The position numbers and the translations under genes are program-made. A model generated the notes under the pieces. It saw only the letters and a program-made list of their open reading frames with translations. It had not been told where the DNA came from and searched no databases. This document shows positions 1 through 64,000 of a DNA stretch of 64,000 nt, piece after piece; position 1 is the first letter of the stretch; each line of letters opens with the position of its first letter. The stretch is from Microbacterium testaceum (GTDB lineage Bacteria > Actinomycetota > Actinomycetes > Actinomycetales > Microbacteriaceae), in contig NZ_CP121699.1 in the NCBI RefSeq assembly GCF_029761935.1, forward strand, positions 2,914,001 through 2,978,000, given 5' to 3'.

Positions 1-1128
1 AGCCTCGCCGTCCACGCCGGTCAAGAGCCCGACGAGAGCACGGGGGCGGTCATCCCGCCGATCCACGTCTCGACGACGTACGCGCAGGACGGCATCGGCG
101 GGCTCCGCGGCGGCTACGAGTACGGCCGCAGCGGCAACCCCACGCGGACCGCGCTCGAGACGCAGATCGCCGCCCTCGAGGGGGGCGCTCGCGCGCTGTC
201 GTTCGCCTCGGGGCTCGCCGGCGAAGACGCGCTGCTGCGCGCCGCGCTCCAGCCCGGCGACGAGGTGCTGCTCGGCAACGACGTGTACGGCGGCACCTAT
301 CGCCTGCTCGCGCGGGTGCTCGGCCCGTGGGGTGTGAAGCTGCGCGTGGTCGACATGAGCGATCTGGATGCCGTGGCATCCGCGATCGAAGAGCGCGCCC
401 CGCGCATGGTCTGGGTCGAGACCCCCAGCAACCCGATGCTGCGCATCACCGACATCGCCGGCCTCGCCACCCTTGGCCACGCCGCGGGTGCCCTCGTCGT
501 GGTGGACAACACCTTCGCCTCGCCGGCCCTGCAGCGGCCGCTGCCGCTCGGTGCCGACGTCGTCGTGCACTCGGCGACGAAGTACCTCGGCGGGCACAGC
601 GACGTCGTCGGGGGAGCGCTCGCGTTCGCCGACGCCGACCTCGCCGAGAAGGTGCAGTTCCTGCAGTTCGCGGCGGGCGCGGTGTCGGGTCCCTTCGACG
701 CCTACCTCACCACGCGCGGCATCAAGACCCTCGCGGTGCGCATGCAGCGGCACAGCTCGAACGCGCAGGCGGTGGCCGAGCACCTGCTCGCCCACGACCG
801 CGTCGCGAAGGTCTACTACCCGGGTCTGCCCTCGCACCCCGGTCACGAGCTGGCGGCGCGGCAGATGAGCGGGTTCGGCGGCATCGTGTCGCTCGAGCTC
901 GCCGACGGCGCGGCCGCCCGCCGCTTCGCCGAGTCGACGCGCCTGTTCACCCTCGCCGAGTCGCTGGGAGGGGTGGAGTCGCTCGTGAACTACCCGGATG
1001 CCATGACCCACGCCTCCGTCCGCGGCACCGAACTCGCGGTGCCCGAGACCATCGTCCGCCTGTCGGTCGGCATCGAATCGGTCGACGACCTGGTCGCCGA
1101 CGTGGACCAGGCGCTCGCGGCTCTCTGA
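1..1128 (+). CDS. Cystathionine gamma-synthase/lyase family PLP enzyme (5' end cut by window)
   Basis: Frame 1 is open from the first base to the TGA at 1126-1128, so 375 residues are visible and only a short N-terminus is missing. The protein matches the Cys/Met-metabolism PLP family: a YGRSGNPTR segment near the start, VWVETPSNPMLR in the middle, and SATKYLGGHSD, where the lysine encoded at 580-582 should bind pyridoxal phosphate. These enzymes form cystathionine from O-acylhomoserine and cysteine, or cleave it, in the cytosol. Synthase and lyase cannot be told apart from sequence alone; the SLGGVESLV...MTHAS region is shared by both. A strong terminator follows. Family confidence is high, exact reaction moderate. 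Confidence 0.9.
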   Translation, partial: SLAVHAGQEPDESTGAVIPPIHVSTTYAQDGIGGLRGGYEYGRSGNPTRTALETQIAALEGGARALSFASGLAGEDALLRAALQPGDEVLLGNDVYGGTYRLLARVLGPWGVKLRVVDMSDLDAVASAIEERAPRMVWVETPSNPMLRITDIAGLATLGHAAGALVVVDNTFASPALQRPLPLGADVVVHSATKYLGGHSDVVGGALAFADADLAEKVQFLQFAAGAVSGPFDAYLTTRGIKTLAVRMQRHSSNAQAVAEHLLAHDRVAKVYYPGLPSHPGHELAARQMSGFGGIVSLELADGAAARRFAESTRLFTLAESLGGVESLVNYPDAMTHASVRGTELAVPETIVRLSVGIESVDDLVADVDQALAAL

Positions 1129-1144
1129 ACCGCGCGGACGCGAC

Positions 1145-1189
1145 GAACCCGGCCTCCCGCACATCGCGGGGGCCGGGTTCTTTCTCTTT
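1145..1189 (+). terminator. Intrinsic terminator after the cystathionine enzyme
   Basis: A perfect 10-bp inverted repeat, GAACCCGGCC (1145-1154) and GGCCGGGTTC (1171-1180), is followed by the T-rich run TTTCTCTTT. It sits just after the stop codon of the plus-strand gene. Confidence 0.85.
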
Positions 1190-1249
1190 GTGAGGGGCCA
1201 ATTTTCGTCGCTTGCGGGTGCCCCGAAGCGACAGAAATTGGCCCCTCAC
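1190..1249. repeat. Palindromic element A (family 1, solitary)
   Basis: Perfect 15-bp outer arms (1190-1204 and 1235-1249), then a 2-base mismatch, then a second stem GTCGCTT/AAGCGAC (1207-1213 and 1226-1232). Each arm reads GTGAG-N2-GCCA-N6-GTCGCTT, the same layout as the elements at 5050-5117 and 6071-6140, but no DUF559-type gene lies beside this copy. It lies between convergent genes. There is no T-tract, so terminator function is not the obvious reading. Confidence 0.8.
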
Positions 1250-1265
1250 GCGGGATGGGCGCGGG

Positions 1266-1901
1266 TCAGCGCTCGGCGCGAGCCAGGTTCTGCTCGAGCT
1301 CTTCGCGGTTCTGACGCACGACGTACGCGGGCTGGTCGCGCTCGACGCGCCAGCTCTCGCTGAGGGGTCCGACGTTGACGGTGTCGAAGCCGAACTCGTC
1401 GTAGATGCGCGTGACCAGGGCGACGGCCTCGTCGGAGTCGCTCGAGGTCGCCAGAGCCCGACGGTTCTCGGTACCGGCGGGGGCGCCGTCGGTGAGGATG
1501 TCCGCGGCGGGGATGTGATTGAACGCCTTCACGACGACCGACTCGGGAAGGTGCTCCTGAAGCATCTGCGAGGTGGTCGTCTTCTTCTCGTCGAGCTCGG
1601 CGATCTGTCCGTCGCGCTCGAAGTAGTAGTTGTTCGTGTCGAGAACGGTCTTGCCCACGAGGGGGGCCACCGGCACAGCGTCGATCGCCTTCAGCGGCAC
1701 CGTCACCACGACGATGTCTCCGGCCTCGGCGGCCTCCTGAGCCGTCGCCGCGCGCGCCTTGTCGCCCACCTCGGCGACGAGGTCGCTCAGCGTCTCGGGG
1801 CCTCGCGAGTTGGCGATGACCACGTCGTAACCGTGATCCGCGAAGCCCTTCGCCAGGGCCGAACCGATGTTGCCTGCTCCGATGATTCCTACAGTCGTCA
1901 T
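1266..1901 (-). CDS. NADPH-dependent F420 reductase-like oxidoreductase
   Basis: A 211-residue Rossmann-fold protein opening with TVGIIGAGNIGSALAKGF, the nucleotide-binding loop of the F420-dependent NADP reductase-like family. Residues about 60-90 (VVVTVPLKAI...GKTVLDTNNYY) and 120-135 (VVKAFNHIPA) follow that family. Most characterised members pass hydride between NADP and coenzyme F420 or reduce small substrates; the real substrate here is unknown. The ATG at 1901 is preceded by GGAGGA on the minus strand, which supports this start. It converges with the preceding cystathionine gene and is transcribed away from the TSUP permease. Confidence 0.8.
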   Translation of the reverse strand: MTTVGIIGAGNIGSALAKGFADHGYDVVIANSRGPETLSDLVAEVGDKARAATAQEAAEAGDIVVVTVPLKAIDAVPVAPLVGKTVLDTNNYYFERDGQIAELDEKKTTTSQMLQEHLPESVVVKAFNHIPAADILTDGAPAGTENRRALATSSDSDEAVALVTRIYDEFGFDTVNVGPLSESWRVERDQPAYVVRQNREELEQNLARAER

Positions 1902-1963
1902 GGAGGAGAGAACCGCGGCATCCGGTGGCTCATTCCCGGGAGCGGTACCAAACCTTCAGCAGC

Positions 1964-1997
1964 CTAAATATTTAGCACTACTAGTAATCAGTGTCAA
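1964..1997 (-). promoter_or_regulatory. Candidate promoter/operator of the F420-reductase-like gene
   Basis: On the minus strand TTGACA (plus-strand 1992-1997) is followed 17 nt later by an AT-rich -10-like segment. That segment is the perfect 12-bp palindrome CTAAATATTTAG (1964-1975), out of character for DNA this GC-rich. A redox or MarR-type regulator could bind there. No regulator is encoded next to it. Confidence 0.45.
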
Positions 1998-2107
1998 CCG
2001 GTCGGGTTCGTGGACGGCGTCCGTTTATCGTCATTCCTGTCGCACCCTCACGCGAGTGGTCGCAGTCCGGTGTTCGGGTCACCGTCCTGCTTGACCTGTG
2101 AGGGCGA

Positions 2108-2146
2108 CGGCCCCCGGTGGACGCGGCTTCGGACCACCGGGGGCCG
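2108..2146 (+). terminator. Strong hairpin in the leader of the TSUP gene
   Basis: A perfect 13-bp inverted repeat, CGGCCCCCGGTGG (2108-2120) and CCACCGGGGGCCG (2134-2146), is followed by CTTTCGTTT. It lies between two divergently transcribed genes, so no annotated upstream gene needs it. It could end an unannotated small RNA or act as an attenuator. The 307-bp gap 1902-2208 otherwise holds only the candidate promoter at 1964-1997. Confidence 0.6.
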
Positions 2147-2195
2147 CTTTCGTTTCCGGGCGAGTCACCTCGTCGGGGCGTCGCGCGGACGGTGG

Positions 2196-2201
2196 AAGAC
2201 T
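2196..2201 (+). promoter_or_regulatory. Weak leaderless -10 for the TSUP gene
   Basis: AAGACT lies 7 nt before the GTG at 2209. It is a weaker match to TANNNT than the other leaderless promoters in the window. Confidence 0.35.
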
Positions 2202-2208
2202 GGATGCC

Positions 2209-3006
2209 GTGACCCCCGAGACCCGCCCCTCGCGCTCCGCCCGCTTCTTCTTCGTCTGCATCGGTGTCGGTCTTCTCGCCGGTCTCATGTCGGGCCTGTT
2301 CGGTGTCGGGGGCGGAACCGTCATCGTCCCGCTCCTGGTGCTGCTGCTCGGCTTCGACCAGCGTCTCGGGGCGGGTACCTCGCTCGCGGCGATCGTGCCC
2401 ACGGCATCCGTCGGCGTCATCACCTACGCGATCGACGGGCACGTCGCGTGGCTCCCCGCGCTGATCCTGGCCGCCTTCGCGGTGGTCGGCGCCCAGATCG
2501 GCACGTGGCTGCTCCCGAAGCTGTCGCAGACCGCGCTGCGCTGGGCGTTCGTCGCGTTCCTCATCGTGGTGATGGTGAGTCTGTTCTTCGTCATCCCCTC
2601 GCGCGACGCCGAACTCGAGCTCACCTGGATCACCGGACCGGGGCTTGCGCTGCTGGGGGTGATCACCGGAACCCTGGCGGGTCTGCTCGGCGTGGGCGGC
2701 GGCATCATCGTCGTCCCCGCCCTGCTGCTGCTGTTCGGCACGAGCGACCTCATCGCCAAGGGCACCTCGCTGCTCATGATGATCCCCACGGCGATCTCGG
2801 GGACCGTCGGAAACCTGCGCCGCTCGAACGTCGACATCCGTGCCGCCCTGTGCATCGGGATCGCCGCGTGCCTCACCACCCCGGTGGGCGCCCTCATCGC
2901 GAAGTTCGTCGATCCGTTCGTGGGCAACGTGCTGTTCGCGATCTTCCTCGTCTTCATCGCCTCGCAGATGGCGGTCAAGGCCGTTCGCGGGCGTCACCAG
3001 CGCTGA
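2209..3006 (+). CDS. Sulfite exporter TauE/SafE (TSUP) family permease
   Basis: Read from the GTG at 2209 (265 residues). A longer in-frame extension back to 2098 runs through the leader hairpin and does not look like protein. Two halves repeat the TSUP signature: GLMSGLFGVGGGTVIVPLL near residue 25 and GTLAGLLGVGGGIIVVPALL near residue 155. Each is followed by GTSLAAIVPTA or GTSLLMMIPTA, and about eight membrane segments can be drawn. Family members move sulfite, sulfoacetate or other small organic anions across the membrane; the substrate here cannot be inferred. It stands alone, transcribed before the MaoC/MurB group. Confidence 0.85.
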   Translation: MTPETRPSRSARFFFVCIGVGLLAGLMSGLFGVGGGTVIVPLLVLLLGFDQRLGAGTSLAAIVPTASVGVITYAIDGHVAWLPALILAAFAVVGAQIGTWLLPKLSQTALRWAFVAFLIVVMVSLFFVIPSRDAELELTWITGPGLALLGVITGTLAGLLGVGGGIIVVPALLLLFGTSDLIAKGTSLLMMIPTAISGTVGNLRRSNVDIRAALCIGIAACLTTPVGALIAKFVDPFVGNVLFAIFLVFIASQMAVKAVRGRHQR

Positions 3007-3034
3007 TCCACGGCGGTGGCGCGAACCCGCTCGA

Positions 3035-3040
3035 TAGACT
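3035..3040 (+). promoter_or_regulatory. Leaderless -10 (TAGACT)
   Basis: TAGACT ends 6 nt before the GTG at 3047. This spacing places the transcription start on or next to the start codon, so the mRNA should be leaderless. Confidence 0.6.
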
Positions 3041-3046
3041 GGACGG

Positions 3047-3496
3047 GTGCCCGTGAACCCCGAACTCGTCGGTCGTGCCTTCGCGCCGACCGCTCCCTAC
3101 CTGGTCGGCCGCGAGAAGGTGCGCGAATTCGCCCGCGCCGTCTTCGCCGACGCCCCGCAGCACACCGACCCCGCGGCCGCGCGCGCCCTGGGGTACGCCG
3201 ACGTGGTGGCCCCGCCGACCTTCGCGATGGTCGTTCAAGACCTGACGCTCCAGCAGCTGCTCGGCGACCCCGACTCCGGCATCGAGCTGTCGCGCCTCGT
3301 GCACGCCGAGCAGCGGTTCCGCTACACGCGGCCCATCGTCGCGGGCGACGAGCTCGTCGCGACGCTTTCGGTCACCGGCATCCGGACCATGGGCGGTAAC
3401 GCGATGATCACGAGCGAAGCCGAGATCGTGGATGCCGACGGCGCCCACGTCGTGACGACGACGAGCGTTTTGCTCGCAGGGGAGGCCGGCGCATGA
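3047..3496 (+). CDS. MaoC-type dehydratase subunit (HadA-like, FAS1-like domain)
   Basis: A 149-residue hot-dog-fold protein (VGREKVREFARAVF, VVAPPTFAMVV, RLVHAEQRFRYTRPIVAGDEL). The order of these blocks matches the N-terminal, non-catalytic MaoC half represented by mycobacterial HadA/HadC. It probably pairs with the catalytic half encoded immediately downstream to hydrate or dehydrate 3-hydroxyacyl thioesters in fatty-acid metabolism. The GTG start at 3047 follows a TAGACT box by 6 nt. The last codons overlap the next ATG (3493-3496), so the two subunits are translationally coupled. Confidence 0.85.
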   Translation: MPVNPELVGRAFAPTAPYLVGREKVREFARAVFADAPQHTDPAAARALGYADVVAPPTFAMVVQDLTLQQLLGDPDSGIELSRLVHAEQRFRYTRPIVAGDELVATLSVTGIRTMGGNAMITSEAEIVDADGAHVVTTTSVLLAGEAGA

Positions 3497-3897
3497 GCGC
3501 GTTCACCGTCGGCGAGGTCATCGCCGAACGCTCCGTTCACCTCACGCGTGAGTCTCTCGTCCGCTACGCCGGCGCGTCGGGCGACTTCAACCCCATCCAC
3601 TACCGCGACGACGTCGCCGCCGCCGTGGGTCTGCCGGGCGTCCTCGCGCACGGCATGCTCACCATGGGCATCGCCGTCGGCACGCTGACCGACGCGCTGG
3701 GCGACACCGGACGCATCGCCGAATACGGCGTGCGCTTCACCCGACCGGTCGTCGTCGACCCGGAGGCCGGAGCCGACCTGCACGTCAGCGCGAAGGTCGG
3801 AGCCGTCGACGACGAGACCGCCCGCATCGACCTGACCGTCACGTTCGCCGAGACGACGGTGCTCGGCAAGGCGCAGGTGCGGGTGCGGTTGTCCTGA
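3493..3897 (+). CDS. MaoC-like (R)-hydratase subunit (HadB-like)
   Basis: 134 residues with the hydratase-2 motif YAGASGDFNPIHYRDD (residues about 24-39). It contains the catalytic Asp and His of MaoC hydratases, followed by GVLAHGMLTMGI. It should supply the active site of a heterodimer with the protein at 3047-3496, the arrangement of mycobacterial HadAB, which dehydrates 3-hydroxyacyl-ACP. The ATG overlaps the upstream stop by 4 nt and its own TGA overlaps the murB ATG by 1 nt. All three genes are therefore one transcript, a conserved actinobacterial arrangement. Confidence 0.88.
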   Translation: MSAFTVGEVIAERSVHLTRESLVRYAGASGDFNPIHYRDDVAAAVGLPGVLAHGMLTMGIAVGTLTDALGDTGRIAEYGVRFTRPVVVDPEAGADLHVSAKVGAVDDETARIDLTVTFAETTVLGKAQVRVRLS

Positions 3898-5033
3898 TGC
3901 CCGAGGTCGCCCCCGTCCCCCTCTCGCAGTTGACCACCCTGCGCACGGGGGGAGAACCCGCCCGTCTCATCGACGCCTCGACGCTCGACGAGGCGGTCGC
4001 CGCGCTCCGCGAGGTGTGGGCCGAGGGCGAGCCGTGGTTCGTGCTCGGCGGCGGCTCGAACCTGTTCGTCGGCGACGAGCCCTTCGAGGGCACGGTCGTG
4101 CGGCTCCGCACGTCGGGGATCGAAGAGCTGCCGGGCTCGCGCGAGGGCACGGTACGCCTGCGCGTGCAGGCCGGACACGACTGGGACGCCCTCGTCGCCG
4201 AGACGGTCGCGCGCGGCTTCGCCGGCATCGAGGCGATGTCGGGCATCCCCGGCACGGTCGGTGCCGCGCCCGTGCAGAACGTCGGGGCCTATGGCCAGGA
4301 GATCGTCCAGACCCTCGTCGAGGTCGAGCTGATCGACGAATCGACCGGTGAGGTCTCGACCGTCTCCGCTGAAGAACTGGGCCTGGGCTTTCGCACGTCG
4401 GTGCTGAAGCGCCACTACGGTTCGGTGCCCGAGCGCTCCGCGGTCATCCTCTCGGTGACGCTCGAGCTCGAACGCGTGGGCGCGGAGGAGCGGCCCATCG
4501 CGGGCGAGCAGCTGCGCGGCGCCCTCGGTCTTGAACCGGGCCAGACCGTCTCGCTCCGGTGGATCCGCGACCACGTCCTCACCACCCGCGCCCGCAAGGG
4601 TATGGTCCTCGACGCCGAGGACCCCGATACCTGGAGCGCGGGGTCGTTCTTCCAGAACGCGATCGTCTCGGAGGCCTTCGCCCGTACCCTCCCGGCCGAA
4701 TGCCCCCAGTGGCCCCTCACGCCGGTGCTCGATCCGGTGACGGTCATTCCGCTCGCCGCCTTCGACGGCATCCTGCCCCCGCCCCCCGTGGTGTCGCGGC
4801 AGGTCAAGGTGAGCGCAGCCTGGCTCATCGAGAACGCCGGTCTCCGCCGGGGGTTCCGCTTCCCGCGCTCGCGCGCCGGGCTCTCGACCAAGCACACGCT
4901 CGCCCTGACGAACCGCGGAGAAGCGACCGCGGCCGAGATCGCCGAGCTCGCCCGCTTCGTGCAGAATCGGGTGGCCTCGGAGTTCGGCCTTGTGCTGCAG
5001 CCCGAACCGGTCCTGGTCAACGTCGAGCTGTAG
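3897..5033 (+). CDS. murB: UDP-N-acetylenolpyruvoylglucosamine reductase MurB
   Basis: 378 residues, the length expected for actinobacterial MurB. It carries the opening PLSQLTTLRTGGEPA, the FAD-binding GGGSNLFVGDE (about residues 49-59), the MSGIPGTVGAAPVQNVGAYG segment, and WSAGSFFQNAIV, in which a serine acts as proton donor in known MurB enzymes. It reduces UDP-GlcNAc-enolpyruvate to UDP-MurNAc with NADPH in the cytosol, an essential peptidoglycan step. The ATG overlaps the preceding TGA. A palindromic element (5050-5117) begins 16 bp after its stop. Confidence 0.96.
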   Translation: MPEVAPVPLSQLTTLRTGGEPARLIDASTLDEAVAALREVWAEGEPWFVLGGGSNLFVGDEPFEGTVVRLRTSGIEELPGSREGTVRLRVQAGHDWDALVAETVARGFAGIEAMSGIPGTVGAAPVQNVGAYGQEIVQTLVEVELIDESTGEVSTVSAEELGLGFRTSVLKRHYGSVPERSAVILSVTLELERVGAEERPIAGEQLRGALGLEPGQTVSLRWIRDHVLTTRARKGMVLDAEDPDTWSAGSFFQNAIVSEAFARTLPAECPQWPLTPVLDPVTVIPLAAFDGILPPPPVVSRQVKVSAAWLIENAGLRRGFRFPRSRAGLSTKHTLALTNRGEATAAEIAELARFVQNRVASEFGLVLQPEPVLVNVEL

Positions 5034-5049
5034 GTCCCCCAGGGCTCCT

Positions 5050-5117
5050 CCGCGTGAGTCGCCAAGAATTGTCGCTTCGAACGCTGTCAAAGCGACAATT
5101 TCTGGCGAGTCACGCGG
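5050..5117. repeat. Palindromic element B (family 1), left border of a DUF559-type gene
   Basis: Arms of about 27 bases pair with three mismatches around the loop at 5078-5089. The murB-side arm reads GTGAG-TC-GCCA-N6-GTCGCTT. The gene-side arm (reverse complement) differs at one fixed base, GTGAC instead of GTGAG, which gives the element an orientation. The TGA of the adjacent minus-strand gene (5110-5112) lies inside this arm. Compare elements C (6071-6140) and A (1190-1249). Confidence 0.85.
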
Positions 5118-6003
5118 GGGTTCTCGCGAGCAGGCGGCGAATACGCGCGAGCAGAGCGACCGGGTCGTCGAAATCGCGTGCCGTCACGACAGTCATCCGG
5201 TAGCCGAGGGACTCCAGCTCGGCCCGGCGAGACTGATCCCTGCTCCATTGGTGCGGATCGCGGTGATGATCACCGTCGTACTCGATAATGAGTCGTTCAT
5301 CCGGGTAGAGCAGATCGACGCGGGCCACGAACCGACTCCCGTCGAAGATCTCGACGTTGCTCTGCGGCACCGGCAGGCCGGACTGGATGAGAAGAACGCG
5401 CAACTCCGACTCCCGTGGCGACTCCGCCCGCTCATCCGCGAGATCCACGGCAAGTCGGCGTCGCTTCGATCCCCTGCCGCCCAGGAATCGACGATGCATC
5501 CGCTCGAGATCCTTTCGCGTCGCCATCTGATGATGGCGCGAGATGAGCCGATCCGAGATGGCCGTCAGCTGCCCGACTCCCAGCATTTCGGCGAGTTCCG
5601 CCCACGTCCTGAGGGGAGAAGTGCACCGGATGCCATGGACCTCGACGATGTCGTCGGGCACGACCGCCAGAGCCCGACCGGTGGTGCCGGGGCGACGTAT
5701 CCGGTTCTGATCCGCGGGAACTCCGATGAACGGTCTCTCCCACGCGGTTGTCGACAGAGCGTACGGCAGGGGGAGTCCGTGCAGAACAGCCGCAGTGGGG
5801 CCGCAGAAGAACGCGTGCGCGGGAAGCGCGCGCAGAAGGGCCGCGAGCACATCCCCTTGCGTGGAGGACTCCGCGACTCGGATTCCGGCGTGCGGGATCG
5901 TCCAGACCGCCGCCCTCATCGTGCTCGGCGTCAGGCCGTGATGTGCGCCCTCGGCGATGGTGAACGCGTCAGTGGGTCCGATGAGGCGGCGGGTTGTCGG
6001 CAT
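5110..6003 (-). CDS. AbiEi-like / DUF559 (REase-fold) domain protein inside a palindrome pair
   Basis: 297 residues. The N-terminal part (about 1-75) resembles the winged-helix domain of AbiEi-type antitoxins. FCGPTAAVLHGLPLP follows near residue 72. The C-terminal half carries ARVDLLYPDERLIIEYDGDHH (split: ARVDLLYPDE / RLIIEYDGDHH), the D...E-x-D arrangement of DUF559/MTES_1575-type restriction-endonuclease-fold domains related to Vsr. DNA cleavage or nicking is a family-based inference; the biological role is unknown. The stop codon lies inside palindrome B and palindrome C begins 68 bp upstream of its ATG, so the gene and both palindromes look like one unit. Paralogs are at 37554-38513 (intact) and about 50230-51023 (decayed). 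Confidence 0.75.
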   Translation of the reverse strand: MPTTRRLIGPTDAFTIAEGAHHGLTPSTMRAAVWTIPHAGIRVAESSTQGDVLAALLRALPAHAFFCGPTAAVLHGLPLPYALSTTAWERPFIGVPADQNRIRRPGTTGRALAVVPDDIVEVHGIRCTSPLRTWAELAEMLGVGQLTAISDRLISRHHQMATRKDLERMHRRFLGGRGSKRRRLAVDLADERAESPRESELRVLLIQSGLPVPQSNVEIFDGSRFVARVDLLYPDERLIIEYDGDHHRDPHQWSRDQSRRAELESLGYRMTVVTARDFDDPVALLARIRRLLARTPA

Positions 6004-6070
6004 CCGGTGATGATGGCGCTTTACTCACCGGCGCGCGCTCACCTCTCCCCAGCCCCTGCTCTCCGCTCTG

Positions 6071-6140
6071 CGCGCGTGACTCGCCAAGAACTGTCGCTTC
6101 GGAGGTGGCCGAAGCGACAAATTATGGCGACTCACGCGCG
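6071..6140. repeat. Palindromic element C (family 1), right border of a DUF559-type gene
   Basis: Arms of about 32 bases with four mismatches flank a 6-nt loop (6103-6108). The gene-side arm carries GTGAC-TC-GCCA and the outer arm GTGAG-TC-GCCA, the mirror image of element B. The two elements are therefore inverted with respect to each other around the gene. Confidence 0.85.
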
Positions 6141-6183
6141 AAGACGGGCGGAAGACGGGCGGAAGGCGGGCGGAAGACGCGGG
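6140..6183. repeat. 11-bp tandem repeat next to palindrome C
   Basis: Four 11-bp units (GAAGACGGGCG twice, GAAGGCGGGCG, then GAAGACGCGGG) start at the outer end of palindrome C. They stop just before the aminotransferase stop codon. Confidence 0.8.
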
Positions 6184-6205
6184 GGCTGGGGAGGAGGGGC
6201 AGGCC

Positions 6206-7405
6206 TCAGGCGAACAGGCGCTGGAGGCGCTGCACGCCCTCGAGGAGCTGGTCGTCGCCCAGGGCGTACGACAGGCGCAGGTATCCGCTCGGGCCGAAGG
6301 CCTCGCCGGGGACGACGGCGACCTCGGCCTGCTCGAGGATGAGGTCGGCGAGATCGAGCGAGGTGGTGGGCGTGACGCCGCCCCACGTGCGGTTCAGCAG
6401 GCCCTGCACGTCGGGGTAGACGTAGAACGCGCCGAGCGGGTTGGGCACCTCGACGCCGTCGATCTTCGACAGCTCCGACACGATCAGCTTCCGGCGGCGG
6501 TCGAAGGCCAGGCGGAACTGCTCGGCCTCGTCCTGCGGGCCGTTCAACGCCTCGGCGGCGGCGAGCTGCGCGACGTTGTTGACGTTGCTCGACAGGTGCG
6601 ACTGCAGGTTGCCGGCGAGCTTCATGGCATCCGCCGGTCCGACCATCCAGCCCACGCGCCATCCGGTCATGGCGTAGGTCTTGGCCACGCCGTTGACGAG
6701 GATGGTCTGCCCCGCGAGCTCGGGCACGGCCTCGACGATCGAGACGGCCTTGACGCCCTCGTACGTGAGGTTCTGGTAGATCTCGTCGGTGATGACCCAG
6801 ATGCCGTGCTCGAGGGCCCAGCGACCGATCTCGGCGGTCTCTTCGGGCGTGTAGACCGAGCCGGTGGGGTTCGAGGGCGAGACGAACACGAGCACCGTGG
6901 TCTTGTCGGTGCGCGCGGCCTCGAGCTGGGCGACGGTGACCTTGTAGTCCTGGTCGGCGCCGGCGAACACCTCGACGGGCGTGCCGTCGGCCAGGGCGAT
7001 CGCCTCGGGGTAGGTGGTCCAGTACGGGGCGGGCAGCAGCACCTCGTCGCCGGGGTTCACCACCGTTTGGAACGCCTGGTACACCGACTGCTTGCCGCCG
7101 TTGGTCACGATGACCTGCGAGGGCGCGACCTCGAGGCCGGAGTCGCGGAGGGTCTTCGCGGCGATCGCCTCGCGCAGCACGGGGAGGCCCGCGGCGGGGG
7201 TGTAGCGGTAGTTCTTCGGGTCCTGCAGCGCCTTCGCTGCGGCATCGACGATGAACGAGGGCGTGGCGAAGTCGGGCTCGCCGGCCGCGTACGAGATGAC
7301 CGGTCGGCCGGCGGCCTGGAGGGCCTTGGCCTTGGCGTCGACCTTGAGGGTCGCGGACTCGGCGATGGCGGACAGCTTGCGGGAGAGCGGGGCGCGGGAA
7401 GTCAC
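6206..7405 (-). CDS. Pyridoxal-phosphate aminotransferase (aspartate/aromatic type)
   Basis: 399 residues from the GTG at 7405. Fold-type I class I aminotransferase with [35 protein letters not shown] and [17 protein letters not shown], in which the lysine of AKTY should bind PLP and the arginine binds the substrate carboxylate. It probably transaminates aspartate or another amino acid with 2-oxoglutarate in the cytosol. A longer reading frame reaches 7501, but the GTG at 7405 is preceded by TAGGCT (plus-strand 7413-7418) with 7 nt between, a leaderless start. It is divergent from the CLC channel gene. Confidence 0.9.
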
Positions 7406-7412
7406 GGTTCCG

Positions 7413-7418
7413 AGCCTA
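7413..7418 (-). promoter_or_regulatory. Leaderless -10 (TAGGCT, minus strand)
   Basis: TAGGCT on the minus strand lies 7 nt before the GTG at 7405, which supports the shorter aminotransferase start. Confidence 0.55.
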
Positions 7419-7473
7419 CTGTTCGAGCCCGCCCCAGCCGAGGGTCGTGACGACTTACGAAACACAGCTCCAT

Positions 7474-7479
7474 TAGCGT
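7474..7479 (+). promoter_or_regulatory. Leaderless -10 (TAGCGT)
   Basis: TAGCGT lies 6 nt before the GTG at 7486 of the CLC gene. Confidence 0.55.
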
Positions 7480-7485
7480 GTCGGG

Positions 7486-8781
7486 GTGACCGCTGCGACA
7501 CCTACCCTGCTGCCCTCCCGTCGTCGAGGACTGGGCACGCTCGTTCGTCTGGGACTCGCGACCCTCATCGTCGGGGTGGCAACCGGTCTCGCGGTCCTGC
7601 TGCTGGTGTTCATCGTCCACAGCCTCGAACACCTCGTGTGGGGGCACGAGGAGGGGCCGTTCCTCGACGGCCTGGCCTACCCCTCGGTGTGGTGGCTGCC
7701 GATCGCGACGGTCGGCGGTGCGGGTGTCGTTGCCGCCGTCGGCTGGTATCTCCTGCGCCGTTTCGGGCGGAAGCTCGCCACGGTCGAGCAGGGCGTCGAC
7801 GGGGCCCGGATGCCGTGGTGGGAGACCTTCGCCGACACCGTCATCCAGGTGGCGTCGGTCGCCATGGGCGCCTCGATCGGCAAAGAGGTCGCCCCGCGCG
7901 AGCTGTCGGCCATGGCGGGCTCCAAGATCGTCCGCTGGTTCCGCCTCGACGCGCGCTGGCGCCGCATCCTGATCGCCTCGGCCGCGGGTGCGGGTCTCGC
8001 CGCGGTCTACAACGTGCCCCTGGCCGGGGCGCTGTTCGCCGTCGAGATCCTGCTCGCGCAGTTCAGCGTGGGAGCGGCCGTGGTCGCCCTCACCGTCAGT
8101 GCCATCGCGACGCTGGTCGCGCGCCCGCTCGTCGGGGACGGGTCGCTGTATTCGGTGGGATCGCTCGAGGTGAACGCCTCGCTGATCGTCGCGGCCGTGC
8201 TCATCGGCCCCCTCATGGGATGGGGCGCCACGAGCTTCGCGACCATCACGAAGAAGCTGTCGCGCTTCCGCCCCCACGGCTGGAAGCTGCTGGTGGTCCT
8301 GCCCCTCACCTTCACCGCGGTGGGAGCGATCGGCGCCGCATTCCCCCTCATCCTCGGCAACGGTCGGGCGCTCGCCACCGCCGGCTTCGACCTCTCGCAG
8401 CCGGCCCTGCTGCTCATCGCGCTCGCCGTGCTGAAGTACGTCGCGACGACCGTGTCGCTCGGTTCGGGCGCGATCGGCGGGACGCTGCAGCCGTCGGTCG
8501 CGATCGGTGCCGCGCTCGGTGCGGCCGCTGCGGCGGGCTGGGCGTTCGTGTGGCCCGGCGCCGACGGCACGGCGCTCGCGATCGTCGCGGCATCCGCGTT
8601 CCTCGCCTCGAACATGCGCGCCCCCTTCACGGCGATCGCGCTCATCATCGAGTTCACGAACACCGGGTTCACGCTGCTGTTGCCGATCTTCCTCGCCGTG
8701 GCCGGGTCGCTCGTGGCCTCCAAGCTCACCTCGCGCGAGAGCCTGCGCCCGTTCGCGCCGATGGACCCGGCCCGACCGTAG
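7486..8781 (+). CDS. CLC-family chloride channel/transporter
   Basis: 431 residues with about ten hydrophobic segments. [16 protein letters not shown] (residues about 128-143) is the CLC GxGKEG-P type loop whose glutamate gates the anion path. [17 protein letters not shown] and [22 protein letters not shown] correspond to other conserved CLC loops. It should pass chloride or another anion, with or without proton exchange, through the cytoplasmic membrane. The loop reads GKEVAPRE rather than the common GREGP, so ion selectivity is uncertain. The GTG start follows a TAGCGT box by 6 nt. The pnuC start lies 20 nt after its stop. Confidence 0.88.
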
Positions 8782-8789
8782 AACCCGCC

Positions 8790-8795
8790 TAGGCT
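8790..8795 (+). promoter_or_regulatory. Leaderless -10 (TAGGCT)
   Basis: TAGGCT ends 6 nt before the GTG at 8802 of pnuC, just after the CLC stop codon. The pnuC/nadR pair therefore has its own promoter. Confidence 0.6.
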
Positions 8796-8801
8796 CGACG
8801 G

Positions 8802-9410
8802 GTGATCGACTGGATTCTGGCCGAATGGATGCAGATCCTCGGTTTCGCCACGGGGGCGGCGTGCGTGCTGCTGGCCGCCCGGCGGAACGTGTGGACCTAT
8901 CCCATCGGCATCGCCAACAACCTCGTCTTCCTCTCGGTGTTCGTGCCGGCCGGGATCTACGCCAGCGCGGGACTGCAGGTGGTGTACCTGGTGCTCGGGG
9001 TGCACGGCTGGTTCCGGTGGACGCGTCGCATCGAACACGATCGCGAATACGTGGCCCGCACGCCTCGACGGGCGGTGCCGTGGCTCATCATCGTCGCGGT
9101 GGTGGGGACCCTCGTCTTGACCTGGCTGCTCGACACGTACACCGACTCGCAGGTGGCGCTCGCCGATGCCGCGACGACCTCGGCCAGCCTCGTCGCCCAG
9201 TACATGCTCAACCGCAAGTGGATCGAGAGCTGGTGGGTGTGGATCGGCGTCGATGTGGTGTTCGTCGCGCTGTCGATCGCCACCGGACTGTGGATCATCG
9301 CCGCCCTCTACGCCCTCTTCATCGTCCTATGCGTCGGCGGACTGCGGTCGTGGAGTCGGCTGCGGAACGAGACGACGGATGCCGATGACCTCAGCCCCTC
9401 GCGTGCCTGA
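8802..9410 (+). CDS. pnuC: Nicotinamide riboside transporter PnuC
   Basis: 202 residues with about seven membrane segments and the family signature WTYPIGIANNLVF (residues about 30-42), plus WFRWTRR after the third helix. PnuC lets nicotinamide riboside diffuse inward, where phosphorylation traps it. The next gene overlaps its 3' end and encodes the matching NadR-like kinase/adenylyltransferase, which supports this assignment. The start is a GTG 6 nt after TAGGCT. Confidence 0.93.
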   Translation: MIDWILAEWMQILGFATGAACVLLAARRNVWTYPIGIANNLVFLSVFVPAGIYASAGLQVVYLVLGVHGWFRWTRRIEHDREYVARTPRRAVPWLIIVAVVGTLVLTWLLDTYTDSQVALADAATTSASLVAQYMLNRKWIESWWVWIGVDVVFVALSIATGLWIIAALYALFIVLCVGGLRSWSRLRNETTDADDLSPSRA

Positions 9411-10473
9411 GCGCCGTTATCGGCACGGCGTGGTGGTGGGGAAGTTCTACCCCCTCCACGTCGGTCACGCGCACCTCATCCGCTCAGCGGCCCGGGCGTG
9501 CGAGCGGGTCACGGTCGAGGTGATCGCGGCATCCGTCGAATCGATCCCCCTCGAGCGACGGGCCGCGTGGGTGCGCGAGGACCACCCGACGGTGCGCGTG
9601 GTCGACCTCCTCGACGACACTCCGGTCGACTTCGCCTCCGAGACCGCGTGGGACGCGCACACCGCGACGATCGCGGGCCTGCTCGACGAGCCGGTCGATG
9701 TGGTCTTCACCTCCGATGAGTACGGGGCCGAGCTCGCGCGTCGTCTCGGTGCCGACTGGGTGCAGGTGGACCCGGGTCGCCGGCTCAACCCCGTGTCGGG
9801 AACGGCGATCCGTGCCGATCTCGACGGTCACTGGCACGAGCTGTCGCCCGCGGTGCGGGCCGATCTGGCCGCGCGCGTCGTCGTCCTCGGTGCCGAGTCG
9901 ACGGGCTCGACGACCCTCGCCGAAGCCCTCGCCACCGAGCTCGGCACGATCTGGGTGCCCGAGTACGGCCGCGAGCTCAGCGAGACGCGCGAGGGCGGAC
10001 TCGACGCCCCGTGGCGCAGCGACGAATTCGACCTCGTCGTCGATCGCCAGATCGGGTGGGAACAGGATGCCGTGCGGCGGGCTCCCCGCTCGGTCCTCGT
10101 CTGCGACACCGACGTCCTCGCCACGGCGCTCTGGCACGAGAGGTACGTGGGCACCCCGGCGCCGCGCATCCTGGCGCGGGCCGCGGAGCACCGCCCGGCG
10201 CTGTACATCCTCACGGGGGATGAGATCCCCTTCGTGCAGGACGGCATGCGCGACGGCGAGCACATCCGCGCCGATATGCAGGAGCGCTTCCGCGAGGTGC
10301 TCGCCGCGCAGCCCGTGCCCTGGCTCGAGGTGCGCGGGTCGGTCGCCCAACGCCTCGCTCAGGCGCTGCCCGCCGTGCGCGACGCCGTGGCGCGCGCGAC
10401 GTCGTTCACCCCGCCGATGGAGGGGCGGTCGCTCGCCGAGCAAGAGGAACTCCGCCGACGGGCCGGACGTTAG
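9385..10473 (+). CDS. nadR: NadR-like NMN adenylyltransferase / ribosylnicotinamide kinase
   Basis: 362 residues from the ATG at 9385 (ATG at 9379 is also possible); the start lies inside pnuC. The N-terminal nucleotidyltransferase domain has GKFYPLHVGHAHL, with the HxGH site. The C-terminal domain resembles ribosylnicotinamide kinase (ESTGSTTLAEAL, VPEYGRELSE, VCDTDVLATALWHE). Together they turn imported nicotinamide riboside into NMN and NAD. Unlike E. coli NadR there is no N-terminal helix-turn-helix, so it should not be a repressor. The kinase P-loop reads GAESTGSTT, with Ser where the Walker A lysine is expected. Kinase activity is therefore less certain than the adenylyltransferase activity. 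Confidence 0.88.
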   Translation: MTSAPRVPERRYRHGVVVGKFYPLHVGHAHLIRSAARACERVTVEVIAASVESIPLERRAAWVREDHPTVRVVDLLDDTPVDFASETAWDAHTATIAGLLDEPVDVVFTSDEYGAELARRLGADWVQVDPGRRLNPVSGTAIRADLDGHWHELSPAVRADLAARVVVLGAESTGSTTLAEALATELGTIWVPEYGRELSETREGGLDAPWRSDEFDLVVDRQIGWEQDAVRRAPRSVLVCDTDVLATALWHERYVGTPAPRILARAAEHRPALYILTGDEIPFVQDGMRDGEHIRADMQERFREVLAAQPVPWLEVRGSVAQRLAQALPAVRDAVARATSFTPPMEGRSLAEQEELRRRAGR

Positions 10474-10476
10474 GCT
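10471..10476 (+). promoter_or_regulatory. Leaderless -10 of the MoxR operon (TAGGCT)
   Basis: TAGGCT straddles the nadR stop codon and ends 6 nt before the ATG at 10483. The five-gene operon therefore starts at its own leaderless promoter. Confidence 0.6.
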
Positions 10477-10482
10477 GGCGCG

Positions 10483-12054
10483 ATGGCCGACCGCTGGCAC
10501 AAGCTCTCCGAGTCACCCACGACGTCGAACGCCGCCGACGGGGTCGCCCCGCTCGCCGCGGCCGACCTCTTCCGTGAGGCGCCCGCCCCGGCCGCGCCGC
10601 CTCTCGACGAGAAGCTGCGGCAGACCTACTACTGGATCGTCAACCGTGCGGTGATCTCGCCCTACTACGACGTGGAGTTCTCATCGGGGCGCCCGCTCAC
10701 GTTCGAGCTGGGCGACGCGGGTGCCGAGCTCACCCTGCCGAACGAGCCCTCGTACTCCTCGAACGTGCTGCTACCGCTGCTGAGCTTCGCGGTGGGTGGC
10801 AAGTGCCTGCTGATCGGCGGCCCGGGCCGCGGCAAGACCACCGTCGCGGTGCTCATGGGAGTGCTCGCCGGGTCGACGCCCGAGGAGGTGCGGCGCGGCG
10901 TGCAGCAGGGGCAGCCGCAGCTGTCGATCAGCGACCTCGTCGGCATCCCTCTGCCGCGCGATCTGATGAACGCGTCGAGCCTGGCCGAGATCGGCATCGC
11001 GTGGCGCGAGTGGCTGACGCGGCCCGTCAAGATCGTCGACGAGTACAACCGCATCCCCACCAAGACGCAGTCGGCCCTGCTGACGATGGTGGCCGAGGGC
11101 TACGTCGAAAGCCACGACCAGATGCGTCGCACGGCCCCCGCTTCGGGCGTGGAGAGCTGGTTCTTCACCGCGAACGACGACGCGGGCGGCGGGACCTTCC
11201 CCGTCATCCAGGCGCTCCGCGACCGCATGGACGTCACCGTTCCCGCGGCAGGGTTCAACAGCCGCTTCCTCGACGAGCTCGTCGCCCGCGTCGAAGCCGG
11301 CGAGAAGCCCGAGGAGCACGTGCCCGCCGAGCTCGTGTTCGCTCCCGAGGAGCAGTCGGCGATGCGCGCGGCGATCCGCGCCGTGCCGGTACCGGCCGAG
11401 GTGCGCCGGCGGCTGGAGTTCTTCCTGAGTCACTTCGAGTTCGTGCAGGGCGGCGGGCGCCGATTCGAGTACCGCACGAAAGACACGGTGACCACGGCGG
11501 GCGGCCGGGTCGCCGAGGCGATCGAGGCGAACTCCGGGGCCGACCTCATGACCGATCCCGGCGCGCAGACCCTCAACGGCCTGTCGGTGCGGGCGCTGCA
11601 GACCCTCATCGTCTACGCCAAGGCCGTCGCCTGGTTCCGTGGTCGTGACGCGGTGTCGGTCGCCGACGTGGGGGCGATGCTGCCGTTCGTGCTGCGCGGA
11701 AAGCTGCTGCCCAATCCCACGCATCCCCGCTTCGATGTGGGGGCCGAGCGCGAGCTCAGCACCGATGTGATGAGCTGGCTCGCCGACCTGTTCGCGGAGT
11801 CGGGCCGACAGTTCGACGCCCTCGGCCGCGGGGGCGACGACCCGGTCGGCGCGCTGCTCGCGCAGCTCGAGGCGGGACTCGACGGGGTCGGGGCGGTCGA
11901 GGCCGGTCGGCGCCTCACCGAGATCGAGGCACGGCTGCGCACGGTCGCGGGCACCGGCAAGCTCTACGGCCGCGATTTCGACGACCTCATGGCGCTCAAG
12001 TACCTGCACCAGCGCTACACGGCCTACCTGCGCTGGCTAGAGGGGCGTTCGTGA
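10483..12054 (+). CDS. MoxR-type AAA+ ATPase (operon gene 1)
   Basis: 523 residues. Walker A is GGPGRGKTT (about residues 112-120) and Walker B is VKIVDEYNRIP (about 183-193), followed by WFFTANDDAGGG with the sensor-1 asparagine and RFLDELV. This is the MoxR pattern: an AAA+ ATPase that remodels or activates partner proteins, usually with a VWA-domain partner. Here the partner is two genes downstream. The C-terminal 150 residues (VRALQTLIVYAKAVAWFRG onward) form a helical extension beyond the usual MoxR core. The next gene overlaps by 4 nt (GTGA). Confidence 0.87.
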   Translation: MADRWHKLSESPTTSNAADGVAPLAAADLFREAPAPAAPPLDEKLRQTYYWIVNRAVISPYYDVEFSSGRPLTFELGDAGAELTLPNEPSYSSNVLLPLLSFAVGGKCLLIGGPGRGKTTVAVLMGVLAGSTPEEVRRGVQQGQPQLSISDLVGIPLPRDLMNASSLAEIGIAWREWLTRPVKIVDEYNRIPTKTQSALLTMVAEGYVESHDQMRRTAPASGVESWFFTANDDAGGGTFPVIQALRDRMDVTVPAAGFNSRFLDELVARVEAGEKPEEHVPAELVFAPEEQSAMRAAIRAVPVPAEVRRRLEFFLSHFEFVQGGGRRFEYRTKDTVTTAGGRVAEAIEANSGADLMTDPGAQTLNGLSVRALQTLIVYAKAVAWFRGRDAVSVADVGAMLPFVLRGKLLPNPTHPRFDVGAERELSTDVMSWLADLFAESGRQFDALGRGGDDPVGALLAQLEAGLDGVGAVEAGRRLTEIEARLRTVAGTGKLYGRDFDDLMALKYLHQRYTAYLRWLEGRS

Positions 12055-12692
12055 TCCGACGCCCCGGCCACCTCGCCGATCGCACTCCGCCGGTGGGCAC
12101 TCCGGTGCCGGTCGAAGGGCTCGACCTGGCGCTGGCGGGACGCAATGTCGAAGCGGCGGGCGGCTCGGCCGAGCGGTTCGCCGTGTCGTTCGCGGCCGGG
12201 CGCGCGGCCGGCGAGGGGTTCGACGCGATCGCGCTCGCCGGCATCGCGGGCTGGCGAGCCGGCGCGCTCGGCCTGCGCGACGACGCCCTGGGCAGCATCG
12301 AGCGGGCGTGGTCATCCGGCGAAGGCGCAGCCGCGGCGGCTGCCCTGGGGATGGATGCCGCCCACCTCGGCGTTTTCGTCGAGCGCCAGAGAACCGACCG
12401 GTACTGGTGGCCCGGACGCCGCGAGGCCAACGGCTACGTCTGCGCGGTCGGGGGGTTCCGCGGGTTCGGCGGCGCGTGGACGGCGCCCCCGACCGGTGGC
12501 CGACCGCTCGGCGTCGACGGTGCGTTCGCCGTGCGCACCGGGGCGCGGTGGTGGCGCATCGACGTCGACGCCTGGGGGTCGCGCCTGAGCCCGCTCGACA
12601 ATGAGCCCGATCCGGGCGCCGCGGGCGCGGCATCCGTCATCACCTTCGCCGACTCGTACCTGGCGTGGATCCACGTCGCGGAGCCGGCGTGA
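12051..12692 (+). CDS. Uncharacterised protein (MoxR operon gene 2)
   Basis: 213 residues; I do not recognise the family. The first 105 residues are Ala/Gly-rich and helical (AERFAVSFAAGRAAGEGFDAIALAGIAGWRAGAL) in short repeated-looking segments. The second half is richer in Trp, Gly and Arg (RYWWPGRREANGY, GFRGFGGAWTAPP, RWWRIDVDAWGSR), suggesting a compact beta domain. No signal peptide or membrane segment is visible. It overlaps MoxR (4 nt) and the metallopeptidase-VWA gene (4 nt), so it is probably made in step with them as an adaptor or target. That role is inferred from position only. Confidence 0.6.
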   Translation: MIRRPGHLADRTPPVGTPVPVEGLDLALAGRNVEAAGGSAERFAVSFAAGRAAGEGFDAIALAGIAGWRAGALGLRDDALGSIERAWSSGEGAAAAAALGMDAAHLGVFVERQRTDRYWWPGRREANGYVCAVGGFRGFGGAWTAPPTGGRPLGVDGAFAVRTGARWWRIDVDAWGSRLSPLDNEPDPGAAGAASVITFADSYLAWIHVAEPA

Positions 12693-14506
12693 GCACGGTG
12701 ACGTCGCCGATCGGAGTCGACCTGCTGGCGTGGGAGGCGGCGCAGCGACTGTGGGGCGTGCGGCTGCAGGAGGCGCGCATGGCTCCCGGCGCGGGAGACG
12801 AGCACGGCGCTCCCGCGTGGTTCACCTTTCCGCCGGTCGTCACGGTCGACCCGGTCATGGTCGCGCAGCTCGGGGGAGCAGACGAGATGGAGAGCGTGTT
12901 CGCGCACGAGCTCGGCCACCACGTGCTCGCCCCGAGCACCCGCCTGGACGCGCTGAAGATCCGCCATCAGATGGCCCGCGCTCTGCAGGCCGCGGGGGCA
13001 CCCACCCTGCGCGACGAGGATCTCGCGCTGATGTCGAACCTGTGGACCGACCTGCTCGTCAACGCCCGTGTCGCCGTCTTGCAGCGACGGCGCGACGGGG
13101 TGGGCGAGCCCGGCATCGTGCGGTTGTCGCGGGAGCTGTACCGCGCCTCGCGCTCGTCGCCGAGCCCGCTGTGGTGGGTGTACCTGCGCACGTACGAGCT
13201 GCTGTGGAACCTGCCGGCCGGAACCCTGTGCGACCCCGAGCCGCCGGAGCCCGCCCGACGCCCGCCGAAGCAGAAGCAGGAACTTCCCTGGACGCGCATC
13301 GCCGCGGAGCACCGCGCCGCCGAGAAGGCACTGCGGCAGGCGCGCAGGGCCGCCGAGCGCGTGTCCGACGAACTCGCCGAAGCGACGGTCACGCGTCCCG
13401 CCCTCGACGCCGACGTGCTCGCATCCCTCGTGCGCACCTTCGCGGGCGACGCCGTGGCCGGGGCCCTGCGCTTCGGCGTCGTGGCGGCGCCCTACCTCAT
13501 CGACCCGCGCACCGACGGCGCGGCCTCGCTCCCCGGAGGCACCTGCGCCGCCGATGACGCCGCCGCGACCCCCTCGGAGCTCGGCCGGGTGCTGTCGGAT
13601 CGGCGGCTGAGCGGCGCGGTTCCCTCCTCCGCGGGGGCCGCTGCCGCGCCGGCGGCGAAGGGCTCGGCCACGGGGCAGGCCCTCGGGATCGCGCAGACCC
13701 TCGAGCTGTACGCCGACGCGGACCCGGCTGCCGTGATCGCAGCCTGGTACCGGGCCGAGGCGACGCGCTGGGTGCGTCCGTTCACTCAGCGGTCGCCGCG
13801 CGCGGTCTCGGCCGACCTCCCGGGACCCTTCGAGAGCTGGGAGACCGGTGACGACCTCGCCGATCTCGACTGGCCCGCGACGTTGCAGGCGGGCGGGGTC
13901 GTCGTCCCGGGGGTGACGACGCTGCGGCGCTCGTACCTGCCCGATGATCCGCCACCGGTGTCGTCGAGCATCGATCTCGACCTCTACATCGACAGCTCGG
14001 GCTCGATGCCGCAGCCGCAGACGGGCTCGCCCGCCGTGCTCGCGGGCACGATCCTCGCCCTGTCGGTGCTGCGCGGAGGGGGACGGGTCCGCGTGACCAG
14101 CTTCTCGGGGCCCGGCCAGGTTGCGGGCCACGAGGAGTACTCCCGCGACCCCGCACGCACGATCGCCGACCTCGCCCACTTCTTCGCCGGCGGCACGACG
14201 TTCCCCCTCGACCTGCTCGACGAGAGGTACGCCGGACGGGGGACTCCGGATGCCGCGCACCGCCGTCACCTCGTCGTGCTCTCCGACGACGGGCTGACCT
14301 CGCTCTTCGGCGACGGCGATCCCGCTCGCGCCGATGTCGCGCCCCGGGTGCGCGAGACACTCAGCACGGCGACCCTCGTCGTGCTCGATCGACAGCACCG
14401 TGTCGCCGAGCCGGCGCTGCGGGCGGGATACGACGTGATGTACATCGAACGGATGGATGACGCACCCGCGGTGTGCGCGCGACTGGCGGAGGTGCTCGGT
14501 GGCTGA
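12689..14506 (+). CDS. Metallopeptidase-VWA fusion protein (DUF2201-like, operon gene 3)
   Basis: 605 residues from the GTG at 12689. FAHELGHHVL (about residues 71-80) is an HExxH zinc-peptidase motif near the N-terminus. A charged helical middle follows (about 195-235, KQKQELPWTRIAAEHRAAEKAL). DLYIDSSGSMP (about 430-440) is the DxSxS metal-binding site of a von Willebrand A domain, and LVVLSDDGLTSLF continues that domain. The order putative metallopeptidase then VWA-like domain is that of the DUF2201 pair found beside MoxR ATPases. The ATPase at 10483 probably activates or remodels it. Cytosolic: no signal peptide. Overlaps both neighbours. Confidence 0.85.
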   Translation: MSTVTSPIGVDLLAWEAAQRLWGVRLQEARMAPGAGDEHGAPAWFTFPPVVTVDPVMVAQLGGADEMESVFAHELGHHVLAPSTRLDALKIRHQMARALQAAGAPTLRDEDLALMSNLWTDLLVNARVAVLQRRRDGVGEPGIVRLSRELYRASRSSPSPLWWVYLRTYELLWNLPAGTLCDPEPPEPARRPPKQKQELPWTRIAAEHRAAEKALRQARRAAERVSDELAEATVTRPALDADVLASLVRTFAGDAVAGALRFGVVAAPYLIDPRTDGAASLPGGTCAADDAAATPSELGRVLSDRRLSGAVPSSAGAAAAPAAKGSATGQALGIAQTLELYADADPAAVIAAWYRAEATRWVRPFTQRSPRAVSADLPGPFESWETGDDLADLDWPATLQAGGVVVPGVTTLRRSYLPDDPPPVSSSIDLDLYIDSSGSMPQPQTGSPAVLAGTILALSVLRGGGRVRVTSFSGPGQVAGHEEYSRDPARTIADLAHFFAGGTTFPLDLLDERYAGRGTPDAAHRRHLVVLSDDGLTSLFGDGDPARADVAPRVRETLSTATLVVLDRQHRVAEPALRAGYDVMYIERMDDAPAVCARLAEVLGG

Positions 14507-15107
14507 GGCGGACGATCTGCTGAGCGCATGGTCGGCGATCGCGCCGCCCGAAGACACGGCGTGGGCGAGAGCTCGGCCCGGTCCCGGGGTCGACGAGATC
14601 GCGGCGCGCCTGTCGAGCGTGCCGCGGCCGTTCCTCGACGACGACGTCTCGCTGCGCGCGCTCGCCGGCGACGTGCTGGGCCGACCCGTGGCATCCGTCG
14701 ATCACGCCGACGACGAGCGGGTGCGCACGGGCGCGGCCATCGGTCTGTGGGTGGTGGCGAGCGAAGACCTGGTGCAGCCGTTCGTCCCGTCACTCGCCGG
14801 CGGCGACGTGGCGCGCGCGATCGACGCCCTGGCCCTGCGGCTGGCGCCCGTGGTGGATCCGCGCGACTGGCTCGCCGACGCCGAGCGGCGGGAAGAGGCG
14901 GCGCGCACCTTCCTGCTCTGGGCGGGCTTCCTACCGGCCGGCGAAGACCGCGAGACCGCGCGCGCGCTCCTCGACGCGCGCGACTCGCTCCGCCGCAACG
15001 CCGCGCTCGCCGAGGCCTACGCCGCGTACCGCCACCGCGAAGAGATCGCCCGCCGCCTTGCCGAGGCGCGCGCCCGGGAAGCCGCCGCGAGGTACTCGAG
15101 TGAGTGA
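14499..15107 (+). CDS. Uncharacterised helical protein (MoxR operon gene 4)
   Basis: 202 residues from the GTG at 14499, inside the end of the metallopeptidase-VWA gene (8-nt overlap). Family not recognised. It is Ala/Arg/Asp-rich and almost entirely helical by composition. It ends in a long charged helix (LRRNAALAEAYAAYRHREEIARR and the following AEARAREAAARYSSE), probably a coiled coil. No catalytic motif, signal peptide or membrane segment is evident. Its place between the VWA protein and the adenylate-forming enzyme, overlapping both, suggests a scaffold or adaptor. That is inference from context only. Confidence 0.55.
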   Translation: MAEADDLLSAWSAIAPPEDTAWARARPGPGVDEIAARLSSVPRPFLDDDVSLRALAGDVLGRPVASVDHADDERVRTGAAIGLWVVASEDLVQPFVPSLAGGDVARAIDALALRLAPVVDPRDWLADAERREEAARTFLLWAGFLPAGEDRETARALLDARDSLRRNAALAEAYAAYRHREEIARRLAEARAREAAARYSSE

Positions 15108-16446
15108 CGACGACCCGCTCGCCCTCGGCGAGTACCGGCCCGGGTCGGCGGCCGTGCTGACGGATGCCGAGCGCTGGCCGACCCTCGACACCGAGGGCGC
15201 CGCGCGGCTGCATCGCTGGCGCACGCACCCGGCAGCCCCCGCGTGGGTGCACGCCACAGGGGACCGCCTTTCGGCCGACGCCGTCGACCGCGCGCGCACG
15301 CCGCTGCCGCTCGACGGATGGCTCGAAGAACACCTCGACACCGCGCGGCGACTTCCGTTCTATCGAGGCATGACCGGGCTGCGGACCCTTGACGATTTCC
15401 CCACGATCGAGCGGCGCGATCTCGTCGCCGACGTCTCGGCATTCGTTCCCCTCGACGCCGACCTCGACCGCATGCTGCACGGCACGAGCTCGGGGTCGAC
15501 GGGGGCGGCGCTGGTGATCCCCGACGACGTCGAAGAGGTGGCGCGCGGCTTCCACCTGCTCGTCCGCCTCGTGCGCGAGGCGGGTGTCGAGTGGAAGCCG
15601 GATGCCGAGCGGCTCGCCCTCGTGTGGGTGCTGCAGCAGCGCCAGGCCTTCACGTACGTGTCGATCGTCAGCGGCTTCGCCCAGCGCGCCATGGCGCGGG
15701 TCAATCTGAACGAGGGCGCCTGGCGGGCGGCATCCGATCGGTCGACCTTCGTGAAGGACGCGGATCCCCAGGTCATCTCGGGCAACCCCACGAGCCTGTC
15801 CGAACTGCTCGACCCCGATCTGCGGTCCGTCGTGCGGCCGCTGGCCCTGTTCTCGGGAGCGATGGCGCTGTCGGCACCGCTGCGGGCCGAGCTCGAGGCG
15901 GCGTTCTCGTGCCCGGTGTTCGACGTGTACGGCCTGCACGAGACCCGGCCGATCGCGGTGCGCACCGACGACGGCCCCTTCCGCGTGCTCGACCGGCGCG
16001 TGCACGTCGAGGTGCTCGACGCCGCGGGCGAGCCGGTCGCCGACGGCGCGATGGGCGAGATCACGGTGACCGCGGGCGAGAACCCCCTGCTGCCGCTCGT
16101 GCGGTACCGCACCGGCGACGTCGGTCGGCTCGTCGAGCTCCCCGGCGGCGGCGTCGGCATCGCCGACCTCGAGGGGCGCGAGCACACCGACTTCCTCAGC
16201 TCTGCGGGGACACGCGTGCCCTCGGTCGACCTCACGCAGCAGCTGCAGAGCCACGGCGCGCACGGCTGGACGGTGGAGCAGCGAGCGGACGGCGGGCTCG
16301 AGGTGAGGATCGCCGGCGGCGACGGCACGGCGATCACCACCGCGCTGCGCGCCTTGCTCGGTCAGCCCGTTCAGCTCGAGAGCGTCGAGCGTCTCGCCGA
16401 CCTCGGTGAGGGCAAGCCCCGACGCTTCCGGTCCGCCGCGCGCTGA
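15100..16446 (+). CDS. PaaK-like adenylate-forming protein (operon gene 5)
   Basis: 448 residues from the GTG at 15100, overlapping the previous gene by 8 nt. LHGTSSGSTGAALVIP (about residues 126-141) is the phosphate-binding loop of the AMP-forming superfamily. VYGLHETRPIAV (about 290) and LVRYRTGDVGRLVEL (about 340) correspond to the adenine- and ribose-binding motifs. The layout follows phenylacetate-CoA ligase and its CapK relatives. It should activate a carboxylate as an acyl-adenylate and may pass it to CoA, a carrier or a protein. The substrate is unknown. An adenylate enzyme at the end of a MoxR/VWA operon is unusual. Confidence 0.8.
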   Translation: MSDDDPLALGEYRPGSAAVLTDAERWPTLDTEGAARLHRWRTHPAAPAWVHATGDRLSADAVDRARTPLPLDGWLEEHLDTARRLPFYRGMTGLRTLDDFPTIERRDLVADVSAFVPLDADLDRMLHGTSSGSTGAALVIPDDVEEVARGFHLLVRLVREAGVEWKPDAERLALVWVLQQRQAFTYVSIVSGFAQRAMARVNLNEGAWRAASDRSTFVKDADPQVISGNPTSLSELLDPDLRSVVRPLALFSGAMALSAPLRAELEAAFSCPVFDVYGLHETRPIAVRTDDGPFRVLDRRVHVEVLDAAGEPVADGAMGEITVTAGENPLLPLVRYRTGDVGRLVELPGGGVGIADLEGREHTDFLSSAGTRVPSVDLTQQLQSHGAHGWTVEQRADGGLEVRIAGGDGTAITTALRALLGQPVQLESVERLADLGEGKPRRFRSAAR

Positions 16447-16460
16447 CTCCCGCCGCGCGA

Positions 16461-16489
16461 AGGGGCCGGGGCTCGTGGCCCCGGCCCCT
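16461..16489. terminator. Bidirectional hairpin between convergent operons
   Basis: A perfect 12-bp repeat AGGGGCCGGGGC (16461-16472) / GCCCCGGCCCCT (16478-16489) with a 5-nt loop. It lies between the stop codons of the PaaK-like gene (plus) and aceB (minus). Confidence 0.75.
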
Positions 16490-16503
16490 CGGCATCCGGT
16501 GAA

Positions 16504-18165
16504 TCAGTTCAGGTATTTCGCATACGCCGGCAGGGTGAGGAACGCGGGGAACTCCTCGCGCAGCGCCACCTCGCGGAACACCGCGGCGGCGTCGTCGAAG
16601 CGGTCGCCCTCGGAGCGCTGCACCTCGGCGAGCACGTCCGTCACGAGACCCTCGACGAAGTCGCGGGTGATCGCGACGCCCTCGGCCGTGGAGTGGTCCT
16701 GGTGGATCCACTGCCAGATCTGCGAGCGCGAGATCTCCGCGGTCGCGGCGTCTTCCATCAGGTCGTCGATCGCGACGGCGCCCAGGCCCCGCAGCCAGGC
16801 CTCGATGTAGCGGATCGCCACCGAGACGTTGCCCCGCACGCCCGCGGTGGTCACCGGCAGGCCGATGCGCACGTCGAGCAGGTCGGCGGGGTCGACCGCC
16901 ACCTCGCCGCGGGTGCGCCCGAGCTGGTTCGGCTCGTCGCCGAGCACCGCGTCGAACTCGGCGCGGGCCACCGGGATGAGGTCGGGGTGGGCCACCCACG
17001 TGCCGTCGAAGCCGTCGCCGGCCTCGCGCCGCTTGTCGGCGGCCACCTTCTCGAACGCGGCCTTGGTGACCTCGGGTCGCCGGCGGTTCGGAATGAACGC
17101 GCTCATGCCGCCGATCGCGTAGGCGCCGCGCTTGTGGCACGTCTGCACGAGCAGCTCGGTGTAGGCCCGCATGAACGGCACGGTCATCGTGACCTCGCTG
17201 CGGTCGGGGAGCACGAAGCGGGCGCCCCGGCCCCGGTAGGTCTTGATGATCGAGAAGATGTAGTCCCACCGGCCGGCGTTGAGCCCGGCGCAGTGGTCGC
17301 GCAGGGCGAAGAGGATCTCCTCCATCTCGAACGCCGCGGGCAGCGTCTCGATCAGCACGGTGGCGCGGATCGTGCCGTGGTCCAGGCCCAGGCGCTCCTC
17401 GGTGAACGAGAACACGTCGTCCCAGAGCCGTGCTTCTTCGGCCGACTCGATCTTCGGCAGGTAGAAGTACGGTCCCCGGCCCGCCGCGATCAGCGCGTGC
17501 GCGTTGTGGAAGACGTACAGCCCGTAGTCGATGAGAGAACCGGATGCCGGGAGCTCCCGCCCCGCGCGATCGATGAAGCTCACGTGCTTCTCGGGCAGGT
17601 GCCAGCCGCGCGGGCGCATCACGATCGTGGGGGTGCGCTCGGCGGTGACCTCGTAGCGCTTGCCCTCGGGGCTCGTGAACGACAGCTGTCCGCGGATCGC
17701 GTCGAACAGCGACAGCTGCCCGCCGATGACGTTGCTCCAGGTGGGGCTCGTGGCGTCCTCCTGGTCGGCGAGCCACACCCGCGCGCCGGAGTTCAGCGCG
17801 TTGATCGTCATCTTCGGGTCGGTGGGCCCGGTGATCTCGACGCGGCGGTCCTCCAGGCCCGGGCCGGCGCCCGCCACGCGCCACGACGGGTCGTCGCGGA
17901 TGTGCGCGGTTTCGGCGCGGAAGTGCGGGTCGTCGCCCGTGCCGATCTCGAAGCGGCGGCGCAGGCGCGCGGCGAGGCGGTCGTGCCGACGCCGGGCGAA
18001 GCGGTCGTGCAGCTCGGTGACGAAGGCGAGGGCCGCAGAGGTGAGGATCTCGCCGTCGCGCCCGTGCAGGGGCCGCTCGAGGCGCAGGTGCGGGGTGGAT
18101 GCCGGGGTGCTCGGCATCCGGGATTCTTCGGTCGTGGGCGGGGGAGAGGTGTCGATGAGGGTCAT
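16504..18165 (-). CDS. aceB: Malate synthase A
   Basis: 553 residues from the ATG at 18165 (MTLIDTSPPP). A longer frame to 18255 runs into a palindrome and was not used. Malate synthase A markers include ITGPTDPKMTINALNSGA, WLADQEDATSPTW, LPKIESAEEARLW, VLIETLPAAFEMEE and HQDHSTAEGV. It condenses glyoxylate with acetyl-CoA to malate in the cytosol, the second step of the glyoxylate shunt. It is downstream of aceA on the same strand, 136 bp away, and that gap holds palindromic element D (18202-18256). The pair serves growth on acetate or fatty acids. Confidence 0.95.
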   Translation of the reverse strand: MTLIDTSPPPTTEESRMPSTPASTPHLRLERPLHGRDGEILTSAALAFVTELHDRFARRRHDRLAARLRRRFEIGTGDDPHFRAETAHIRDDPSWRVAGAGPGLEDRRVEITGPTDPKMTINALNSGARVWLADQEDATSPTWSNVIGGQLSLFDAIRGQLSFTSPEGKRYEVTAERTPTIVMRPRGWHLPEKHVSFIDRAGRELPASGSLIDYGLYVFHNAHALIAAGRGPYFYLPKIESAEEARLWDDVFSFTEERLGLDHGTIRATVLIETLPAAFEMEEILFALRDHCAGLNAGRWDYIFSIIKTYRGRGARFVLPDRSEVTMTVPFMRAYTELLVQTCHKRGAYAIGGMSAFIPNRRRPEVTKAAFEKVAADKRREAGDGFDGTWVAHPDLIPVARAEFDAVLGDEPNQLGRTRGEVAVDPADLLDVRIGLPVTTAGVRGNVSVAIRYIEAWLRGLGAVAIDDLMEDAATAEISRSQIWQWIHQDHSTAEGVAITRDFVEGLVTDVLAEVQRSEGDRFDDAAAVFREVALREEFPAFLTLPAYAKYLN

Positions 18166-18201
18166 GGTCGTGACTTTCTGTGGCGCGTCCGCTTCTCGGA
18201 C

Positions 18202-18256
18202 CATGTCCCGTAAATGGCGGCCTGGGGATGGCCCAGGCAGCCGAAAGTGGGACATG
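18202..18256. repeat. Palindromic element D (family 3), between aceA and aceB
   Basis: Outer arms CATGTCCC (18202-18209) / GGGACATG (18249-18256), a mismatched internal segment, then GCCTGG (18220-18225) / CCAGGC (18233-18238). The architecture (outer stem, bulge, inner stem, short loop) resembles the other palindromes here, but the sequence is different. A direct repeat AAAGTGGGAC follows (18244-18253 and 18265-18274). Confidence 0.7.
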
Positions 18257-18301
18257 TTCTGCGAAAAGTGGGACGAGGGGAGGGCGGGAGCGGGCGAGGG
18301 C

Positions 18302-19618
18302 TCAGTGGAACTGGGCGGTCTCGGTGGAGCCGGCCAGGGCGAGGGTGGCGCTGTCGGGGTTGAGCGCGGTGGAGACGACGTCGAAGTAGCCGGTGCCCGC
18401 TTCGCGCTGGTGGCGCGTGGCGGTGTACCCGTGGGCTTCGGCGGCGAACTCGGCCTCCTGCAGCTCGACGTACGCGCTCATGGCGCGCTCGGCGTAGCCG
18501 CGGGCGAGGTCGAACATCGAGTGGTTCACGGCGTGGAAACCGGCCAGCGTGATGAACTGGAAGGCGTAGCCGAGGGCGGCCAGGTCGGCCTGGAACGTGG
18601 CGATCTGCTCGTCGTCGAGGTGGCGCTTCCAGTTGAAGCTCGGCGAGCAGTTGTAGGCGAGCTTCTTGCCCGGGTAGCGGGCGTGGATCGCCTCGGCGAA
18701 GGCGCGGGCGAGTTCGATGTCGGGCTCGCCGGTCTCCACCCACAGCAGGTCGGCGTAGGGGGCGAAGGCCAGGCCGCGCGCGATGACCGAGTCGAGCCCC
18801 GGTCGCACGCGGTAGAAGCCCTCGGCCGTGCGCTCGCCGGTGAGGAACTCGGCATCCCGCGGGTCGACGTCGCTGGTGAGCAGGTCGGCGGCCAGCGCGT
18901 CGGTGCGGGCGATGATGACCGTCGGCACCCCCGCGACGTCGGCGGCGAGGCGGGCGGCGTTGAGCGTGCGGATGTGCTGCTGGATCGGCACGAGCACCTT
19001 GCCGCCGAGGTGTCCGCACTTCTTCTCGCTGGCGAGCTGGTCCTCCCAGTGGATGCCGGCCGCCCCCGCCGCGATCAGCGACTGCGCGAGCTCGTAGGCG
19101 TTCAGGGGACCGCCGAAGCCGGCCTCGGCGTCGGCGACGATGGGGGCGAGCCAGTCCTGCGTGATCTCTCCCTCGGCGCGCTCGATCTGGTCCTGCCGGA
19201 GCAGCGCGTTGTTGATGCGACGCACCACGGCGGGAACGCTGTTGGCGGGGTACAGGCTCTGGTCGGGGTAGGTCTGGCCCGCGAGGTTGCCGTCGGCGGC
19301 GACCTGCCAGCCGCTGAGGTAGACGGCCTTGAGTCCGGCGCGCACCTGCTGCACGGCCTGGCCGCCGGTGTAGGCACCGAGGGCGCGGACGTAGTCCTCG
19401 GTGTGGAGGAGGTTCCAGAGGTTCTCGGCTCCGCGGCGGGCGAGGGTGGATTCCTCGCGGACGCTGCCGCGGAGACGGACGACGTCCTCGGCCGAGTACG
19501 TGCGCTCGATGCCGTCCCAGCGGGGGTCGTTCTCCCACGAGGCGCGGATCTCATCGGCGGTCTCGGTCTGGTCGCCGGGGCGCAGGGGCTGCTGGGCGGG
19601 GGTGGCCTGGATCGTCAT
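18302..19618 (-). CDS. aceA: Isocitrate lyase
   Basis: 438 residues from the ATG at 19618, chosen because AAGGAGG lies just upstream on the minus strand. The catalytic segment [13 protein letters not shown] (about residue 200) contains the KKCGH motif whose cysteine is the general acid. [31 protein letters not shown] and [10 protein letters not shown] are also typical. It splits isocitrate into glyoxylate and succinate. It is followed by aceB on the same strand. A divergent ScfR/RamB-like regulator gene lies 130 bp upstream, and a near-perfect 18-bp palindrome (19707-19724) lies in the shared promoter region. Confidence 0.97.
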
Positions 19619-19706
19619 GTCGTCCTCCTTCGGGTGGCGGGGCGTCGGTGCCCCGTGGAGACCACTGTCCGCGAAGATCCACCCGCTCGAACGGGATTTC
19701 CCAAGT

Positions 19707-19724
19707 GAAGATCGACCGATCTTC
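19707..19724. promoter_or_regulatory. Candidate operator between aceA and its regulator
   Basis: GAAGATCG-AC-CGATCTTC is an 18-bp palindrome with one mismatched pair. It lies 24 bp before the regulator start and 89 bp before the aceA start, where autoregulation and aceA control could both be exerted. A GAAGATC half-site also lies upstream near 19672. Confidence 0.5.
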
Positions 19725-19747
19725 CGTTCTCGTGAGATCCTCCCGGT

Positions 19748-21226
19748 ATGGACACCGGCGTCTCCCTGCCCTCGGCATCCCTCCCGCTCGACCATGAGGA
19801 GGTGGACACCCTCACCATCGGTCGGCGCATCCGTCAGCTGCGCACCGCGCGCGGCCTGACCCTCGACGACCTCGCCGCCGCGGTGGGGCGCGCGCCGAGT
19901 CAGATGTCGATGATCGAGAACGGCCGTCGCGAGGCGAAGCTCACGCTGCTGCAGGCGATCGCGCGGGCCCTCGGGTGCACGCTCGATCAGATCCTGGATG
20001 CCGAGCCCCTCGACGAGCGCGCGGCGCTCGAGATCTCGGTCGAGCGCGCGATGCGCGGGCAGACGTTCCAGGCGCTCGGCATCGCGCCGTTCCGTGTGGG
20101 TCGGTCGGTGCCCGACGAGGTGCTGTCGGCGATGCTCGCGCTGCAGGGCGAGATCGAGCGCCTCCGCGAAGAGCGCTCAGCGACCCCCGAAGAGGCGCGG
20201 CGGGCCAACGTGGCGCTGCGCCGGCTCATGCGCACGCAGGACAACCACTTCCCCGACCTCGAGCGCACGGCATCCGAAATCCTGACCGCGATCGAGCACC
20301 CCGGCGGTCCGCTCACCCAGCGCGGGGCGAGCGACATCGCCGCGCACGTCGGCTTCACGCTGCACTACGTGCCCGATCTGCCCTCGTCGACGCGGAGCAT
20401 CGCCGACGTGAAGAACGGCCGGCTGTACCTGTCGACCAAGGTCGCGAAGGGCGACCCGCGCGCGGCGGTGCTGCAGGCGCTGTCGAGCCGCATGCTCGGC
20501 CACGGCGAGCCGACGAGCTACGACGAGTTCCTTCGGCAGCGGGTCGAGACGAACTACCTCACCGGCGCCCTGCTCATGCCCGAGGCGCACGTCGTGCCGG
20601 CGCTCCGCGAGGCCAAGGAGCGGCGCACGATCAGCATCGAAGACCTGCGCGACGCCTACTCGGTGTCGTACGAGACCGCCGCGCACCGCTTCACGAATCT
20701 GGCGACCGTGCACCTCGGCATCCCGGTGCACTTCTTGAAGGTGCACGAGTCGGGCACCATCACGAAGGCTTACGAGAACGACGACGTGAACTTCCCCACC
20801 GACCGCCTCGGCTCGATCGAGGGGCAGATGTGCTGTCGGCGCTGGACGAGCCGCGTGGTCTTCGACGAAGACGACCTCTTCAACCCGTACTACCAGTACA
20901 CCGACACCGGCAACGGCACCTACTGGTGCACCGCGCGCGTGGAGCAGTCGAGCGAGGGCGCGCACTCGGTGAGCGTGGGCGTGCGCTTCGACGACACGAA
21001 GTGGTTCCGCGGTCGCGACACCCCCAACCGTGCGATCTCGCGTCACGCGGTCGAGGCGTGCTGCCGTCGGGCGCCCGCTTCGCTCGAGAACGCGTGGCGC
21101 GGTCAGGCGTGGCCCAACGTGCGCACGCCGCGCACCCTGCTGGCGACCCTGCCGACCGGGGCGTTCCCGGGCGTGGACACGACCGAGATGTACGAGTTCC
21201 TGGAGGCGCACGCCCCGCGCGAGTAA
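19748..21226 (+). CDS. XRE-type ScfR/RamB-like transcriptional regulator
   Basis: 492 residues. An N-terminal XRE helix-turn-helix ([20 protein letters not shown], then [14 protein letters not shown], about residues 22-60) precedes an IrrE/ImmA-like region (about 290-320) and a C-terminal cysteine-bearing DUF2083-type domain ([30 protein letters not shown]). This is the layout of short-chain fatty acyl-CoA regulators such as RamB and RamA-network proteins, which control acetate and glyoxylate genes in Corynebacterium and Mycobacterium. Its divergent position beside aceA fits. The IrrE-like part lacks an evident HExxH, so it is probably a sensor and not a protease. Confidence 0.85.
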
Positions 21227-21371
21227 GGCGGCGCGGCATCCGGGGCGCAACGGCGGGGGGATTCGGCGGCGCGCCGTGTGTGGGCCGATTATGCCCGGCG
21301 TGTCGGTATTCGCCCCGCGGTTGTGCTCGCGTGGGTCGGGTCAGGCATCACAGCCGAACGGGACCCTCCCC

Positions 21372-21995
21372 TCACACGGCGTTCCACCGCAGCCGCGGTG
21401 CGCCGAGTCCCGACCGCAGGACGGCCGCATCGGCCACCGGGAACGTCGTGACGATGAGCCCGTCGACCGCGTAGGCGAGAGCGGTGGTCCCGTCGGGGAG
21501 CGCGTCGCCGAGGGCGATGCGGGTCGAGCGGCCCTCGACGGACTCGTCGATCGCGTCGGGGCGGGAGAGGAGGGATGCCGCGGCCACGGTGACCCGAGAG
21601 AGCAGGGTGCCCGACCCGGCCCAGGGTGAGAACGCCCCGCGGGAGAGACCGCAGGCGAGGGCGAGGTCGTCGGTGAGCCACCGCTCGCGCTTCAGGCCGT
21701 ACGGGGTGGGGGTGGTCGAGAGCAGATAGCCGTAGACGTGCAGGACCCCGGCGTTGCCCACCGGCCAGGCGGCCTCGAGCCCGGCCCGCGCGTGCAGCTC
21801 GTCGAACAGGGGGCGGGGGAGTACCGCCGCCCCGACGTTCTCGTCGATCACGCTCGAGCGGCCCCACCGGGCGAAGCGTCCGGCGGCGGCGTCGTCGGCG
21901 AGGGATGCCGACAGCCAGGGGAGCGACGAGATCGCGGCCGCGGGGTCGGTGGCCGCGAGGTGTGCGGCGGCGTCGAGGGCATCGAGGGGGTGCAC
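21372..21995 (-). CDS. Conserved hypothetical protein
   Basis: 207 residues from a GTG at 21995; family not recognised. Ala/Leu-rich, soluble-looking, with no signal peptide or clear motif. Distinct blocks are WGRSSVIDENVGAAVLPRPL, VGNAGVLHVYGYLLST and TPYGLKRERWLTDDLALACG. The GTG is preceded by TAGCGT (plus-strand 22002-22007) with 6 nt between, so a leaderless transcript is likely and the start is well supported. It converges with the ScfR-like gene and is divergent from the phosphonate-importer operon. No functional link to either neighbour is evident. Confidence 0.6.
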   Translation of the reverse strand: MHPLDALDAAAHLAATDPAAAISSLPWLSASLADDAAAGRFARWGRSSVIDENVGAAVLPRPLFDELHARAGLEAAWPVGNAGVLHVYGYLLSTTPTPYGLKRERWLTDDLALACGLSRGAFSPWAGSGTLLSRVTVAAASLLSRPDAIDESVEGRSTRIALGDALPDGTTALAYAVDGLIVTTFPVADAAVLRSGLGAPRLRWNAV

Positions 21996-22001
21996 CGCTC
22001 C

Positions 22002-22007
22002 ACGCTA
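22002..22007 (-). promoter_or_regulatory. Leaderless -10 (TAGCGT, minus strand)
   Basis: TAGCGT on the minus strand lies 6 nt before the GTG at 21995. Confidence 0.55.
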
Positions 22008-22056
22008 AGCCGGTCGCGACGGCACACAGGGAGCGTTCATCCAGCGTTTACACGAC

Positions 22057-22104
22057 GTGGACATTGCGTCCACATTCAACGTGCACCATGGACGCAACGT
22101 CCAC
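22057..22104. promoter_or_regulatory. Twin TGGAC-N5-GTCCA dyads before the phosphonate-importer operon
   Basis: GTGGAC-N5-GTCCAC (22057-22073) and TGGAC-N5-GTCCA (22089-22103) have the same half-sites and spacer length, with centres 31 bp apart (about three helical turns). They lie directly upstream of the HAD gene that opens the operon. They are good candidates for operators of the RpiR-type regulator encoded at the operon's end. Confidence 0.6.
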
Positions 22105-22119
22105 GACAGGAGTTCCCCC

Positions 22120-22806
22120 GTGCCCCGCCCCGTCCTCATCTTCGACTTCGACGGTACCGTCGCGATCGGCGACGGCCCCCTGCTGGCCTACGCCCGCGCG
22201 GTCGCCGTTCACACGGCATCCGTCGACGCCTTCGTCTCGGCCGTCTCGGCCCACCTCGCCGCCCCGACCGCCGACGTCATCGACGGGTACGACGCCGTCC
22301 GCCGCCTCGCCCTCGACGCCGGGGTCGACGACGACGACCTGGCCGCCGCGTACACCCTCAGCCGCACGCAGCTCGGCAGCGCCGACGCGCCGGTGTCGAC
22401 CGCCGCGGGGCTGGCGGAGTTCCTGGCGCAGGTGGATGCCGAGCGCCTCCTCGTCACGAACGCTCCCGCCACCCGCCTCGACGACGCGCTGGCCGCGATG
22501 GGGCTCGACGGCCTGTTCGACCGCGTGGTCACCGACGCCGCCAAGCCCGCCGGACTCGACGCCCTGCTCGACAGCCTCGGCGAGGGCGTGCCGGTGCTCA
22601 CGGTCGGCGACGTCTGGCGCAACGACCTCGCCCCCGCCCACGCCCGTGGTCTCGACACCGCGCTCGTCGGCGGATACGTCGACGCCGACGCCGCCCCCAC
22701 CTTCCGCGCCGACACCCTCGACGAGCTGCTGCCCGCGCTCGCCGCGTGGGTCGACGCCGCCCACGTCGACGCTCCCCCCGCCGCACACCTCCCGTCCCAC
22801 ACCTGA
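22120..22806 (+). CDS. HAD-superfamily hydrolase
   Basis: 228 residues from the GTG at 22120, preceded by AGGAG. An in-frame extension to 22057 overlaps the dyad operators and was not used. The HAD motifs are ILIFDFDGTVAIGDG-like (IFDFDGTVA, residues about 7-15, with both catalytic aspartates), LVTNAPATR (motif II), a lysine in DAAKPAGL, and TVGDVWRNDLAPA (motif IV). It probably removes phosphate or a phosphonate-derived group from a small cytosolic metabolite. As first gene of the phosphonate-type ABC operon it may process the imported compound. That link is contextual. Confidence 0.82.
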   Translation: MPRPVLIFDFDGTVAIGDGPLLAYARAVAVHTASVDAFVSAVSAHLAAPTADVIDGYDAVRRLALDAGVDDDDLAAAYTLSRTQLGSADAPVSTAAGLAEFLAQVDAERLLVTNAPATRLDDALAAMGLDGLFDRVVTDAAKPAGLDALLDSLGEGVPVLTVGDVWRNDLAPAHARGLDTALVGGYVDADAAPTFRADTLDELLPALAAWVDAAHVDAPPAAHLPSHT

Positions 22807-22831
22807 ATCCCACCCGAACCGCAGAGGAATC

Positions 22832-23809
22832 ATGAACACTCGTCGCTCCCGTCTCGTCGCGGCCTTCGCCACCGCCGCTCTCGCCTCGATCGCCCTGGCC
22901 GGCTGCTCCGGTGCCGCCGGCGCCGACTCGGCCGCCCCCGCCGCCGACCCGAGCTCTCTCGTGCTCGCGCTGGTTCCTTCGCAGGACCAGGCCAACCTCG
23001 TCGACACCGCGAAGCCCCTCACCGACATGCTCACCGAGAAGCTCGGCATCCCGGTCACGGGCGTCGTCTCGAAGGACTACCAGGCCGCCGTCGAGGCGAT
23101 GGGTGCGGGTCAGGCGCAGATCGGATTCCTGCCGTCGCTGCAGCTGTGGCAGGCGAACGACCGCTACGGCGCCTCGGTCGTGCTGCAGACCGAGCGCAAC
23201 GGCAACATCACCTACCCGGGGCAGTTCATGACGAACGACCCCGACAAGTACTGCTCGACGCCCGTCGTCGAGCGCGACGGCATGAGCTTCTGCAACGGCG
23301 CCGACGCGCTGAAGGGCCCGGCCGGACTCGACTCGATCACCAAGATCGCCGGTGCCAAGGTCGCCGTGCTCGGACCCGGCTCGCCCGCGGGGTACATCTA
23401 CCCGATGCTCGCGCTGAAGGAGGCCGGCGTCGACATCGACAGCGGCTTCCAGAAGGTGCCGGTCACGGCCAACGACGCGTCCGTCCTGGCGGTCTACAAC
23501 GGCGACGCCGAGGTCGGCTTCAGCTTCTGGGACGCCCGCACGCTCGTGAAGAAGGACAAGCCCGACGTGGGCCAGAAGGTCGTCGTGTTCGGCCTGACCA
23601 ACGAGATCCCCAACGACGGTGTGGCCGTCTCGAAGGATCTGTCGCCCGAGCTGCAGAAGAAGATCTCGACGGCGCTCGCCGACTACTCCGCGACCGACGA
23701 GGGCTCCGCCGCTCTGAAGGCCGTCTACTCGATCACCAAGCTCGCCCCGGCCGACCCGTCGTCGCTCGACGTCGTCGCGCGCGCCGCCCAGCAGCTCGGA
23801 CTCCAGTGA
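22832..23809 (+). CDS. Phosphonate/phosphite-type ABC substrate-binding lipoprotein
   Basis: 325 residues. A lipoprotein signal peptide ([13 protein letters not shown], lipobox LAGC, Cys about residue 27) precedes a PhnD-like binding domain: [35 protein letters not shown] (split across two strands) and [24 protein letters not shown]. PhnD-type proteins bind phosphonates, phosphite or hypophosphite outside the membrane; the ligand is not certain here. The start follows AGAGGA by about 6 nt. The ATPase gene starts inside its stop codon (GTGA at 23806-23809). Confidence 0.87.
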
Positions 23810-24624
23810 CGACCGGATCGCTCCCCCCGGGCGTCGAGGCTCTCGCCTCGGCGCCCTGGGGCATCCGTCTCGACGGGATCTCGGTGCGCTACCCCAACGG
23901 CACGGTGGGACTGAAGAACGTCACCCTCGACATCGCGCCCGGCGAGCTCGTCGCCGTGGTGGGACTGTCGGGCTCGGGTAAGTCGACCCTCATCCGCACC
24001 ATCAACGGTCTGGTGCCCGCGACCTCCGGTGTCGTCGAGGTCGGCGGCCGTCGCGTCGACAACGCCTCGGGGCGTCGCCTGCGCGAACTCCGCGGGCACA
24101 TCGGCATGGTGTTCCAGAGTTTCAACCTCGCCGGTCGCACCACGGTCCTCAACAACGTGCTGGTCGGTCGCCTCGCGCACACCCCGCTCTGGCGCACGCT
24201 GTTCGGTGCGTACCGTGACGCGGATCGCCGGCTCGCCTTCGAGGCGCTCGACCGGGTCGGGTTGCTGCCGAAGGTCTGGGACCGCGCATCGGCGCTCTCG
24301 GGAGGCCAGCAGCAGCGCGTCGCGATCGCCCGCGCGCTCACGCAGCAGCCGCGTATCGTCCTGGCCGACGAGCCGGTGGCGAGCCTCGACCCGCCGACGG
24401 CCCGCGGGGTGATGGACGACCTGCGCCGCATCAACGTCGACCTCGGCATCACCGTGCTGGTCAACCTGCACCTGCTGGATCTCGCCCGCGAGTACGGCAC
24501 GCGCATGATCGGCATGCGCGCCGGAGAGGTCGTGTACGACGGCCCCGCGGCATCCGCCACCGATGCCGATTTCGCGCAGATCTACGGACGCTCGGTGACC
24601 GCGGCCGACAGGCTCGAGCGATGA
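23806..24624 (+). CDS. phnC: Phosphonate-type ABC transporter ATPase
   Basis: 272 residues from the GTG at 23806. Walker A is [10 protein letters not shown]-loop MVFQSFNL, signature [15 protein letters not shown] and Walker [13 protein letters not shown], all intact. PhnC-like features include the insertion [16 protein letters not shown] between Q-loop and signature. It powers import through the two PhnE-like permeases that follow. Starts and stops overlap by 4 nt on both sides, so the stoichiometry is likely set by translational coupling. Confidence 0.92.
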
Positions 24625-25415
24625 CCGTGCTCACCGTTCCGCCTCGTCCGAAGGGGCGATGGATGCCGTGGACCGCCGCGGGTGTCGTCGTCGCGGTGAC
24701 CGTGTTCATGTGCCTGCCGGTGGTCGGGGTGGGCCTCGACGTCGGTGCGATCGCGCGCAACTGGCAGCAGGGCGCGCTGCGGGTGGGCGAACTTCTCACC
24801 CCGGACTGGTCGTTCTTCCCGCGCACGGTCGGCCCGATCCTCGAGACGCTGCAGATGGCGGTCATCGGCACCGCGGTCGGGGCGGCGATCTCTCTGCCGG
24901 TGAGCTTCTGGGCGGCTCGGCCGACGAACCCGTTCGCTCCGACGCGGGCGCTGGTGCGCGGCATCCTGAACGTGATCCGCGCCGTGCCCGAGCTCGTCTA
25001 CGCGGCGGTCCTCGTCGCGATGGTCGGGGTGGGCGCCCTCCCCGGCATCCTGGCGCTCGTGCTGTTCAACGTCGGCATCATCGTCAAGCTCGTGTCGGAG
25101 TCGATCGACGCCACCGACGCCGGCCCCCTCGAGGCCGGCCGCGCCGCCGGGGCGACCCAGACGCAGATCAACCGCGCGATCGCTCTGCCCGACACCTGGC
25201 CCGCGTTCGTGTCGCAGACGCTGTACGTGTTCGAGCTCAACGTCCGCGCCTCGACCGTGCTCGGCCTCGTGGGGGCCGGCGGCATCGGTCTGCTGATCGA
25301 CGCCGTGCGCACCTTCTACCGCTACGACCAGCTGTCGCTCGTCATCGTCGAGATCCTCGTGATCGTCGTCGTGCTCGACACCGTCAGCGACGCGATCCGC
25401 CGGAGACTCGTATGA
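24621..25415 (+). CDS. phnE: Phosphonate-type ABC permease (first PhnE)
   Basis: 264 residues with about six membrane segments. The coupling loop [20 protein letters not shown] followed by LPDTWPAF is the EAA motif that contacts the ATPase. [18 protein letters not shown] [14 protein letters not shown] and [17 protein letters not shown] are PhnE hallmarks. It forms half of the membrane channel; the second, different half is encoded next. It overlaps both neighbours by 4 nt. Confidence 0.9.
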
Positions 25416-26236
25416 CCGCCCTCGCCCCCTCGCGGCCCGCGAGCCTCGCGCTGCCGCCGCGCCGTCGAAAGCCCCTGCGCACCCTGTCGTGGGTCGTCGT
25501 CACGGTCGTTGTGATCGCCGCCTTCTGGTCGGCCGACATCACGTGGTCGCGCCTGGGCGAGCTCCCCGCCGAGATCGTGCGGTACCTCGGGCTGATGTTC
25601 CTCTCGCCCGCGTGGGAGAAGCTGCCCGAGGCGCTCTGGCAGACCTGGCGCAGCGTCGAGATGGCGTGGATCGGCACCGTGCTCGGCATCCTGATCGCGA
25701 CCCCGCTCTCGCTCGTCTCCGCGCGCGGCTTCGGCCCGGCGCCCGTGCGGGTCGCGCTGCGCTTCGTCTTCTCGCTGGTGCGAGCCGTGCCCGAGCTGGT
25801 CTTCGCGATCATCATCCTCTCGGTCACCGGTCTGACCCCGCTGACCGGGGCGCTCGCTCTCGCGATCGGGGGGATCGGCACCCTCGGCAAGTGGGGCTAC
25901 GAGGCGGTCGAGAACGTCGCCCCCGGCCCCATCGAGGCCGCGCGGGCGGCGGGCGGCTCGACCGCCCAGGTGCTGCGCTGGGGAGTGTGGCCCCAGGCCT
26001 CGCCGACGTTCCTGTCGTTCTGGCTGTACCGCTTCGAGATCAACGTGCGCGCCTCGGCCGTGCTCGGCCTGATCGGCGTCGGCGGGATCGGCGACATGCT
26101 CACCTCGTACACCCAGTACCGTGAGTGGGCGACGGTCGGCATGCTGTTGATCGTCGTGGTCGTCGTCACCGTCGCGATCGACGCGGTCTCGGGCCGCATC
26201 CGCCGCCGCATCATGGAGGGCCCGCGTGTCCGCTGA
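25412..26236 (+). CDS. phnE: Phosphonate-type ABC permease (second PhnE)
   Basis: 274 residues from the ATG at 25412. Same family as the preceding permease (LVRAVPELVFAIIILS, APGPIEAARAAGGSTAQVLR as the EAA loop, NVRASAVLGLIGVGGIGDM) but clearly diverged, so the channel is probably a heterodimer. The N-terminus has a longer basic stretch (PPRRRKPLRT) before the first membrane helix. The RpiR-type regulator gene begins 11 nt before its stop. Confidence 0.9.
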   Translation: MTALAPSRPASLALPPRRRKPLRTLSWVVVTVVVIAAFWSADITWSRLGELPAEIVRYLGLMFLSPAWEKLPEALWQTWRSVEMAWIGTVLGILIATPLSLVSARGFGPAPVRVALRFVFSLVRAVPELVFAIIILSVTGLTPLTGALALAIGGIGTLGKWGYEAVENVAPGPIEAARAAGGSTAQVLRWGVWPQASPTFLSFWLYRFEINVRASAVLGLIGVGGIGDMLTSYTQYREWATVGMLLIVVVVVTVAIDAVSGRIRRRIMEGPRVR

Positions 26237-27074
26237 GATCCCCGTGACCGCCCGCATCGCCGCCGTCCGCAACTCGCTGCAGCCGAGCGAGCGCCGGGTC
26301 GCCGACCTCATCGTCGATGATCCGGATGCCGTGATCGAGCTCACCGCGCAGCAGATCGCCGACCGCGTGGGGGTGGGTCGCTCCTCCGTCGTGCGCGCCT
26401 GCCAGACCTTCGGCTACCGCGGGTACCCGCAGCTGCGGGTGGCGCTCGCGGCGGAGCGCGGACGCCGCGTGGTGCCCCCGGTCGCCCAGGACGGCGTGCT
26501 CGGCGGCATCCGCTCCGCCATCGACCGCATCGCGGACGATCTGCGCGCGGCCACCAGCCTGCTGGATGCCGACGGGGTCGGTGCCGCCGTCGACGCGGTC
26601 GTGGGGGCCCGTCGCCTGCTGGTGGTGGCGAGCGGGTTGTCGGCTCCGGTCGCAACGGATCTCGCGATGCGCCTGACGGCGGTGGGGCGCCCGGCCGAGA
26701 CCCTGGGCGATCCGATCGGCCAGCAGATCGCCGCGCGCCACCTCTCGCCCGATGACGTCTGCGTCGTGGTCAGCGGTTCGGGGGCGAACGAGGCGAGCCT
26801 GCGCGCGGCCACGGCTGCACGCGCGGCCGGGGCGCGAGTGATCGCCCTGACCTCGTTCGTCGCCTCGCCGCTCACCGAGCGCGCCGACCTGTCGCTGGTC
26901 CTCGCCTCGGGCGGGACGTTCCGCGACGAGCTGGAGCACACCTCGCGCATCGCGCACGCGGTCTTCGCGGAGGCGTTCGTCGACGCCGTGGCCCGCGCCC
27001 GCGCAGGCGACGCCGACCTCGCTCGCGAGCGCGTGCTCGAGATCCTCTCCGACAACCTCGGCGACGCCGGCTGA
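26226..27074 (+). CDS. MurR/RpiR-family transcriptional regulator (HTH + SIS)
   Basis: 282 residues from the GTG at 26226 (11-nt overlap with phnE). The N-terminal helix-turn-helix (ERRVADLIVDDPD, then ELTAQQIADRVGVGRSSVVR, about residues 22-60) belongs to the RpiR group. The C-terminal SIS domain (RRLLVVASGLSAPVATDLAMRL, VCVVVSGSGANEASLR) normally binds phospho-sugars. Regulators of this family control their own operons, so the twin TGGAC dyads at 22057-22104 are the natural targets. A SIS effector suggests that a phosphorylated metabolite signals induction. Confidence 0.87.
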   Translation: MSAEIPVTARIAAVRNSLQPSERRVADLIVDDPDAVIELTAQQIADRVGVGRSSVVRACQTFGYRGYPQLRVALAAERGRRVVPPVAQDGVLGGIRSAIDRIADDLRAATSLLDADGVGAAVDAVVGARRLLVVASGLSAPVATDLAMRLTAVGRPAETLGDPIGQQIAARHLSPDDVCVVVSGSGANEASLRAATAARAAGARVIALTSFVASPLTERADLSLVLASGGTFRDELEHTSRIAHAVFAEAFVDAVARARAGDADLARERVLEILSDNLGDAG

Positions 27075-27196
27075 CACCCGCTTCCGCGTCACGGCGGTGC
27101 GGTCGCCCCGTCGCGCGGATCGGGCGGGCGACGCGCGGGCCCGGGGGTGCCGGCATCCGGCGCATCGGGCGTCAGCTCCGCACGACGGAGCCCGCG

Positions 27197-28726
27197 CTAT
27201 TCGGCCAGCCGCAGCGCCGCCCACAGCTCGGCGCGCGCAGAGAACGACGACAGGTCGCGATCGAGCACGCGCTCGGCCTGGGCGACCCGGGCGCGCACGG
27301 TGTGGCGATGGATGCCGAGGGCCTGCGCGGTCGCCTCGTGCGAGCAGTCGTGGGCGAGCCAGGCGTCCAGCGTCTCGAGCAACGCGGACCCCTGCGCCTC
27401 GTCGTAGGTCCGCAGCGGAACCAGGGCACCCGCGGCGACGGTGCGCGCCGCCTCGGATCCGAGGGCGGCCAGAAGTCCCGCGCGCGCGGTGTCGGCGAAG
27501 TCGGCGACGCCGGGAGTGGCGAGCCGGTCGCGCGCGGTGCGCGCCTGGGTCAGGGCGGCCGAGAAGGCGTCGTAGCCGGTGGGCGCCGAGCACCCGACGA
27601 CGATCTCGAACCGGTCGGCGACCTCGGCCAGCGCGTCGCGGGCTGCGGCGGGCACGACGATGACGAGCCCGTCGTCGCCGCGACCGAAGAACATCTCGCC
27701 GCGACGCTCCTGCGCGCGCAGCTCGAGCCACTCGGTGAGGGCGGTGGAACGAGTGGATGCCGCGGGCGTCACCGCCACCACGACGGGGGCGGTCGGCAGC
27801 GGGCCGAACAGATCGCGGCCCGCGCGTCGGGCCAGCGCGGGATCGTCGGTCGCGAGCGACTGCACGAGACCGGCGCGGAAGGTGCCGATGGCCCGGCCGA
27901 GACCGTCCTGCTGCTCGAGGGCGAGGGCGGCCATCGCGACCACGGCGGTCACGACGCTGCGCGCCTCGTGGTCGAGGTCGTCGGCCGTGAGCGCGAGCAC
28001 GCCGCGCAGGTGCCCGCCGCGGCCCAGGGTCTGCAGGCTCACCGAGGTGTCGTTCGGGCGCACGGTGGAGGCCGCGCGCGTGCCGCGGCGGAGCATCGTC
28101 GTGACCTCGGCGGCGACGACGTCGAGGGCGGGCGCGCCGAGTCCACCCGCCGGGTGCTCGGTGCTCAGGGTGCCGGCCGCGTCGAAGAGGCCGACCCAGC
28201 AGCCCAGCTGGCGCGAGAGTTCGGCGAGCGTCGCCGAGAGGCCGTCGGGGCGCAGGGCGGCGAGCGAGACCGCGCGCTGCGCCGCGAGAGACCAACTGCG
28301 CCGCGCGTAGGACTCGGCGGCGATCGCCTCGGCGCCGGCGCGGGCCACGGCGATGAAGGGGGTGCGGTAGGGAACTTCGAACAACGGCATGCCCGCAGCG
28401 AGGCAGGCCGCGGCGAGGCCCACCGGGATGCCGTCGCGCACGACCTCGGTGCCGAAACCCAGGGCTCGAACGCCCCGGGCGAGCAGCCGCGACACGTACG
28501 CGGTGTAGTCGTCCGTATCGGCGAACTGCGTCCCCGTCGTCAGCAGGACGAGCCCCTCGCTGAGGAACGGGGTGGGGTCGACGAGGTCGCTGGAGTGCAC
28601 CCACCGCACGGGGCGATCGATGCTCCCGGCCGGGAGTTCGTCCTCGCCGGCGACGAGGCGCAGTCGCAGGTCACGGCGCGCGAGGAGGGCGCGCAGACTC
28701 GGCGGCGCGACGGCGGTGTCGACCAT
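27197..28726 (-). CDS. PucR-family transcriptional regulator
   Basis: 509 residues. The N-terminal PucR-like domain (VRWVHSSDLVDPTPFLSEGLVLLTTG split into two blocks, about residues 40-65) and the C-terminal helix-turn-helix (ATAQALGIHRHTVRARVAQ, about 465-485) define the family. PucR-type activators respond to nitrogenous compounds such as purines, GABA or proline. It is divergent from the GABA transaminase gene, as GabR/PucR regulators often are, so it probably controls the putrescine/GABA genes. A CCTGTAC/GTACAGG dyad lies in the shared promoter region. Confidence 0.88.
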   Translation of the reverse strand: MVDTAVAPPSLRALLARRDLRLRLVAGEDELPAGSIDRPVRWVHSSDLVDPTPFLSEGLVLLTTGTQFADTDDYTAYVSRLLARGVRALGFGTEVVRDGIPVGLAAACLAAGMPLFEVPYRTPFIAVARAGAEAIAAESYARRSWSLAAQRAVSLAALRPDGLSATLAELSRQLGCWVGLFDAAGTLSTEHPAGGLGAPALDVVAAEVTTMLRRGTRAASTVRPNDTSVSLQTLGRGGHLRGVLALTADDLDHEARSVVTAVVAMAALALEQQDGLGRAIGTFRAGLVQSLATDDPALARRAGRDLFGPLPTAPVVVAVTPAASTRSTALTEWLELRAQERRGEMFFGRGDDGLVIVVPAAARDALAEVADRFEIVVGCSAPTGYDAFSAALTQARTARDRLATPGVADFADTARAGLLAALGSEAARTVAAGALVPLRTYDEAQGSALLETLDAWLAHDCSHEATAQALGIHRHTVRARVAQAERVLDRDLSSFSARAELWAALRLAE

Positions 28727-28733
28727 GTCAGCT

Positions 28734-28774
28734 CCTGTACGACTCGTATACGGCAGTGCCTGCGACTGTACAGG
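28734..28774. promoter_or_regulatory. Candidate PucR operator (CCTGTAC ... GTACAGG)
   Basis: Perfect 7-bp half-sites at 28734-28740 and 28768-28774, 27 bp apart, in the 92-bp region between pucR and gabT. The distal half-site ends 31 bp before the gabT -10 box. Confidence 0.4.
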
Positions 28775-28805
28775 GGGGAGAGTGCGCGGCGCGGCGCGGC
28801 GTCCG

Positions 28806-28811
28806 TAGCAT
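28806..28811 (+). promoter_or_regulatory. Leaderless -10 (TAGCAT)
   Basis: TAGCAT lies 7 nt before the ATG at 28819 of gabT. Confidence 0.55.
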
Positions 28812-28818
28812 CGCCGCC

Positions 28819-30168
28819 ATGAGCCTCGACACCCTTCCCCTCGTCGGCGGTCCGACCCTTCCGCAGGAGCGCCGCCTCGTCACCGCCATCCCCGGCCCGC
28901 GCTCGCAGGAGCTCCTCGAGCGCAAGGCCGCCGCCGTGGCATCCGGAGTCGGCCACACCGTGCCGATCCAGGCCGTCGCCGCCGGTGGGGGAGTCGTCGT
29001 CGACGCCGACGGCAACTCGCTCATCGACCTCGGCTCGGGCATCGCCGTGACCAGCGTCGGCAACGCCCACCCCGCGGTCGTGAAGGCCGTGCAGGATCAG
29101 GTGGCGGCGTTCACCCACACCTGCTTCATGATCTCGCCGTACGACTCGTACGTCTCGGTCGCCGAGGCGCTCAACCGCCTCACCCCCGGCGACCACGCCA
29201 AGAAGAGCGCGCTGTTCAACTCCGGCGCCGAGGCGGTCGAGAACGCCGTCAAGATCGCCCGCAAGTTCACCGGTCGTCAGGCCGTCGTCGCGTTCGACCA
29301 CGCCTACCACGGCCGCACCAACCTCACGATGGCGCTGACGGCCAAGAACATGCCGTACAAGAGCGGCTTCGGACCCTTCGCCGCCGAGGTCTACCGCGCT
29401 CCGCTGTCGTACCCGTTCCGTGACGGACTCTCGGGACCGGATGCCGCGGCCAAGGCCATCTCGCTGATCGAGAAGCAGGTCGGCGCCGAGAACCTCGCGG
29501 CGGTCATCATCGAGCCCATCCAGGGCGAGGGCGGCTTCATCGTCCCCGCCGACGGCTTCCTCAACGCGATCGTCAACTGGTGCCGTGACAACGGCGTCGT
29601 CTTCATCGCCGACGAGGTGCAGTCGGGCTTCGCCCGCACCGGCGCGATGTTCGCGAGCGAGCACTTCGGCATCGTCCCCGACCTCGTCACCACCGCCAAG
29701 GGCATCGCCGGCGGTCTGCCGCTCGCGGCGGTCACGGGCCGCGCCGAGATCATGGACGCCACGCACACCGGCGGCCTCGGCGGCACCTACGGCGGAAACC
29801 CGATCGCCTGCGCCGCCGCGCTGGCCTCGATCGACGCCTTCGAGAACGAAGGGTTCGTCGAGCGCGCCCGCGAGATTGGCGAGCTGCTGCTCGGCCGCCT
29901 GCGCGAGATGCAGCAGAGCGACCCGCGCATCGGCGACGTCCGCGGCCACGGCGCGATGATCGCCGCCGAGTTCGTCGACCCCGCCACCGGTGCGCCGGAC
30001 GCGGCCCTCACTTCCGCGGTGGCCAAGGCCGCCATCGCCGAGGGCGTGATCGTGCTCACCTGCGGCACCTACGGCAACGTCATCCGGTTCCTGCCGCCGC
30101 TGTCGATCGGCGACGACCTGCTGACCGAGGGTCTCGACGTCGTCGCCGCGGCCCTGGCCCGCAGCTGA
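28819..30168 (+). CDS. gabT: 4-aminobutyrate aminotransferase
   Basis: 449 residues from the ATG at 28819; an earlier ATG at 28756 lies before the -10 box and was rejected. Class III aminotransferase markers: SGAEAVENAVKIARKFTGR, AYHGRTNLTMALT, EPIQGEGGFIVP, FIADEVQSGFARTG and TTAKGIAGGLPLAAV, where the lysine near residue 294 should bind PLP. It converts GABA plus 2-oxoglutarate to succinic semialdehyde plus glutamate; the dehydrogenase at 34173 would oxidise the product. A 14-bp hairpin follows (30176-30216). Confidence 0.94.
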   Translation: MSLDTLPLVGGPTLPQERRLVTAIPGPRSQELLERKAAAVASGVGHTVPIQAVAAGGGVVVDADGNSLIDLGSGIAVTSVGNAHPAVVKAVQDQVAAFTHTCFMISPYDSYVSVAEALNRLTPGDHAKKSALFNSGAEAVENAVKIARKFTGRQAVVAFDHAYHGRTNLTMALTAKNMPYKSGFGPFAAEVYRAPLSYPFRDGLSGPDAAAKAISLIEKQVGAENLAAVIIEPIQGEGGFIVPADGFLNAIVNWCRDNGVVFIADEVQSGFARTGAMFASEHFGIVPDLVTTAKGIAGGLPLAAVTGRAEIMDATHTGGLGGTYGGNPIACAAALASIDAFENEGFVERAREIGELLLGRLREMQQSDPRIGDVRGHGAMIAAEFVDPATGAPDAALTSAVAKAAIAEGVIVLTCGTYGNVIRFLPPLSIGDDLLTEGLDVVAAALARS

Positions 30169-30175
30169 CAGCCGT

Positions 30176-30216
30176 CCCGACGGCGGCGGAAGACCCGAGA
30201 GCCCGCCGCCGTCGGG
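30176..30216 (+). terminator. Hairpin between gabT and the amine oxidase gene
   Basis: A perfect 14-bp repeat (30176-30189 and 30203-30216) in the 93-bp gap. No T-tract follows, so it may reduce read-through or protect the gabT mRNA end without fully stopping transcription. Confidence 0.6.
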
Positions 30217-30261
30217 GCCACTCCGAGTTCGCACAGACGCACGACAAGTAAGGACGCTTTC

Positions 30262-31722
30262 ATGGACGAGATCACCCGCGACGTGGTCGTCATCGGAGCC
30301 GGCGCCGCCGGCCTCACCGCCGCAAACGACCTGCGCAAGGCCGGCCTCTCGGTCGTCGTGCTCGAGGCTCGCGACCGCGTCGGCGGTCGCCTCTGGACCG
30401 ACGTCATCGACGGAGCCATGCTCGAGCTCGGCGGCCAGTGGGTCTCGCCCGACCAGCAGGCCCTCATCGACACCGCCGCCGACCTCGGCCTGCCCCTGTA
30501 CAGCCGCTACCGCGAGGGTGACAGCGTGTACGTCGGTCCCGACGGTGAGGCGAAGCGGTTCACGGGCGAGATGTTCCCGGTCGCGCCCGACACCGAGAAG
30601 GTCATCGACGAGGTCACCGCGCGCCTCGACGCCATGGTCGCCGAGATCGACCCCGACCGGCCGTGGGCGCACCCCCGAGCCGCGGAGTGGGATGCGATCT
30701 CGTGGGACGCGTGGCTCCGCCAGCAGACCGACGACGACGAGGCGATCCGCAACCTCGCGTTCGCCACGGGCTCGGCGATGCTCACCAAGCCCACGCACAC
30801 GTTCTCGCTGCTGCAATCGCTGCACATGGCGGCATCCGCGGGCTCGTACTCGAACCTCGTCGACGCCGACTTCATCCTCGACAAGCGCGTGGTCGGCGGT
30901 CTCCAGCAGGTGCCCGAGCTGCTCGCCGAGCGTCTGGGCGACGACGTCATCCTCAACCAGCCGGTGCGCCGCATCGTCTGGGGTGCCGAGGCGCCGACGC
31001 CCGCTCGCTCCGCCGACAGCGCGACGGGGCAGCGGGTCGACGACCTGCGCGCCCTGACCGCGCGCGTCGATGCGGCGAAGTCCTCGACCGACGGCGTCAC
31101 CGTGATCGCCGACGGCGTGACGGTCCGCGCGCGCTTCGCGATCCTCGCCCTCGCACCGGTGCTGTACTCGCGCATCTCGTTCGAGCCCCCGCTGCCGCGC
31201 CTGCAGCATCAGATGCACCAGCACATCTCCATGGGCTTCGTCATCAAGGTGCACGCCGTCTACGAGAAGCCGTTCTGGCGCGAGAAAGGCCTGTCGGGCA
31301 CCGCCTTCAGCCCCTACGAGCTCGCCCACGAGGCCTACGACAACACCAACCACGGCGACGAGCGCGGAACCCTCGTGGGCTTCGTCTCGGACCACAACGC
31401 CGACGACCTGTTCCGGCTCAGCGCCGAGGAGCGCCGCGAGCGCATCCTCGAGTCGCTGTCGCACTACTACGGCCCCGAAGCGAAGAACCCCGTCGTCTAC
31501 TACGAGAGCGACTGGGGCACTGAGGAGTGGACCCGCGGGGCGTACGCCGCGAGCTTCGACATGGGCGGTCTGCACCGCTACGGTGCCGACCTCCGCGAGC
31601 CCGTCGGCGCGATCCACCTCGCGTGCAGCGACATGGCCGGTGCCGGGTTCCAGCACGTCGACGGCGCCATCCGTCAGGGCCGCCGCGCCGCCACGGAGAT
31701 CCTCGAGCGGACGCGCGGATGA
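30262..31722 (+). CDS. Flavin monoamine (putrescine-type) oxidase
   Basis: 486 residues. The FAD-binding opening DVVVIGAGAAGLTAANDLRK is followed by LEARDRVGGRLW and, at the C-terminus, ACSDMAGAGFQHVDGAIRQG, the MAO/polyamine-oxidase pattern. Length and context fit the soluble putrescine oxidases of Kocuria and Rhodococcus, which convert putrescine to 4-aminobutanal plus hydrogen peroxide and ammonia. With an aldehyde dehydrogenase, GABA transaminase and an amine permease beside it, a route putrescine to GABA to succinate is likely. Substrate specificity is inferred from neighbours. Confidence 0.87.
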   Translation: MDEITRDVVVIGAGAAGLTAANDLRKAGLSVVVLEARDRVGGRLWTDVIDGAMLELGGQWVSPDQQALIDTAADLGLPLYSRYREGDSVYVGPDGEAKRFTGEMFPVAPDTEKVIDEVTARLDAMVAEIDPDRPWAHPRAAEWDAISWDAWLRQQTDDDEAIRNLAFATGSAMLTKPTHTFSLLQSLHMAASAGSYSNLVDADFILDKRVVGGLQQVPELLAERLGDDVILNQPVRRIVWGAEAPTPARSADSATGQRVDDLRALTARVDAAKSSTDGVTVIADGVTVRARFAILALAPVLYSRISFEPPLPRLQHQMHQHISMGFVIKVHAVYEKPFWREKGLSGTAFSPYELAHEAYDNTNHGDERGTLVGFVSDHNADDLFRLSAEERRERILESLSHYYGPEAKNPVVYYESDWGTEEWTRGAYAASFDMGGLHRYGADLREPVGAIHLACSDMAGAGFQHVDGAIRQGRRAATEILERTRG

Positions 31723-32591
31723 CCGCGCGCCGCGTGGTCGTCGGGTACACCGCGACCGACGCGGGTGCCGACGCCCTCGCGCTCGGGGCGCGTCTGGGCG
31801 CGGCCCTCGACGCCTCCGTACACGCGGTGGTCGTGCTGCCCTCCGCCGAGAACAACGTCTCGATCCCGACCGATGCCGGCTACGAGCGGCTCGTGCAGGA
31901 CACCGCCCGCGGCTGGTTGCGCGAGGCCGTGGCTCCGTACCCCGGCATCCGCGGTCACGTCCGCTTCGCGCAGGCGGTGTCGGACGGTCTCGTCGCCGCC
32001 GCCGAGGAGTTCGACGCCGGCGTGATCGTCGTCGGTACCGGCGGGGGAGGGCCGCGCGGTCGACACCGCCTCGGCACCACCGCCGAAGAGCTCGTGCATT
32101 CAGCGCCCGTCCCGGTTGCCCTCGCCCCCGAGGGCGCGCGCGACGTCGACCCGGGGGTGGGGCTCCCGCGCGTCACCGCCGCGATCGGCACGCGCCCCGG
32201 GGCGGACGTCCTGCTCGAGACGGCGGCATCCGTCTCCCGCCGGGCGAAGGCACCGCTGCGACTGCTCTCGCTCGCGGGCATTGATCTTCCGGGGCGCGTC
32301 GACGCGTCGCTGACCCGGCTGACCGGTCAGGCCCACGCCGAGAGCGTGCTGGAGTCCGTCCGCGCCGCCCTCCCCGCCGAGATCGAGGCCGAGGCCCTGG
32401 TCGGTGCCGGATCCGACATCGAGGACGCGGTCTCTCGCATCGACTGGCTGCCGGGCGAAGTCGCCCTGGTCGGCTCGAGCCGTCTCGCGCAACCGCGTCG
32501 CCTGTTCCTCGGTTCCACCGCCGGGCGCATCCTGCGCGCCCTTCCCGTCCCCATGATCGTGGTGCCCCGCACCTCGGAGGCTTCCTCATGA
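31719..32591 (+). CDS. Universal stress protein, two Usp domains
   Basis: 290 residues from the ATG at 31719, overlapping the oxidase stop by 4 nt. Two UspA domains (about 1-145 and 150-290); each ends in a nucleotide-binding-type segment (VIVVGTGGGGPRGRHRLGTT and LVGSSRLAQPRRLFLGSTAG). The second is close to the ATP-binding G-2x-G-9x-G pattern. Tandem Usp proteins respond to stress or bind ATP in the cytosol. Its place between the oxidase and the APC permease, overlapping both by 4 nt, ties it to amine catabolism, perhaps as a response to peroxide or energy state. Confidence 0.85.
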   Translation: MTARRVVVGYTATDAGADALALGARLGAALDASVHAVVVLPSAENNVSIPTDAGYERLVQDTARGWLREAVAPYPGIRGHVRFAQAVSDGLVAAAEEFDAGVIVVGTGGGGPRGRHRLGTTAEELVHSAPVPVALAPEGARDVDPGVGLPRVTAAIGTRPGADVLLETAASVSRRAKAPLRLLSLAGIDLPGRVDASLTRLTGQAHAESVLESVRAALPAEIEAEALVGAGSDIEDAVSRIDWLPGEVALVGSSRLAQPRRLFLGSTAGRILRALPVPMIVVPRTSEASS

Positions 32592-34150
32592 CCACCCCTC
32601 GCAACGACGCGAGCCCCGCACCCGACAGCGCCGTCACCACCGGCATCTCCAACAAGGGACTCCGCGTCGGCTCGATCGGCATGATCGGCGCCGTCGTCAT
32701 CGGCATCTCGACCATCGCGCCCGCCTACACGCTCACCGGAGCGCTCGGCCCGACCGTCTCGGCGGTCGGCTTCCAGGTGCCGGCGATCATCCTCGTCGGG
32801 TTCATCCCGATGCTGCTGGTGGCCCTCGGCTATCGAGAACTGAATTCGCGGATGCCGGATGCCGGCACCTCCTTCACCTGGGCGGCTCGCGCCTTCGGCC
32901 CCTGGGTCGGGTGGATGGCCGGGTGGGGCCTGATCGCCGCCACGGTCATCGTGCTGTCGAACCTGGCCGGCATCGCCGTCGACTTCCTGTTCCTGCTGAT
33001 CGCACAGGTCACGGGCAACCCCGAGATCGCCGAGCTCACGCGGGTCGTCCCGATCAACATCGCGGTGTGCCTGCTGTTCATGCTGCTGGCGACGATCGTG
33101 TCGTACCGCGACCTGCAGACCACGCAGCGTCTGCAGTACGGTCTCGTCGGTTTCCAGATCCTGGTGCTGCTCGTCTTCGCCGGCGCCGCGGTCGTCGAGA
33201 TGATGAACGGCAACGCGTTCGATGCGAGCCCGGTGCAGCTGTCGTGGTTCAACCCCTTCGAGGTCGACTCGTTCAGCGCGTTCGCCGCCGGGCTCTCGCT
33301 GTCGATCTTCATCTTCTGGGGATGGGACGTCATCCTTACCATGAACGAAGAGACGAAGGACCCCGACAAGACGCCCGGTCGGGCCGCCACCGTGACGGTG
33401 TTCCTCATCGTGGCGCTGTACCTGCTCATCGCCGTCGCGCTGCTGATGTTCGCCGGCAACGGCACGGGGGAGCTGGGCCTCGGCAACGAGGACATCCAGG
33501 AGAACGTCTTCTTCCACCTGTCGGGGCCGATTCTCGGGCCGCTCGCGTTCCTCGTCTCGCTCGCGGTGCTCACCAGCTCGGCATCCTCGCTGCAGGCGAC
33601 CTTCGTGGGCCCGGCGCGCACGCTCCTGGCCATGGCGCACTACGACGCTCTTCCCCAGAAGTTCGCCACGGTCAGCCCGCGCTTCTTCACCCCCGGCTAC
33701 GCCACCATCGTCTCGGCGATCGTCGCCTCGGTGTTCTACGCGGTCATGCGCGTGCTGAGCGAGAACGTGCTGACCGACACGATCACGGCCCTCGGCGCGA
33801 TGATCTGCTTCTACTACGGGCTCACCGCGTTCGCGTGCGTCTGGTACTTCCGCAAGCAGTGGTTCGACTCGGTGCGCAACGTCCTCCTGACGCTGCTCGC
33901 GCCCCTCGTGGGCGGGGTGATCCTCGCGGTGCTGTTCGTGACCACCCTCATCGACAGCGCCAGCCCCGACTACGGCTCGGGCTCGGAGATCGGCGGTGTG
34001 GGCCTCGTGTTCGTGATCACGGTCGTCATCATCGTCGCGGGCCTCGTCCTCATGATCGCGCAGCGCATCGCCAGCCCCGGCTTCTTCCGGGGTGAGACCC
34101 TGGGTCGCGAAGCGCCCGCCAGCGCCCGCCGCCGCCGCATCACGTCCTGA
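32588..34150 (+). CDS. APC-family amine/amino-acid permease
   Basis: 520 residues with about twelve to fourteen hydrophobic segments and the APC opening GMIGAVVIGISTIAPAYTLTG. GTSFTWAARAFGPWVGWMAG and WDVILTMNEETKDPDKTPGRA match the amino acid-polyamine-organocation superfamily. It most likely imports putrescine, GABA or a related amine for the surrounding enzymes. It starts 4 nt before the end of the Usp gene, and the dehydrogenase gene begins 22 nt after its stop with the ribosome site AAAAGGAG between them. Confidence 0.87.
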   Translation: MTTPRNDASPAPDSAVTTGISNKGLRVGSIGMIGAVVIGISTIAPAYTLTGALGPTVSAVGFQVPAIILVGFIPMLLVALGYRELNSRMPDAGTSFTWAARAFGPWVGWMAGWGLIAATVIVLSNLAGIAVDFLFLLIAQVTGNPEIAELTRVVPINIAVCLLFMLLATIVSYRDLQTTQRLQYGLVGFQILVLLVFAGAAVVEMMNGNAFDASPVQLSWFNPFEVDSFSAFAAGLSLSIFIFWGWDVILTMNEETKDPDKTPGRAATVTVFLIVALYLLIAVALLMFAGNGTGELGLGNEDIQENVFFHLSGPILGPLAFLVSLAVLTSSASSLQATFVGPARTLLAMAHYDALPQKFATVSPRFFTPGYATIVSAIVASVFYAVMRVLSENVLTDTITALGAMICFYYGLTAFACVWYFRKQWFDSVRNVLLTLLAPLVGGVILAVLFVTTLIDSASPDYGSGSEIGGVGLVFVITVVIIVAGLVLMIAQRIASPGFFRGETLGREAPASARRRRITS

Positions 34151-34172
34151 CAACGAAACGAAAAGGAGCACC

Positions 34173-35534
34173 ATGAGCGACTACGCCGTCGTCAATCCCG
34201 CCACCGGTGAGACCCTCGCCGAGTACGACACGCTGAGCGATTCCGGGGTGGAAGAGGCCATCGCCTCCGCCCACGACGGGTACCGCGTCTGGTCGCGCAC
34301 CGCCCCGGCCGAGCGCGCCGAGGCCCTGCGCCACGTCGCTCAGCTGCACCGTGATCGGCGTGACGATCTCGCCGCGATCATCGTGCGCGAGATGGGCAAG
34401 CCGCTCGAGGCCGCCCTCGGCGAGGTCGACTTCGCCGCCGACATCACCGAGTACTACGCCGACAACATCGACAAGATCACGGGCGACAGCCCCCTCGACA
34501 TCCTGGGCGAGGGCACCGCGGTCATCCGCCGTTCGCCGCTGGGCGTGCTGCTCGGCATCATGCCGTGGAACTTCCCGTACTACCAGGTCGCCCGGTTCGC
34601 CGCCCCGAACCTCGCTGTCGGCAACACCATCCTCCTCAAGCACGCGCCGCAATGCCCCGAGTCGGCCGAGGCGCTCCAGGCGATCTACCGCGACGCCGGG
34701 CTCCCCGAGGGCGCGTACGTGAACATCCGCGCGACCAACGACCAGGCGGCGACCATCATCGCCGACCGTCGCGTCCAGGGCGTCTCGGTCACGGGTTCCG
34801 AGCGCGCGGGTGCGGCCGTCGCCGAGATCGCGGGCCGCAACCTCAAGAAGGTCGCGCTCGAGCTCGGCGGGTCCGACCCCTTCATCCTGCTGTCGACGGA
34901 TGATCTGGATGCCGCTGTGCAGTCGGCCGTCGACGCGCGCCTCGACAACAACGGGCAGTCGTGCAACGGCGCCAAGCGTTTCATCGTGATCGACGAGCTC
35001 TACGACGCCTTCCTCGAGAAGTTCACGGCGGCGCTGGGCGAGGCGAAGGTCGGCGACCCCTTCGCCGACGACACCGTGCTCGGCCCTCTGTCCTCCCTCG
35101 CAGCGGCGGAGCGCCTCGACGAGCAGGTGCAGCGCGCGGTGGCCCAGGGGGCGACCGTGGAGGTCGGCGGAACTCGCGACGGCGCCTTCTTCCCCGGGAC
35201 CGTCCTCACGGGCGTCACGAGCGAGATGGACGCGTACGGCGAGGAGTTCTTCGGGCCCGTCGGTACCGTCTACCGCGTCTCGAGCGAGGACGAGGCCGTC
35301 GATCTCGCGAACGACACCGGCTACGGCCTCGGCTCGTACGTGTTCACGACGGATGCCGAGCAGGCTGAGCGCATCGCGGATCGCATCGAGGCCGGCATGG
35401 TCTACGTCAACGTCGTCCTCGCCGACTCGCCCGAGCTGCCGTTCGGCGGGGTCAAGCGCAGCGGCACCTCGCGCGAGATGGGGCTGCTGGCGGCCGACGA
35501 GTTCGTCAACAAGAAGCTCATCCGCACGGCGTGA
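34173..35534 (+). CDS. gabD: NAD(P)-dependent succinate-semialdehyde / aldehyde dehydrogenase
   Basis: 453 residues from the ATG at 34173, preceded by AAAAGGAG. Aldehyde dehydrogenase family: LGIMPWNFPYYQVAR, VSVTGSERAGAAVAEIAG, KKVALELGGSDPFI with catalytic Glu near 230, and NGQSCNGAKRF with catalytic Cys264, the expected 34 residues apart. It likely oxidises succinic semialdehyde to succinate and could also act on 4-aminobutanal made by the amine oxidase, since no other dehydrogenase is present in the cluster. A strong terminator ends the operon. Confidence 0.88.
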   Translation: MSDYAVVNPATGETLAEYDTLSDSGVEEAIASAHDGYRVWSRTAPAERAEALRHVAQLHRDRRDDLAAIIVREMGKPLEAALGEVDFAADITEYYADNIDKITGDSPLDILGEGTAVIRRSPLGVLLGIMPWNFPYYQVARFAAPNLAVGNTILLKHAPQCPESAEALQAIYRDAGLPEGAYVNIRATNDQAATIIADRRVQGVSVTGSERAGAAVAEIAGRNLKKVALELGGSDPFILLSTDDLDAAVQSAVDARLDNNGQSCNGAKRFIVIDELYDAFLEKFTAALGEAKVGDPFADDTVLGPLSSLAAAERLDEQVQRAVAQGATVEVGGTRDGAFFPGTVLTGVTSEMDAYGEEFFGPVGTVYRVSSEDEAVDLANDTGYGLGSYVFTTDAEQAERIADRIEAGMVYVNVVLADSPELPFGGVKRSGTSREMGLLAADEFVNKKLIRTA

Positions 35535-35540
35535 TTCCCG

Positions 35541-35578
35541 GGCGTCTCCCGACACGGTCCTTCGTGTCGGGAGACGCC
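35541..35578 (+). terminator. Terminator of the putrescine/GABA operon
   Basis: A perfect 16-bp inverted repeat (35541-35556 and 35563-35578) with a 6-nt loop, 6 bp after the gabD stop codon. Confidence 0.85.
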
Positions 35579-35763
35579 GACTCTCCTGCGCGCGGTGTCC
35601 CTCGAGCGGCCTCGGTTCGCCAGCCCGGAGGACATGACATAGACTGGGGAGTGCAGTCGAAATCTGCATTCTTTCGCCGTGCCCCCGGGCACGTGGCATC
35701 CCTCCCCGAGGGATTCCAGGCGGAAAGAGGGTCGGTTTCGAATCCTGGATCCCTCGGGATCTT

Positions 35764-35836
<73 letters not shown>

Positions 35837-35878
35837 CGCACAGCGCACGCTGGCACAGACACAGACCTAGGTGGTTCG

Positions 35879-36154
35879 ATGACGCAGGACGAGGCGAAGG
35901 GCGAGATCGTCGCTGAGCGCGGCGCGCCCCGCGAGAAGAAGCTCAACTTCTTCGCGCGGATCGCCCTCTTCATTCGTCAGGTCTTCGCGGAACTGCGCAA
36001 GGTCGTCACGCCGACGCGGCAGGAGCTGATCAAGTTCACCGCCGTCGTCCTCGGGTTCGTCGTCGTCATGATGGCGATCGTCTACGGCCTCGACGTGTTG
36101 TTCGTGTGGATCACCACCGCCGTCTTCGGCGTCCCCGGTACCGCCGGCGCCTGA
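35879..36154 (+). CDS. secE: Preprotein translocase subunit SecE
   Basis: 91 residues from the ATG at 35879. A charged N-terminus leads to NFFARIALFIRQVFAELRKV and VTPTRQELIKFTAVVLGFVV, then a single C-terminal membrane helix (MMAIVYGLDVLFVWIT), the minimal SecE form of Gram-positive bacteria. It clamps SecY in the protein-conducting channel of the cytoplasmic membrane. It is followed by nusG 60 bp downstream in the same direction with no terminator between them. Confidence 0.95.
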   Translation: MTQDEAKGEIVAERGAPREKKLNFFARIALFIRQVFAELRKVVTPTRQELIKFTAVVLGFVVVMMAIVYGLDVLFVWITTAVFGVPGTAGA

Positions 36155-36214
36155 CCGGCGTCTGGGCGGACGCGCGGCGCCAGGAGCGGCCGCCACTGAA
36201 CGGAAGAGATCACA

Positions 36215-37339
36215 GTGTCTGAAAGATATGTCGACGACGCCGACTGGGCGACGGCCGCTGAGCAGTCCAGCGAGGACGACGAAGCCCAGGAGGGCAACGT
36301 GCTCGAGTCCCAGGAGCGCGCCTCCGACTCGGCCGAGCACACGGCCGTCCACATCGTCGACGACGAGACCGACACCGACGACGCCGACCTCGGCGACATC
36401 GACATCACCGACCCGGAGGCGGACGCGATCGTGAACGACGCTCTCGAGATCGACGAGACCAGCGAGGCCGAGGCCGCCGCCGAGGTCCTCACCGACGCCC
36501 TCGCCGAGGAGCAGGCCGAAGAGGCCGCCGAGGCTGCCGACGAGGTCACCCCCTACGACGGCCCCGACGTCAACGGCGAGCCCGACGCTCCCGTGCTCGA
36601 CGGGGACTTCGTCGACGAGGTCTCCGCCGCGGCATCCGTCGTCGACGAGGCCGAGGTAGCCGAGTCGCCGGCCGACGCCGCGACCGATGTCGACGCCGAC
36701 GAGACCGACGAGGACGCCGACCCGTACGAGGCGTTCCGCGCCGAGCTGCGCTCGCTCCCGGGCAAGTGGTTCGTCATCCACTCCTACGCCGGTTTCGAGC
36801 GCAAGGTGAAGGCCAACATCGAGCAGCGCAAGTCGACGCTCGAGGTCGAGGACGACATCTACCAGGTCGAGGTCCCCATGGAGGACGTCGTCGAGATCAA
36901 GAACGGCCAGCGCAAGATGGTCAACCGCGTGCGCATCCCCGGCTACGTGCTGGTGCGCATGGACCTCAACGAAGACACCTGGTCGGTCGTCCGTCACACC
37001 CCCGGTGTCACCGGCTTCGTGGGCAACGCCCACAACCCGACGCCGCTGCGTTTCGAAGAGGCCTTCAACATGCTGAAGAGCCTCGTCGAGGTCAAGGAGT
37101 CCGCTCCCGTCAAGGGTGCCGCGGCCAAGGGCTCGGCCACCACGGCCCGCGTCATCCCCGCCGAGGTCGACTTCGAGACCGGCGAGACCATCACGATCAA
37201 GGAAGGCTCGTTCGCGGGCCTGCCCGGCACGATCAGCGAGATCAAGCCCGAGAGCGGCAAGCTCACGGTGCTGGTGTCGCTCTTCGAGCGCGAGACTCCG
37301 GTCGAGCTGTCGTTCGACCAGGTCACCAAGATGATCTGA
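36215..37339 (+). CDS. nusG: Transcription termination/antitermination factor NusG
   Basis: 374 residues, far longer than the about 180 of E. coli. The first about 180 residues are an acidic, low-complexity extension rich in Asp, Glu and Ala. The NGN domain follows ([20 protein letters not shown] from about 182; [27 protein letters not shown]). The C-terminal KOW domain (about 320-374) has [20 protein letters not shown]. NusG binds RNA polymerase and affects pausing, Rho termination and coupling to the ribosome. Acidic extensions are usual in Microbacteriaceae-like NusG; their role is not established. Start is a GTG after GAAGAGA. Confidence 0.95.
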
Positions 37340-37357
37340 CGCCACCCGCGTCTCTCG

Positions 37358-37394
37358 CGAACGCCCCGCACGGCTCCGGCCTGCGGGGCGTTCG
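37358..37394 (+). terminator. Terminator after nusG
   Basis: A perfect 13-bp repeat CGAACGCCCCGCA (37358-37370) / TGCGGGGCGTTCG (37382-37394), 19 bp after the nusG stop. Confidence 0.8.
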
Positions 37395-37463
37395 TCGCTC
37401 CCGCGGTCCCGCCCCGCCGTCGCTCCTGCGCTCCCACCCCACCGTGGCTCCCGCGCCCTCACT

Positions 37464-37528
37464 GATAAACGCGGTTTCTCCCGAGACACGGTGTGTGGCG
37501 CCGTGTTTCGCGACGATCGGCGTTTATC
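37464..37528. repeat. Palindromic element E (family 2), left border of a DUF559-type gene
   Basis: Outer arms GATAAACGC (37464-37472) / GCGTTTATC (37520-37528), a partly paired 13-base segment, inner stem ACACGG/CCGTGT (37486-37491, 37501-37506). The arm pattern GATAAACGC-N10-GAGACACG recurs in elements F, G and H. The right end lies 25 bp from the stop codon of the enclosed gene. Confidence 0.83.
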
Positions 37529-37553
37529 GGTTGATGAGGAGGTTGTGCGGCTG

Positions 37554-38513
37554 TCAGTCGGAGCGAGGGTTTCGCGCCACGGCGCGCAGCTGCGCGGCAT
37601 CCGGCGTTCGCACGGCGGACAGGCCCGCGAGGCGGAGGGCATCGCGGATGCCGCTCACCCCGAGAGTCGCCGCGTAGTCCCAGCGTGCCACCCTCCACCC
37701 GTCTCGCCGGAGTGCATCCTCTCGCCGTTTCTCTTCGCGCAGGGCGTCCCGCGACCCCGCCGGATCGTTCGCCTCGTACTTCTGCCAGCCGTCGGATTCG
37801 CCGACGACCCGCTCGTGGGGCCAGCAGAAGTCCGAGCGGTAGAGCCGCCCCTCGATCCGGTGCTCGTGCTGAAGCACCGGGGAGGGGAAGCCACACCACT
37901 CGATGACCGCGCGACTCAGCGACTCGCCGACCGACTCGGCGACGGGCGATGCGCGATCGAGGAGCCAGCTCACGCGCTTTCGGCCACGCCCATCGCGCCG
38001 GTGTTCGAACACGGCCCGCAGTCGGTCCTCGGTGACGCCGAACCGGCGCATGGCGGCGTCCGCCACCGCCAATCCGAACGCCGGTGGGAGGACTCGTCCG
38101 AGGTCGATCACCGTGTCGGCGACCGATGTCAGATGGATGCCGGCGACAGTCTGTGTCCGTCGGGGGTCGGCGCTGGTGTGAACGCGCACGTCGCCGTACG
38201 ACAGCGACCTGTCCCTCCGCGCGTCGAAGAGGTGCAGGTGCCGCGGGTGGCCGAAGAGCGGCAGTCCCATCAGAGCCGCCGCGGACTCGTGCGAGAAAAC
38301 ACCCCCGGGCCTGATGAGGTGCAGCGCGAGGACGCGAAGCAGGTAACGGCTCCACGGGGTCAGGTCGTCCCAGGCCTGTGCTGGGGCGTGGACGCCGGGG
38401 CGGACGCGGTGAAGGGTGGCATCCACCGAGGGATGCGTGCCGAGGAGCACGGCGTTCCCCGCGGCGATGAGCGAGGCGGGCGGTGGGGCCAGAGCGGGGG
38501 CCGCAGGGGTCAT
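37554..38513 (-). CDS. AbiEi-like / DUF559 domain protein (second copy, inside a palindrome pair)
   Basis: 319 residues from the ATG at 38513; an in-frame GTG/ATG farther upstream only adds a Pro/Arg-rich non-homologous stretch. AGGVFSHESAAALMGLPLF-like GGVFSHESAAALMGLPLF (about residue 72) matches FCGPTAAVLHGLPLP of the paralog at 5110. The C-terminal YRSDFCWPHERVVGESDGWQKYE carries the D...E-x-D pattern of the REase-like fold. A basic, Trp-rich tail follows (GWRVARWDYAATLG). The gene separates nusG from rplK and is bracketed by palindromes E and F, so gene plus palindromes look like an insert into the ribosomal block. Biochemical role unknown; nuclease activity is an inference. Confidence 0.75.
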   Translation of the reverse strand: MTPAAPALAPPPASLIAAGNAVLLGTHPSVDATLHRVRPGVHAPAQAWDDLTPWSRYLLRVLALHLIRPGGVFSHESAAALMGLPLFGHPRHLHLFDARRDRSLSYGDVRVHTSADPRRTQTVAGIHLTSVADTVIDLGRVLPPAFGLAVADAAMRRFGVTEDRLRAVFEHRRDGRGRKRVSWLLDRASPVAESVGESLSRAVIEWCGFPSPVLQHEHRIEGRLYRSDFCWPHERVVGESDGWQKYEANDPAGSRDALREEKRREDALRRDGWRVARWDYAATLGVSGIRDALRLAGLSAVRTPDAAQLRAVARNPRSD

Positions 38514-38580
38514 ACCCCCGAGGGTGCCAGGATGCCGCGCCGCGCCGAGCCCGGCTGTGGATAACCCCCTTGCTCGCCCT

Positions 38581-38645
38581 GATAAACGCCGCGCCTCTCG
38601 AGGCACTCCGCGCCTCAGCGTGTCTGGGGAGAATCAGCGTTTATC
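38581..38645. repeat. Palindromic element F (family 2), right border of a DUF559-type gene
   Basis: Outer arms GATAAACGC (38581-38589) / GCGTTTATC (38637-38645) with weaker inner pairing. The outer (rplK-side) arm, read inward, matches the outer arm of element E (both continue with TCTCCC and AGACACG). The gene-side arms of E and F share GATAAACGCCG. The pair is therefore inverted around the gene, as B and C are. Confidence 0.83.
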
Positions 38646-38649
38646 GCGA

Positions 38650-38734
38650 TGGTGGGAGTGGGATGGCGGTGGGGGAGCGCGGGGGCGCGGGGGCGCGGGA
38701 GCGGGGGAGCGGGGGAGGGAGGGAGGGCGAGGGA
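38650..38734. repeat. G-rich low-complexity tract beside palindrome F
   Basis: Runs of GGGGG separated by CGC or AGC followed by GGGA repeats. This tract starts at the outer end of palindrome F and reaches the rplK promoter. It encodes nothing plausible. Confidence 0.6.
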
Positions 38735-38756
38735 TGCCGAAACGCCCGGCGTCGCG

Positions 38757-38762
38757 TACAAT
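38757..38762 (+). promoter_or_regulatory. rplK-rplA promoter -10 (TACAAT)
   Basis: TACAAT, preceded by GCG, is the best -10 box upstream of rplK and leaves a leader of about 95 nt. No clear -35 is visible. The leader contains the short hairpin TTGCG/CGCAA (38770-38789); an autoregulatory site for L1 is possible but not demonstrable by eye. Confidence 0.55.
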
Positions 38763-38864
38763 GGCAAGGTTGCGTGCGTCAGTGCGCAACGACCGCTGTC
38801 CGGAACCGCCGGATGTGCGGGAGAGAGGGAGCCGCGAGGCCCCCGCTCGAGAGAGGAAAAGGAT

Positions 38865-39296
38865 ATGGCACCCAAGAAAAAGGTGACCGGCCTGATCAAG
38901 CTCCAGATCAAGGCGGGCGCGGCCAACCCCGCGCCGCCGATCGGTCCGGCGCTCGGTCAGCACGGCGTCAACATCATGGAGTTCTGCAAGGCCTACAACG
39001 CGGCGACCGAAGCCCAGCGCGGCAACGTCATCCCCGTTGAGATCACGGTCTACGAAGACCGCAGCTTCACCTTCATCCTGAAGACCCCGCCGGCGGCGGA
39101 GCTCATCAAGAAGGCAGCCGGACTGGCCAAGGGCTCGTCCACGCCGCACACGGTCAAGGTGGGCAAGCTCACCAAGGACCAGGTTCGCGAGATCGCCACC
39201 ACGAAGCAGCCCGACCTGAACGCGAACGACATCGAGGCCGCCTCGAAGATCATCGCCGGCACCGCCCGTTCCATGGGCATCACGGTCGAGGACTGA
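38865..39296 (+). CDS. rplK: Ribosomal protein L11 (uL11)
   Basis: 143 residues starting [18 protein letters not shown], with [20 protein letters not shown] and the C-terminal rRNA-binding domain ([31 protein letters not shown]). It builds the L11 stalk base that contacts elongation factors and is the site of thiopeptide action in other bacteria. The ATG at 38865 follows GAGAGGAAAAGGA. rplA follows after 11 bp. Confidence 0.98.
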
Positions 39297-39307
39297 GGGA
39301 GATAACA

Positions 39308-40000
39308 ATGGCTACCAAGTCCAAGGCATTCCGCGCCGCTGCTGAGAAGATCGCGGCCGACACGTTCTACACCCCGACCGAGGCCGTCGCCCTCGCGAAG
39401 GAGACCGGCTCGAAGAAGTTCGACTCGACCGTCGAGGTCGCGCTGAAGCTTTCGGTCGACCCCCGTAAGGCCGACCAGATGGTCCGCGGCACGGTCATCC
39501 TCCCCCACGGCACGGGTAAGACCGCGCGCGTCATCGTCTTCGCCAACGGCCCCGCGGCCGAGGCGGCTCTCGCCGCCGGCGCCGACGAGGTCGGTGGAGC
39601 CGAGCTCATCGAGAAGGTCGCGGCCGGCTACACGTCGTTCGACGCCGCCGTCTCGACCCCCGAGCTCATGGGCCAGGTCGGTCGCCTCGGCAAGGTCCTC
39701 GGACCCCGCGGCCTCATGCCGAACCCCAAGACCGGCACCGTGACCCCCAACCCGGCCAAGGCCGTCGAGGAGATCAAGGGCGGAAAGATCGAGTTCCGCG
39801 TCGACAAGCACGCCAACGTGCACTTCGTCGTCGGCAAGGCGTCGTTCACCGCTGAGCAGCTCGACGAGAACCTCGCCGCCGCTCTCGAGGAGATCGTCCG
39901 CCTCAAGCCCTCGAGCTCGAAGGGTCGTTACATCCAGAAGGGCGCCGTGTCGACCACGTTCGGCCCCGGCATCCCGCTGGACGTCAACGTCATCGTCTGA
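39308..40000 (+). CDS. rplA: Ribosomal protein L1 (uL1)
   Basis: 230 residues, typical length. L1 signatures: [55 protein letters not shown] (about residues 128-147), and [18 protein letters not shown]. It binds 23S rRNA at the L1 stalk and in many bacteria represses its own operon. An intrinsic terminator follows directly, so rplJ-rplL are not in this transcript; they lie more than 11 kb away. Confidence 0.98.
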
Positions 40001-40010
40001 CATCCGTCAC

Positions 40011-40048
40011 CGAAAACCCCGCCGTGCCCTGTGCCGGCGGGGTTTTCG
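40011..40048 (+). terminator. Terminator after rplA
   Basis: A perfect 13-bp repeat CGAAAACCCCGCC (40011-40023) / GGCGGGGTTTTCG (40036-40048). The T-run is inside the right arm. Confidence 0.9.
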
Positions 40049-40070
40049 CGTGTCCGAGGGGCGCCGCGCC

Positions 40071-40084
40071 TGCACGATCGTGCA
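40071..40084. promoter_or_regulatory. Perfect 14-bp palindrome before the amino-acid ABC operon
   Basis: TGCACGATCGTGCA is fully symmetric. A related CGATCGTG segment recurs at about 40116-40123, followed by TTGTGC. Both lie between the rplA terminator and the binding-protein gene at 40205 and may bind an operon regulator. No regulator gene is adjacent. Confidence 0.4.
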
Positions 40085-40204
40085 ACACGGCGTCATGCGG
40101 GAAGGTCCGTGCGCCCGATCGTGTTGTGCTGGAGGGCGCCCTTCGCGCCGACACTCCCGCGCCCGCACCGCGCGGTCCCCACATCACACACGTCTGGAAC
40201 AGCC

Positions 40205-41008
40205 ATGCCCCGTCGCCGTCTGACCGTCCTCGCCGCCACCCTGGGTCTGAGCGCCCTCGCTCTGACCGCCTGCAGCGGCGGCTCCACCGCAGCGAACCCC
40301 GACGCGGGAGCGGACTTCGGCCTCGTCTCGGGCGGCACGCTGACCGTGGCCACCGAGGGGACCTACCGTCCCTTCTCGTACCACGAGGGCGCGGGGGAGC
40401 TGACGGGCTTCGACGTCGAGATCGCGAAGGCGGTCGCCGACAAGCTCGGCCTGCAGGTGAAGTTCCAGGAGACCCAGTGGGACGCGATCTTCGCGGGCCT
40501 CGACGCCGGTCGCTTCGACGTCATCGCCAACCAGGTCTCGATCAACCCCGAGCGCCAGGAGAAGTACACCTTCAGCTCGCCGTACACCGTCTCGCGGGGT
40601 GTCATCGTGACCACCGACAGCGACAGCGCCATCTCGAGCTTCGCCGATCTGTCGGGCAAGACCACCGCCCAGTCGCTCACGAGCAACTGGTACGAACTCG
40701 CCACCTCGAGCGGCGCCCAGGTCGAGGCCGTCGAGGGCTGGGCCCAGGCGGTCGCCCTGCTCAAGCAGGGTCGCGTGGACGCCACGGTCAACGACCAGCT
40801 GACCTACCTCGACTACGAGAAGACGAACAGCCCCACGGGCCTGAAGATCGCGGCGACCACGGAGGACTCCTCCGAGAGCGCCTTCGCGTTCAAGAAGGGT
40901 CAGGACAAGCTGGCGGATGCCGTCGACGGTGCACTCGACGAACTGCGCGCCGATGGAACCCTCGCGTCGATCAGCGACAAATACTTCGGGGCCGACGTCA
41001 CGAAGTAA
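40205..41008 (+). CDS. Polar amino-acid ABC transporter substrate-binding lipoprotein
   Basis: 267 residues from the ATG at 40205. A lipoprotein signal (LGLSALALTACSGG, lipobox LTAC) precedes a SBP_bac_3 domain: LTVATEGTYRPFSYHE, GFDVEIAKAVADKLGL, DVIANQVSINPERQEKY and KYTFSSPYTVSRGVIV. The latter segments resemble cystine/glutamine-type binding proteins. It captures an amino acid outside the membrane for the permease and ATPase that follow. A long hairpin (41028-41074) separates it from the permease gene. Confidence 0.9.
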   Translation: MPRRRLTVLAATLGLSALALTACSGGSTAANPDAGADFGLVSGGTLTVATEGTYRPFSYHEGAGELTGFDVEIAKAVADKLGLQVKFQETQWDAIFAGLDAGRFDVIANQVSINPERQEKYTFSSPYTVSRGVIVTTDSDSAISSFADLSGKTTAQSLTSNWYELATSSGAQVEAVEGWAQAVALLKQGRVDATVNDQLTYLDYEKTNSPTGLKIAATTEDSSESAFAFKKGQDKLADAVDGALDELRADGTLASISDKYFGADVTK

Positions 41009-41027
41009 CCCCTCGGAGTAAACCCCC

Positions 41028-41074
41028 GCGGATCATCCGCCTTCCCGCCGTAGCGTGGGAGGCGGATGATCCGC
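41028..41074 (+). repeat. Intercistronic hairpin between binding-protein and permease genes
   Basis: A perfect 14-bp stem (41028-41041 / 41061-41074) is extended by TCCC/GGGA across a 1-nt bulge; the loop is about 10 nt. There is no T-tract. In other ABC operons such hairpins protect the binding-protein mRNA and lower expression of the membrane part. Confidence 0.75.
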
Positions 41075-41096
41075 TTGCGCGTGAGGAAGGAGGCCC

Positions 41097-41762
41097 ATGA
41101 ACGACATCTGGACCCTGCTCATCGACTCGTTCTGGCCGATGGTTCTGGCCGGCATCACGGGCACGATCCCGCTGTCCCTGGCCTCGTTCGCGATCGGTCT
41201 CGTGATCGCGTTGGCCATGGCGTTGCTGCGGCTGTCGCGGAACGTGGTGCTGTCGGGCGTCGCCCGGTTCTACATCTCGATCATCCGCGGCACGCCCCTG
41301 CTGGTGCAGCTGTTCGTGATCTTCTACGGTCTTCCCTCGCTCGGCCTCACGATCGATCCCTTCCCCGCCGCGGTCATCGCCTTCTCGCTGAACGTCGGCG
41401 GGTACGCGGCTGAGGTGATCCGCGCCGCGATCCTGTCGGTCCCGCGCGGGCAGTGGGAGGCGGCGCACACGGTGGGGCTCTCGCCGCGCAAGACGCTGAC
41501 GCGCATCATCCTCCCGCAGGCCGCTCGCGTGTCGGTGCCGCCCCTGTCGAATACGTTCATCTCGCTCGTGAAGGACAGCTCGCTGGCATCCCTCATCCTC
41601 GTCACCGAGCTCTTCCGCCAAGCGCAGGCCATCGCGGCCTTCTCGTACGAGTTCATGGCGGTGTACCTCGAAGCCGCGCTGATCTACTGGTTGTTCTGCC
41701 TGGTGTTGTCGTTCGGGCAGAACGCCCTGGAAAAGAGGCTGGACCGCCATGTCGCCCACTGA
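41097..41762 (+). CDS. Polar amino-acid ABC permease
   Basis: 221 residues with about five membrane segments. The HisM-type inner-membrane signature includes [21 protein letters not shown] (split: [12 protein letters not shown] / LFVIFYGLP), and the coupling loop is [20 protein letters not shown], with the EAA-like consensus near residue 130. Only one permease is encoded, so the channel should be a homodimer. The start ATG follows GGAAGGAGG, a very strong ribosome site that may offset the upstream hairpin. It overlaps the ATPase gene by 14 nt. Confidence 0.92.
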
Positions 41763-42552
41763 CACCGCCCCGCTGCTCGCCGTCTCGGGCCTGCAGAAGA
41801 GCTTCGGCACGAACCGCGTGTTGGACGGCGTCGACCTCGAGGTCCGCCGCGGCGACGTGCTCGTCCTGATCGGCCCCTCGGGCTCGGGAAAGACCACGGT
41901 CTTGCGTTGCCTGAACGGCCTAGAGACCCCGGATGCCGGTGTGGTGGCGTTCGACGGGGGACCGGTCGTGGACTTCTCGCGCAAGGTGTCCAAGAGCGAG
42001 CGCACCGCCCTGCGCGATCGCTCGGCGATGGTCTTCCAGCACCACAACCTCTTTCCGCATCTGACGGTCATCCAGAACGTCATCGAGGGCCCGATCCAGG
42101 CGCACGGCGTGCCCAAGGCCGAGGCGATCGCCCGCGCCGAGACGCTGCTGGCGCGCGTGGGTCTGTCGGACAAGCGCGACGCGTATCCGTCCGAGCTGTC
42201 CGGTGGCCAGCAGCAGCGCGTGGGCATCGTGCGCGCTCTGGCCCTGCAGCCCTCTCTGCTGCTGTTCGACGAGCCGACGAGCGCCCTCGACCCCGAGCTC
42301 GTGGGCGAGGTCCTCACCGTCCTGCGCGAACTCGCGAACGAGGGGTGGACGATGGTCATCGTCACCCACGAACTCGGCTTCGCCCGCGAGGTCGCCGACG
42401 AGGTCCTGTTCTTCGACGAGGGGGTCATCGTCGAGCGCGGTGCTCCGTCGGAGCTCTTGCGCCAGCCGAAGAAGGAGCGCACGCAGCGCTTCCTCAACCG
42501 GCTGCTGCGTCCCCTCGAGGGACCCGACCCCTCGGACGCCGATCACGCGTGA
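41749..42552 (+). CDS. Polar amino-acid ABC transporter ATPase
   Basis: 267 residues. Walker A is [10 protein letters not shown]-loop [14 protein letters not shown], signature [15 protein letters not shown], Walker [15 protein letters not shown] and switch [13 protein letters not shown], all as in GlnQ/HisP-type ATPases. It drives the importer formed with the two upstream proteins. Its ATG lies inside the permease gene (14-nt overlap). The nitronate monooxygenase-like gene that follows has its own leaderless promoter. Confidence 0.94.
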
Positions 42553-42569
42553 CCTCCTGTCGGGCGGAG

Positions 42570-42575
42570 TAGCGT
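42570..42575 (+). promoter_or_regulatory. Leaderless -10 (TAGCGT)
   Basis: TAGCGT ends 6 nt before the ATG at 42582. Confidence 0.55.
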
Positions 42576-42581
42576 CGAGGC

Positions 42582-43625
42582 ATGAGCCGCCTCGAGACCC
42601 TGCTCGGCATCGATCTCCCTCTCGTCCTCGGTCCCTTCGGCGGGCTGTCGTCGATCGCGCTGACCGCGGCGGTGAGCGATGGGGGAGGGCTCGGCTCGTA
42701 CGGCCTCTACGGATATGCGCCCGATCGCATCCACGAGACCGTGGCGCAGCTGCGAGCGTCCACGCCGCGTCCCGTCGCGGTCAACCTGTGGCTTCCGCGC
42801 GGTGACGAGGTGTGTCCCGCCGACCTGGACGTGCGGCCGTTCCTCGACGCCGCGGCACCCCTGTTCGCCGCGGCCGGGGTCGAGCTGCCGGAACCCCCGG
42901 CATCTTTCCTCCCGCCGATCGCCGCGCAGCTCGACGCGGTCCTCGAGGCGCGTCCGGACGTGCTGAGCGTCGTCTTCGGGATCCCGGATGCCGACACCCT
43001 CGACGCCGCGAGGGAGCGTGGGATCCGCGTGATCGGCACCGCGACCACGGTCGCCGAAGCCGTCGCCCTCGAGGCGGCGGGTGTCGACGCCGTCGTCGCG
43101 ACGGGTTCGGAGGCGGGAGGACACCGGGTGTCGTTCCTGCGGGAGGCGTCGTCGTCGCTCGTCGGCACGTTCGCTCTCGTGCCGCAGGTCGTCGACGCCG
43201 TGGACATCCCCGTGATCGCGGCGGGCGGGATCGCCGATCGTCGCGGGGTGGCAGCGGCCTTCGCGCTCGGGGCGGAGGGCGTGCAGGTCGGGACCGCGTT
43301 CCTGCGTACCCGTCAGTCGGCGGCCACCGCGGCGCACCGCGAGGCGATCTCGGCGGCGGCCGACACCGACACGGTGCTCACGTGCGCCATGAGCGGGCGG
43401 CTGGCGCGTGGCATCCCGAACCGTGCCATGCGCGAGATCGAGGCCTCGGGCCTGATCGCCCCCTTCCCGGCGCAGAACTGGCTCACCGGGGTGTTCCGCG
43501 CCGCGGCGACGGCGCGCGGTGACGGCGATCTCGTATCGCTGTGGGCGGGGCAGTCGGCCGGTCTGTCCCGCCTGGATGACGCCGCGGACGTCATCGACGA
43601 ACTGCGGGCGGGCCTGCCCGGCTGA
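42582..43625 (+). CDS. Nitronate monooxygenase-like FMN enzyme
   Basis: 347 residues of the 2-nitropropane dioxygenase/NMO TIM-barrel family: LPLVLGPFGGLSSIALTAAV, VDAVVATGSEAGGHRV, IPVIAAGGIADRRGVAAAFA and LGAEGVQVGTAFLRT. The EAGGH and AAGGIAD segments place the FMN phosphate and the catalytic histidine. It may detoxify nitronates or act on another flavin-dependent substrate; propionate-3-nitronate oxidation is known for related enzymes. The ATG lies 6 nt after TAGCGT, so it is transcribed separately from the ABC genes. It converges with acyP, 1 bp apart. Confidence 0.87.
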   Translation: MSRLETLLGIDLPLVLGPFGGLSSIALTAAVSDGGGLGSYGLYGYAPDRIHETVAQLRASTPRPVAVNLWLPRGDEVCPADLDVRPFLDAAAPLFAAAGVELPEPPASFLPPIAAQLDAVLEARPDVLSVVFGIPDADTLDAARERGIRVIGTATTVAEAVALEAAGVDAVVATGSEAGGHRVSFLREASSSLVGTFALVPQVVDAVDIPVIAAGGIADRRGVAAAFALGAEGVQVGTAFLRTRQSAATAAHREAISAAADTDTVLTCAMSGRLARGIPNRAMREIEASGLIAPFPAQNWLTGVFRAAATARGDGDLVSLWAGQSAGLSRLDDAADVIDELRAGLPG

Positions 43626-43626
43626 C

Positions 43627-43902
43627 TCAGGCCGTGGGGCGGATCTCGAATCCGGATGCCGACTCCCCGGTGCCCTCGATCACGTCGACGTCGTCGACGC
43701 GGGCTCCGGCCGGTCCGTCGTGCGCCCAGGCGATCACCGTCTCGACGGCGTCGGGGTCTCCGGCGAGGAACGCCTCGACCGAGCCGTCGCGGCGATTGCG
43801 CACCCACCCGCCGACACCGAGCCGCTCGGCCTCGGCCCGAAGGGTGTACCGGAAGCCGACACCCTGGACGCGGCCGCTCACCGTCATCGTCGCCGTTCGC
43901 AT
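43627..43902 (-). CDS. Acylphosphatase
   Basis: 91 residues, typical size. VSGRVQGVGFRYTLRAEAE contains the phosphate-cradle loop and catalytic arginine; GWVRNRRDGSVEAFLAG contains the catalytic asparagine. It hydrolyses carboxyl-phosphate bonds of small acyl phosphates in the cytosol. It is transcribed with, and downstream of, the LysE-type exporter gene, 55 bp away. Confidence 0.95.
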   Translation of the reverse strand: MRTATMTVSGRVQGVGFRYTLRAEAERLGVGGWVRNRRDGSVEAFLAGDPDAVETVIAWAHDGPAGARVDDVDVIEGTGESASGFEIRPTA

Positions 43903-43957
43903 CGGCCCATTCTCCCCGAGCGGCGGCCGATCCGCCGACCGAGCGGTCTCGGCGGTC

Positions 43958-44623
43958 TCAGTGGGGGAGCACGAGCGAGACGGCGATCGCGCACATCACC
44001 ACGGCGATGATGCCGTCGAGGATGCGCCACGCGCGGGGAGTGTCGAGCCAGCGGCCGAGGTACCGGGCCCCGTAGCCGAGCGCCGAGAACCACACGAGGC
44101 TCGCAGCGCACGCACCCGCCGCGAAGGCCCAGCGTCCGTCACCGTGCGTCGAGGCGACCGATCCGAGCAGGAACACCGTGTCGAGGTAGACGTGCGGATT
44201 GAGCCAGGTCAGGGCGAGGCAGGTGAGCACGGCGGTGGCGAGGGTCGTCCGCGCCGGGCGGGTGCGGACCGTCGTGTTCCCGGCATCCCGAGCCGGAGGG
44301 GAGGCCGGGGCGCCGGCGTCGAGGTGCAGCGTCGCGCCGCTGGGGCGCAGGGCGCGCCGGGCGGCGAGGAGGCCGTATCCGAGCAGGAACGCCGCTCCCG
44401 CCCATCGCACGACGACGATGAGCCACGGCACGGCGTTCAGCACCAAGCCGATGCCCGAGACCCCCAGCAGGATCAGGACCACGTCCGAGAGCGCGCAGAC
44501 GGCGACGACGGCGAGCAGATGCTCGCGGCGGATGCCCTGTCGCAGGACGAAGAGGTTCTGCGCGCCGATGGCGATGATGAGCGAGAAGCCGAGGCCGAGG
44601 CCGGCGAGCAGAGGGGTGAGCAC
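43958..44623 (-). CDS. LysE/ArgO-type basic amino-acid exporter
   Basis: 221 residues with about six membrane helices. LSLIIAIGAQNLFVLRQGIRREH-like FSLIIAIGAQNLFVLRQG (about residues 13-30) is the hallmark of LysE, and CLALTWLNPHVYLDTVFLLG (about 125-145) matches the conserved second half. It exports lysine/arginine or analogues when they accumulate. The divergent LysR regulator gene 69 bp away is its classical controller. The GTG start is preceded by TAACGT (plus-strand 44630-44635) by 6 nt, so the message is leaderless. Confidence 0.93.
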   Translation of the reverse strand: MLTPLLAGLGLGFSLIIAIGAQNLFVLRQGIRREHLLAVVAVCALSDVVLILLGVSGIGLVLNAVPWLIVVVRWAGAAFLLGYGLLAARRALRPSGATLHLDAGAPASPPARDAGNTTVRTRPARTTLATAVLTCLALTWLNPHVYLDTVFLLGSVASTHGDGRWAFAAGACAASLVWFSALGYGARYLGRWLDTPRAWRILDGIIAVVMCAIAVSLVLPH

Positions 44624-44629
44624 GTCTCG

Positions 44630-44635
44630 ACGTTA
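44630..44635 (-). promoter_or_regulatory. Leaderless -10 of the exporter gene (TAACGT, minus strand)
   Basis: TAACGT on the minus strand lies 6 nt before the GTG at 44623. The 69-bp divergent region to the LysR gene also contains a repeated CAGGA(T/C) pair (44662-44677) that may be part of the regulator's site. Confidence 0.5.
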
Positions 44636-44680
44636 GAGCGCCGCTATGACGTAGGCCAGCTCAGGATTATTCAGGACCAT

Positions 44681-44686
44681 TAGCAT
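44681..44686 (+). promoter_or_regulatory. Leaderless -10 of the LysR-type gene (TAGCAT)
   Basis: TAGCAT ends 6 nt before the ATG at 44693. Confidence 0.55.
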
Positions 44687-44692
44687 TCCTTC

Positions 44693-45577
44693 ATGTCGAT
44701 TCCCCTCGATCTCGCCCGCACCCTCGCCATCGTGGTCGAAGAGGGGACCCTGGATGCCGCAGCCCGACGCCTGCACGTCACCCCCTCGGCCGTGAGTCAA
44801 CGTGTGCGGGCTCTCGAGGACCAGCTCGGGCGGGTGGTCCTCGTGCGCAGCAAGCCCGTGCGCACCACCGAGGCCGGCGACGCGGTCGTGCGCCTGGCCC
44901 GACAGCTCGCCCTGCTCGAGCACGATGCCCTCGCCGCGATCGGCGCCGAGGGTGGGGCGGTGGCATCCGTGCCCCTCGCCGTCAACGCCGACTCGCTCGC
45001 GACCTGGTTCCTCCCGCCGCTGGCGCGCGTGGGGGAGCGGCGCGCTGTCGTCTTCGACCTCCACCGCGACGATCAGGACTTCACCGCGGGGCTGCTCGAG
45101 TCGGGGACGGTGATGGCCGCGGTCACCTCGCGCGAGGCCCCCGTCGCCGGGTGCCGCGTGCGCCCGCTCGGGGTGCTGAGGTACGAAGCGGTGGCCACCG
45201 TCTCGTTCGCCGCGAGATGGTTCGCATCCGGCGTCGACGTCGCGGCCTTGAGCGCCGCCCCCGTGGTCGACTTCGATCGACGCGACGACCTGCAGACGCA
45301 GTGGCTCGCGCGCCGCGGGGTCCCCGCGGCGGCTCCGCCCCGGCACCGGGTCCCGGCGTCCCAGGATTTCGCGACGGCCGTCCAGCTGGGCCTCGGGTGG
45401 GGACTGCTTCCGGGGTTCCAATCCGACGCGGCGCTGCGCGCGGGCGAACTCGTACGACTCGGCGACGATCCGATCGACGTTCCGCTCTACTGGCAGCAGT
45501 GGAACCTCACCTCGCCCCTGCTCGACGAGGTGGCCGACGAGGTCGTCGACGAGGGGCGCCGGATGCTCGCGGGCTGA
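44693..45577 (+). CDS. LysR-type regulator of basic amino-acid export (ArgP/LysG-like)
   Basis: 294 residues. The N-terminal HTH (LARTLAIVVEEGTLDAAARR, then LHVTPSAVSQRVRALEDQ, about residues 6-46) is LysR-type. The ligand-binding half carries the ArgP-like blocks AVNADSLATWFLPPL and PASQDFATAVQLGLGWGLLP. It is divergent from the LysE-type exporter gene, the arrangement of lysG/lysE in Corynebacterium and argP/argO in E. coli, where lysine and arginine act as effectors. It should activate the exporter when basic amino acids are high. It converges with the oxidoreductase gene with only 2 bp between their stop codons. Confidence 0.92.
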   Translation: MSIPLDLARTLAIVVEEGTLDAAARRLHVTPSAVSQRVRALEDQLGRVVLVRSKPVRTTEAGDAVVRLARQLALLEHDALAAIGAEGGAVASVPLAVNADSLATWFLPPLARVGERRAVVFDLHRDDQDFTAGLLESGTVMAAVTSREAPVAGCRVRPLGVLRYEAVATVSFAARWFASGVDVAALSAAPVVDFDRRDDLQTQWLARRGVPAAAPPRHRVPASQDFATAVQLGLGWGLLPGFQSDAALRAGELVRLGDDPIDVPLYWQQWNLTSPLLDEVADEVVDEGRRMLAG

Positions 45578-45579
45578 GG

Positions 45580-46599
45580 TCAGTCGTCGCTGACGCTGAG
45601 CACGATCTTGCCGCGGGTGTGCCCGCGTTCGAGCTCGGTGTGCGCAGCGTCGGCGTCGTCGAGCTCGAAGACGTGCTCGACGTATACGCGCACCGCACCG
45701 GAATCGAGGAGGCGGGTGATCGTGGCGAGAGCCCCGCCGTCGGGGATCGTCTTGTAATCGGTGGAGCGGATGCCGCGCTCCGCGGCCGCCTCGCGGAAGC
45801 CGGGCCAGGCTCCGGTGGGCACCTCGATGAGGAGTCCGCCCGGGCGCACCACCTCGAGGGACCGCGTCCCCGTGTCGTCGGAGACGTTGCCGATCAGGTC
45901 GATCACGACGTCGACATCGTCGACGACCTCTTCGAACCGGACGGAGGTGTAATCGATCACCTCGGCGGCCCCGAGCTCTCGGAGCCAGTCCAGGTTGCGC
46001 GGGGAGCCCGTCGCGATCACGTGAGCCCCGAAATAGGCGGCGAACTGCACCGCGAAGTGGCCGACACCGCCGCTTCCCGCGTGCACGAGGATGCGCTGGC
46101 CCTGGTGCGCGAGGGCCGTTTCGACGACGATGCCCCACGCGGTGAGCGCGGCCACCGGAACCCCGGCGGCCTCGACGTGCGAGAGCGACGCCGGTTTGCG
46201 CGCGAGCGAGAGGGTGGGCACCACGACGTACTCGGCGTACGACCCGCTCGTGCGCGGCACGGTGGCCATGCCGTAGACCTCGGTGCCGACGGGGAAGGGG
46301 TGCGCGTCGAACGGTGCCCGCACGACCACGCCGCTGACGTCGAGACCCAGGACGGCGGGCCACGACGAGATCGCCCCGGACAGACCGCGCCCGGCGCGGG
46401 TCTTCGCGTCGATGGGATTGATCCCGGCGGCGACCACCCGGACCAGCACCTCGCTGAGCACCGGAACGGGCACGGCGACCTCCGCCACGCGGAGGGCGTC
46501 GGCCGCGCCCGGGGCGTCGAGGACCACCGCACGCATCGTCTCGGGAACCGGGGGGACGGGCTGAAGGGCGGTCTCGGGACGCGTCGATCGGAATCTCAT
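45580..46599 (-). CDS. NADP-dependent MDR oxidoreductase (quinone oxidoreductase-like)
   Basis: 339 residues from the ATG at 46599 (MRFRSTRPETAL); the ATG at 46536 is the alternative, and its MRAVVLDAPGAADALRVAEV is the usual start of the family. Medium-chain dehydrogenase features: VLVRVVAAGINPIDAKTRAG, VLGLDVSGVV, ILVHAGSGGVGHFAVQFAAY (nucleotide-binding loop) and YTSVRFEEVVDDVDVVIDLI. The zinc ligands of alcohol dehydrogenases are absent, as in zeta-crystallin-like reductases. It probably reduces quinones or enones with NADPH. The upstream side has a 9-bp GC hairpin (46627-46646) and no clear operator. Confidence 0.85.
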   Translation of the reverse strand: MRFRSTRPETALQPVPPVPETMRAVVLDAPGAADALRVAEVAVPVPVLSEVLVRVVAAGINPIDAKTRAGRGLSGAISSWPAVLGLDVSGVVVRAPFDAHPFPVGTEVYGMATVPRTSGSYAEYVVVPTLSLARKPASLSHVEAAGVPVAALTAWGIVVETALAHQGQRILVHAGSGGVGHFAVQFAAYFGAHVIATGSPRNLDWLRELGAAEVIDYTSVRFEEVVDDVDVVIDLIGNVSDDTGTRSLEVVRPGGLLIEVPTGAWPGFREAAAERGIRSTDYKTIPDGGALATITRLLDSGAVRVYVEHVFELDDADAAHTELERGHTRGKIVLSVSDD

Positions 46600-46768
46600 C
46601 GGGCGCTCTCTCTCGCTGCGGTCGCTCCGCGGCGACCTCGCCGCGGTCCCCACAGTCAACCCCGGGATTGTCTCGGCGGTGTTACGCCTCGGTCACCGTG
46701 TCGCGAAGCCCGGGTCCGCGGCATCCATCCCCGTCGTCCCGTGCGCAACAGTGAAGCCGCGCGCGCGG

Positions 46769-47242
46769 TCAGTCGCGGACGGGAACTTCGCCGACGGCGA
46801 GAGCGTGCAGCAGCGTGGAGAGGTGGCGGATGTCGTCGATCGTCCAGTCGGCGATCGCGTCGAACAAGCGGCTCTCGTGAGGGGCGCGAGCTTCCGCGAG
46901 GCGCGCGTGACCGACCTCGGTGACGGCGATGAGCCGCGAGCGGCGGTCGGTGGGGTCCGGCGTGCGGGTGACGAGGCCGAGGTCTTCGAGCTCGGTGATC
47001 GAGCGGCTGAGGAACCCCTTGTCGGCGGCCAGACGCTCGGCCAGGGCCGAGAGGGTGAGCGGCCCGAAGCGGCTGACGACCGAGAGGGCCTTGAACGTCG
47101 CCGGCAGCATTCCCGGGCTCACGCGTTCCGCCGCCTCGGAGACGAAGCGGCGGAACACGGTCATGAGCTCCGAGAACGACGATTCCAGGGCCTGTACGGC
47201 CTCGCGGCGCTCGTCGTCCTTATCGCTCGTCACGTCAGCCAT
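46769..47242 (-). CDS. MarR-family repressor of the efflux operon
   Basis: 157 residues from the ATG at 47242, with GGGAGAGG just upstream. The winged helix has LPATFKALSVVSRFGPLTLS, LAERLAADKGFLSRSITEL and VTRTPDPTDRRSRLIAV, the DxRS wing of MarR proteins. It is cotranscribed behind the MFS pump gene (8-nt overlap), the standard autoregulated pump/repressor arrangement. Its most likely sites are the two TTGAC-N4-GTCAA palindromes at 48981-48996 and 49011-49024 upstream of the pump gene. A phenolic or drug-like ligand is typical of the family. Confidence 0.9.
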   Translation of the reverse strand: MADVTSDKDDERREAVQALESSFSELMTVFRRFVSEAAERVSPGMLPATFKALSVVSRFGPLTLSALAERLAADKGFLSRSITELEDLGLVTRTPDPTDRRSRLIAVTEVGHARLAEARAPHESRLFDAIADWTIDDIRHLSTLLHALAVGEVPVRD

Positions 47243-48929
47243 CCTCTCCCATCTCGGCCTCACGGCGTGCACGGCGCGGGGAGCCGGCATCCTGTGTCGG
47301 GATGGTGCCGGTGGCGGAGAGCGTCGCCATGGCCTCGGGGACGGACACGGTGGCGAAGTCGGCCTCGCTCGCGGCGACGCGCTCGGTGGTCGTCATGCGG
47401 GTCAGGGGGCGGTTCGGCAGGAACAGGATCGCGATGAGGCTCACCACCGCGACGGGCACCGCGATGAGGAACGAGTGCGCGATCGATTGGGCGTAGATGT
47501 CCTCGACGATGACGCGCACGCCCTCGGGGAGGGCCGAGACCTGCGGGATGGCTCCCGACTGCAGGTTCTGCGCGACCGCGGCTCCGTCGGCGCCGAGGGC
47601 GACGATGGCGGCCTTCAGGTCCGCGGCGCGGTCGGTGAACAGGCTGGTCGCCATGCTCGCCAGGGCCGCGCCCATGACCGAGACGCCGATCGTGCCGCCG
47701 AGGCTGCGGAAGAACGTCACGCCCGAGCTCGCGGCACCCATCTGCGACGGGTTGGCGGTGTTCTGCACGATGAGCACGAGGTTCTGCATCGTCATGCCGA
47801 CGCCGGCGCCCAGCAGGGCCATGTAGAGCGACACGAGGGCGAAGTTGGTGTCGTAGTGGACGGTCGACAGCAGGAACGTTCCCGCGATCAGCAGCACGCC
47901 GCCGGCGATGAGGAACGGCTTCCAGTGACCGAAGCGCGAGATGAGCGCACCGACGACGATCGACGAGACGAGCAGGCCGCCGATCATCGGGATGGTCATG
48001 ACGCCGGCCTCGGTGGGCGTGGCACCACGTGCCATCTGCATGTACTGGCTGAGGAACACCGAGGTGCCGAACATCGCCAGGCCCGTCGCGATCGAGGCGA
48101 TCGTGGCGAGGGTGAAGGTGGCGTCACGGAACAGCGTCAGCGGCACGAGGGGCTCGGAGGAGCGCAGCTCGACGACCACGAAGAGGATCGCGGCCACGAC
48201 GGCCCCGCCGACCATGAGGACGGTCTCGGTGCTGGCCCACTCGAAGGTGCTGCCGGCGTTGGTGACCCAGATGAGCAGCAGCGACACGGCGGCCGAGAGC
48301 AGCACGATGCCGAGGTAGTCGATCTTGACCTTGCGGGCGGCACGGACGGGCAGGTGCAGCGTGCGCTGCTGGATCAGCAGGGCGGCGACGGCGAAGGGGA
48401 GGGCGACGAAGAAGTTCCAGCGCCATCCGAAGGCGTCGGTGATGACACCGCCGAGCAGGGGGCCGCCGACCGTGGCGACGGCCATCACCGCGCCGAAGAG
48501 GCCCATGTACCGGCCACGCTCGCGTGGGCTGATGATGTCGGCCATGATCACCTGGCTCAGGGCGGCGAGGCCGCCGGCGCCGAGACCCTGCACCGCGCGG
48601 AACCCGATCAGCATGTCGGTGTTCTGCGAGAACCCGGCGGCGGCGGTGGCGAGTACGAAGATCGCGATGGCGATCTGGATGAGCACCTTGCGGTTGAACA
48701 GGTCGGCGAGCTTGCCCCAGATCGGGGTCGAGATCGCGGTGGTGAGCAGGGTCGCGGTGATGACCCAGGTGTACGCGTTCTGGTCGCCCGATAGGTCGTG
48801 CACGATGACCGGCAGCGACGTCGAGACGACGGTGGAGGCGAGCATCGACACGAAGGTGCCGAGCAGCAGGCCGATGAGGGCCGGGAGGACGCGCCGCTGG
48901 GCGGGCGCCTCGAGAGAAGAGGTTGTCAT
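47235..48929 (-). CDS. MFS drug/solute efflux pump (DHA2 type)
   Basis: 564 residues with about fourteen membrane segments, the DHA2/QacA-EmrB length. The DHA2 opening LASTVVSTSLPVIVHDLSGD and GKLADLFNRKVLIQIAIAIF (the loop 2-3 signature) are clear; GAGGLAALSQVIMADIISPRERGRYMG is broken here only to stay short. Pumps of this class expel hydrophobic cations, dyes or antibiotics by proton exchange. The ATG at 48929 is followed downstream by the overlapping MarR gene. Twin operator palindromes and a low-GC promoter region lie immediately upstream. Confidence 0.93.
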   Translation of the reverse strand: MTTSSLEAPAQRRVLPALIGLLLGTFVSMLASTVVSTSLPVIVHDLSGDQNAYTWVITATLLTTAISTPIWGKLADLFNRKVLIQIAIAIFVLATAAAGFSQNTDMLIGFRAVQGLGAGGLAALSQVIMADIISPRERGRYMGLFGAVMAVATVGGPLLGGVITDAFGWRWNFFVALPFAVAALLIQQRTLHLPVRAARKVKIDYLGIVLLSAAVSLLLIWVTNAGSTFEWASTETVLMVGGAVVAAILFVVVELRSSEPLVPLTLFRDATFTLATIASIATGLAMFGTSVFLSQYMQMARGATPTEAGVMTIPMIGGLLVSSIVVGALISRFGHWKPFLIAGGVLLIAGTFLLSTVHYDTNFALVSLYMALLGAGVGMTMQNLVLIVQNTANPSQMGAASSGVTFFRSLGGTIGVSVMGAALASMATSLFTDRAADLKAAIVALGADGAAVAQNLQSGAIPQVSALPEGVRVIVEDIYAQSIAHSFLIAVPVAVVSLIAILFLPNRPLTRMTTTERVAASEADFATVSVPEAMATLSATGTIPTQDAGSPRRARREAEMGEDG

Positions 48930-48980
48930 GCGGGAGCTCCACGAAAGGGGACGGATGCCGCGACGACGATGGCGCGATTA

Positions 48981-48996
48981 GTTGACTGATGTCAAC
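48981..48996. promoter_or_regulatory. MarR operator 1 (GTTGAC-N4-GTCAAC)
   Basis: A perfect 6-bp-arm palindrome with a 4-bp spacer, 52 bp before the MFS start codon. Its half-site is repeated at 49011-49024. Confidence 0.75.
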
Positions 48997-49010
48997 GATA
49001 CGCCTATTGA

Positions 49011-49024
49011 TTGACTTGCGTCAA
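49011..49024. promoter_or_regulatory. MarR operator 2 (TTGAC-N4-GTCAA)
   Basis: The same half-site and spacer as operator 1, centre-to-centre distance 29 bp. It lies 4 bp from the stop codon of the YqaJ-type gene transcribed toward it. Confidence 0.7.
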
Positions 49025-49027
49025 CCA

Positions 49028-49708
49028 TTAATCGAGGAGAGCGAGAGCGCGGTACCTCTCCGTGGGCTCCGGACGGACCGGTTCAGGGCGCGGCTGGCGC
49101 GCCTCCATCGTGCGGCGGTAGAGCTCGTCGATGAGCGAGGTCGCGAGGCCCACGAGCTTGGCGATCTCGCGGTCGTCTCGATCGATCCACTGGCACCGCG
49201 GTTCGTCGTGCAGGGGGACGAAGCCGTCGTGCTGCTCCCAGGCGACGAGGGTGCGCTCGGCGCCCAGCACGTGCTGCTGCCACCAGATCTGACGCATGTA
49301 GGTCTTCGGGATCGAGCGCCACGCCTTGTTCGTCGTCTTGATCTCGGCGAGCACGATGCGGCCCTCGCCGTCGACGACGACACCGTCGGGGGTCGCGAGA
49401 TGACGCTTCTCGACGACCGCGTGATACAGCGCCGAGGAGGGGCGGATGCCGTGGGTCGCCGCCACCCAGGCGGCGATCTCGGGCTCGCGACGCCGACCGT
49501 GGGCCGTGAAGGCGTTGCCCGAGAAGTTCGAGCCCATGAGCTTGGCATCCGCCGCCCGTGCGATGGCTTTGGGGCTGGTCAGCGTGGCGACGTCGGTCGC
49601 GGTGATGCCCCGGCTGCGCGCGCGGATCCAGGCGACGCGATCGCGCGAGTCCGCGACGATGCGGGCGTCGAGGTCGGCGCTACGCGATGCGACGAGCTCG
49701 GGGGACAT
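49028..49708 (-). CDS. YqaJ-type (lambda-exonuclease-fold) nuclease-like protein
   Basis: 226 residues from the ATG at 49708; the longer frame to 50089 crosses the antisense SIP gene and was rejected. TPDGVVVDGEGRIVLAEIKTTNK (about residues 108-130, two blocks) is the D...E-x-K active-site pattern of the YqaJ/PD-(D/E)XK family. GSNFSGNAFTAHGRRREPEIA carries the upstream conserved Glu, and YMRQIWWQQHVLGAERTLVAW follows. These nucleases usually work in phage recombination, but no phage genes or recombinase partner are adjacent, so it may be a chromosomal single-gene relic or a host repair enzyme. Confidence 0.85.
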   Translation of the reverse strand: MSPELVASRSADLDARIVADSRDRVAWIRARSRGITATDVATLTSPKAIARAADAKLMGSNFSGNAFTAHGRRREPEIAAWVAATHGIRPSSALYHAVVEKRHLATPDGVVVDGEGRIVLAEIKTTNKAWRSIPKTYMRQIWWQQHVLGAERTLVAWEQHDGFVPLHDEPRCQWIDRDDREIAKLVGLATSLIDELYRRTMEARQPRPEPVRPEPTERYRALALLD

Positions 49709-49782
49709 GCGTTCGACCCTAACCCCGCTCGCCCGTGGAGCGCATGCGAGGCGCGGCGCGTCGGCATCCGGGGTCTTGTGCC

Positions 49783-49801
49783 GCAGGTAAGGGTGACCTA
49801 A
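49783..49801 (+). promoter_or_regulatory. DtxR/IdeR-type iron box
   Basis: GCAGGTAAGGGTGACCTAA matches the 19-bp iron-box consensus TTAGGTTAGGCTAACCTAA at 13 of 19 positions, more if the degenerate W and S positions are counted. Its right end overlaps the leaderless -10 (49799-49804), where an iron-loaded repressor would block transcription. Confidence 0.65.
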
Positions 49802-49804
49802 GTT
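49799..49804 (+). promoter_or_regulatory. Leaderless -10 (TAAGTT)
   Basis: TAAGTT ends 6 nt before the ATG at 49811 and shares three bases with the iron box. Confidence 0.5.
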
Positions 49805-49810
49805 GTCTGC

Positions 49811-50212
49811 ATGGATTCGGAATCGTCCTCTCTGCGCCGCCCCGACGGGGGGCTCTGGCGCGACCTGGAGGGGGTCGTCCTGCTCGGCGGAGACGCCCGG
49901 AACGTCACTGAGATGCGTCGGATCGCCGGGGCGCTGTCGCCCCACGTGCACGCGACCGTGCTGGTCGAGGTGTGCGGCGCGGTGGAGATCGAACCGTTCG
50001 ACACCGGGGCCGGCCGGGTGAGCTGGCTGGACCGGACGCTCGACGGTGAGCTGCGCCCGCGCGGCGAGCGGCTGGCACAGGCGATCCACGCGTGGTGCGC
50101 CGAGTGGGCCTGCGGAGACGCACCCCTCTGCACGGTGTGGCTCGGCGCCCGCACGCCCTCGCGCATCGTGCGCATGACCCGCGCCCTGCTGCCCGAGCCT
50201 CGCGTCTCCTGA
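49811..50212 (+). CDS. SIP-domain (siderophore-interacting protein-like) small protein
   Basis: 133 residues resembling only the C-terminal SIP domain of siderophore-interacting ferric reductases: GVVLLGGDARNVTEMRRIAG, then HVHATVLVEVCGAVEIEPF and WCAEWACGDAPLCTVWLGAR. The flavin-binding N-terminal domain is absent, so it may bind NAD(P)H or a siderophore without being a complete reductase, or work with another subunit. The iron box at 49783-49801 and a leaderless start at 49811 tie it to iron-starvation control. No siderophore genes are nearby in this window. Confidence 0.75.
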   Translation: MDSESSSLRRPDGGLWRDLEGVVLLGGDARNVTEMRRIAGALSPHVHATVLVEVCGAVEIEPFDTGAGRVSWLDRTLDGELRPRGERLAQAIHAWCAEWACGDAPLCTVWLGARTPSRIVRMTRALLPEPRVS

Positions 50213-50229
50213 CGCGGCGCCCCGCGGGG

Positions 50230-51023
50230 GTGTCGTCGCCGTCGCCGGGGTGCCGCCGCCGTCGGCATGCGGTCGTCTCCCACCTTTCCGCTGCGGTGCT
50301 CCATGGTCTTCCGCTGTACCGATTCCGGGAGCAGCGCGTGCAGATGGTGGTCCCCCGCTCTGCGCATCCGCCCAGCGGGTCGTACGTCCGCCGGCACACC
50401 AGTGCTCTGGACGAGGACGATGTCGTCGACGTCGACGGCATCCGGTGCACCTCGATCGAGCGGACGGTGTTCGACGTCTCTCGGACCGAGACGCGGGAGA
50501 TGGCCTTGTCGTGCGTCGACGGGGCTCTTCGTCGCGCCGCGGTGGAACGTCGGCGGCTGCGTGCCGATGTGCAGGACGCCTGGCGTCAGCGCCTGCGGGA
50601 GCGTGTCGCCCGTGCGCGGGGGCAGCGAGGGGTGCGTGACGCGAGCTGGGTCGTCGAGTTCGCCGACGGTCGTGCGGAGCTGCCCGGAGAGAGCGTGAGT
50701 CGGCTCCAGCTGCATCGGCTCGGCTTCCGTGACCTCGATCTGCAGGTGGCCGTCGCCGGGCCGCGAGGTTCGGACTACTTCGTCGATATCGGGCTGCGTC
50801 AGGTCCGCACCTTCTGGGAGTTCGACGGCGAGGTGAAGTACCGCGACGTCGCGATGAGGCAGGGGCGCTCGATCGAGGACGTGGTGCTCGAGGAGAAGCG
50901 CCGCGAAGACTGGATCCGGGGCGTCACGCAATGGCGGCTGTGCCGCTGGGCTTCGCGGACATCGCGACACCGGAGACGCTTGCTGCGCGCCTGTTCGCTT
51001 TCGGTGTGCATCCGCCGCGGTGA
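50230..51023 (+). pseudogene. Decayed AbiEi/DUF559-type gene (third copy)
   Basis: The reading frame contains VVSHLSAAVLHGLPLY (from about 50266), VDGIRCTSIERTVFDVSRT and FVDIGLRQVRTFWEFDGEV, colinear with the paralogs at 5110 and 37554. The N-terminal winged-helix part of about 70 residues is missing. At 50947-50951 the frame breaks: TGG GCT continues as nonsense, but shifting by one base gives [20 protein letters not shown] ending in TGA at 51021. One G was probably lost. No palindrome pair surrounds this copy, only a weak dyad at 51057-51077. A sequencing error at the G-run cannot be excluded for the frameshift; the 5' truncation is independent of it. Confidence 0.75.
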
Positions 51024-51095
51024 CTCCCCGGCGGTCGGCGACGCCGCCGTCAGGACGCACTCGTCTGACGAAGGTGCATTCGTGTGCGGGCAAAC

Positions 51096-51143
51096 GGGTG
51101 CGGCCTCGACGATCGGGTGCGGTCTCGACGCTCGGGTGCCGTC
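51096..51143. repeat. 19-bp tandem repeat before the rplJ promoter
   Basis: Units GGGTGCGGCCTCGACGATC (51096-51114) and GGGTGCGGTCTCGACGCTC (51115-51133) are followed by a partial third unit (GGGTGCCGTC). They lie between the decayed gene and the rplJ promoter. Confidence 0.75.
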
Positions 51144-51192
51144 ACGGGCGGGCGGCGAGGGGCGCGGAGTGGCGAGGGCGTGGGGGATCGGG

Positions 51193-51403
51193 TACAGTGG
51201 GGGTCAAGCCAAAGACCGTCGGTCATCGTCGTGCTCGCACGTCGATCGAAGCGTCTGCTGAAACGCAGAGGACCTACGCAGGTAAACGAATCTCTTCCGA
51301 GCTCCGTGCGCCTGCGCCGGAGCTCTTCTTTTTGTCCAGACCCCGGTGTCTTCGGCCGGCGCCCCGTCATCGCGGAGCGCCTCGTACCCATCAAGGAGTG
51401 ACC
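51193..51403 (+). promoter_or_regulatory. rplJ-rplL promoter and L10 leader
   Basis: TACAGT (51193-51198) is a good -10. The roughly 200-nt transcribed leader holds a GCAGAGGACCTACGCAGG segment (51274-51291), which looks like the L10-binding bulge of bacterial L10 leaders, and a terminator hairpin (51299-51325). In other bacteria L10(L12)4 binds such leaders to repress or terminate its own transcript. The 380-bp gap 51024-51403 contains nothing else beyond the tandem repeat. Confidence 0.7.
51299..51334 (+). terminator. Attenuator hairpin in the rplJ leader
   Basis: GAGCTCCG (51299-51306) / CGGAGCTC (51318-51325) followed by TTCTTTTTG. It lies about 70 nt before the rplJ start and downstream of the promoter, so it can only act conditionally. 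Confidence 0.8.
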
Positions 51404-51892
51404 ATGGCGCAGAAGGATGCATCGGTCGCCGAGCTCACGAAGAACTTCGAGAGCTCGAACGCCGTCCTGCTGACCGAGTACCGCGGTCTGACGGTTGCCC
51501 AGCTCAAGCAGCTGCGCAACAACATCCGTCAGGACGCGGACTACGCCGTGGTGAAGAACACGCTGACCAAGATCGCCGCGAACAACGCGGGGATCACGGC
51601 GCTCGACGACGACCTCAAGGGTCCGTCGGCCGTGGCGTTCGTGCACGGTGACTTCGTCGCCACCGCTAAGGCTTTGCGTGACTTCGCCAAGGCGAACCCG
51701 CTTCTCGTGATCAAGGGTGGCGTCTTCGAGGGCAACGCCCTCAGCGCCGCCGAGGTCGACAAGTACGCCTCCCTGGAGAGCCGTGAGGTTCTGCTGGCAA
51801 AGGCCGCGGGCATGATGAAGGCGACGATGGGCAAGGCTGCGGCCACCATCGACGCCCTCCGCGAGAAGCTGGAGACCGCCGAGGCTGCCTGA
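51404..51892 (+). CDS. rplJ: Ribosomal protein L10 (uL10)
   Basis: 162 residues from the ATG at 51404 ([13 protein letters not shown]), after AAGGAG. L10 markers: [38 protein letters not shown] and a C-terminal helical tail ([20 protein letters not shown]) that binds L7/L12 dimers. It anchors the ribosomal stalk. rplL follows 49 bp downstream. Unlike the common rplKAJL order, rplA is 11.4 kb upstream. Confidence 0.97.
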
Positions 51893-51941
51893 GCCCCGCA
51901 CGGTCTTCACCCCACAAACCCCACCTATTAGGAGAAACATC

Positions 51942-52325
51942 ATGGCGAAGCTCACCACTGACGAGCTGCTCGACCAGTTCGCTGGTCTGACCCTTGTCGA
52001 GCTCAGCGAGTTCGTGAAGGCGTTCGAGGAGAAGTTCGACGTCACCGCTGCCGCTCCGGTCGCCGTTGCCGGCGCTGCCGGTGGCGCGGGCGCCGCAGAG
52101 GCCGAGGAAGAGAAGGACTCGTTCGACGTCATCCTCGAGGCTGCCGGCGACAAGAAGATCCAGGTCATCAAGACGGTCCGCGAGCTCACCTCGCTCGGCC
52201 TCGGCGAGGCCAAGGCCGTCGTCGATGGTGCTCCCAAGGCCGTGCTCGAGGGCGCGAACAAGGAAGCCGCCGAGAAGGCCAAGGAGGCCCTCGAGGCTGC
52301 CGGCGCCACGGTGACCCTGAAGTAA
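51942..52325 (+). CDS. rplL: Ribosomal protein L7/L12 (bL12)
   Basis: 127 residues. The N-terminal dimerisation helix ([20 protein letters not shown]), an Ala/Gly hinge ([15 protein letters not shown]) and the C-terminal factor-binding domain ([40 protein letters not shown]) are all present. It recruits and stimulates GTPase translation factors. The ATG follows AGGAG. A terminator built from a GGATGCC/GGCATCC inverted pair follows 33 bp after the stop. Confidence 0.98.
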
Positions 52326-52358
52326 TCTCGCTTCGAGCGGTCGCGTCACCGCGATAAA

Positions 52359-52392
52359 CGAAGGCCCGGATGCCATGGCATCCGGGCCTTCG
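52359..52392 (+). terminator. Terminator of rplJ-rplL made of an inverted GGATGCC pair
   Basis: Perfect arms of 15 bp (52359-52373 and 52378-52392) with CATG as loop. The centre is GGATGCC-AT-GGCATCC, the over-represented heptamer in head-to-head orientation. The same core recurs in the terminator at 57299-57336. Confidence 0.85.
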
Positions 52393-52484
52393 TCGTTTCT
52401 CGTGAGCGTCGGGAGCGGTCGGCCGATCGGGGGCCCGGCGCCCGGACGGGTGTGAGACCCGGTTTCATGCGACGAGGAACCGAT

Positions 52485-52491
52485 GTTCACC
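52485..52491 (+). promoter_or_regulatory. Single PHO-box-like half-site (GTTCACC)
   Basis: GTTCACC matches one direct-repeat unit of the actinobacterial PhoP box, 117 bp before the nuclease/nucleotidase gene. A second good unit is not visible, so this is weak. Confidence 0.2.
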
Positions 52492-52607
52492 TGATCGAAA
52501 TAAAGAAGTCTGGGAAAAGGGTATGGGGATCGTTTACGGTCGTTGAGACCCCCCGTCGATTCCCCCACCGCCGACGTCGCCTTGCGCGCGCCGGTACTTG
52601 GAGACCC

Positions 52608-55600
52608 ATGCCTTCCGATGCTTCGCGCGTGTCCGCACGCCGTTTCACCACCGCACTGAGCGCCGCCCTCGGCGTCGCCCTGCTCGGCTCAGCGATCGTG
52701 CCGCTCCCGGCTTCGGCCGCCGTCGGCTCGAAGGTGGTGATCAACGAGGCCTACGTGAAGGGCGGGAGCGCCGGCGCCTTCTACAACAAGAAGTTCGTCG
52801 AGCTCTATAACGCGGGCGACACGGCGCAAGATCTGAGCGGCTGGTCGCTCCAGTACCGCGCCACCGCGAACGTGAGCACGGGTAACGTGCAGAAGCTGAC
52901 GGGCTCGATTGCCGCGGGAGGCTACTACCTCATCGCTCTTCCGGGCAACGAGAATGAAGCCAACGGTGCTCAGCTGCCCGCTGCGGACGTGACCAGCAAG
53001 ACCGTCACCCCCTCGGGGACGAACGGCCAGCTTTTCCTCGCCAACGTCGGTGAGGCGATCGCCCCGGCAGAGGGCAAGGTCGCTGACGCCCGTGTGGTCG
53101 ACTTCCTCGGATACGGCACGGCCAAGAGTTTCGAGACGGCTCCCGCGATCGTCGACGGGGCCAACAGCAAGCCCAACGCTCTCGTCCGCACCGACTTCGT
53201 CGACACCGACGACAACTCGAAGGACTTCACCAACACCACGACGGTCACGCCGCAGAGCTCGGGCCGGACCACGCCCACCCCCGACCCGTCGGGCTCGGCA
53301 TCGCCGTCGCCCTCGCCGTCCGCCTCGGCGACGCAGGCGCCCCCGGTCACGCCGGGCGCGGTCGTCCCGATCAGCGAGATCCAGGGCACCGGCGCAACCA
53401 CGCCGCTCGCCGGCCAGACCGTCACCACGCGCGGCATCGTGACCGCCGCGTACCCGACCGGCGGCTACAACGGCTTCTTCATCCAGACCCCCGGTACCGG
53501 TGGCGAGATCGATCCGAAGACGCACACGGCATCCGACGCGATCTTCGTCTACGGCTCGGCCGCGACCGCCACGGTCGCGATCGGCCAGCACGTCGAGGTG
53601 ACGGGAACCGCTGACGAGTTCTCGGGCCAGACGCAGATCTCCGCCGAGCCCGCGGGGGTGAGCGCGCTCACCGAGCAGGCCGCCGCCGTGCAGCCCGCCA
53701 AGATCTCGTGGCCGAAGACAGACGAGGAGCGCGAGCGCTTCGAGGGCATGCTCCTCGCGCCGCAGGGCGACTTCACCGTCACGAACTCGTACTCGACCAA
53801 CCAGTACGCCGAGGTCGGCCTCGCTGCCGGCACCACGCCGCTGCGCACTCCCACCGACGTCGCGCGGCCGGGCACCCTTGACTACGACGGAGCCGTCGCC
53901 GACAACGCCGCCCGCGGCGTCGTCCTCGACGACGGTGCGTCGATCAACTTCCTGAACGACGCCAACAAGGGCATCCCCCTGCCGTACGTGTCGCTGACGA
54001 AGCCCGTGCGCGTGGGCGCCCCGACGACGTTCACGAAGCCGGTCATCCTCGACTACCGCAACAACACCTGGAAGTTCCAGCCGACGCAGCAGCTCACGGT
54101 CGACAACGCGGAGAAGGTCCAGCCGGCGACCTTCGCGAACACCCGCACCACGGCACCCGCGCCGGTCGGCGGCGATCTGAAGATCTCGAGCTTCAACGTC
54201 CTGAACTACTTCACCACCACCGCCGCGAGCGTCAACTGCGCCTCGGTGTACAAGGACCGCGCGGGCAACCCGGTCACGGCGAACACGTGCCCCGCTCCCG
54301 GCCCTCGCGGCGCCGCGAACGACGAGAACCTCACGCGCCAGCAGGACAAGATCGTCGCCGCCATCAACGGTCTCGGTGCCGACGTCGTCTCGCTCGAAGA
54401 GATCGAGAACTCCGCGAAGTTCGGCAAGAACCGCGACGCGGCGCTGTCCACCCTGGTCGGTGCCCTCAACGCCGCGCTCGGTTCGGAGCAGTGGGCCTTC
54501 GTCCCCTCGCCCGCGGCCCTGCCCGCGACCGAGGACGTGATCCGCACGGCCTTCATCTACAAGAAGGCCGTGGCCGCTCCCGTCGGCGACAGCGTCATCC
54601 TCGACGACGCCGCGTTCCGCAACGCACGCCAACCGCTCGCGCAGGCGTTCGCCCCGGTCGCGTTCCCGGATGCCAAGATCCTGGCGATCGTGAACCACTT
54701 CAAGTCGAAGGGCGACAGCGACCCCAAGGCGACGGGCGACAACGCCAACGGCATCCAGGGTGCGTTCAACGGCGATCGGGTGCGTCAGGCGGAGGCCCTC
54801 GGGAACTTCGCGAAGACCCGCTCGGCCGCGGTCGGCACCGACGACGTGTTCCTGCTCGGCGACTTCAACTCCTACTCGCAGGAAGACCCGATCCAGAAGC
54901 TGCGCGATTTCGGCTTCGAGCCGCTCGAGGCGGGCACCGGAAAGTACTCGTACTCGTTCAGCGGTCAGTCGGGTTCGCTCGATCACGTGCTGGCCTCGCC
55001 CTCCGCGCGCGAGCTGGTGACGGGCGCCGACATCTGGAACATCAACGCCGTCGAGGCCCTGGCCCTGGAGTACAGCCGCTACAACTACAACGCGCTGAAC
55101 TTCTACGACACGACGCCCTACCGCTCCAGCGATCACGACCCGGTCATCGTGGGTCTCGACCTGTCTCCGACGACCCAGGTGAACCTGGTCGGCATCAACG
55201 ACTTCCACGGTCGGATCGACGCCAACACCGTCCGGTTCGCCGGGACCGTCGAGCAGGTTCGCGCGCAGTACGGCGAGAGGAACTCGCTGTTCATCTCCAA
55301 CGGCGACAACATCGGCGCCTCGGTGTTCGCCTCGTCGTACTTCGGTGACAAGCCGACCATCGACGTGCTGAACGCGCTCGAGCTGAAGGCCTCGGCCGCG
55401 GGAAACCACGAGTTCGACAAGGGCGCGAACGACCTCACCGATCGCGTCGACGGTCTCGCCGACTTCCCGTACCTGGCCGCGAACGTCTTCGCGGACGGCA
55501 AGCCTCTGCTGCAGGAGTACGCGATCTTCGAGGTCGACGGTGTGCGCGTCGGCGTCATCGGAGCCATCACGGAGTCGACCCCGACGCTGGTCACGCCCAG

Positions 55601-57287
55601 CGGCATCCAGGGGATCGAATTCCGCGAGCCCGTCGCCGAGGTGAATCGCGTCGTCGCCGAGATCGACGACCAGGTCGACGTGATCGTCGCCCAGTACCAC
55701 AAGGGCTCCGGTGCCGGTCAGGCCACGACGACTCTCGAGCAGGCCGTCGCGGCCGGGGGACCGTTCGCGAAGATCGTGAACGAGACCTCCCCCGAGGTGG
55801 ATGCCATCTTCACCGGCCACACGCACCAGCTGTACGCGTGGGACGCGCCGATCCCCGGCCGTGAGGGCACGCGCCCGATCGTCCAGACGGGCAACTACGG
55901 CGAGAACGTCGGTCAGATCGTGCTCGACGTCGATGCGCAGGGCGACGTGGTCAATCACACCGCGCGGAACGTCGCGCGCCTCGGGGGCAAGGACGCGGCC
56001 GTCAACGCGGCTCTCGACGCGGAACTCGTCCGCACCTACCCTCGCGTCGCGAAGGTGGACGGGATCGTGAAGGCGGCCCGTGCCGAAGCCGACGTGGTCG
56101 GACAGCAGCAGGTGGGGTCGGTCAGTGCCGACATCACGACGGCCTTCAGCGGCGGCGCGTACGTCGACGGCGTCTACACCGGTGGCACGCGCGGCGATCG
56201 GACGAAGCAGTCGGCTCTCGGCGGGCTCGTGGCCGACGCGCTGCTCGACTCGCTGGATGATGCCGACCGAGGCGGTGCCGAGATCTCGTTCGTCAACGCG
56301 GGCGGCCTGCGCGACGAGTTGCTCTACGGGACCGACGGCGGTGTGGTCACGCTCGCCGAGGCGAACGCGGTCCTGCCCTTCCTCAACAACCTGTGGACCA
56401 CGACCCTCACCGGCGACCAGGTGCGTCAGGTCCTCGAGCAGCAGTGGGGCGACTTCTCGAAGCGCGCCGACAACGCGAACCTGTCGCTCGGTGTCTCGGA
56501 GAACCTCCGCTACACCTACGACGCGGCGCTCCCCGCGGGGCAGCGCATCACCGGAGTCTGGATCGACGGCGTGCCCGTCGACCCGGCGAAGGGGTACCGT
56601 GTGGGCTCGTTCAACTTCCTGCTCGGCGGAGGAGACAGCTTCTCGGTCTTCGCGAAGGGAACCGACACGCGCGACTCGGGTCTCATCGACCGCGACGCGT
56701 GGATCCGGTACCTGGACGAGAACCGAGGGTTGACCCCCGACTTCACCGCGCGTGGCGTGCAGGTGTCGGGTGCTCGCGCCGCGGCACCGGGCACCGATCT
56801 CACGGTGACGGTGTCGAACCTGGACCTCACCTCGCTCGGCGCGCCGGCCAACACGACGCTCGACGCTTCGTTCGGCGCCGAGACGGTGTCGCCCCGCGCG
56901 ACGGCGCGGACGATGGCCCTCGCCGCCCCGTCGGCGCGAGTCGCGGCGCTCGCCGCGCCCGCGGCGGCCGGCGTCGCGGTGGTCGACGGCTCGGCGACCG
57001 TGACCGTGGGAGTGCCCGCGGACGCCGTCGGGACCCTGCAGCTGCGCCTGACCGCGCAGCCCACCGGGACCGCCGTGGTGGTGCCCGTGCAGGTGACCGC
57101 GGCCGGTGACGGTGCCGGCGGGGGCGCGGGCCAGGGCCAGAACGGGTCCGGTCGGGGCTCGGCGTCCGGCTCGCTGCCGACGACGGGCGCCGACACGACG
57201 TGGATGGGTGCGGGCGTGCTCGCCGCGCTCGCGCTGCTGGGGCTCGGCCTCGTGTCCCGCCGACGGGCCACGCGTCGCGCCGACTGA
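52608..57287 (+). CDS. Cell-wall-anchored ExeM-type nuclease / 5'-nucleotidase fusion
   Basis: 1559 residues from the ATG at 52608. Signal peptide (about 1-37, ending ASA-AVG). Lamin-tail domain (about 42-165, VVINEAYVKGGS...KKFVELYNAGD). Pro/Ser linker (about 222-245). Endonuclease/exonuclease/phosphatase domain of ExeM/NucH type (about 523-850: SSFNVLNYF, VVSLEEIEN, LLGDFNSYSQ, SSDHDPVIVGL). Metallophosphatase 5'-nucleotidase (about 858-1110: GINDFHGRID, NGDNIGAS, GNHEFDKG, GHTHQLY). 5'-nucleotidase C domain (about 1150-1370). Sortase signal LPTTG near 1523, hydrophobic helix and RRR tail. The parts would cut extracellular DNA to nucleotides and remove their phosphate. No sortase is encoded nearby. 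Confidence 0.9.
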   Translation: MPSDASRVSARRFTTALSAALGVALLGSAIVPLPASAAVGSKVVINEAYVKGGSAGAFYNKKFVELYNAGDTAQDLSGWSLQYRATANVSTGNVQKLTGSIAAGGYYLIALPGNENEANGAQLPAADVTSKTVTPSGTNGQLFLANVGEAIAPAEGKVADARVVDFLGYGTAKSFETAPAIVDGANSKPNALVRTDFVDTDDNSKDFTNTTTVTPQSSGRTTPTPDPSGSASPSPSPSASATQAPPVTPGAVVPISEIQGTGATTPLAGQTVTTRGIVTAAYPTGGYNGFFIQTPGTGGEIDPKTHTASDAIFVYGSAATATVAIGQHVEVTGTADEFSGQTQISAEPAGVSALTEQAAAVQPAKISWPKTDEERERFEGMLLAPQGDFTVTNSYSTNQYAEVGLAAGTTPLRTPTDVARPGTLDYDGAVADNAARGVVLDDGASINFLNDANKGIPLPYVSLTKPVRVGAPTTFTKPVILDYRNNTWKFQPTQQLTVDNAEKVQPATFANTRTTAPAPVGGDLKISSFNVLNYFTTTAASVNCASVYKDRAGNPVTANTCPAPGPRGAANDENLTRQQDKIVAAINGLGADVVSLEEIENSAKFGKNRDAALSTLVGALNAALGSEQWAFVPSPAALPATEDVIRTAFIYKKAVAAPVGDSVILDDAAFRNARQPLAQAFAPVAFPDAKILAIVNHFKSKGDSDPKATGDNANGIQGAFNGDRVRQAEALGNFAKTRSAAVGTDDVFLLGDFNSYSQEDPIQKLRDFGFEPLEAGTGKYSYSFSGQSGSLDHVLASPSARELVTGADIWNINAVEALALEYSRYNYNALNFYDTTPYRSSDHDPVIVGLDLSPTTQVNLVGINDFHGRIDANTVRFAGTVEQVRAQYGERNSLFISNGDNIGASVFASSYFGDKPTIDVLNALELKASAAGNHEFDKGANDLTDRVDGLADFPYLAANVFADGKPLLQEYAIFEVDGVRVGVIGAITESTPTLVTPSGIQGIEFREPVAEVNRVVAEIDDQVDVIVAQYHKGSGAGQATTTLEQAVAAGGPFAKIVNETSPEVDAIFTGHTHQLYAWDAPIPGREGTRPIVQTGNYGENVGQIVLDVDAQGDVVNHTARNVARLGGKDAAVNAALDAELVRTYPRVAKVDGIVKAARAEADVVGQQQVGSVSADITTAFSGGAYVDGVYTGGTRGDRTKQSALGGLVADALLDSLDDADRGGAEISFVNAGGLRDELLYGTDGGVVTLAEANAVLPFLNNLWTTTLTGDQVRQVLEQQWGDFSKRADNANLSLGVSENLRYTYDAALPAGQRITGVWIDGVPVDPAKGYRVGSFNFLLGGGDSFSVFAKGTDTRDSGLIDRDAWIRYLDENRGLTPDFTARGVQVSGARAAAPGTDLTVTVSNLDLTSLGAPANTTLDASFGAETVSPRATARTMALAAPSARVAALAAPAAAGVAVVDGSATVTVGVPADAVGTLQLRLTAQPTGTAVVVPVQVTAAGDGAGGGAGQGQNGSGRGSASGSLPTTGADTTWMGAGVLAALALLGLGLVSRRRATRRAD

Positions 57288-57298
57288 TCAGCGAGAGA

Positions 57299-57336
57299 GA
57301 CGGGACCCCGGATGCCATGGCATCCGGGGTCCCGTC
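57299..57336 (+). terminator. Terminator after the nuclease/nucleotidase gene, also an inverted GGATGCC pair
   Basis: Perfect 17-bp arms (57299-57315 and 57320-57336), loop CATG, then TTTT. The core is identical to that at 52359-52392 while the outer stem differs. It lies between the plus-strand gene and the convergent lacI-type gene. Confidence 0.88.
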
Positions 57337-57339
57337 TTT

Positions 57340-58350
57340 TCAGGACACGCGCGGGGGAGCGGTGGAGGCGCGGACGACGAGCCGGGTCTCGGCTTCGGTC
57401 CGCCATGCCGGTTCGCCGGTCCCCTCGATCATCGACAGGAGCAGGCGGGTCGCCTCGACACCCTGCGCCTGCGGGAACTGCTCGATCGTGGTGAGGGAGA
57501 ACATCTCGGCGTAGTCGTGTCCGTCGATTCCGACGACGCTGAGCTCGGTGGGGACCGAGATGCCCATCCGCCGCGCGGCGATAATCACGCCGATCGCGAC
57601 CTCGTCGCACGCGGCGACCACGCCGGTGGGACGCGAGGCCGCGTCGGCCAGGAACGAGGCGGCGGCCGCGTACGCGTCGGTGATCGTCAGGGTGGAGGGC
57701 ACGCTGCGGATGCGCACGGCCAGATCGTGATCGTTCATCGCGTTCCGATACCCGATCGAGCGCTCGTCCACGTCTTTCGCGGGGGCGTCACTGCGGGGGG
57801 TGCTGCCGACGAAGGCGATGTCGGTGTGTCCGAGTGCGATGAGGTGCTGCGTGATGATGCGCGTGATCGCGATGTTGTCGAGACCGAGGGTGGGCACACC
57901 GCTGAGGGCGTTGCCGATGCTCACCACCGGCTTGCCGATGTTCGCGAGGCGTTCGAGGTCGGCGTCGTCCGGCTCGAGGGCGACGGCGATGATGCCGTCG
58001 AACCGTTTGCGGGCCAGGTACGTGGAGTACAGGCTCTCGCGGTCGTTGGACCCCGGCTCGGCCACGTAGAGCGTGACGTCGTAGCCGAGGGGGATGAGGG
58101 TGCGTTCGACCCCTTCGACGATGGAGCCGAAGTACCAGCGGTTCACCTTCGGCACGATCAGGGCGATCGTGCGGGTGCGCCCCGTCGCGAGGCTCACCGC
58201 GCTCGTCGATGGCACATAGCCGAGGGATGCCGCGGCGTCGGTGACGCGTTGGCGAGTGAGGTCGGAGACGTAGCCGCCGCCCGTGAGAGCGCGGCTTGCC
58301 GTCGACTTGGACACGCCGGCCAGGCGTGCCACATCGGCGATTCCGCTCAT
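57340..58350 (-). CDS. LacI-family sugar regulator
   Basis: 336 residues from the ATG at 58350 (MSGIADVARLAG); a longer frame to 58419 was rejected. The LacI headpiece (ADVARLAGVSKSTASRAL, about residues 5-22, hinge DLTRQRV) and periplasmic-binding-like effector domain (RTIALIVPKVNRWYFGSIVE; VVAACDEVAIGVIIAARRMG; LSVVGIDGHDYAEMF) are intact. It is divergent from the sugar ABC operon. Two GGAAYCGGTYCC-type sites upstream are its probable operators. A sugar or sugar derivative should release it. Confidence 0.92.
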   Translation of the reverse strand: MSGIADVARLAGVSKSTASRALTGGGYVSDLTRQRVTDAAASLGYVPSTSAVSLATGRTRTIALIVPKVNRWYFGSIVEGVERTLIPLGYDVTLYVAEPGSNDRESLYSTYLARKRFDGIIAVALEPDDADLERLANIGKPVVSIGNALSGVPTLGLDNIAITRIITQHLIALGHTDIAFVGSTPRSDAPAKDVDERSIGYRNAMNDHDLAVRIRSVPSTLTITDAYAAAASFLADAASRPTGVVAACDEVAIGVIIAARRMGISVPTELSVVGIDGHDYAEMFSLTTIEQFPQAQGVEATRLLLSMIEGTGEPAWRTEAETRLVVRASTAPPRVS

Positions 58351-58422
58351 GCCGTGATCTTCCTCGTGATGCGTCGACGTCCGTGTCGACGTCGAAAAGA
58401 GTATCCGAGAATCACCCAAAGT

Positions 58423-58434
58423 GGAACCGGTCCC
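58423..58434. promoter_or_regulatory. Candidate LacI operator 1 (GGAACCGGTCCC)
   Basis: A 12-bp near-palindrome with the central CG common to LacI-family sites, 73 bp upstream of the lacI-type start. Confidence 0.5.
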
Positions 58435-58532
58435 GGTCCGATATACCGGTCGCTTTCCGCGTCTTTCCGCTAGTTATCGGTTCGTGACCTGCGGCCGGTT
58501 GCAACTCTTGTGGATTGGCTCTACGGTTGCCT

Positions 58533-58544
58533 GGAATCGGTTCC
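58533..58544. promoter_or_regulatory. Candidate LacI operator 2 (GGAATCGGTTCC)
   Basis: A 12-bp near-palindrome sharing GGAA, the CGG core and TCC with operator 1, 45 bp before the binding-protein start. The two sites are 110 bp apart centre to centre, so DNA looping is possible. Confidence 0.55.
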
Positions 58545-58588
58545 CGACGGGATCCGGTGCACCAAGACACTCAAAGAGGAGAGACCAC

Positions 58589-59917
58589 ATGGGTATGTCA
58601 CAGCGGTATCGCCTGCTGGCGCCCGTCGGGCTGTTGGCGGTCGGTGCGATCGCTCTCGCGGGTTGCGCCGAAGGCGACAGCGGCGGCACGAGCGGTTCCG
58701 GAGGCGAGACGACCGTCCGCATCTCCGGCGGCATCACCGGTAGCGAGGCCGACCTGCTGAACCAGTCGTTCGACCAGTTCACCAAGGACACCGGCATCAA
58801 GGTCGTCTACACCGGCGACAAGAGCTTCGAGGGCAACATCGTCACCAAGGTGACCGGTGGCGACGCCCCCGACATCGCGATCGTCCCCCAGCCGGGTCTG
58901 CTCAAGACCCTCATCGGCACGGGCGACGTGAAGAAGGCGTCCGACACCGTGTCGTCGAACGTCGACCAGTACTGGGGCGAGGACTGGAAGTCCTACGGCA
59001 GCGAAGACGGAACGTTCTACGCCGCACCCATGCTCGCCAACCTCAAGGGCTACGTCTGGTACTCGCCGGCGAAGTTCAAGGAGTGGGGCGTCGAGGTTCC
59101 CAAGACGCTCGACCAGCTGATGACCCTCACGGCGACCATCCAGCAGAAGACCGGCGCCGCTCCGTGGTGCGCGGGCTTCGCCTCGGGGGACGCCTCGGGC
59201 TGGCCCGGCACCGACTGGATCGAGGACATGGTCCTGCGTCAGTCCGGCCCCGACGTCTACGACCAGTGGGTCGCCAACGAGGTCAAGTTCACCGACGCGC
59301 CGATCAAGGAGGCCTTCGAGGCCACCGGCAAGATCCTCCTGAACCCGTCGTACGTCAACGCCGGCTTCGGTGACGTCAAGAGCATCAACTCGGTCGCCTT
59401 CGCCGACGTGGCCGCCAAGGTCGCCGACGGCAGCTGCCCGATGACCCACCAGGCGTCGTTCCTGTCGTCCAACTTCCTCACGGTCAAGAACGCCTCGGGC
59501 GGCGACGTCAAGGTCGCACCCGATGGTGACGTCTACGCCTTCCTGCTCCCCGGCGTGACCGAGGGCAAGCTGGCGGTCGAGGGTGGCGGCGAGTTCGTCA
59601 CCACGTTCTCGGACGACGCGAACGTCCAGAAGGTCGCCGAATTCATGTCGACCCCCGACTTCGCCAACGCCCGCGTCAAGCTCGGCGGCGTGATCTCGGC
59701 CAACAAGGGCGCCGACCCCTCGCTCGCCTCGAGCGAGTTCCTGCAGGAGGCCATGAAGGTCGTCCAGGACCCGAACACCACGCTGCGTTTCGACGCCTCG
59801 GACCTCATGCCGGCGACCGTCGGCTCGGGCTCGTTCTGGAAGGGCATGGTCAGCTGGATCGACGGTACGCCGACCGACCAGGTGCTGAGCGACATTCAGG
59901 CCGGTTATAACAACTAA
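58589..59917 (+). CDS. Sugar ABC transporter substrate-binding lipoprotein
   Basis: 442 residues from the ATG at 58589 (alternative ATG 58595), after AGAGGAGAG. Lipoprotein signal with lipobox LAGC (LLAVGAIALAGCAEG). SBP_bac_1-type domain: ITGSEADLLNQSFDQFTKDT, GDAPDIAIVPQPGLLKTLIG, WYSPAKFKEWGVEVPKTLDQL and PGTDWIEDMVLRQSGPDVYD, resembling alpha-glucoside/oligosaccharide binding proteins. It delivers a sugar to the permeases at 60047 and 61396. The ATPase is not in this window and may be the shared MsiK type. A 13-bp hairpin follows. Confidence 0.9.
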   Translation: MGMSQRYRLLAPVGLLAVGAIALAGCAEGDSGGTSGSGGETTVRISGGITGSEADLLNQSFDQFTKDTGIKVVYTGDKSFEGNIVTKVTGGDAPDIAIVPQPGLLKTLIGTGDVKKASDTVSSNVDQYWGEDWKSYGSEDGTFYAAPMLANLKGYVWYSPAKFKEWGVEVPKTLDQLMTLTATIQQKTGAAPWCAGFASGDASGWPGTDWIEDMVLRQSGPDVYDQWVANEVKFTDAPIKEAFEATGKILLNPSYVNAGFGDVKSINSVAFADVAAKVADGSCPMTHQASFLSSNFLTVKNASGGDVKVAPDGDVYAFLLPGVTEGKLAVEGGGEFVTTFSDDANVQKVAEFMSTPDFANARVKLGGVISANKGADPSLASSEFLQEAMKVVQDPNTTLRFDASDLMPATVGSGSFWKGMVSWIDGTPTDQVLSDIQAGYNN

Positions 59918-59935
59918 CCGCCCGCTGCACCACCG

Positions 59936-59964
59936 ATGGGCCGCCCGCCACGCGGGCGGCCCAT
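59936..59964 (+). repeat. Intercistronic hairpin after the sugar-binding-protein gene
   Basis: A perfect 13-bp stem (59936-59948 / 59952-59964), loop of 3 nt, no T-tract. Same position relative to its operon as the hairpin at 41028-41074. Confidence 0.75.
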
Positions 59965-60046
59965 CCGGGTCCATACTTCTAATCCGCCCGCACGCACCAC
60001 ACGGGCACTCAACGATGAGCACGAAGGCGTGTTCGGGAGGGACGTC

Positions 60047-61399
60047 ATGACCGATATCAAGAACGCGGAGAAGGCGCCGACGGCGTCACCTCCGCCGGGC
60101 GGACGAGCCGAGCGGCAGACGCGCGGCTCCGGCGCACGCAATCGGACCACCATGCTCGTGGTCCTCGTAGGGCTCATCCTCGCGGTGGCGCTCTTCCTCT
60201 TCATGGTGACGCGGGCCCCCGCCGACACCAAGCCGACCACCATCGGCTTCAGCCTCAACAGCTTCTTCATCTGGCTCGGTGGCCTCAGCCCCCTCGTTCA
60301 GATCCCGCTCGTCGTCGTCGCGTTCGGCGCGGTCGTCGGGCTCCTGCTGCTGCTCATCGAGTACGCGCCCCGCTCCGGCAAGGGCTACTTCTGGCTGCGG
60401 CTCATCGCCTGCTTCGGCATCCCGGTGCTCGCTTTCATGCTGCTGCGCCCGTACCAGAACGCCGTCATCTACGTCCTCGGCATCGCGATCCTCCTCGGCG
60501 CGATCCTCTTCTACGCCGACTACCGCTCGCGCCAGGGTGCGGGCTACCTGTTCCAGCTGATCCTGTTCGCGGCCCCCGCCTCGATCCTGCTGCTGCTCGG
60601 CCTGGTCTACCCGGCGATCACCACCTTCTTCCAGTCGTTCTTCGACAAGACCGGTGACAACTTCGTCGGTCTCGAGAACTACATCTGGACCTTCACGAAC
60701 CCCGAGGGCTTCTGGTCTGTCATCAACACCCTCATCTGGGTGCTGCTGGCTCCCACCATCGCCACCGCGATCGGACTGGCATACGCGGTCTTCATCGACC
60801 GCGCGGCGGGCGAGAAGTACTTGAAGGTGCTCATCTTCATGCCCTTCGCGATCTCGTTCGTCGGGGCCGGCATCATCTGGAAGTTCGTCTACGACTTCCG
60901 CCAGGGCGACCAGATCGGTGTCTTGAACGCGATCGTCACGGCCTTCGGCGGTCAGCCGGTCTCGTGGCTGGCAGCGTCGCCCCTGATCAACACCCTCCTG
61001 CTCGTCGTCGTCTTCATCTGGAGCCAGACGGGCCTGGCGATGGTCATCCTCTCGGCCGCCATCAAGGCGGTTCCGCCGGAGCAGAACGAAGCCGCCGAGC
61101 TCGACGGGGCGAGCGCCTGGGAGCGTTTCATCAACGTCACCGTCCCCGGCATCCGCTCCTCGCTGATCGTCGTGCTGACCACCATCGCCATCGGCGCCCT
61201 GAAGATCTACGACATCGTCGCCGTCATGACCGGTGGGCGTAACGACTCGACCGTCCTCGCCTTCGAGATGGTCAATCAGCAGCAGCGTTTCCAGAGCTAC
61301 GGGCACTCCGCAGCGCTGGCCGTGGTGCTGTTCATCTTCGTGCTGCCGCTGATCATCTTCAACGTGCGCCAGATCCGGAAGCAGAGGGAAGTGCGATGA
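60047..61399 (+). CDS. Sugar ABC transporter permease (MalF-like, extended N-terminus)
   Basis: 450 residues from the ATG at 60047 after GGGAGGG. The MalF-like core with the coupling loop EQNEAAELDGASAWERFINV and the segment FMPFAISFVGAGIIWKFVYD occupies the C-terminal about 300 residues. The N-terminal about 170 residues add three or four extra membrane helices (MLVVLVGLILAVALFLFMVT, LIEYAPRSGKGYFWLRLIAC), unlike the usual about 300-residue permease. The ATG is 130 bp after the binding-protein stop. It overlaps the second permease gene by 4 nt. Confidence 0.9.
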   Translation: MTDIKNAEKAPTASPPPGGRAERQTRGSGARNRTTMLVVLVGLILAVALFLFMVTRAPADTKPTTIGFSLNSFFIWLGGLSPLVQIPLVVVAFGAVVGLLLLLIEYAPRSGKGYFWLRLIACFGIPVLAFMLLRPYQNAVIYVLGIAILLGAILFYADYRSRQGAGYLFQLILFAAPASILLLLGLVYPAITTFFQSFFDKTGDNFVGLENYIWTFTNPEGFWSVINTLIWVLLAPTIATAIGLAYAVFIDRAAGEKYLKVLIFMPFAISFVGAGIIWKFVYDFRQGDQIGVLNAIVTAFGGQPVSWLAASPLINTLLLVVVFIWSQTGLAMVILSAAIKAVPPEQNEAAELDGASAWERFINVTVPGIRSSLIVVLTTIAIGALKIYDIVAVMTGGRNDSTVLAFEMVNQQQRFQSYGHSAALAVVLFIFVLPLIIFNVRQIRKQREVR

Positions 61400-62373
61400 C
61401 CACCTCGACCGTGGTGATCGAACCCACCACCGACACCCGCTCCGCCCGCCAGGTGGCACGCGACACGCGCAAGCACGAGGCGATGGCGCGCAAGCGCCTC
61501 ACCTCGAAGGGCGCGACGATCGCGGCCGTCGTGATCGCCTTCTTCTGGACGATCCCGACCTTCGGCCTCTTCGTCACCTCGTTCCGTCCGGGTTCCGACA
61601 CCCAGTCGTCGGGGTGGTGGACGGTGTTCACCGACCCGTCGTTCACCCTGGAGAACTACCGGCTCGCGCTGACCTCGGGAGGGACGGCGCTCACGCTCGC
61701 GCAGTCGTTCCTGAACTCGTTGGCGATCACGATCCCGGTGGTGTTGTTCGCCCTCGCGGTCGCGTCGCTCATCGCGTACGCGTTCGCGTGGATCGATTTC
61801 AAGGGCCGCAACTTCTTCTTCATCTTCATCTTCGCGCTGCAGATCGTGCCGCTGCAGATGGCCCTCGTGCCCCTGCTGAGCCTGTTCTCGCGTGGACTGA
61901 CGATCAACGAGGTCACGATCTTCCCGGGCTTCGACCTGCGCGGCGTGGAGCACAGCTTCGCGACCGTGTGGATCGCGCACGTGATCTTCGCGATGCCGCT
62001 GGCCATCTTCCTGCTGCACAACTTCATCGCGGAGATCCCGGCCGAGGTCATCGAGGCCGCTCGTGTCGACGGGGCCGGTCACGGACAGATCTTCTTCCGC
62101 CTGATCCTGCCGCTCGCGGCCCCCGCGCTCGCCTCGTTCGCGGTGCTCGAGTTCATCTGGGTGTGGAACGACCTGCTGGTGGCGACGATCTTCGCGCCAT
62201 CGTCATCGTTGCCGTTGACCCAATCGCTCAACTCGCTGTCGGGCACCTGGGGCGACCAGTGGTTCCTCCAGTCGGCGGGAACGTTCATCTCGATCCTGGT
62301 TCCGCTGATCGTGTTCTTCCTCCTGCAGCGCTTCTTCGTGCGCGGCCTGCTGGCGGGTGCCACGAAGGGCTGA
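61396..62373 (+). CDS. Sugar ABC transporter permease (MalG-like)
   Basis: 325 residues with about six membrane helices. MalG-type features: WTIPTFGLFVTSFRPGSDTQ, LQIVPLQMALVPLLSLFS and the coupling loop AEVIEAARVDGAGHGQIFFR. It forms the second half of the sugar channel with the preceding gene. The ATG overlaps the previous stop by 4 nt. A terminator follows 15 bp after the stop, and no ATPase gene is next to it. Confidence 0.93.
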   Translation: MTTSTVVIEPTTDTRSARQVARDTRKHEAMARKRLTSKGATIAAVVIAFFWTIPTFGLFVTSFRPGSDTQSSGWWTVFTDPSFTLENYRLALTSGGTALTLAQSFLNSLAITIPVVLFALAVASLIAYAFAWIDFKGRNFFFIFIFALQIVPLQMALVPLLSLFSRGLTINEVTIFPGFDLRGVEHSFATVWIAHVIFAMPLAIFLLHNFIAEIPAEVIEAARVDGAGHGQIFFRLILPLAAPALASFAVLEFIWVWNDLLVATIFAPSSSLPLTQSLNSLSGTWGDQWFLQSAGTFISILVPLIVFFLLQRFFVRGLLAGATKG

Positions 62374-62388
62374 GCCCGTCACGACCCG

Positions 62389-62422
62389 AGGGGCGCGGCA
62401 TCCGGAAGGGTGCCGCGCCCCT
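62389..62422 (+). terminator. Terminator of the sugar ABC operon
   Basis: A perfect 12-bp repeat AGGGGCGCGGCA (62389-62400) / TGCCGCGCCCCT (62411-62422) followed by TTC. Confidence 0.8.
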
Positions 62423-62479
62423 TCAGCGTGCGCAGACGGGCGGATGCCGAGGGCACGCGGTGACGGCGATGCCGGGCCG

Positions 62480-62546
62480 CGAGAAACGGCATCCGTGACG
62501 AGACACGGCGCGGCGCCGCGTGTCTCGCAAGATGTGGCGTTTATCG
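62480..62546. repeat. Palindromic element G (family 2, no gene)
   Basis: Inner stem CGAGACACG/CGTGTCTCG around 62499-62526. The right arm reads GATAAACGC-N10-GAGACACG inward (reverse complement), exactly the family-2 layout. The left arm is degenerate (GAGAAACGG-N10-GAGACACG). No open reading frame adjoins it. Confidence 0.75.
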
Positions 62547-62547
62547 C

Positions 62548-62571
62548 CTGGGGCTGGGGCTGGGGCTGGGG
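62548..62571. repeat. CTGGGG tandem repeat between palindromes G and H
   Basis: Four copies of CTGGGG, followed by further G-rich sequence up to about 62610. With the flanking palindromes G and H it accounts for most of the 341-bp gene-free stretch 62374-62714. Confidence 0.75.
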
Positions 62572-62606
62572 CCGGGACCCGGTCGGGGCGGGGGTGGGTG
62601 ACCTGG

Positions 62607-62676
62607 TGGGAGACGACATTCGTGACGAGACACGCGGTGAGAGCGCGTGTCTCGCGCGTAAGGGCGTTTCTTGCGT
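62607..62676. repeat. Palindromic element H (family 2, degenerate)
   Basis: Inner stem CGAGACACGCG/CGCGTGTCTCG around 62625-62655. The left part (CATTCGTGAC-GAGACACG) almost equals that of element G (CATCCGTGAC-GAGACACG), so G and H are in direct orientation. The right outer arm reads AAGAAACGC inward, seven of nine bases matching GATAAACGC. Confidence 0.65.
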
Positions 62677-62714
62677 CGAGGGGCTCGCGAGCGGGGGGAG
62701 CAGCGTCGCCCGCG

Positions 62715-63386
62715 TCAGGCGCTGCAGGACAGGCGCGACTGGATGTCGCGCATGGCGTCGAGCTCGGCCGACTGGCCGGTCACGATCGCGCCGGCGACCT
62801 CTCTCACACGCGCGTCGGAGCCGAGCTCGATGACGGCCTGAGCCATGGGGATGGCGCCCTGGTGGTGGCGGATCATCAGCTCGAGGAACAGGCAGTCCGC
62901 GGGGCGCCCCTGATCGCTGCGCAACTCGTCGAGCTGGGCGTCGGTGGCCATGCCCATCTCGGAGAGCAGCTGCTCCTGCGTGAGCGCCGCGGTGTCTCCG
63001 TGGCTGTGCTCGCCGGACTTCTCCATCCACGTCATGAGCGGCTGGCTCGAGGACTGGGGGAGGCCCCACTGCACGAGCCATCCGTACATCTCGCCGCGCT
63101 GGCCCGATTGGGCGGTGGCGATGTCGTACGAGAGCGTGCGGAGCTCGTCGTCGTCGGTCTTGCGGTAGATCTCCATCGCCATGAGCACGGCCTGCGTGTG
63201 GTGCACCTGCATGTCGCGGGCGAAGCCGGCTTCGGCCGAGTTCTCGCCCGGGTGCGCGGGCGCCGCCGTCGCGCCGAACGCCGTGAAGCGTCCGATCGCG
63301 AAGGCGACGGCGATCACGGCGACCGCGACGAGGGCGACGACGACCCAGCGGACCGCGGGACGCGCGACTGGGGCGTCGTCGCTCAT
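62715..63386 (-). CDS. DUF305 (ferritin-like, copper-linked) secreted/membrane protein
   Basis: 223 residues from the ATG at 63386. An N-terminal membrane anchor (VRWVVVALVAVAVIAVAFAI) precedes a DUF305 domain with two His-His motifs, MQVHHTQAVLMAMEI (about residue 62) and MIRHHQGAIPMAQAV (about 178), which fold into a ferritin-like bundle. DUF305 proteins often accompany copper handling and are exposed outside the membrane. The start codon overlaps the stop of the DUF3105 gene by one base (TGATG), so the two are cotranscribed and translationally linked. Confidence 0.9.
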   Translation of the reverse strand: MSDDAPVARPAVRWVVVALVAVAVIAVAFAIGRFTAFGATAAPAHPGENSAEAGFARDMQVHHTQAVLMAMEIYRKTDDDELRTLSYDIATAQSGQRGEMYGWLVQWGLPQSSSQPLMTWMEKSGEHSHGDTAALTQEQLLSEMGMATDAQLDELRSDQGRPADCLFLELMIRHHQGAIPMAQAVIELGSDARVREVAGAIVTGQSAELDAMRDIQSRLSCSA

Positions 63387-64000
63387 CAGGCCTTGCCCGG
63401 ACCGTCGATGGCGCCCGAGCACGCGGCGTTCGGCTCGGGGGCGTTCTGGCTGCGCCAGTACTCCGTGAAGAACTCCGCGATGCGCGGGTCGTTCGGGTCG
63501 TCGAGTGTGAGCTGGTGGTTCCACGCGCTCACCGCGATGGGGGTGTCCATGTCGGGGTAGGGCGAGAGCAGGGCGTAGCTCGAGGGCATGACCGCCTTGA
63601 GGGCGTCGATGCCGGCCTGGTCGACCCGCGCGGGGTCGTAGGTGATCCACACGGCGCCGTGCTCCATCGAGTGCACCGCGTTCTCGTTCTGCTGGGGCTG
63701 CGTGTAGACGCCGCAGTTGAGCCAGATCGGGTTGTGCGGTCCGCCGGCGGGCGGGTTCTGCTCGTACGTCACCGCGCCCTGCACGTGGTCGGAGCGGTTC
63801 TGGAACGTCTCGACGCCGCTGATCTCGCGGCCGGTGCTGTTGCCGGCCTGGTAGCTCGTGGGGGGAGCGGGGGCGAAGGCGAACGAGGCGATGACGAGGC
63901 CGATCACCGCGACGGCGGCCGTGGAACCCACGACCCACCACACAAGCTTGCCGCGCTTACGCTTCGCGACCTGCTTCTGGTACTCGGCCAGCTTCTCCTG
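63386..64000 (-). CDS. DUF3105 membrane-anchored protein (5' end cut by window)
   Basis: 204 residues are visible; the frame stays open to base 64000, so the true start is outside. A basic cytosolic segment (AEYQKQVAKRKRGKL) and a membrane helix (VVGSTAAVAVIGLVIASFAF) lead to the DUF3105 domain: GVETFQNRSDHVQGAVTYEQ, PPAGGPHNPIWLNCGVYTQP and ENAVHSMEHGAVWITYDP. The conserved His and Cys residues suggest metal binding outside the membrane, but function is not established. DUF3105 and DUF305 genes commonly form a pair in actinobacteria, as they do here. Confidence 0.88.
   Translation of the reverse strand, partial: QEKLAEYQKQVAKRKRGKLVWWVVGSTAAVAVIGLVIASFAFAPAPPTSYQAGNSTGREISGVETFQNRSDHVQGAVTYEQNPPAGGPHNPIWLNCGVYTQPQQNENAVHSMEHGAVWITYDPARVDQAGIDALKAVMPSSYALLSPYPDMDTPIAVSAWNHQLTLDDPNDPRIAEFFTEYWRSQNAPEPNAACSGAIDGPGKA

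Follow-up and report, generated by a model that had tools for sequence, protein, structure and literature searches.

REP elements are the described system closest to the locus presented here, and the dedicated enzyme of REP-like elements elsewhere is the RAYT transposase, as far as the available text of two sources goes (PMC2817692, PMC3733652). In the accessible part of the first of those (PMC2817692), four hallmarks of RAYT genes are given, namely flanking palindromes, co-evolution, fast evolution, and a link with abundance, and REPs are described as usually exceeding 100 copies per genome. The accessible part of the other (PMC3733652) describes a one-sided tetranucleotide tag of the REPs, which is either GTAG or CGTC, and a CGTC class reported without a dedicated transposase.

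The locus lies in the window, i.e., the whole stretch of 64,000 nucleotides of Microbacterium testaceum DNA that was analysed, and consists of a DUF559 gene between two matched palindromes. As in REP/RAYT systems, the palindromes are dispersed and gene-specific, and, in comparison with the available text of PMC2817692, gene and palindrome change together, the gene diverges faster than its neighbours, and orthologs are found at a fixed chromosomal place; three of the four hallmarks are present at the DUF559 units and the abundance link is partial. Unlike in REP/RAYT systems, the enzyme is a predicted AbiEi-like protein with a Vsr-like nuclease instead of a HUH/tyrosine enzyme, and the palindromes, which are 60-70 bp long and nearly symmetric, are without the one-sided GTAG or CGTC tag (PMC3733652, accessible part) and amount to tens of arms per genome, fewer than the more than 100 copies given for REPs (PMC2817692, accessible part). 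With the CGTC-tagged REPs, they share that the dispersed palindromes are unexplained by RAYTs, but the DUF559 unit has a candidate dedicated enzyme, and its palindrome sequences and hosts differ from those in the available text of PMC3733652. By analogy, the unit would work like a "REPtron" but is not a member of that class, the enzyme class and the tag, both defining, being different. The resemblance is one of layout, with an enzyme that has no relation to RAYTs.

Two further systems share single parts with the locus. Unlike I-Bth0305I, an EDxHD/Vsr-type homing endonuclease (PDB 3r3p), the gene of the window is free-standing between murB and an aminotransferase gene, and it comes with an AbiEi-like part and with dispersed palindromes. 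The AbiEi-like part differs from the AbiEi antitoxins known from type IV toxin-antitoxin systems (PDB 6y8q) in being fused to a predicted nuclease, and the gene is directly bordered by murB and the aminotransferase gene instead of by an AbiEii toxin gene. An initial sequence-only reading had seen in the locus the organisation of REP/RAYT elements, which is supported for the matched and gene-specific flanks, for the dispersal of the types searched, and for the joint change of gene and palindrome at murB. It had also placed an AbiEi-like module next to a DUF559-type domain where a tyrosine transposase would be expected, in agreement with the predicted fold, the Pfam matches, and the lack of Y1_Tnp in this genome. 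It knew of no described system with this pairing, and in an open-access library without bioRxiv no description of a DUF559-palindrome unit was found.

The gene and its palindromes in the window

The predicted AbiEi-like/DUF559 nuclease gene (5110..6003, reverse strand) is intact, encoding 297 aa from ATG to TGA. Its conserved neighbours are murB (3897..5033, forward strand; Pfam MurB_C), located downstream of the unit, and a class I/II aminotransferase gene (6206..7402, reverse strand; Pfam Aminotran_1_2), located upstream. According to prediction, the protein combines an AbiEi-antitoxin fold, the candidate DNA-binding part (residues 4-190; 5434..5994, reverse strand), with a Vsr/I-Bth0305I-like nuclease (residues 193-297; 5113..5427, reverse strand). 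This fold assignment is based on VIA-align 2, and a Foldseek search gave no PDB matches at E ≤ 0.001. Within the nuclease part, the Pfam model DUF559 matched residues 229-270 with 22.3 bits (cut-off 20.6), while MTES_1575 matched residues 229-288 with 25.8 bits, below its cut-off of 38.2; both models were matched by 28 of 28 aligned homologs at E ≤ 1. Five residues of the nuclease part, E198, D230, E241, H247, and D256, are invariant. For E241 and H247, the conservation among the named loci is biased, as those loci were chosen by a pattern spanning both residues, while E198, D230, and D256 lie outside this pattern. A second DUF559-family paralog is encoded in the window (50266-50832, forward strand; L034), with no clear flanking palindromes.

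Palindrome B (5047..5120, arm core 5054-5113) is the downstream copy and palindrome C (6067..6144, core 6076-6135) the upstream one, about 64 bp before the start codon. All four of their arms match GTGASTCGCCA-N6-GTCGCTT with 0 mismatches. Palindrome A (1190..1249), one of the dispersed palindromes and of the related type GGGGYC, lies between two convergent genes, and its arms have 2 and 3 mismatches to the same pattern. The window has six arms, whereas 100 dinucleotide-shuffled versions had 0.07 on average and never as many as six. Folded as single-stranded DNA, B, C, and A give -31.1, -33.5, and -28.2 kcal/mol, with z-scores of -8.3, -7.7, and -10.4, respectively. An 11-bp tandem repeat, GAAGACGGGCG, with about four units (6140-6183), is found directly beside palindrome C. 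Elsewhere in the window, near-perfect hairpins with a GGATGCC core (52358-52393 and 57298-57337), also present in the related genome G073, resemble ordinary terminators.

The gene's stop codon, TGA (5112-5110), coincides with the TGA in palindrome B's inner arm, GTGAC. The inner arms of B and C both read GTGAC and the outer ones GTGAG, a one-base asymmetry. The sequence-only reading was accurate for the window itself, i.e., for the arm pattern shared by B and C around an intact DUF559 gene, for the stop codon within palindrome B, and for GTGAC facing inward and GTGAG outward, but the inverted, G/C-marked orientation is not conserved. GTGAC is found in 3 of the 29 exact arms of the genome (the inner arms of B and C, and G000:C1:393291), the other 26 having GTGAG. 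Among homologs, the inward GTGAC is absent in L037 (81% identity) and L038 (73%) and is found on one side only in L039 (also 73%). In comparison with the inverted pair of REP/RAYT systems, there is a single marker base per near-symmetric palindrome, inverted in the window, not in L037 and L038, and by half in L039; the GTGAC-inward orientation is a local detail of this locus and no general rule.

Several simple origins were considered for the palindromes and rejected. Rfam returned only five matches in the window between 900 and 6400, each under its gathering score, which speaks against a known RNA family. Between 4900 and 6300, neither a terminator-like site with a T-run nor a sigma-70 promoter consensus site was found, against a simple terminator or promoter explanation. 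The reading in which the palindromes are terminators or insulators around the gene, alike by chance or shared constraint, would draw on the strong predicted hairpins and on the position of A between convergent genes. Besides lacking a T-run site in that interval, it leaves unexplained why flanks match within a gene and mismatch between genes (see below), and we consider it highly improbable.

Matched flanking palindromes in relatives

For each gene, the 350-bp flanks on its two sides were compared with each other, and their highest-scoring local match was taken, with a threshold of 20. Within Microbacterium (70 loci fetched, 3 dropped for short flanks), 47 of 67 loci reached this score; the rate was 2.4% among 795 cross-pairs, and of 180 control ORFs, which were unfiltered for DUF559 genes, 5 reached it. 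In a set of 80 named actinobacterial loci, from which 3 were dropped for short flanks, the threshold was reached by 52 of 77, versus 10 of 916 cross-pairs and none of 115 other ORFs from the same loci. At the order level, 7 of 30 loci were dropped as belonging to the window's own genome or the same genus, and 16 of the remaining 23 reached the score, versus 5 of 506 cross-pairs. With a score of 16 instead of 20, the control ORFs would amount to 12/180 and 6/115. The locus sets overlap in part (e.g., L181 and L039 are the same gene under different handles), and the 99 paired loci reduce to 90 at 90% identity. At the threshold, no matched pair was found for 20/67, 25/77, and 7/23 loci, i.e., in about a third of the tests (52/167). 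The five paralogs of the gene within its own genome have no clear flanking pair either, with one borderline case at 20.5. A chance origin of the pairs is contradicted by the shuffles, the cross-pairings, and the control ORFs.

Matched palindromes of their own type flank many relatives, down to about 31% protein identity, and the named loci with matched flanks include Agrococcus, Cryobacterium, Curtobacterium, Promicromonospora, Arthrobacter, Aeromicrobium, Nocardioides, and Naasia. Farther from the protein of the window, the matched palindromes are of other types, such as GAGTGTCC, GATGGAAAACGCC, and GACTTGCCGCAAATGGC. The upstream repeat is palindromic in 73 of the 99 paired loci, versus 3 of 99 when shuffled, the other 26 being below the threshold used. 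The downstream copy starts between -20 and +15 of the stop codon in 62 of 99; for L044, the stop codon used in scoring lay far past the match, which leaves its downstream flank unsure. Between loci, palindromes are alike (score of at least 20) in 30% of 70 pairs at 60-95% protein identity, in 3.4% of 178 pairs at 50-60%, and in 0-0.5% below 50%. Since vertical descent alone would give this as well, the likeness across loci is weaker evidence than the swap between two genomes described below.

The flanks of some homologs are built differently. In Agrococcus, L189 and L192 (and, less regularly, L190) have long arrays of ~20-bp units, GAGTGGCGCC / GAGTGGTCAC, instead of single palindromes, with inverted orientation between the two sides of the homolog. 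In Microbacterium sorbitolivorans, either side of the homolog L226 is occupied by about four palindromes in tandem.

Gene type and palindrome type at the murB locus

In the genome of the window (G000; 3.38 Mb, one contig), the arm pattern was matched 66 times at up to two mismatches, versus 6 for the reversed pattern, and a stricter TCGCCA-type pattern at up to one mismatch gave 39 arms versus 0 for the reversed control. Most of the 21 whole palindromes read in this genome are symmetric, with ends GCGTGAG...CTCACGC and nearly symmetric arms. Across 198 Microbacterium genomes, 17 were positive for TCGCCA-type arms (controls 0) and 31 for GAGTGTCC-type arms, with up to 99 in one genome (controls 0); for the GGGGTC-type search, the reversed-pattern control gave 0-2 matches per genome. 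Outside the genus, Promicromonospora-type arms were found in two genomes (76 + 76) and in none of the 10 others tested, and Arthrobacter/Pseudarthrobacter-type arms in four (14, 14, 22, and 25) and in none of 8 others (controls 0-1). The positive genomes are mostly close relatives and thus the counts of gene and palindrome are not independent.

Of the relatives in the 198 Microbacterium genomes, the six nearest to the protein (62-81% identity) are encoded beside murB, as in G000. All seven have palindromes on both sides, of TCGCCA type in G000, G058, G027, and G055, and of GGGGTC type in G016, G167, and G073, and eight further murB-adjacent relatives (49-56% identity) have matched flanks in five cases. 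In the four genomes with a TCGCCA-flanked DUF559 gene beside murB, the TCGCCA:GGGGTC arms amount to 39:27, 33:23, 22:0, and 19:30, and in the three with a GGGGTC-flanked one to 9:38, 4:21, and 1:50, the 38 of G073 including the arms that flank its own gene. The gene's own type is therefore the commoner one in six of seven genomes, the exception being G055, with more GGGGTC arms.

The nearest relative, G073, has a murB 98% identical to that of G000, and a DUF559 protein identical by 64%. DNA identity between the two is 94% as far as the unit and 92% in the gene that follows, but drops to 70% within the DUF559 gene. In G073, this gene is preceded by a GGGGTC palindrome and followed by a fourfold array of the same type. 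From this alignment, the difference would be read as a cassette replacement of the unit or as gene and palindromes changing together very fast. The DUF559 protein showed lower similarity than both murB and the aminotransferase (the latter partly covered) in all six comparisons.

Genomes without the gene at murB keep arms of either type, GGGGTC in G009 (67) and G053 (39), and TCGCCA in G084 (20) and G006 (16). The palindromes therefore persist without the DUF559 gene or are made by another one, and a strict dependence on the murB-locus gene is ruled out by G009, G053, G084, G006, and G093. In G009, a solo GGGGTC palindrome (G009:C7:37184-37242) occupies the murB-aminotransferase gap, in which relatives carry the complete unit, and G006 and G024 have gene remnants beside murB. 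These carriers fit a loss of the gene with leftover palindromes, and they would also fit palindromes independent of the gene. Whether copy number depends on the gene, a check suggested along with the sequence-only reading, thus has a divided answer, with the own type commoner in most genomes and palindromes abundant in some genomes that lack the DUF559 gene at murB.

The apparent swap between G000 and G073, and the single GGGGTC palindrome that G009 keeps where the gene would be, could also belong to a DUF559 defence or accessory gene which uses host palindromes as recombination arms, the palindromes being spread by something else. A weak match of the PADLOC methyl-directed restriction enzyme model to 9 of 28 homologs would be in line with such a role. 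However, the palindrome type tracks the gene type at the murB locus, the specificity of each pair for its gene extends across genera, and there is no RAYT-type transposase to explain the palindromes (the transposase survey covered Y1_Tnp), and we regard this reading as unlikely. The same survey bears on the reading in which a RAYT (Y1/HUH tyrosine transposase) encoded elsewhere in the genome moves the palindromes as REP elements and the DUF559 gene is a passenger. Although layout and dispersal resemble REP/RAYT (PMC2817692, accessible part), Y1_Tnp (PF01797) is absent from G000 and present in one of 198 genus genomes, G041, in which none of the three arm types searched across the genus was found. 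This reading was rejected, and a RAYT as the mover of the palindromes is practically excluded.

The flanking palindromes might instead be operators of an AbiEi-like regulator that controls its own gene, the dispersed copies being further regulatory sites. The predicted AbiEi fold of the N-terminal part and the upstream copy ~64 bp before the start codon point in this direction, and AbiEi antitoxins bind inverted repeats and autoregulate (PMC7319586, available text). It is quite unlikely nonetheless, given that the second copy is at the stop codon in many loci (the 62/99 within -20 to +15), that dispersed copies are found also between convergent genes, as palindrome A, and inside an open reading frame, and that the nuclease residues are kept.

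The locus is probably a gene-palindrome unit analogous to the REP/RAYT "REPtron", with an unrelated, predicted enzyme by which the palindromes would be cut and spread. The evidence that gene and palindromes form a unit is strong, and this reading was chosen because of the matched flanks, the gene specificity, the dispersal of the types searched, the joint change at murB, and the predicted fold. The protein would recognise its own 60-70 bp palindrome type through the AbiEi-like part, and its Vsr/homing-endonuclease-like domain would nick or cut the palindrome. Repair by copying another palindrome of the same type would then spread that type, occasionally into new sites and often by overwriting palindromes in place. 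The two flanking copies would label the unit to which the gene belongs, and the whole palindrome-gene-palindrome unit may be exchanged as a cassette at its fixed chromosomal place, a step proposed because of G000 versus G073. If true, a second, unrelated enzyme class would share the layout of REP/RAYT, so that gene-palindrome units would have arisen more than once, and a function would be suggested for a large set of DUF559 proteins, relatives of which are present in 184 of 198 genomes drawn from the order. Since each gene's likely target is at its own flanks, binding, cutting, and specificity would be testable with short oligonucleotides.

Different palindrome types at the same sites

The overwriting step was proposed because different palindrome types are found at orthologous sites. 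A total of 15 sites of G000 were compared with G073, five from 284 kb of synteny and ten chosen from the 21 whole palindromes, with the state at the chosen sites taken from the first 120-140 bases after the left flank. In G073, six sites have the same type (one degenerate), four the other type, and five neither. For the ten chosen sites, G063 has one same, four switched, and five neither, and in G150 nine were found, of which one is switched and eight have neither; as the right flanks are not all aligned, the calls of "neither" are less sure than those of "same" or "switched". A GGGGTC palindrome of G073 is located at the site of palindrome A.

By simple arithmetic, the ~20 GGGGTC palindromes of G063 (31 arms) would place one in a random 200-bp stretch ~0.1% of the time, or ~1% if a tenth of the genome were open to palindromes. 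The 4/10 switched sites in G063 suggest that replacement of a resident palindrome by the other type may be more frequent than arrival at new sites, or else that both types are drawn to the same sites. A clean presence/absence was seen once in the 284 kb compared, at G000:C1:2997710, where an indel of ~54 bp separates G000, with a palindrome, from G073, with none; gain and loss would both be possible.

A wider reading, which we put forward tentatively and at somewhat less than an even chance, is that widespread actinobacterial palindromes are propagated by AbiEi-Vsr-like nucleases, each of which would "brand" palindrome sites already present in the genome with its own type by cut and repair, as a homing-driven REP system that would have evolved independently of RAYT.

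One palindrome was also found within an open reading frame, for which the Rickettsia palindromic elements offer a comparison. In G000, a TCGCCA-type palindrome lies in frame inside an 868-codon open frame, helicase-like on reading (G000:C1:3019161-3019221, L297), and the corresponding place in G073 is taken by a palindrome of GGGGTC type.
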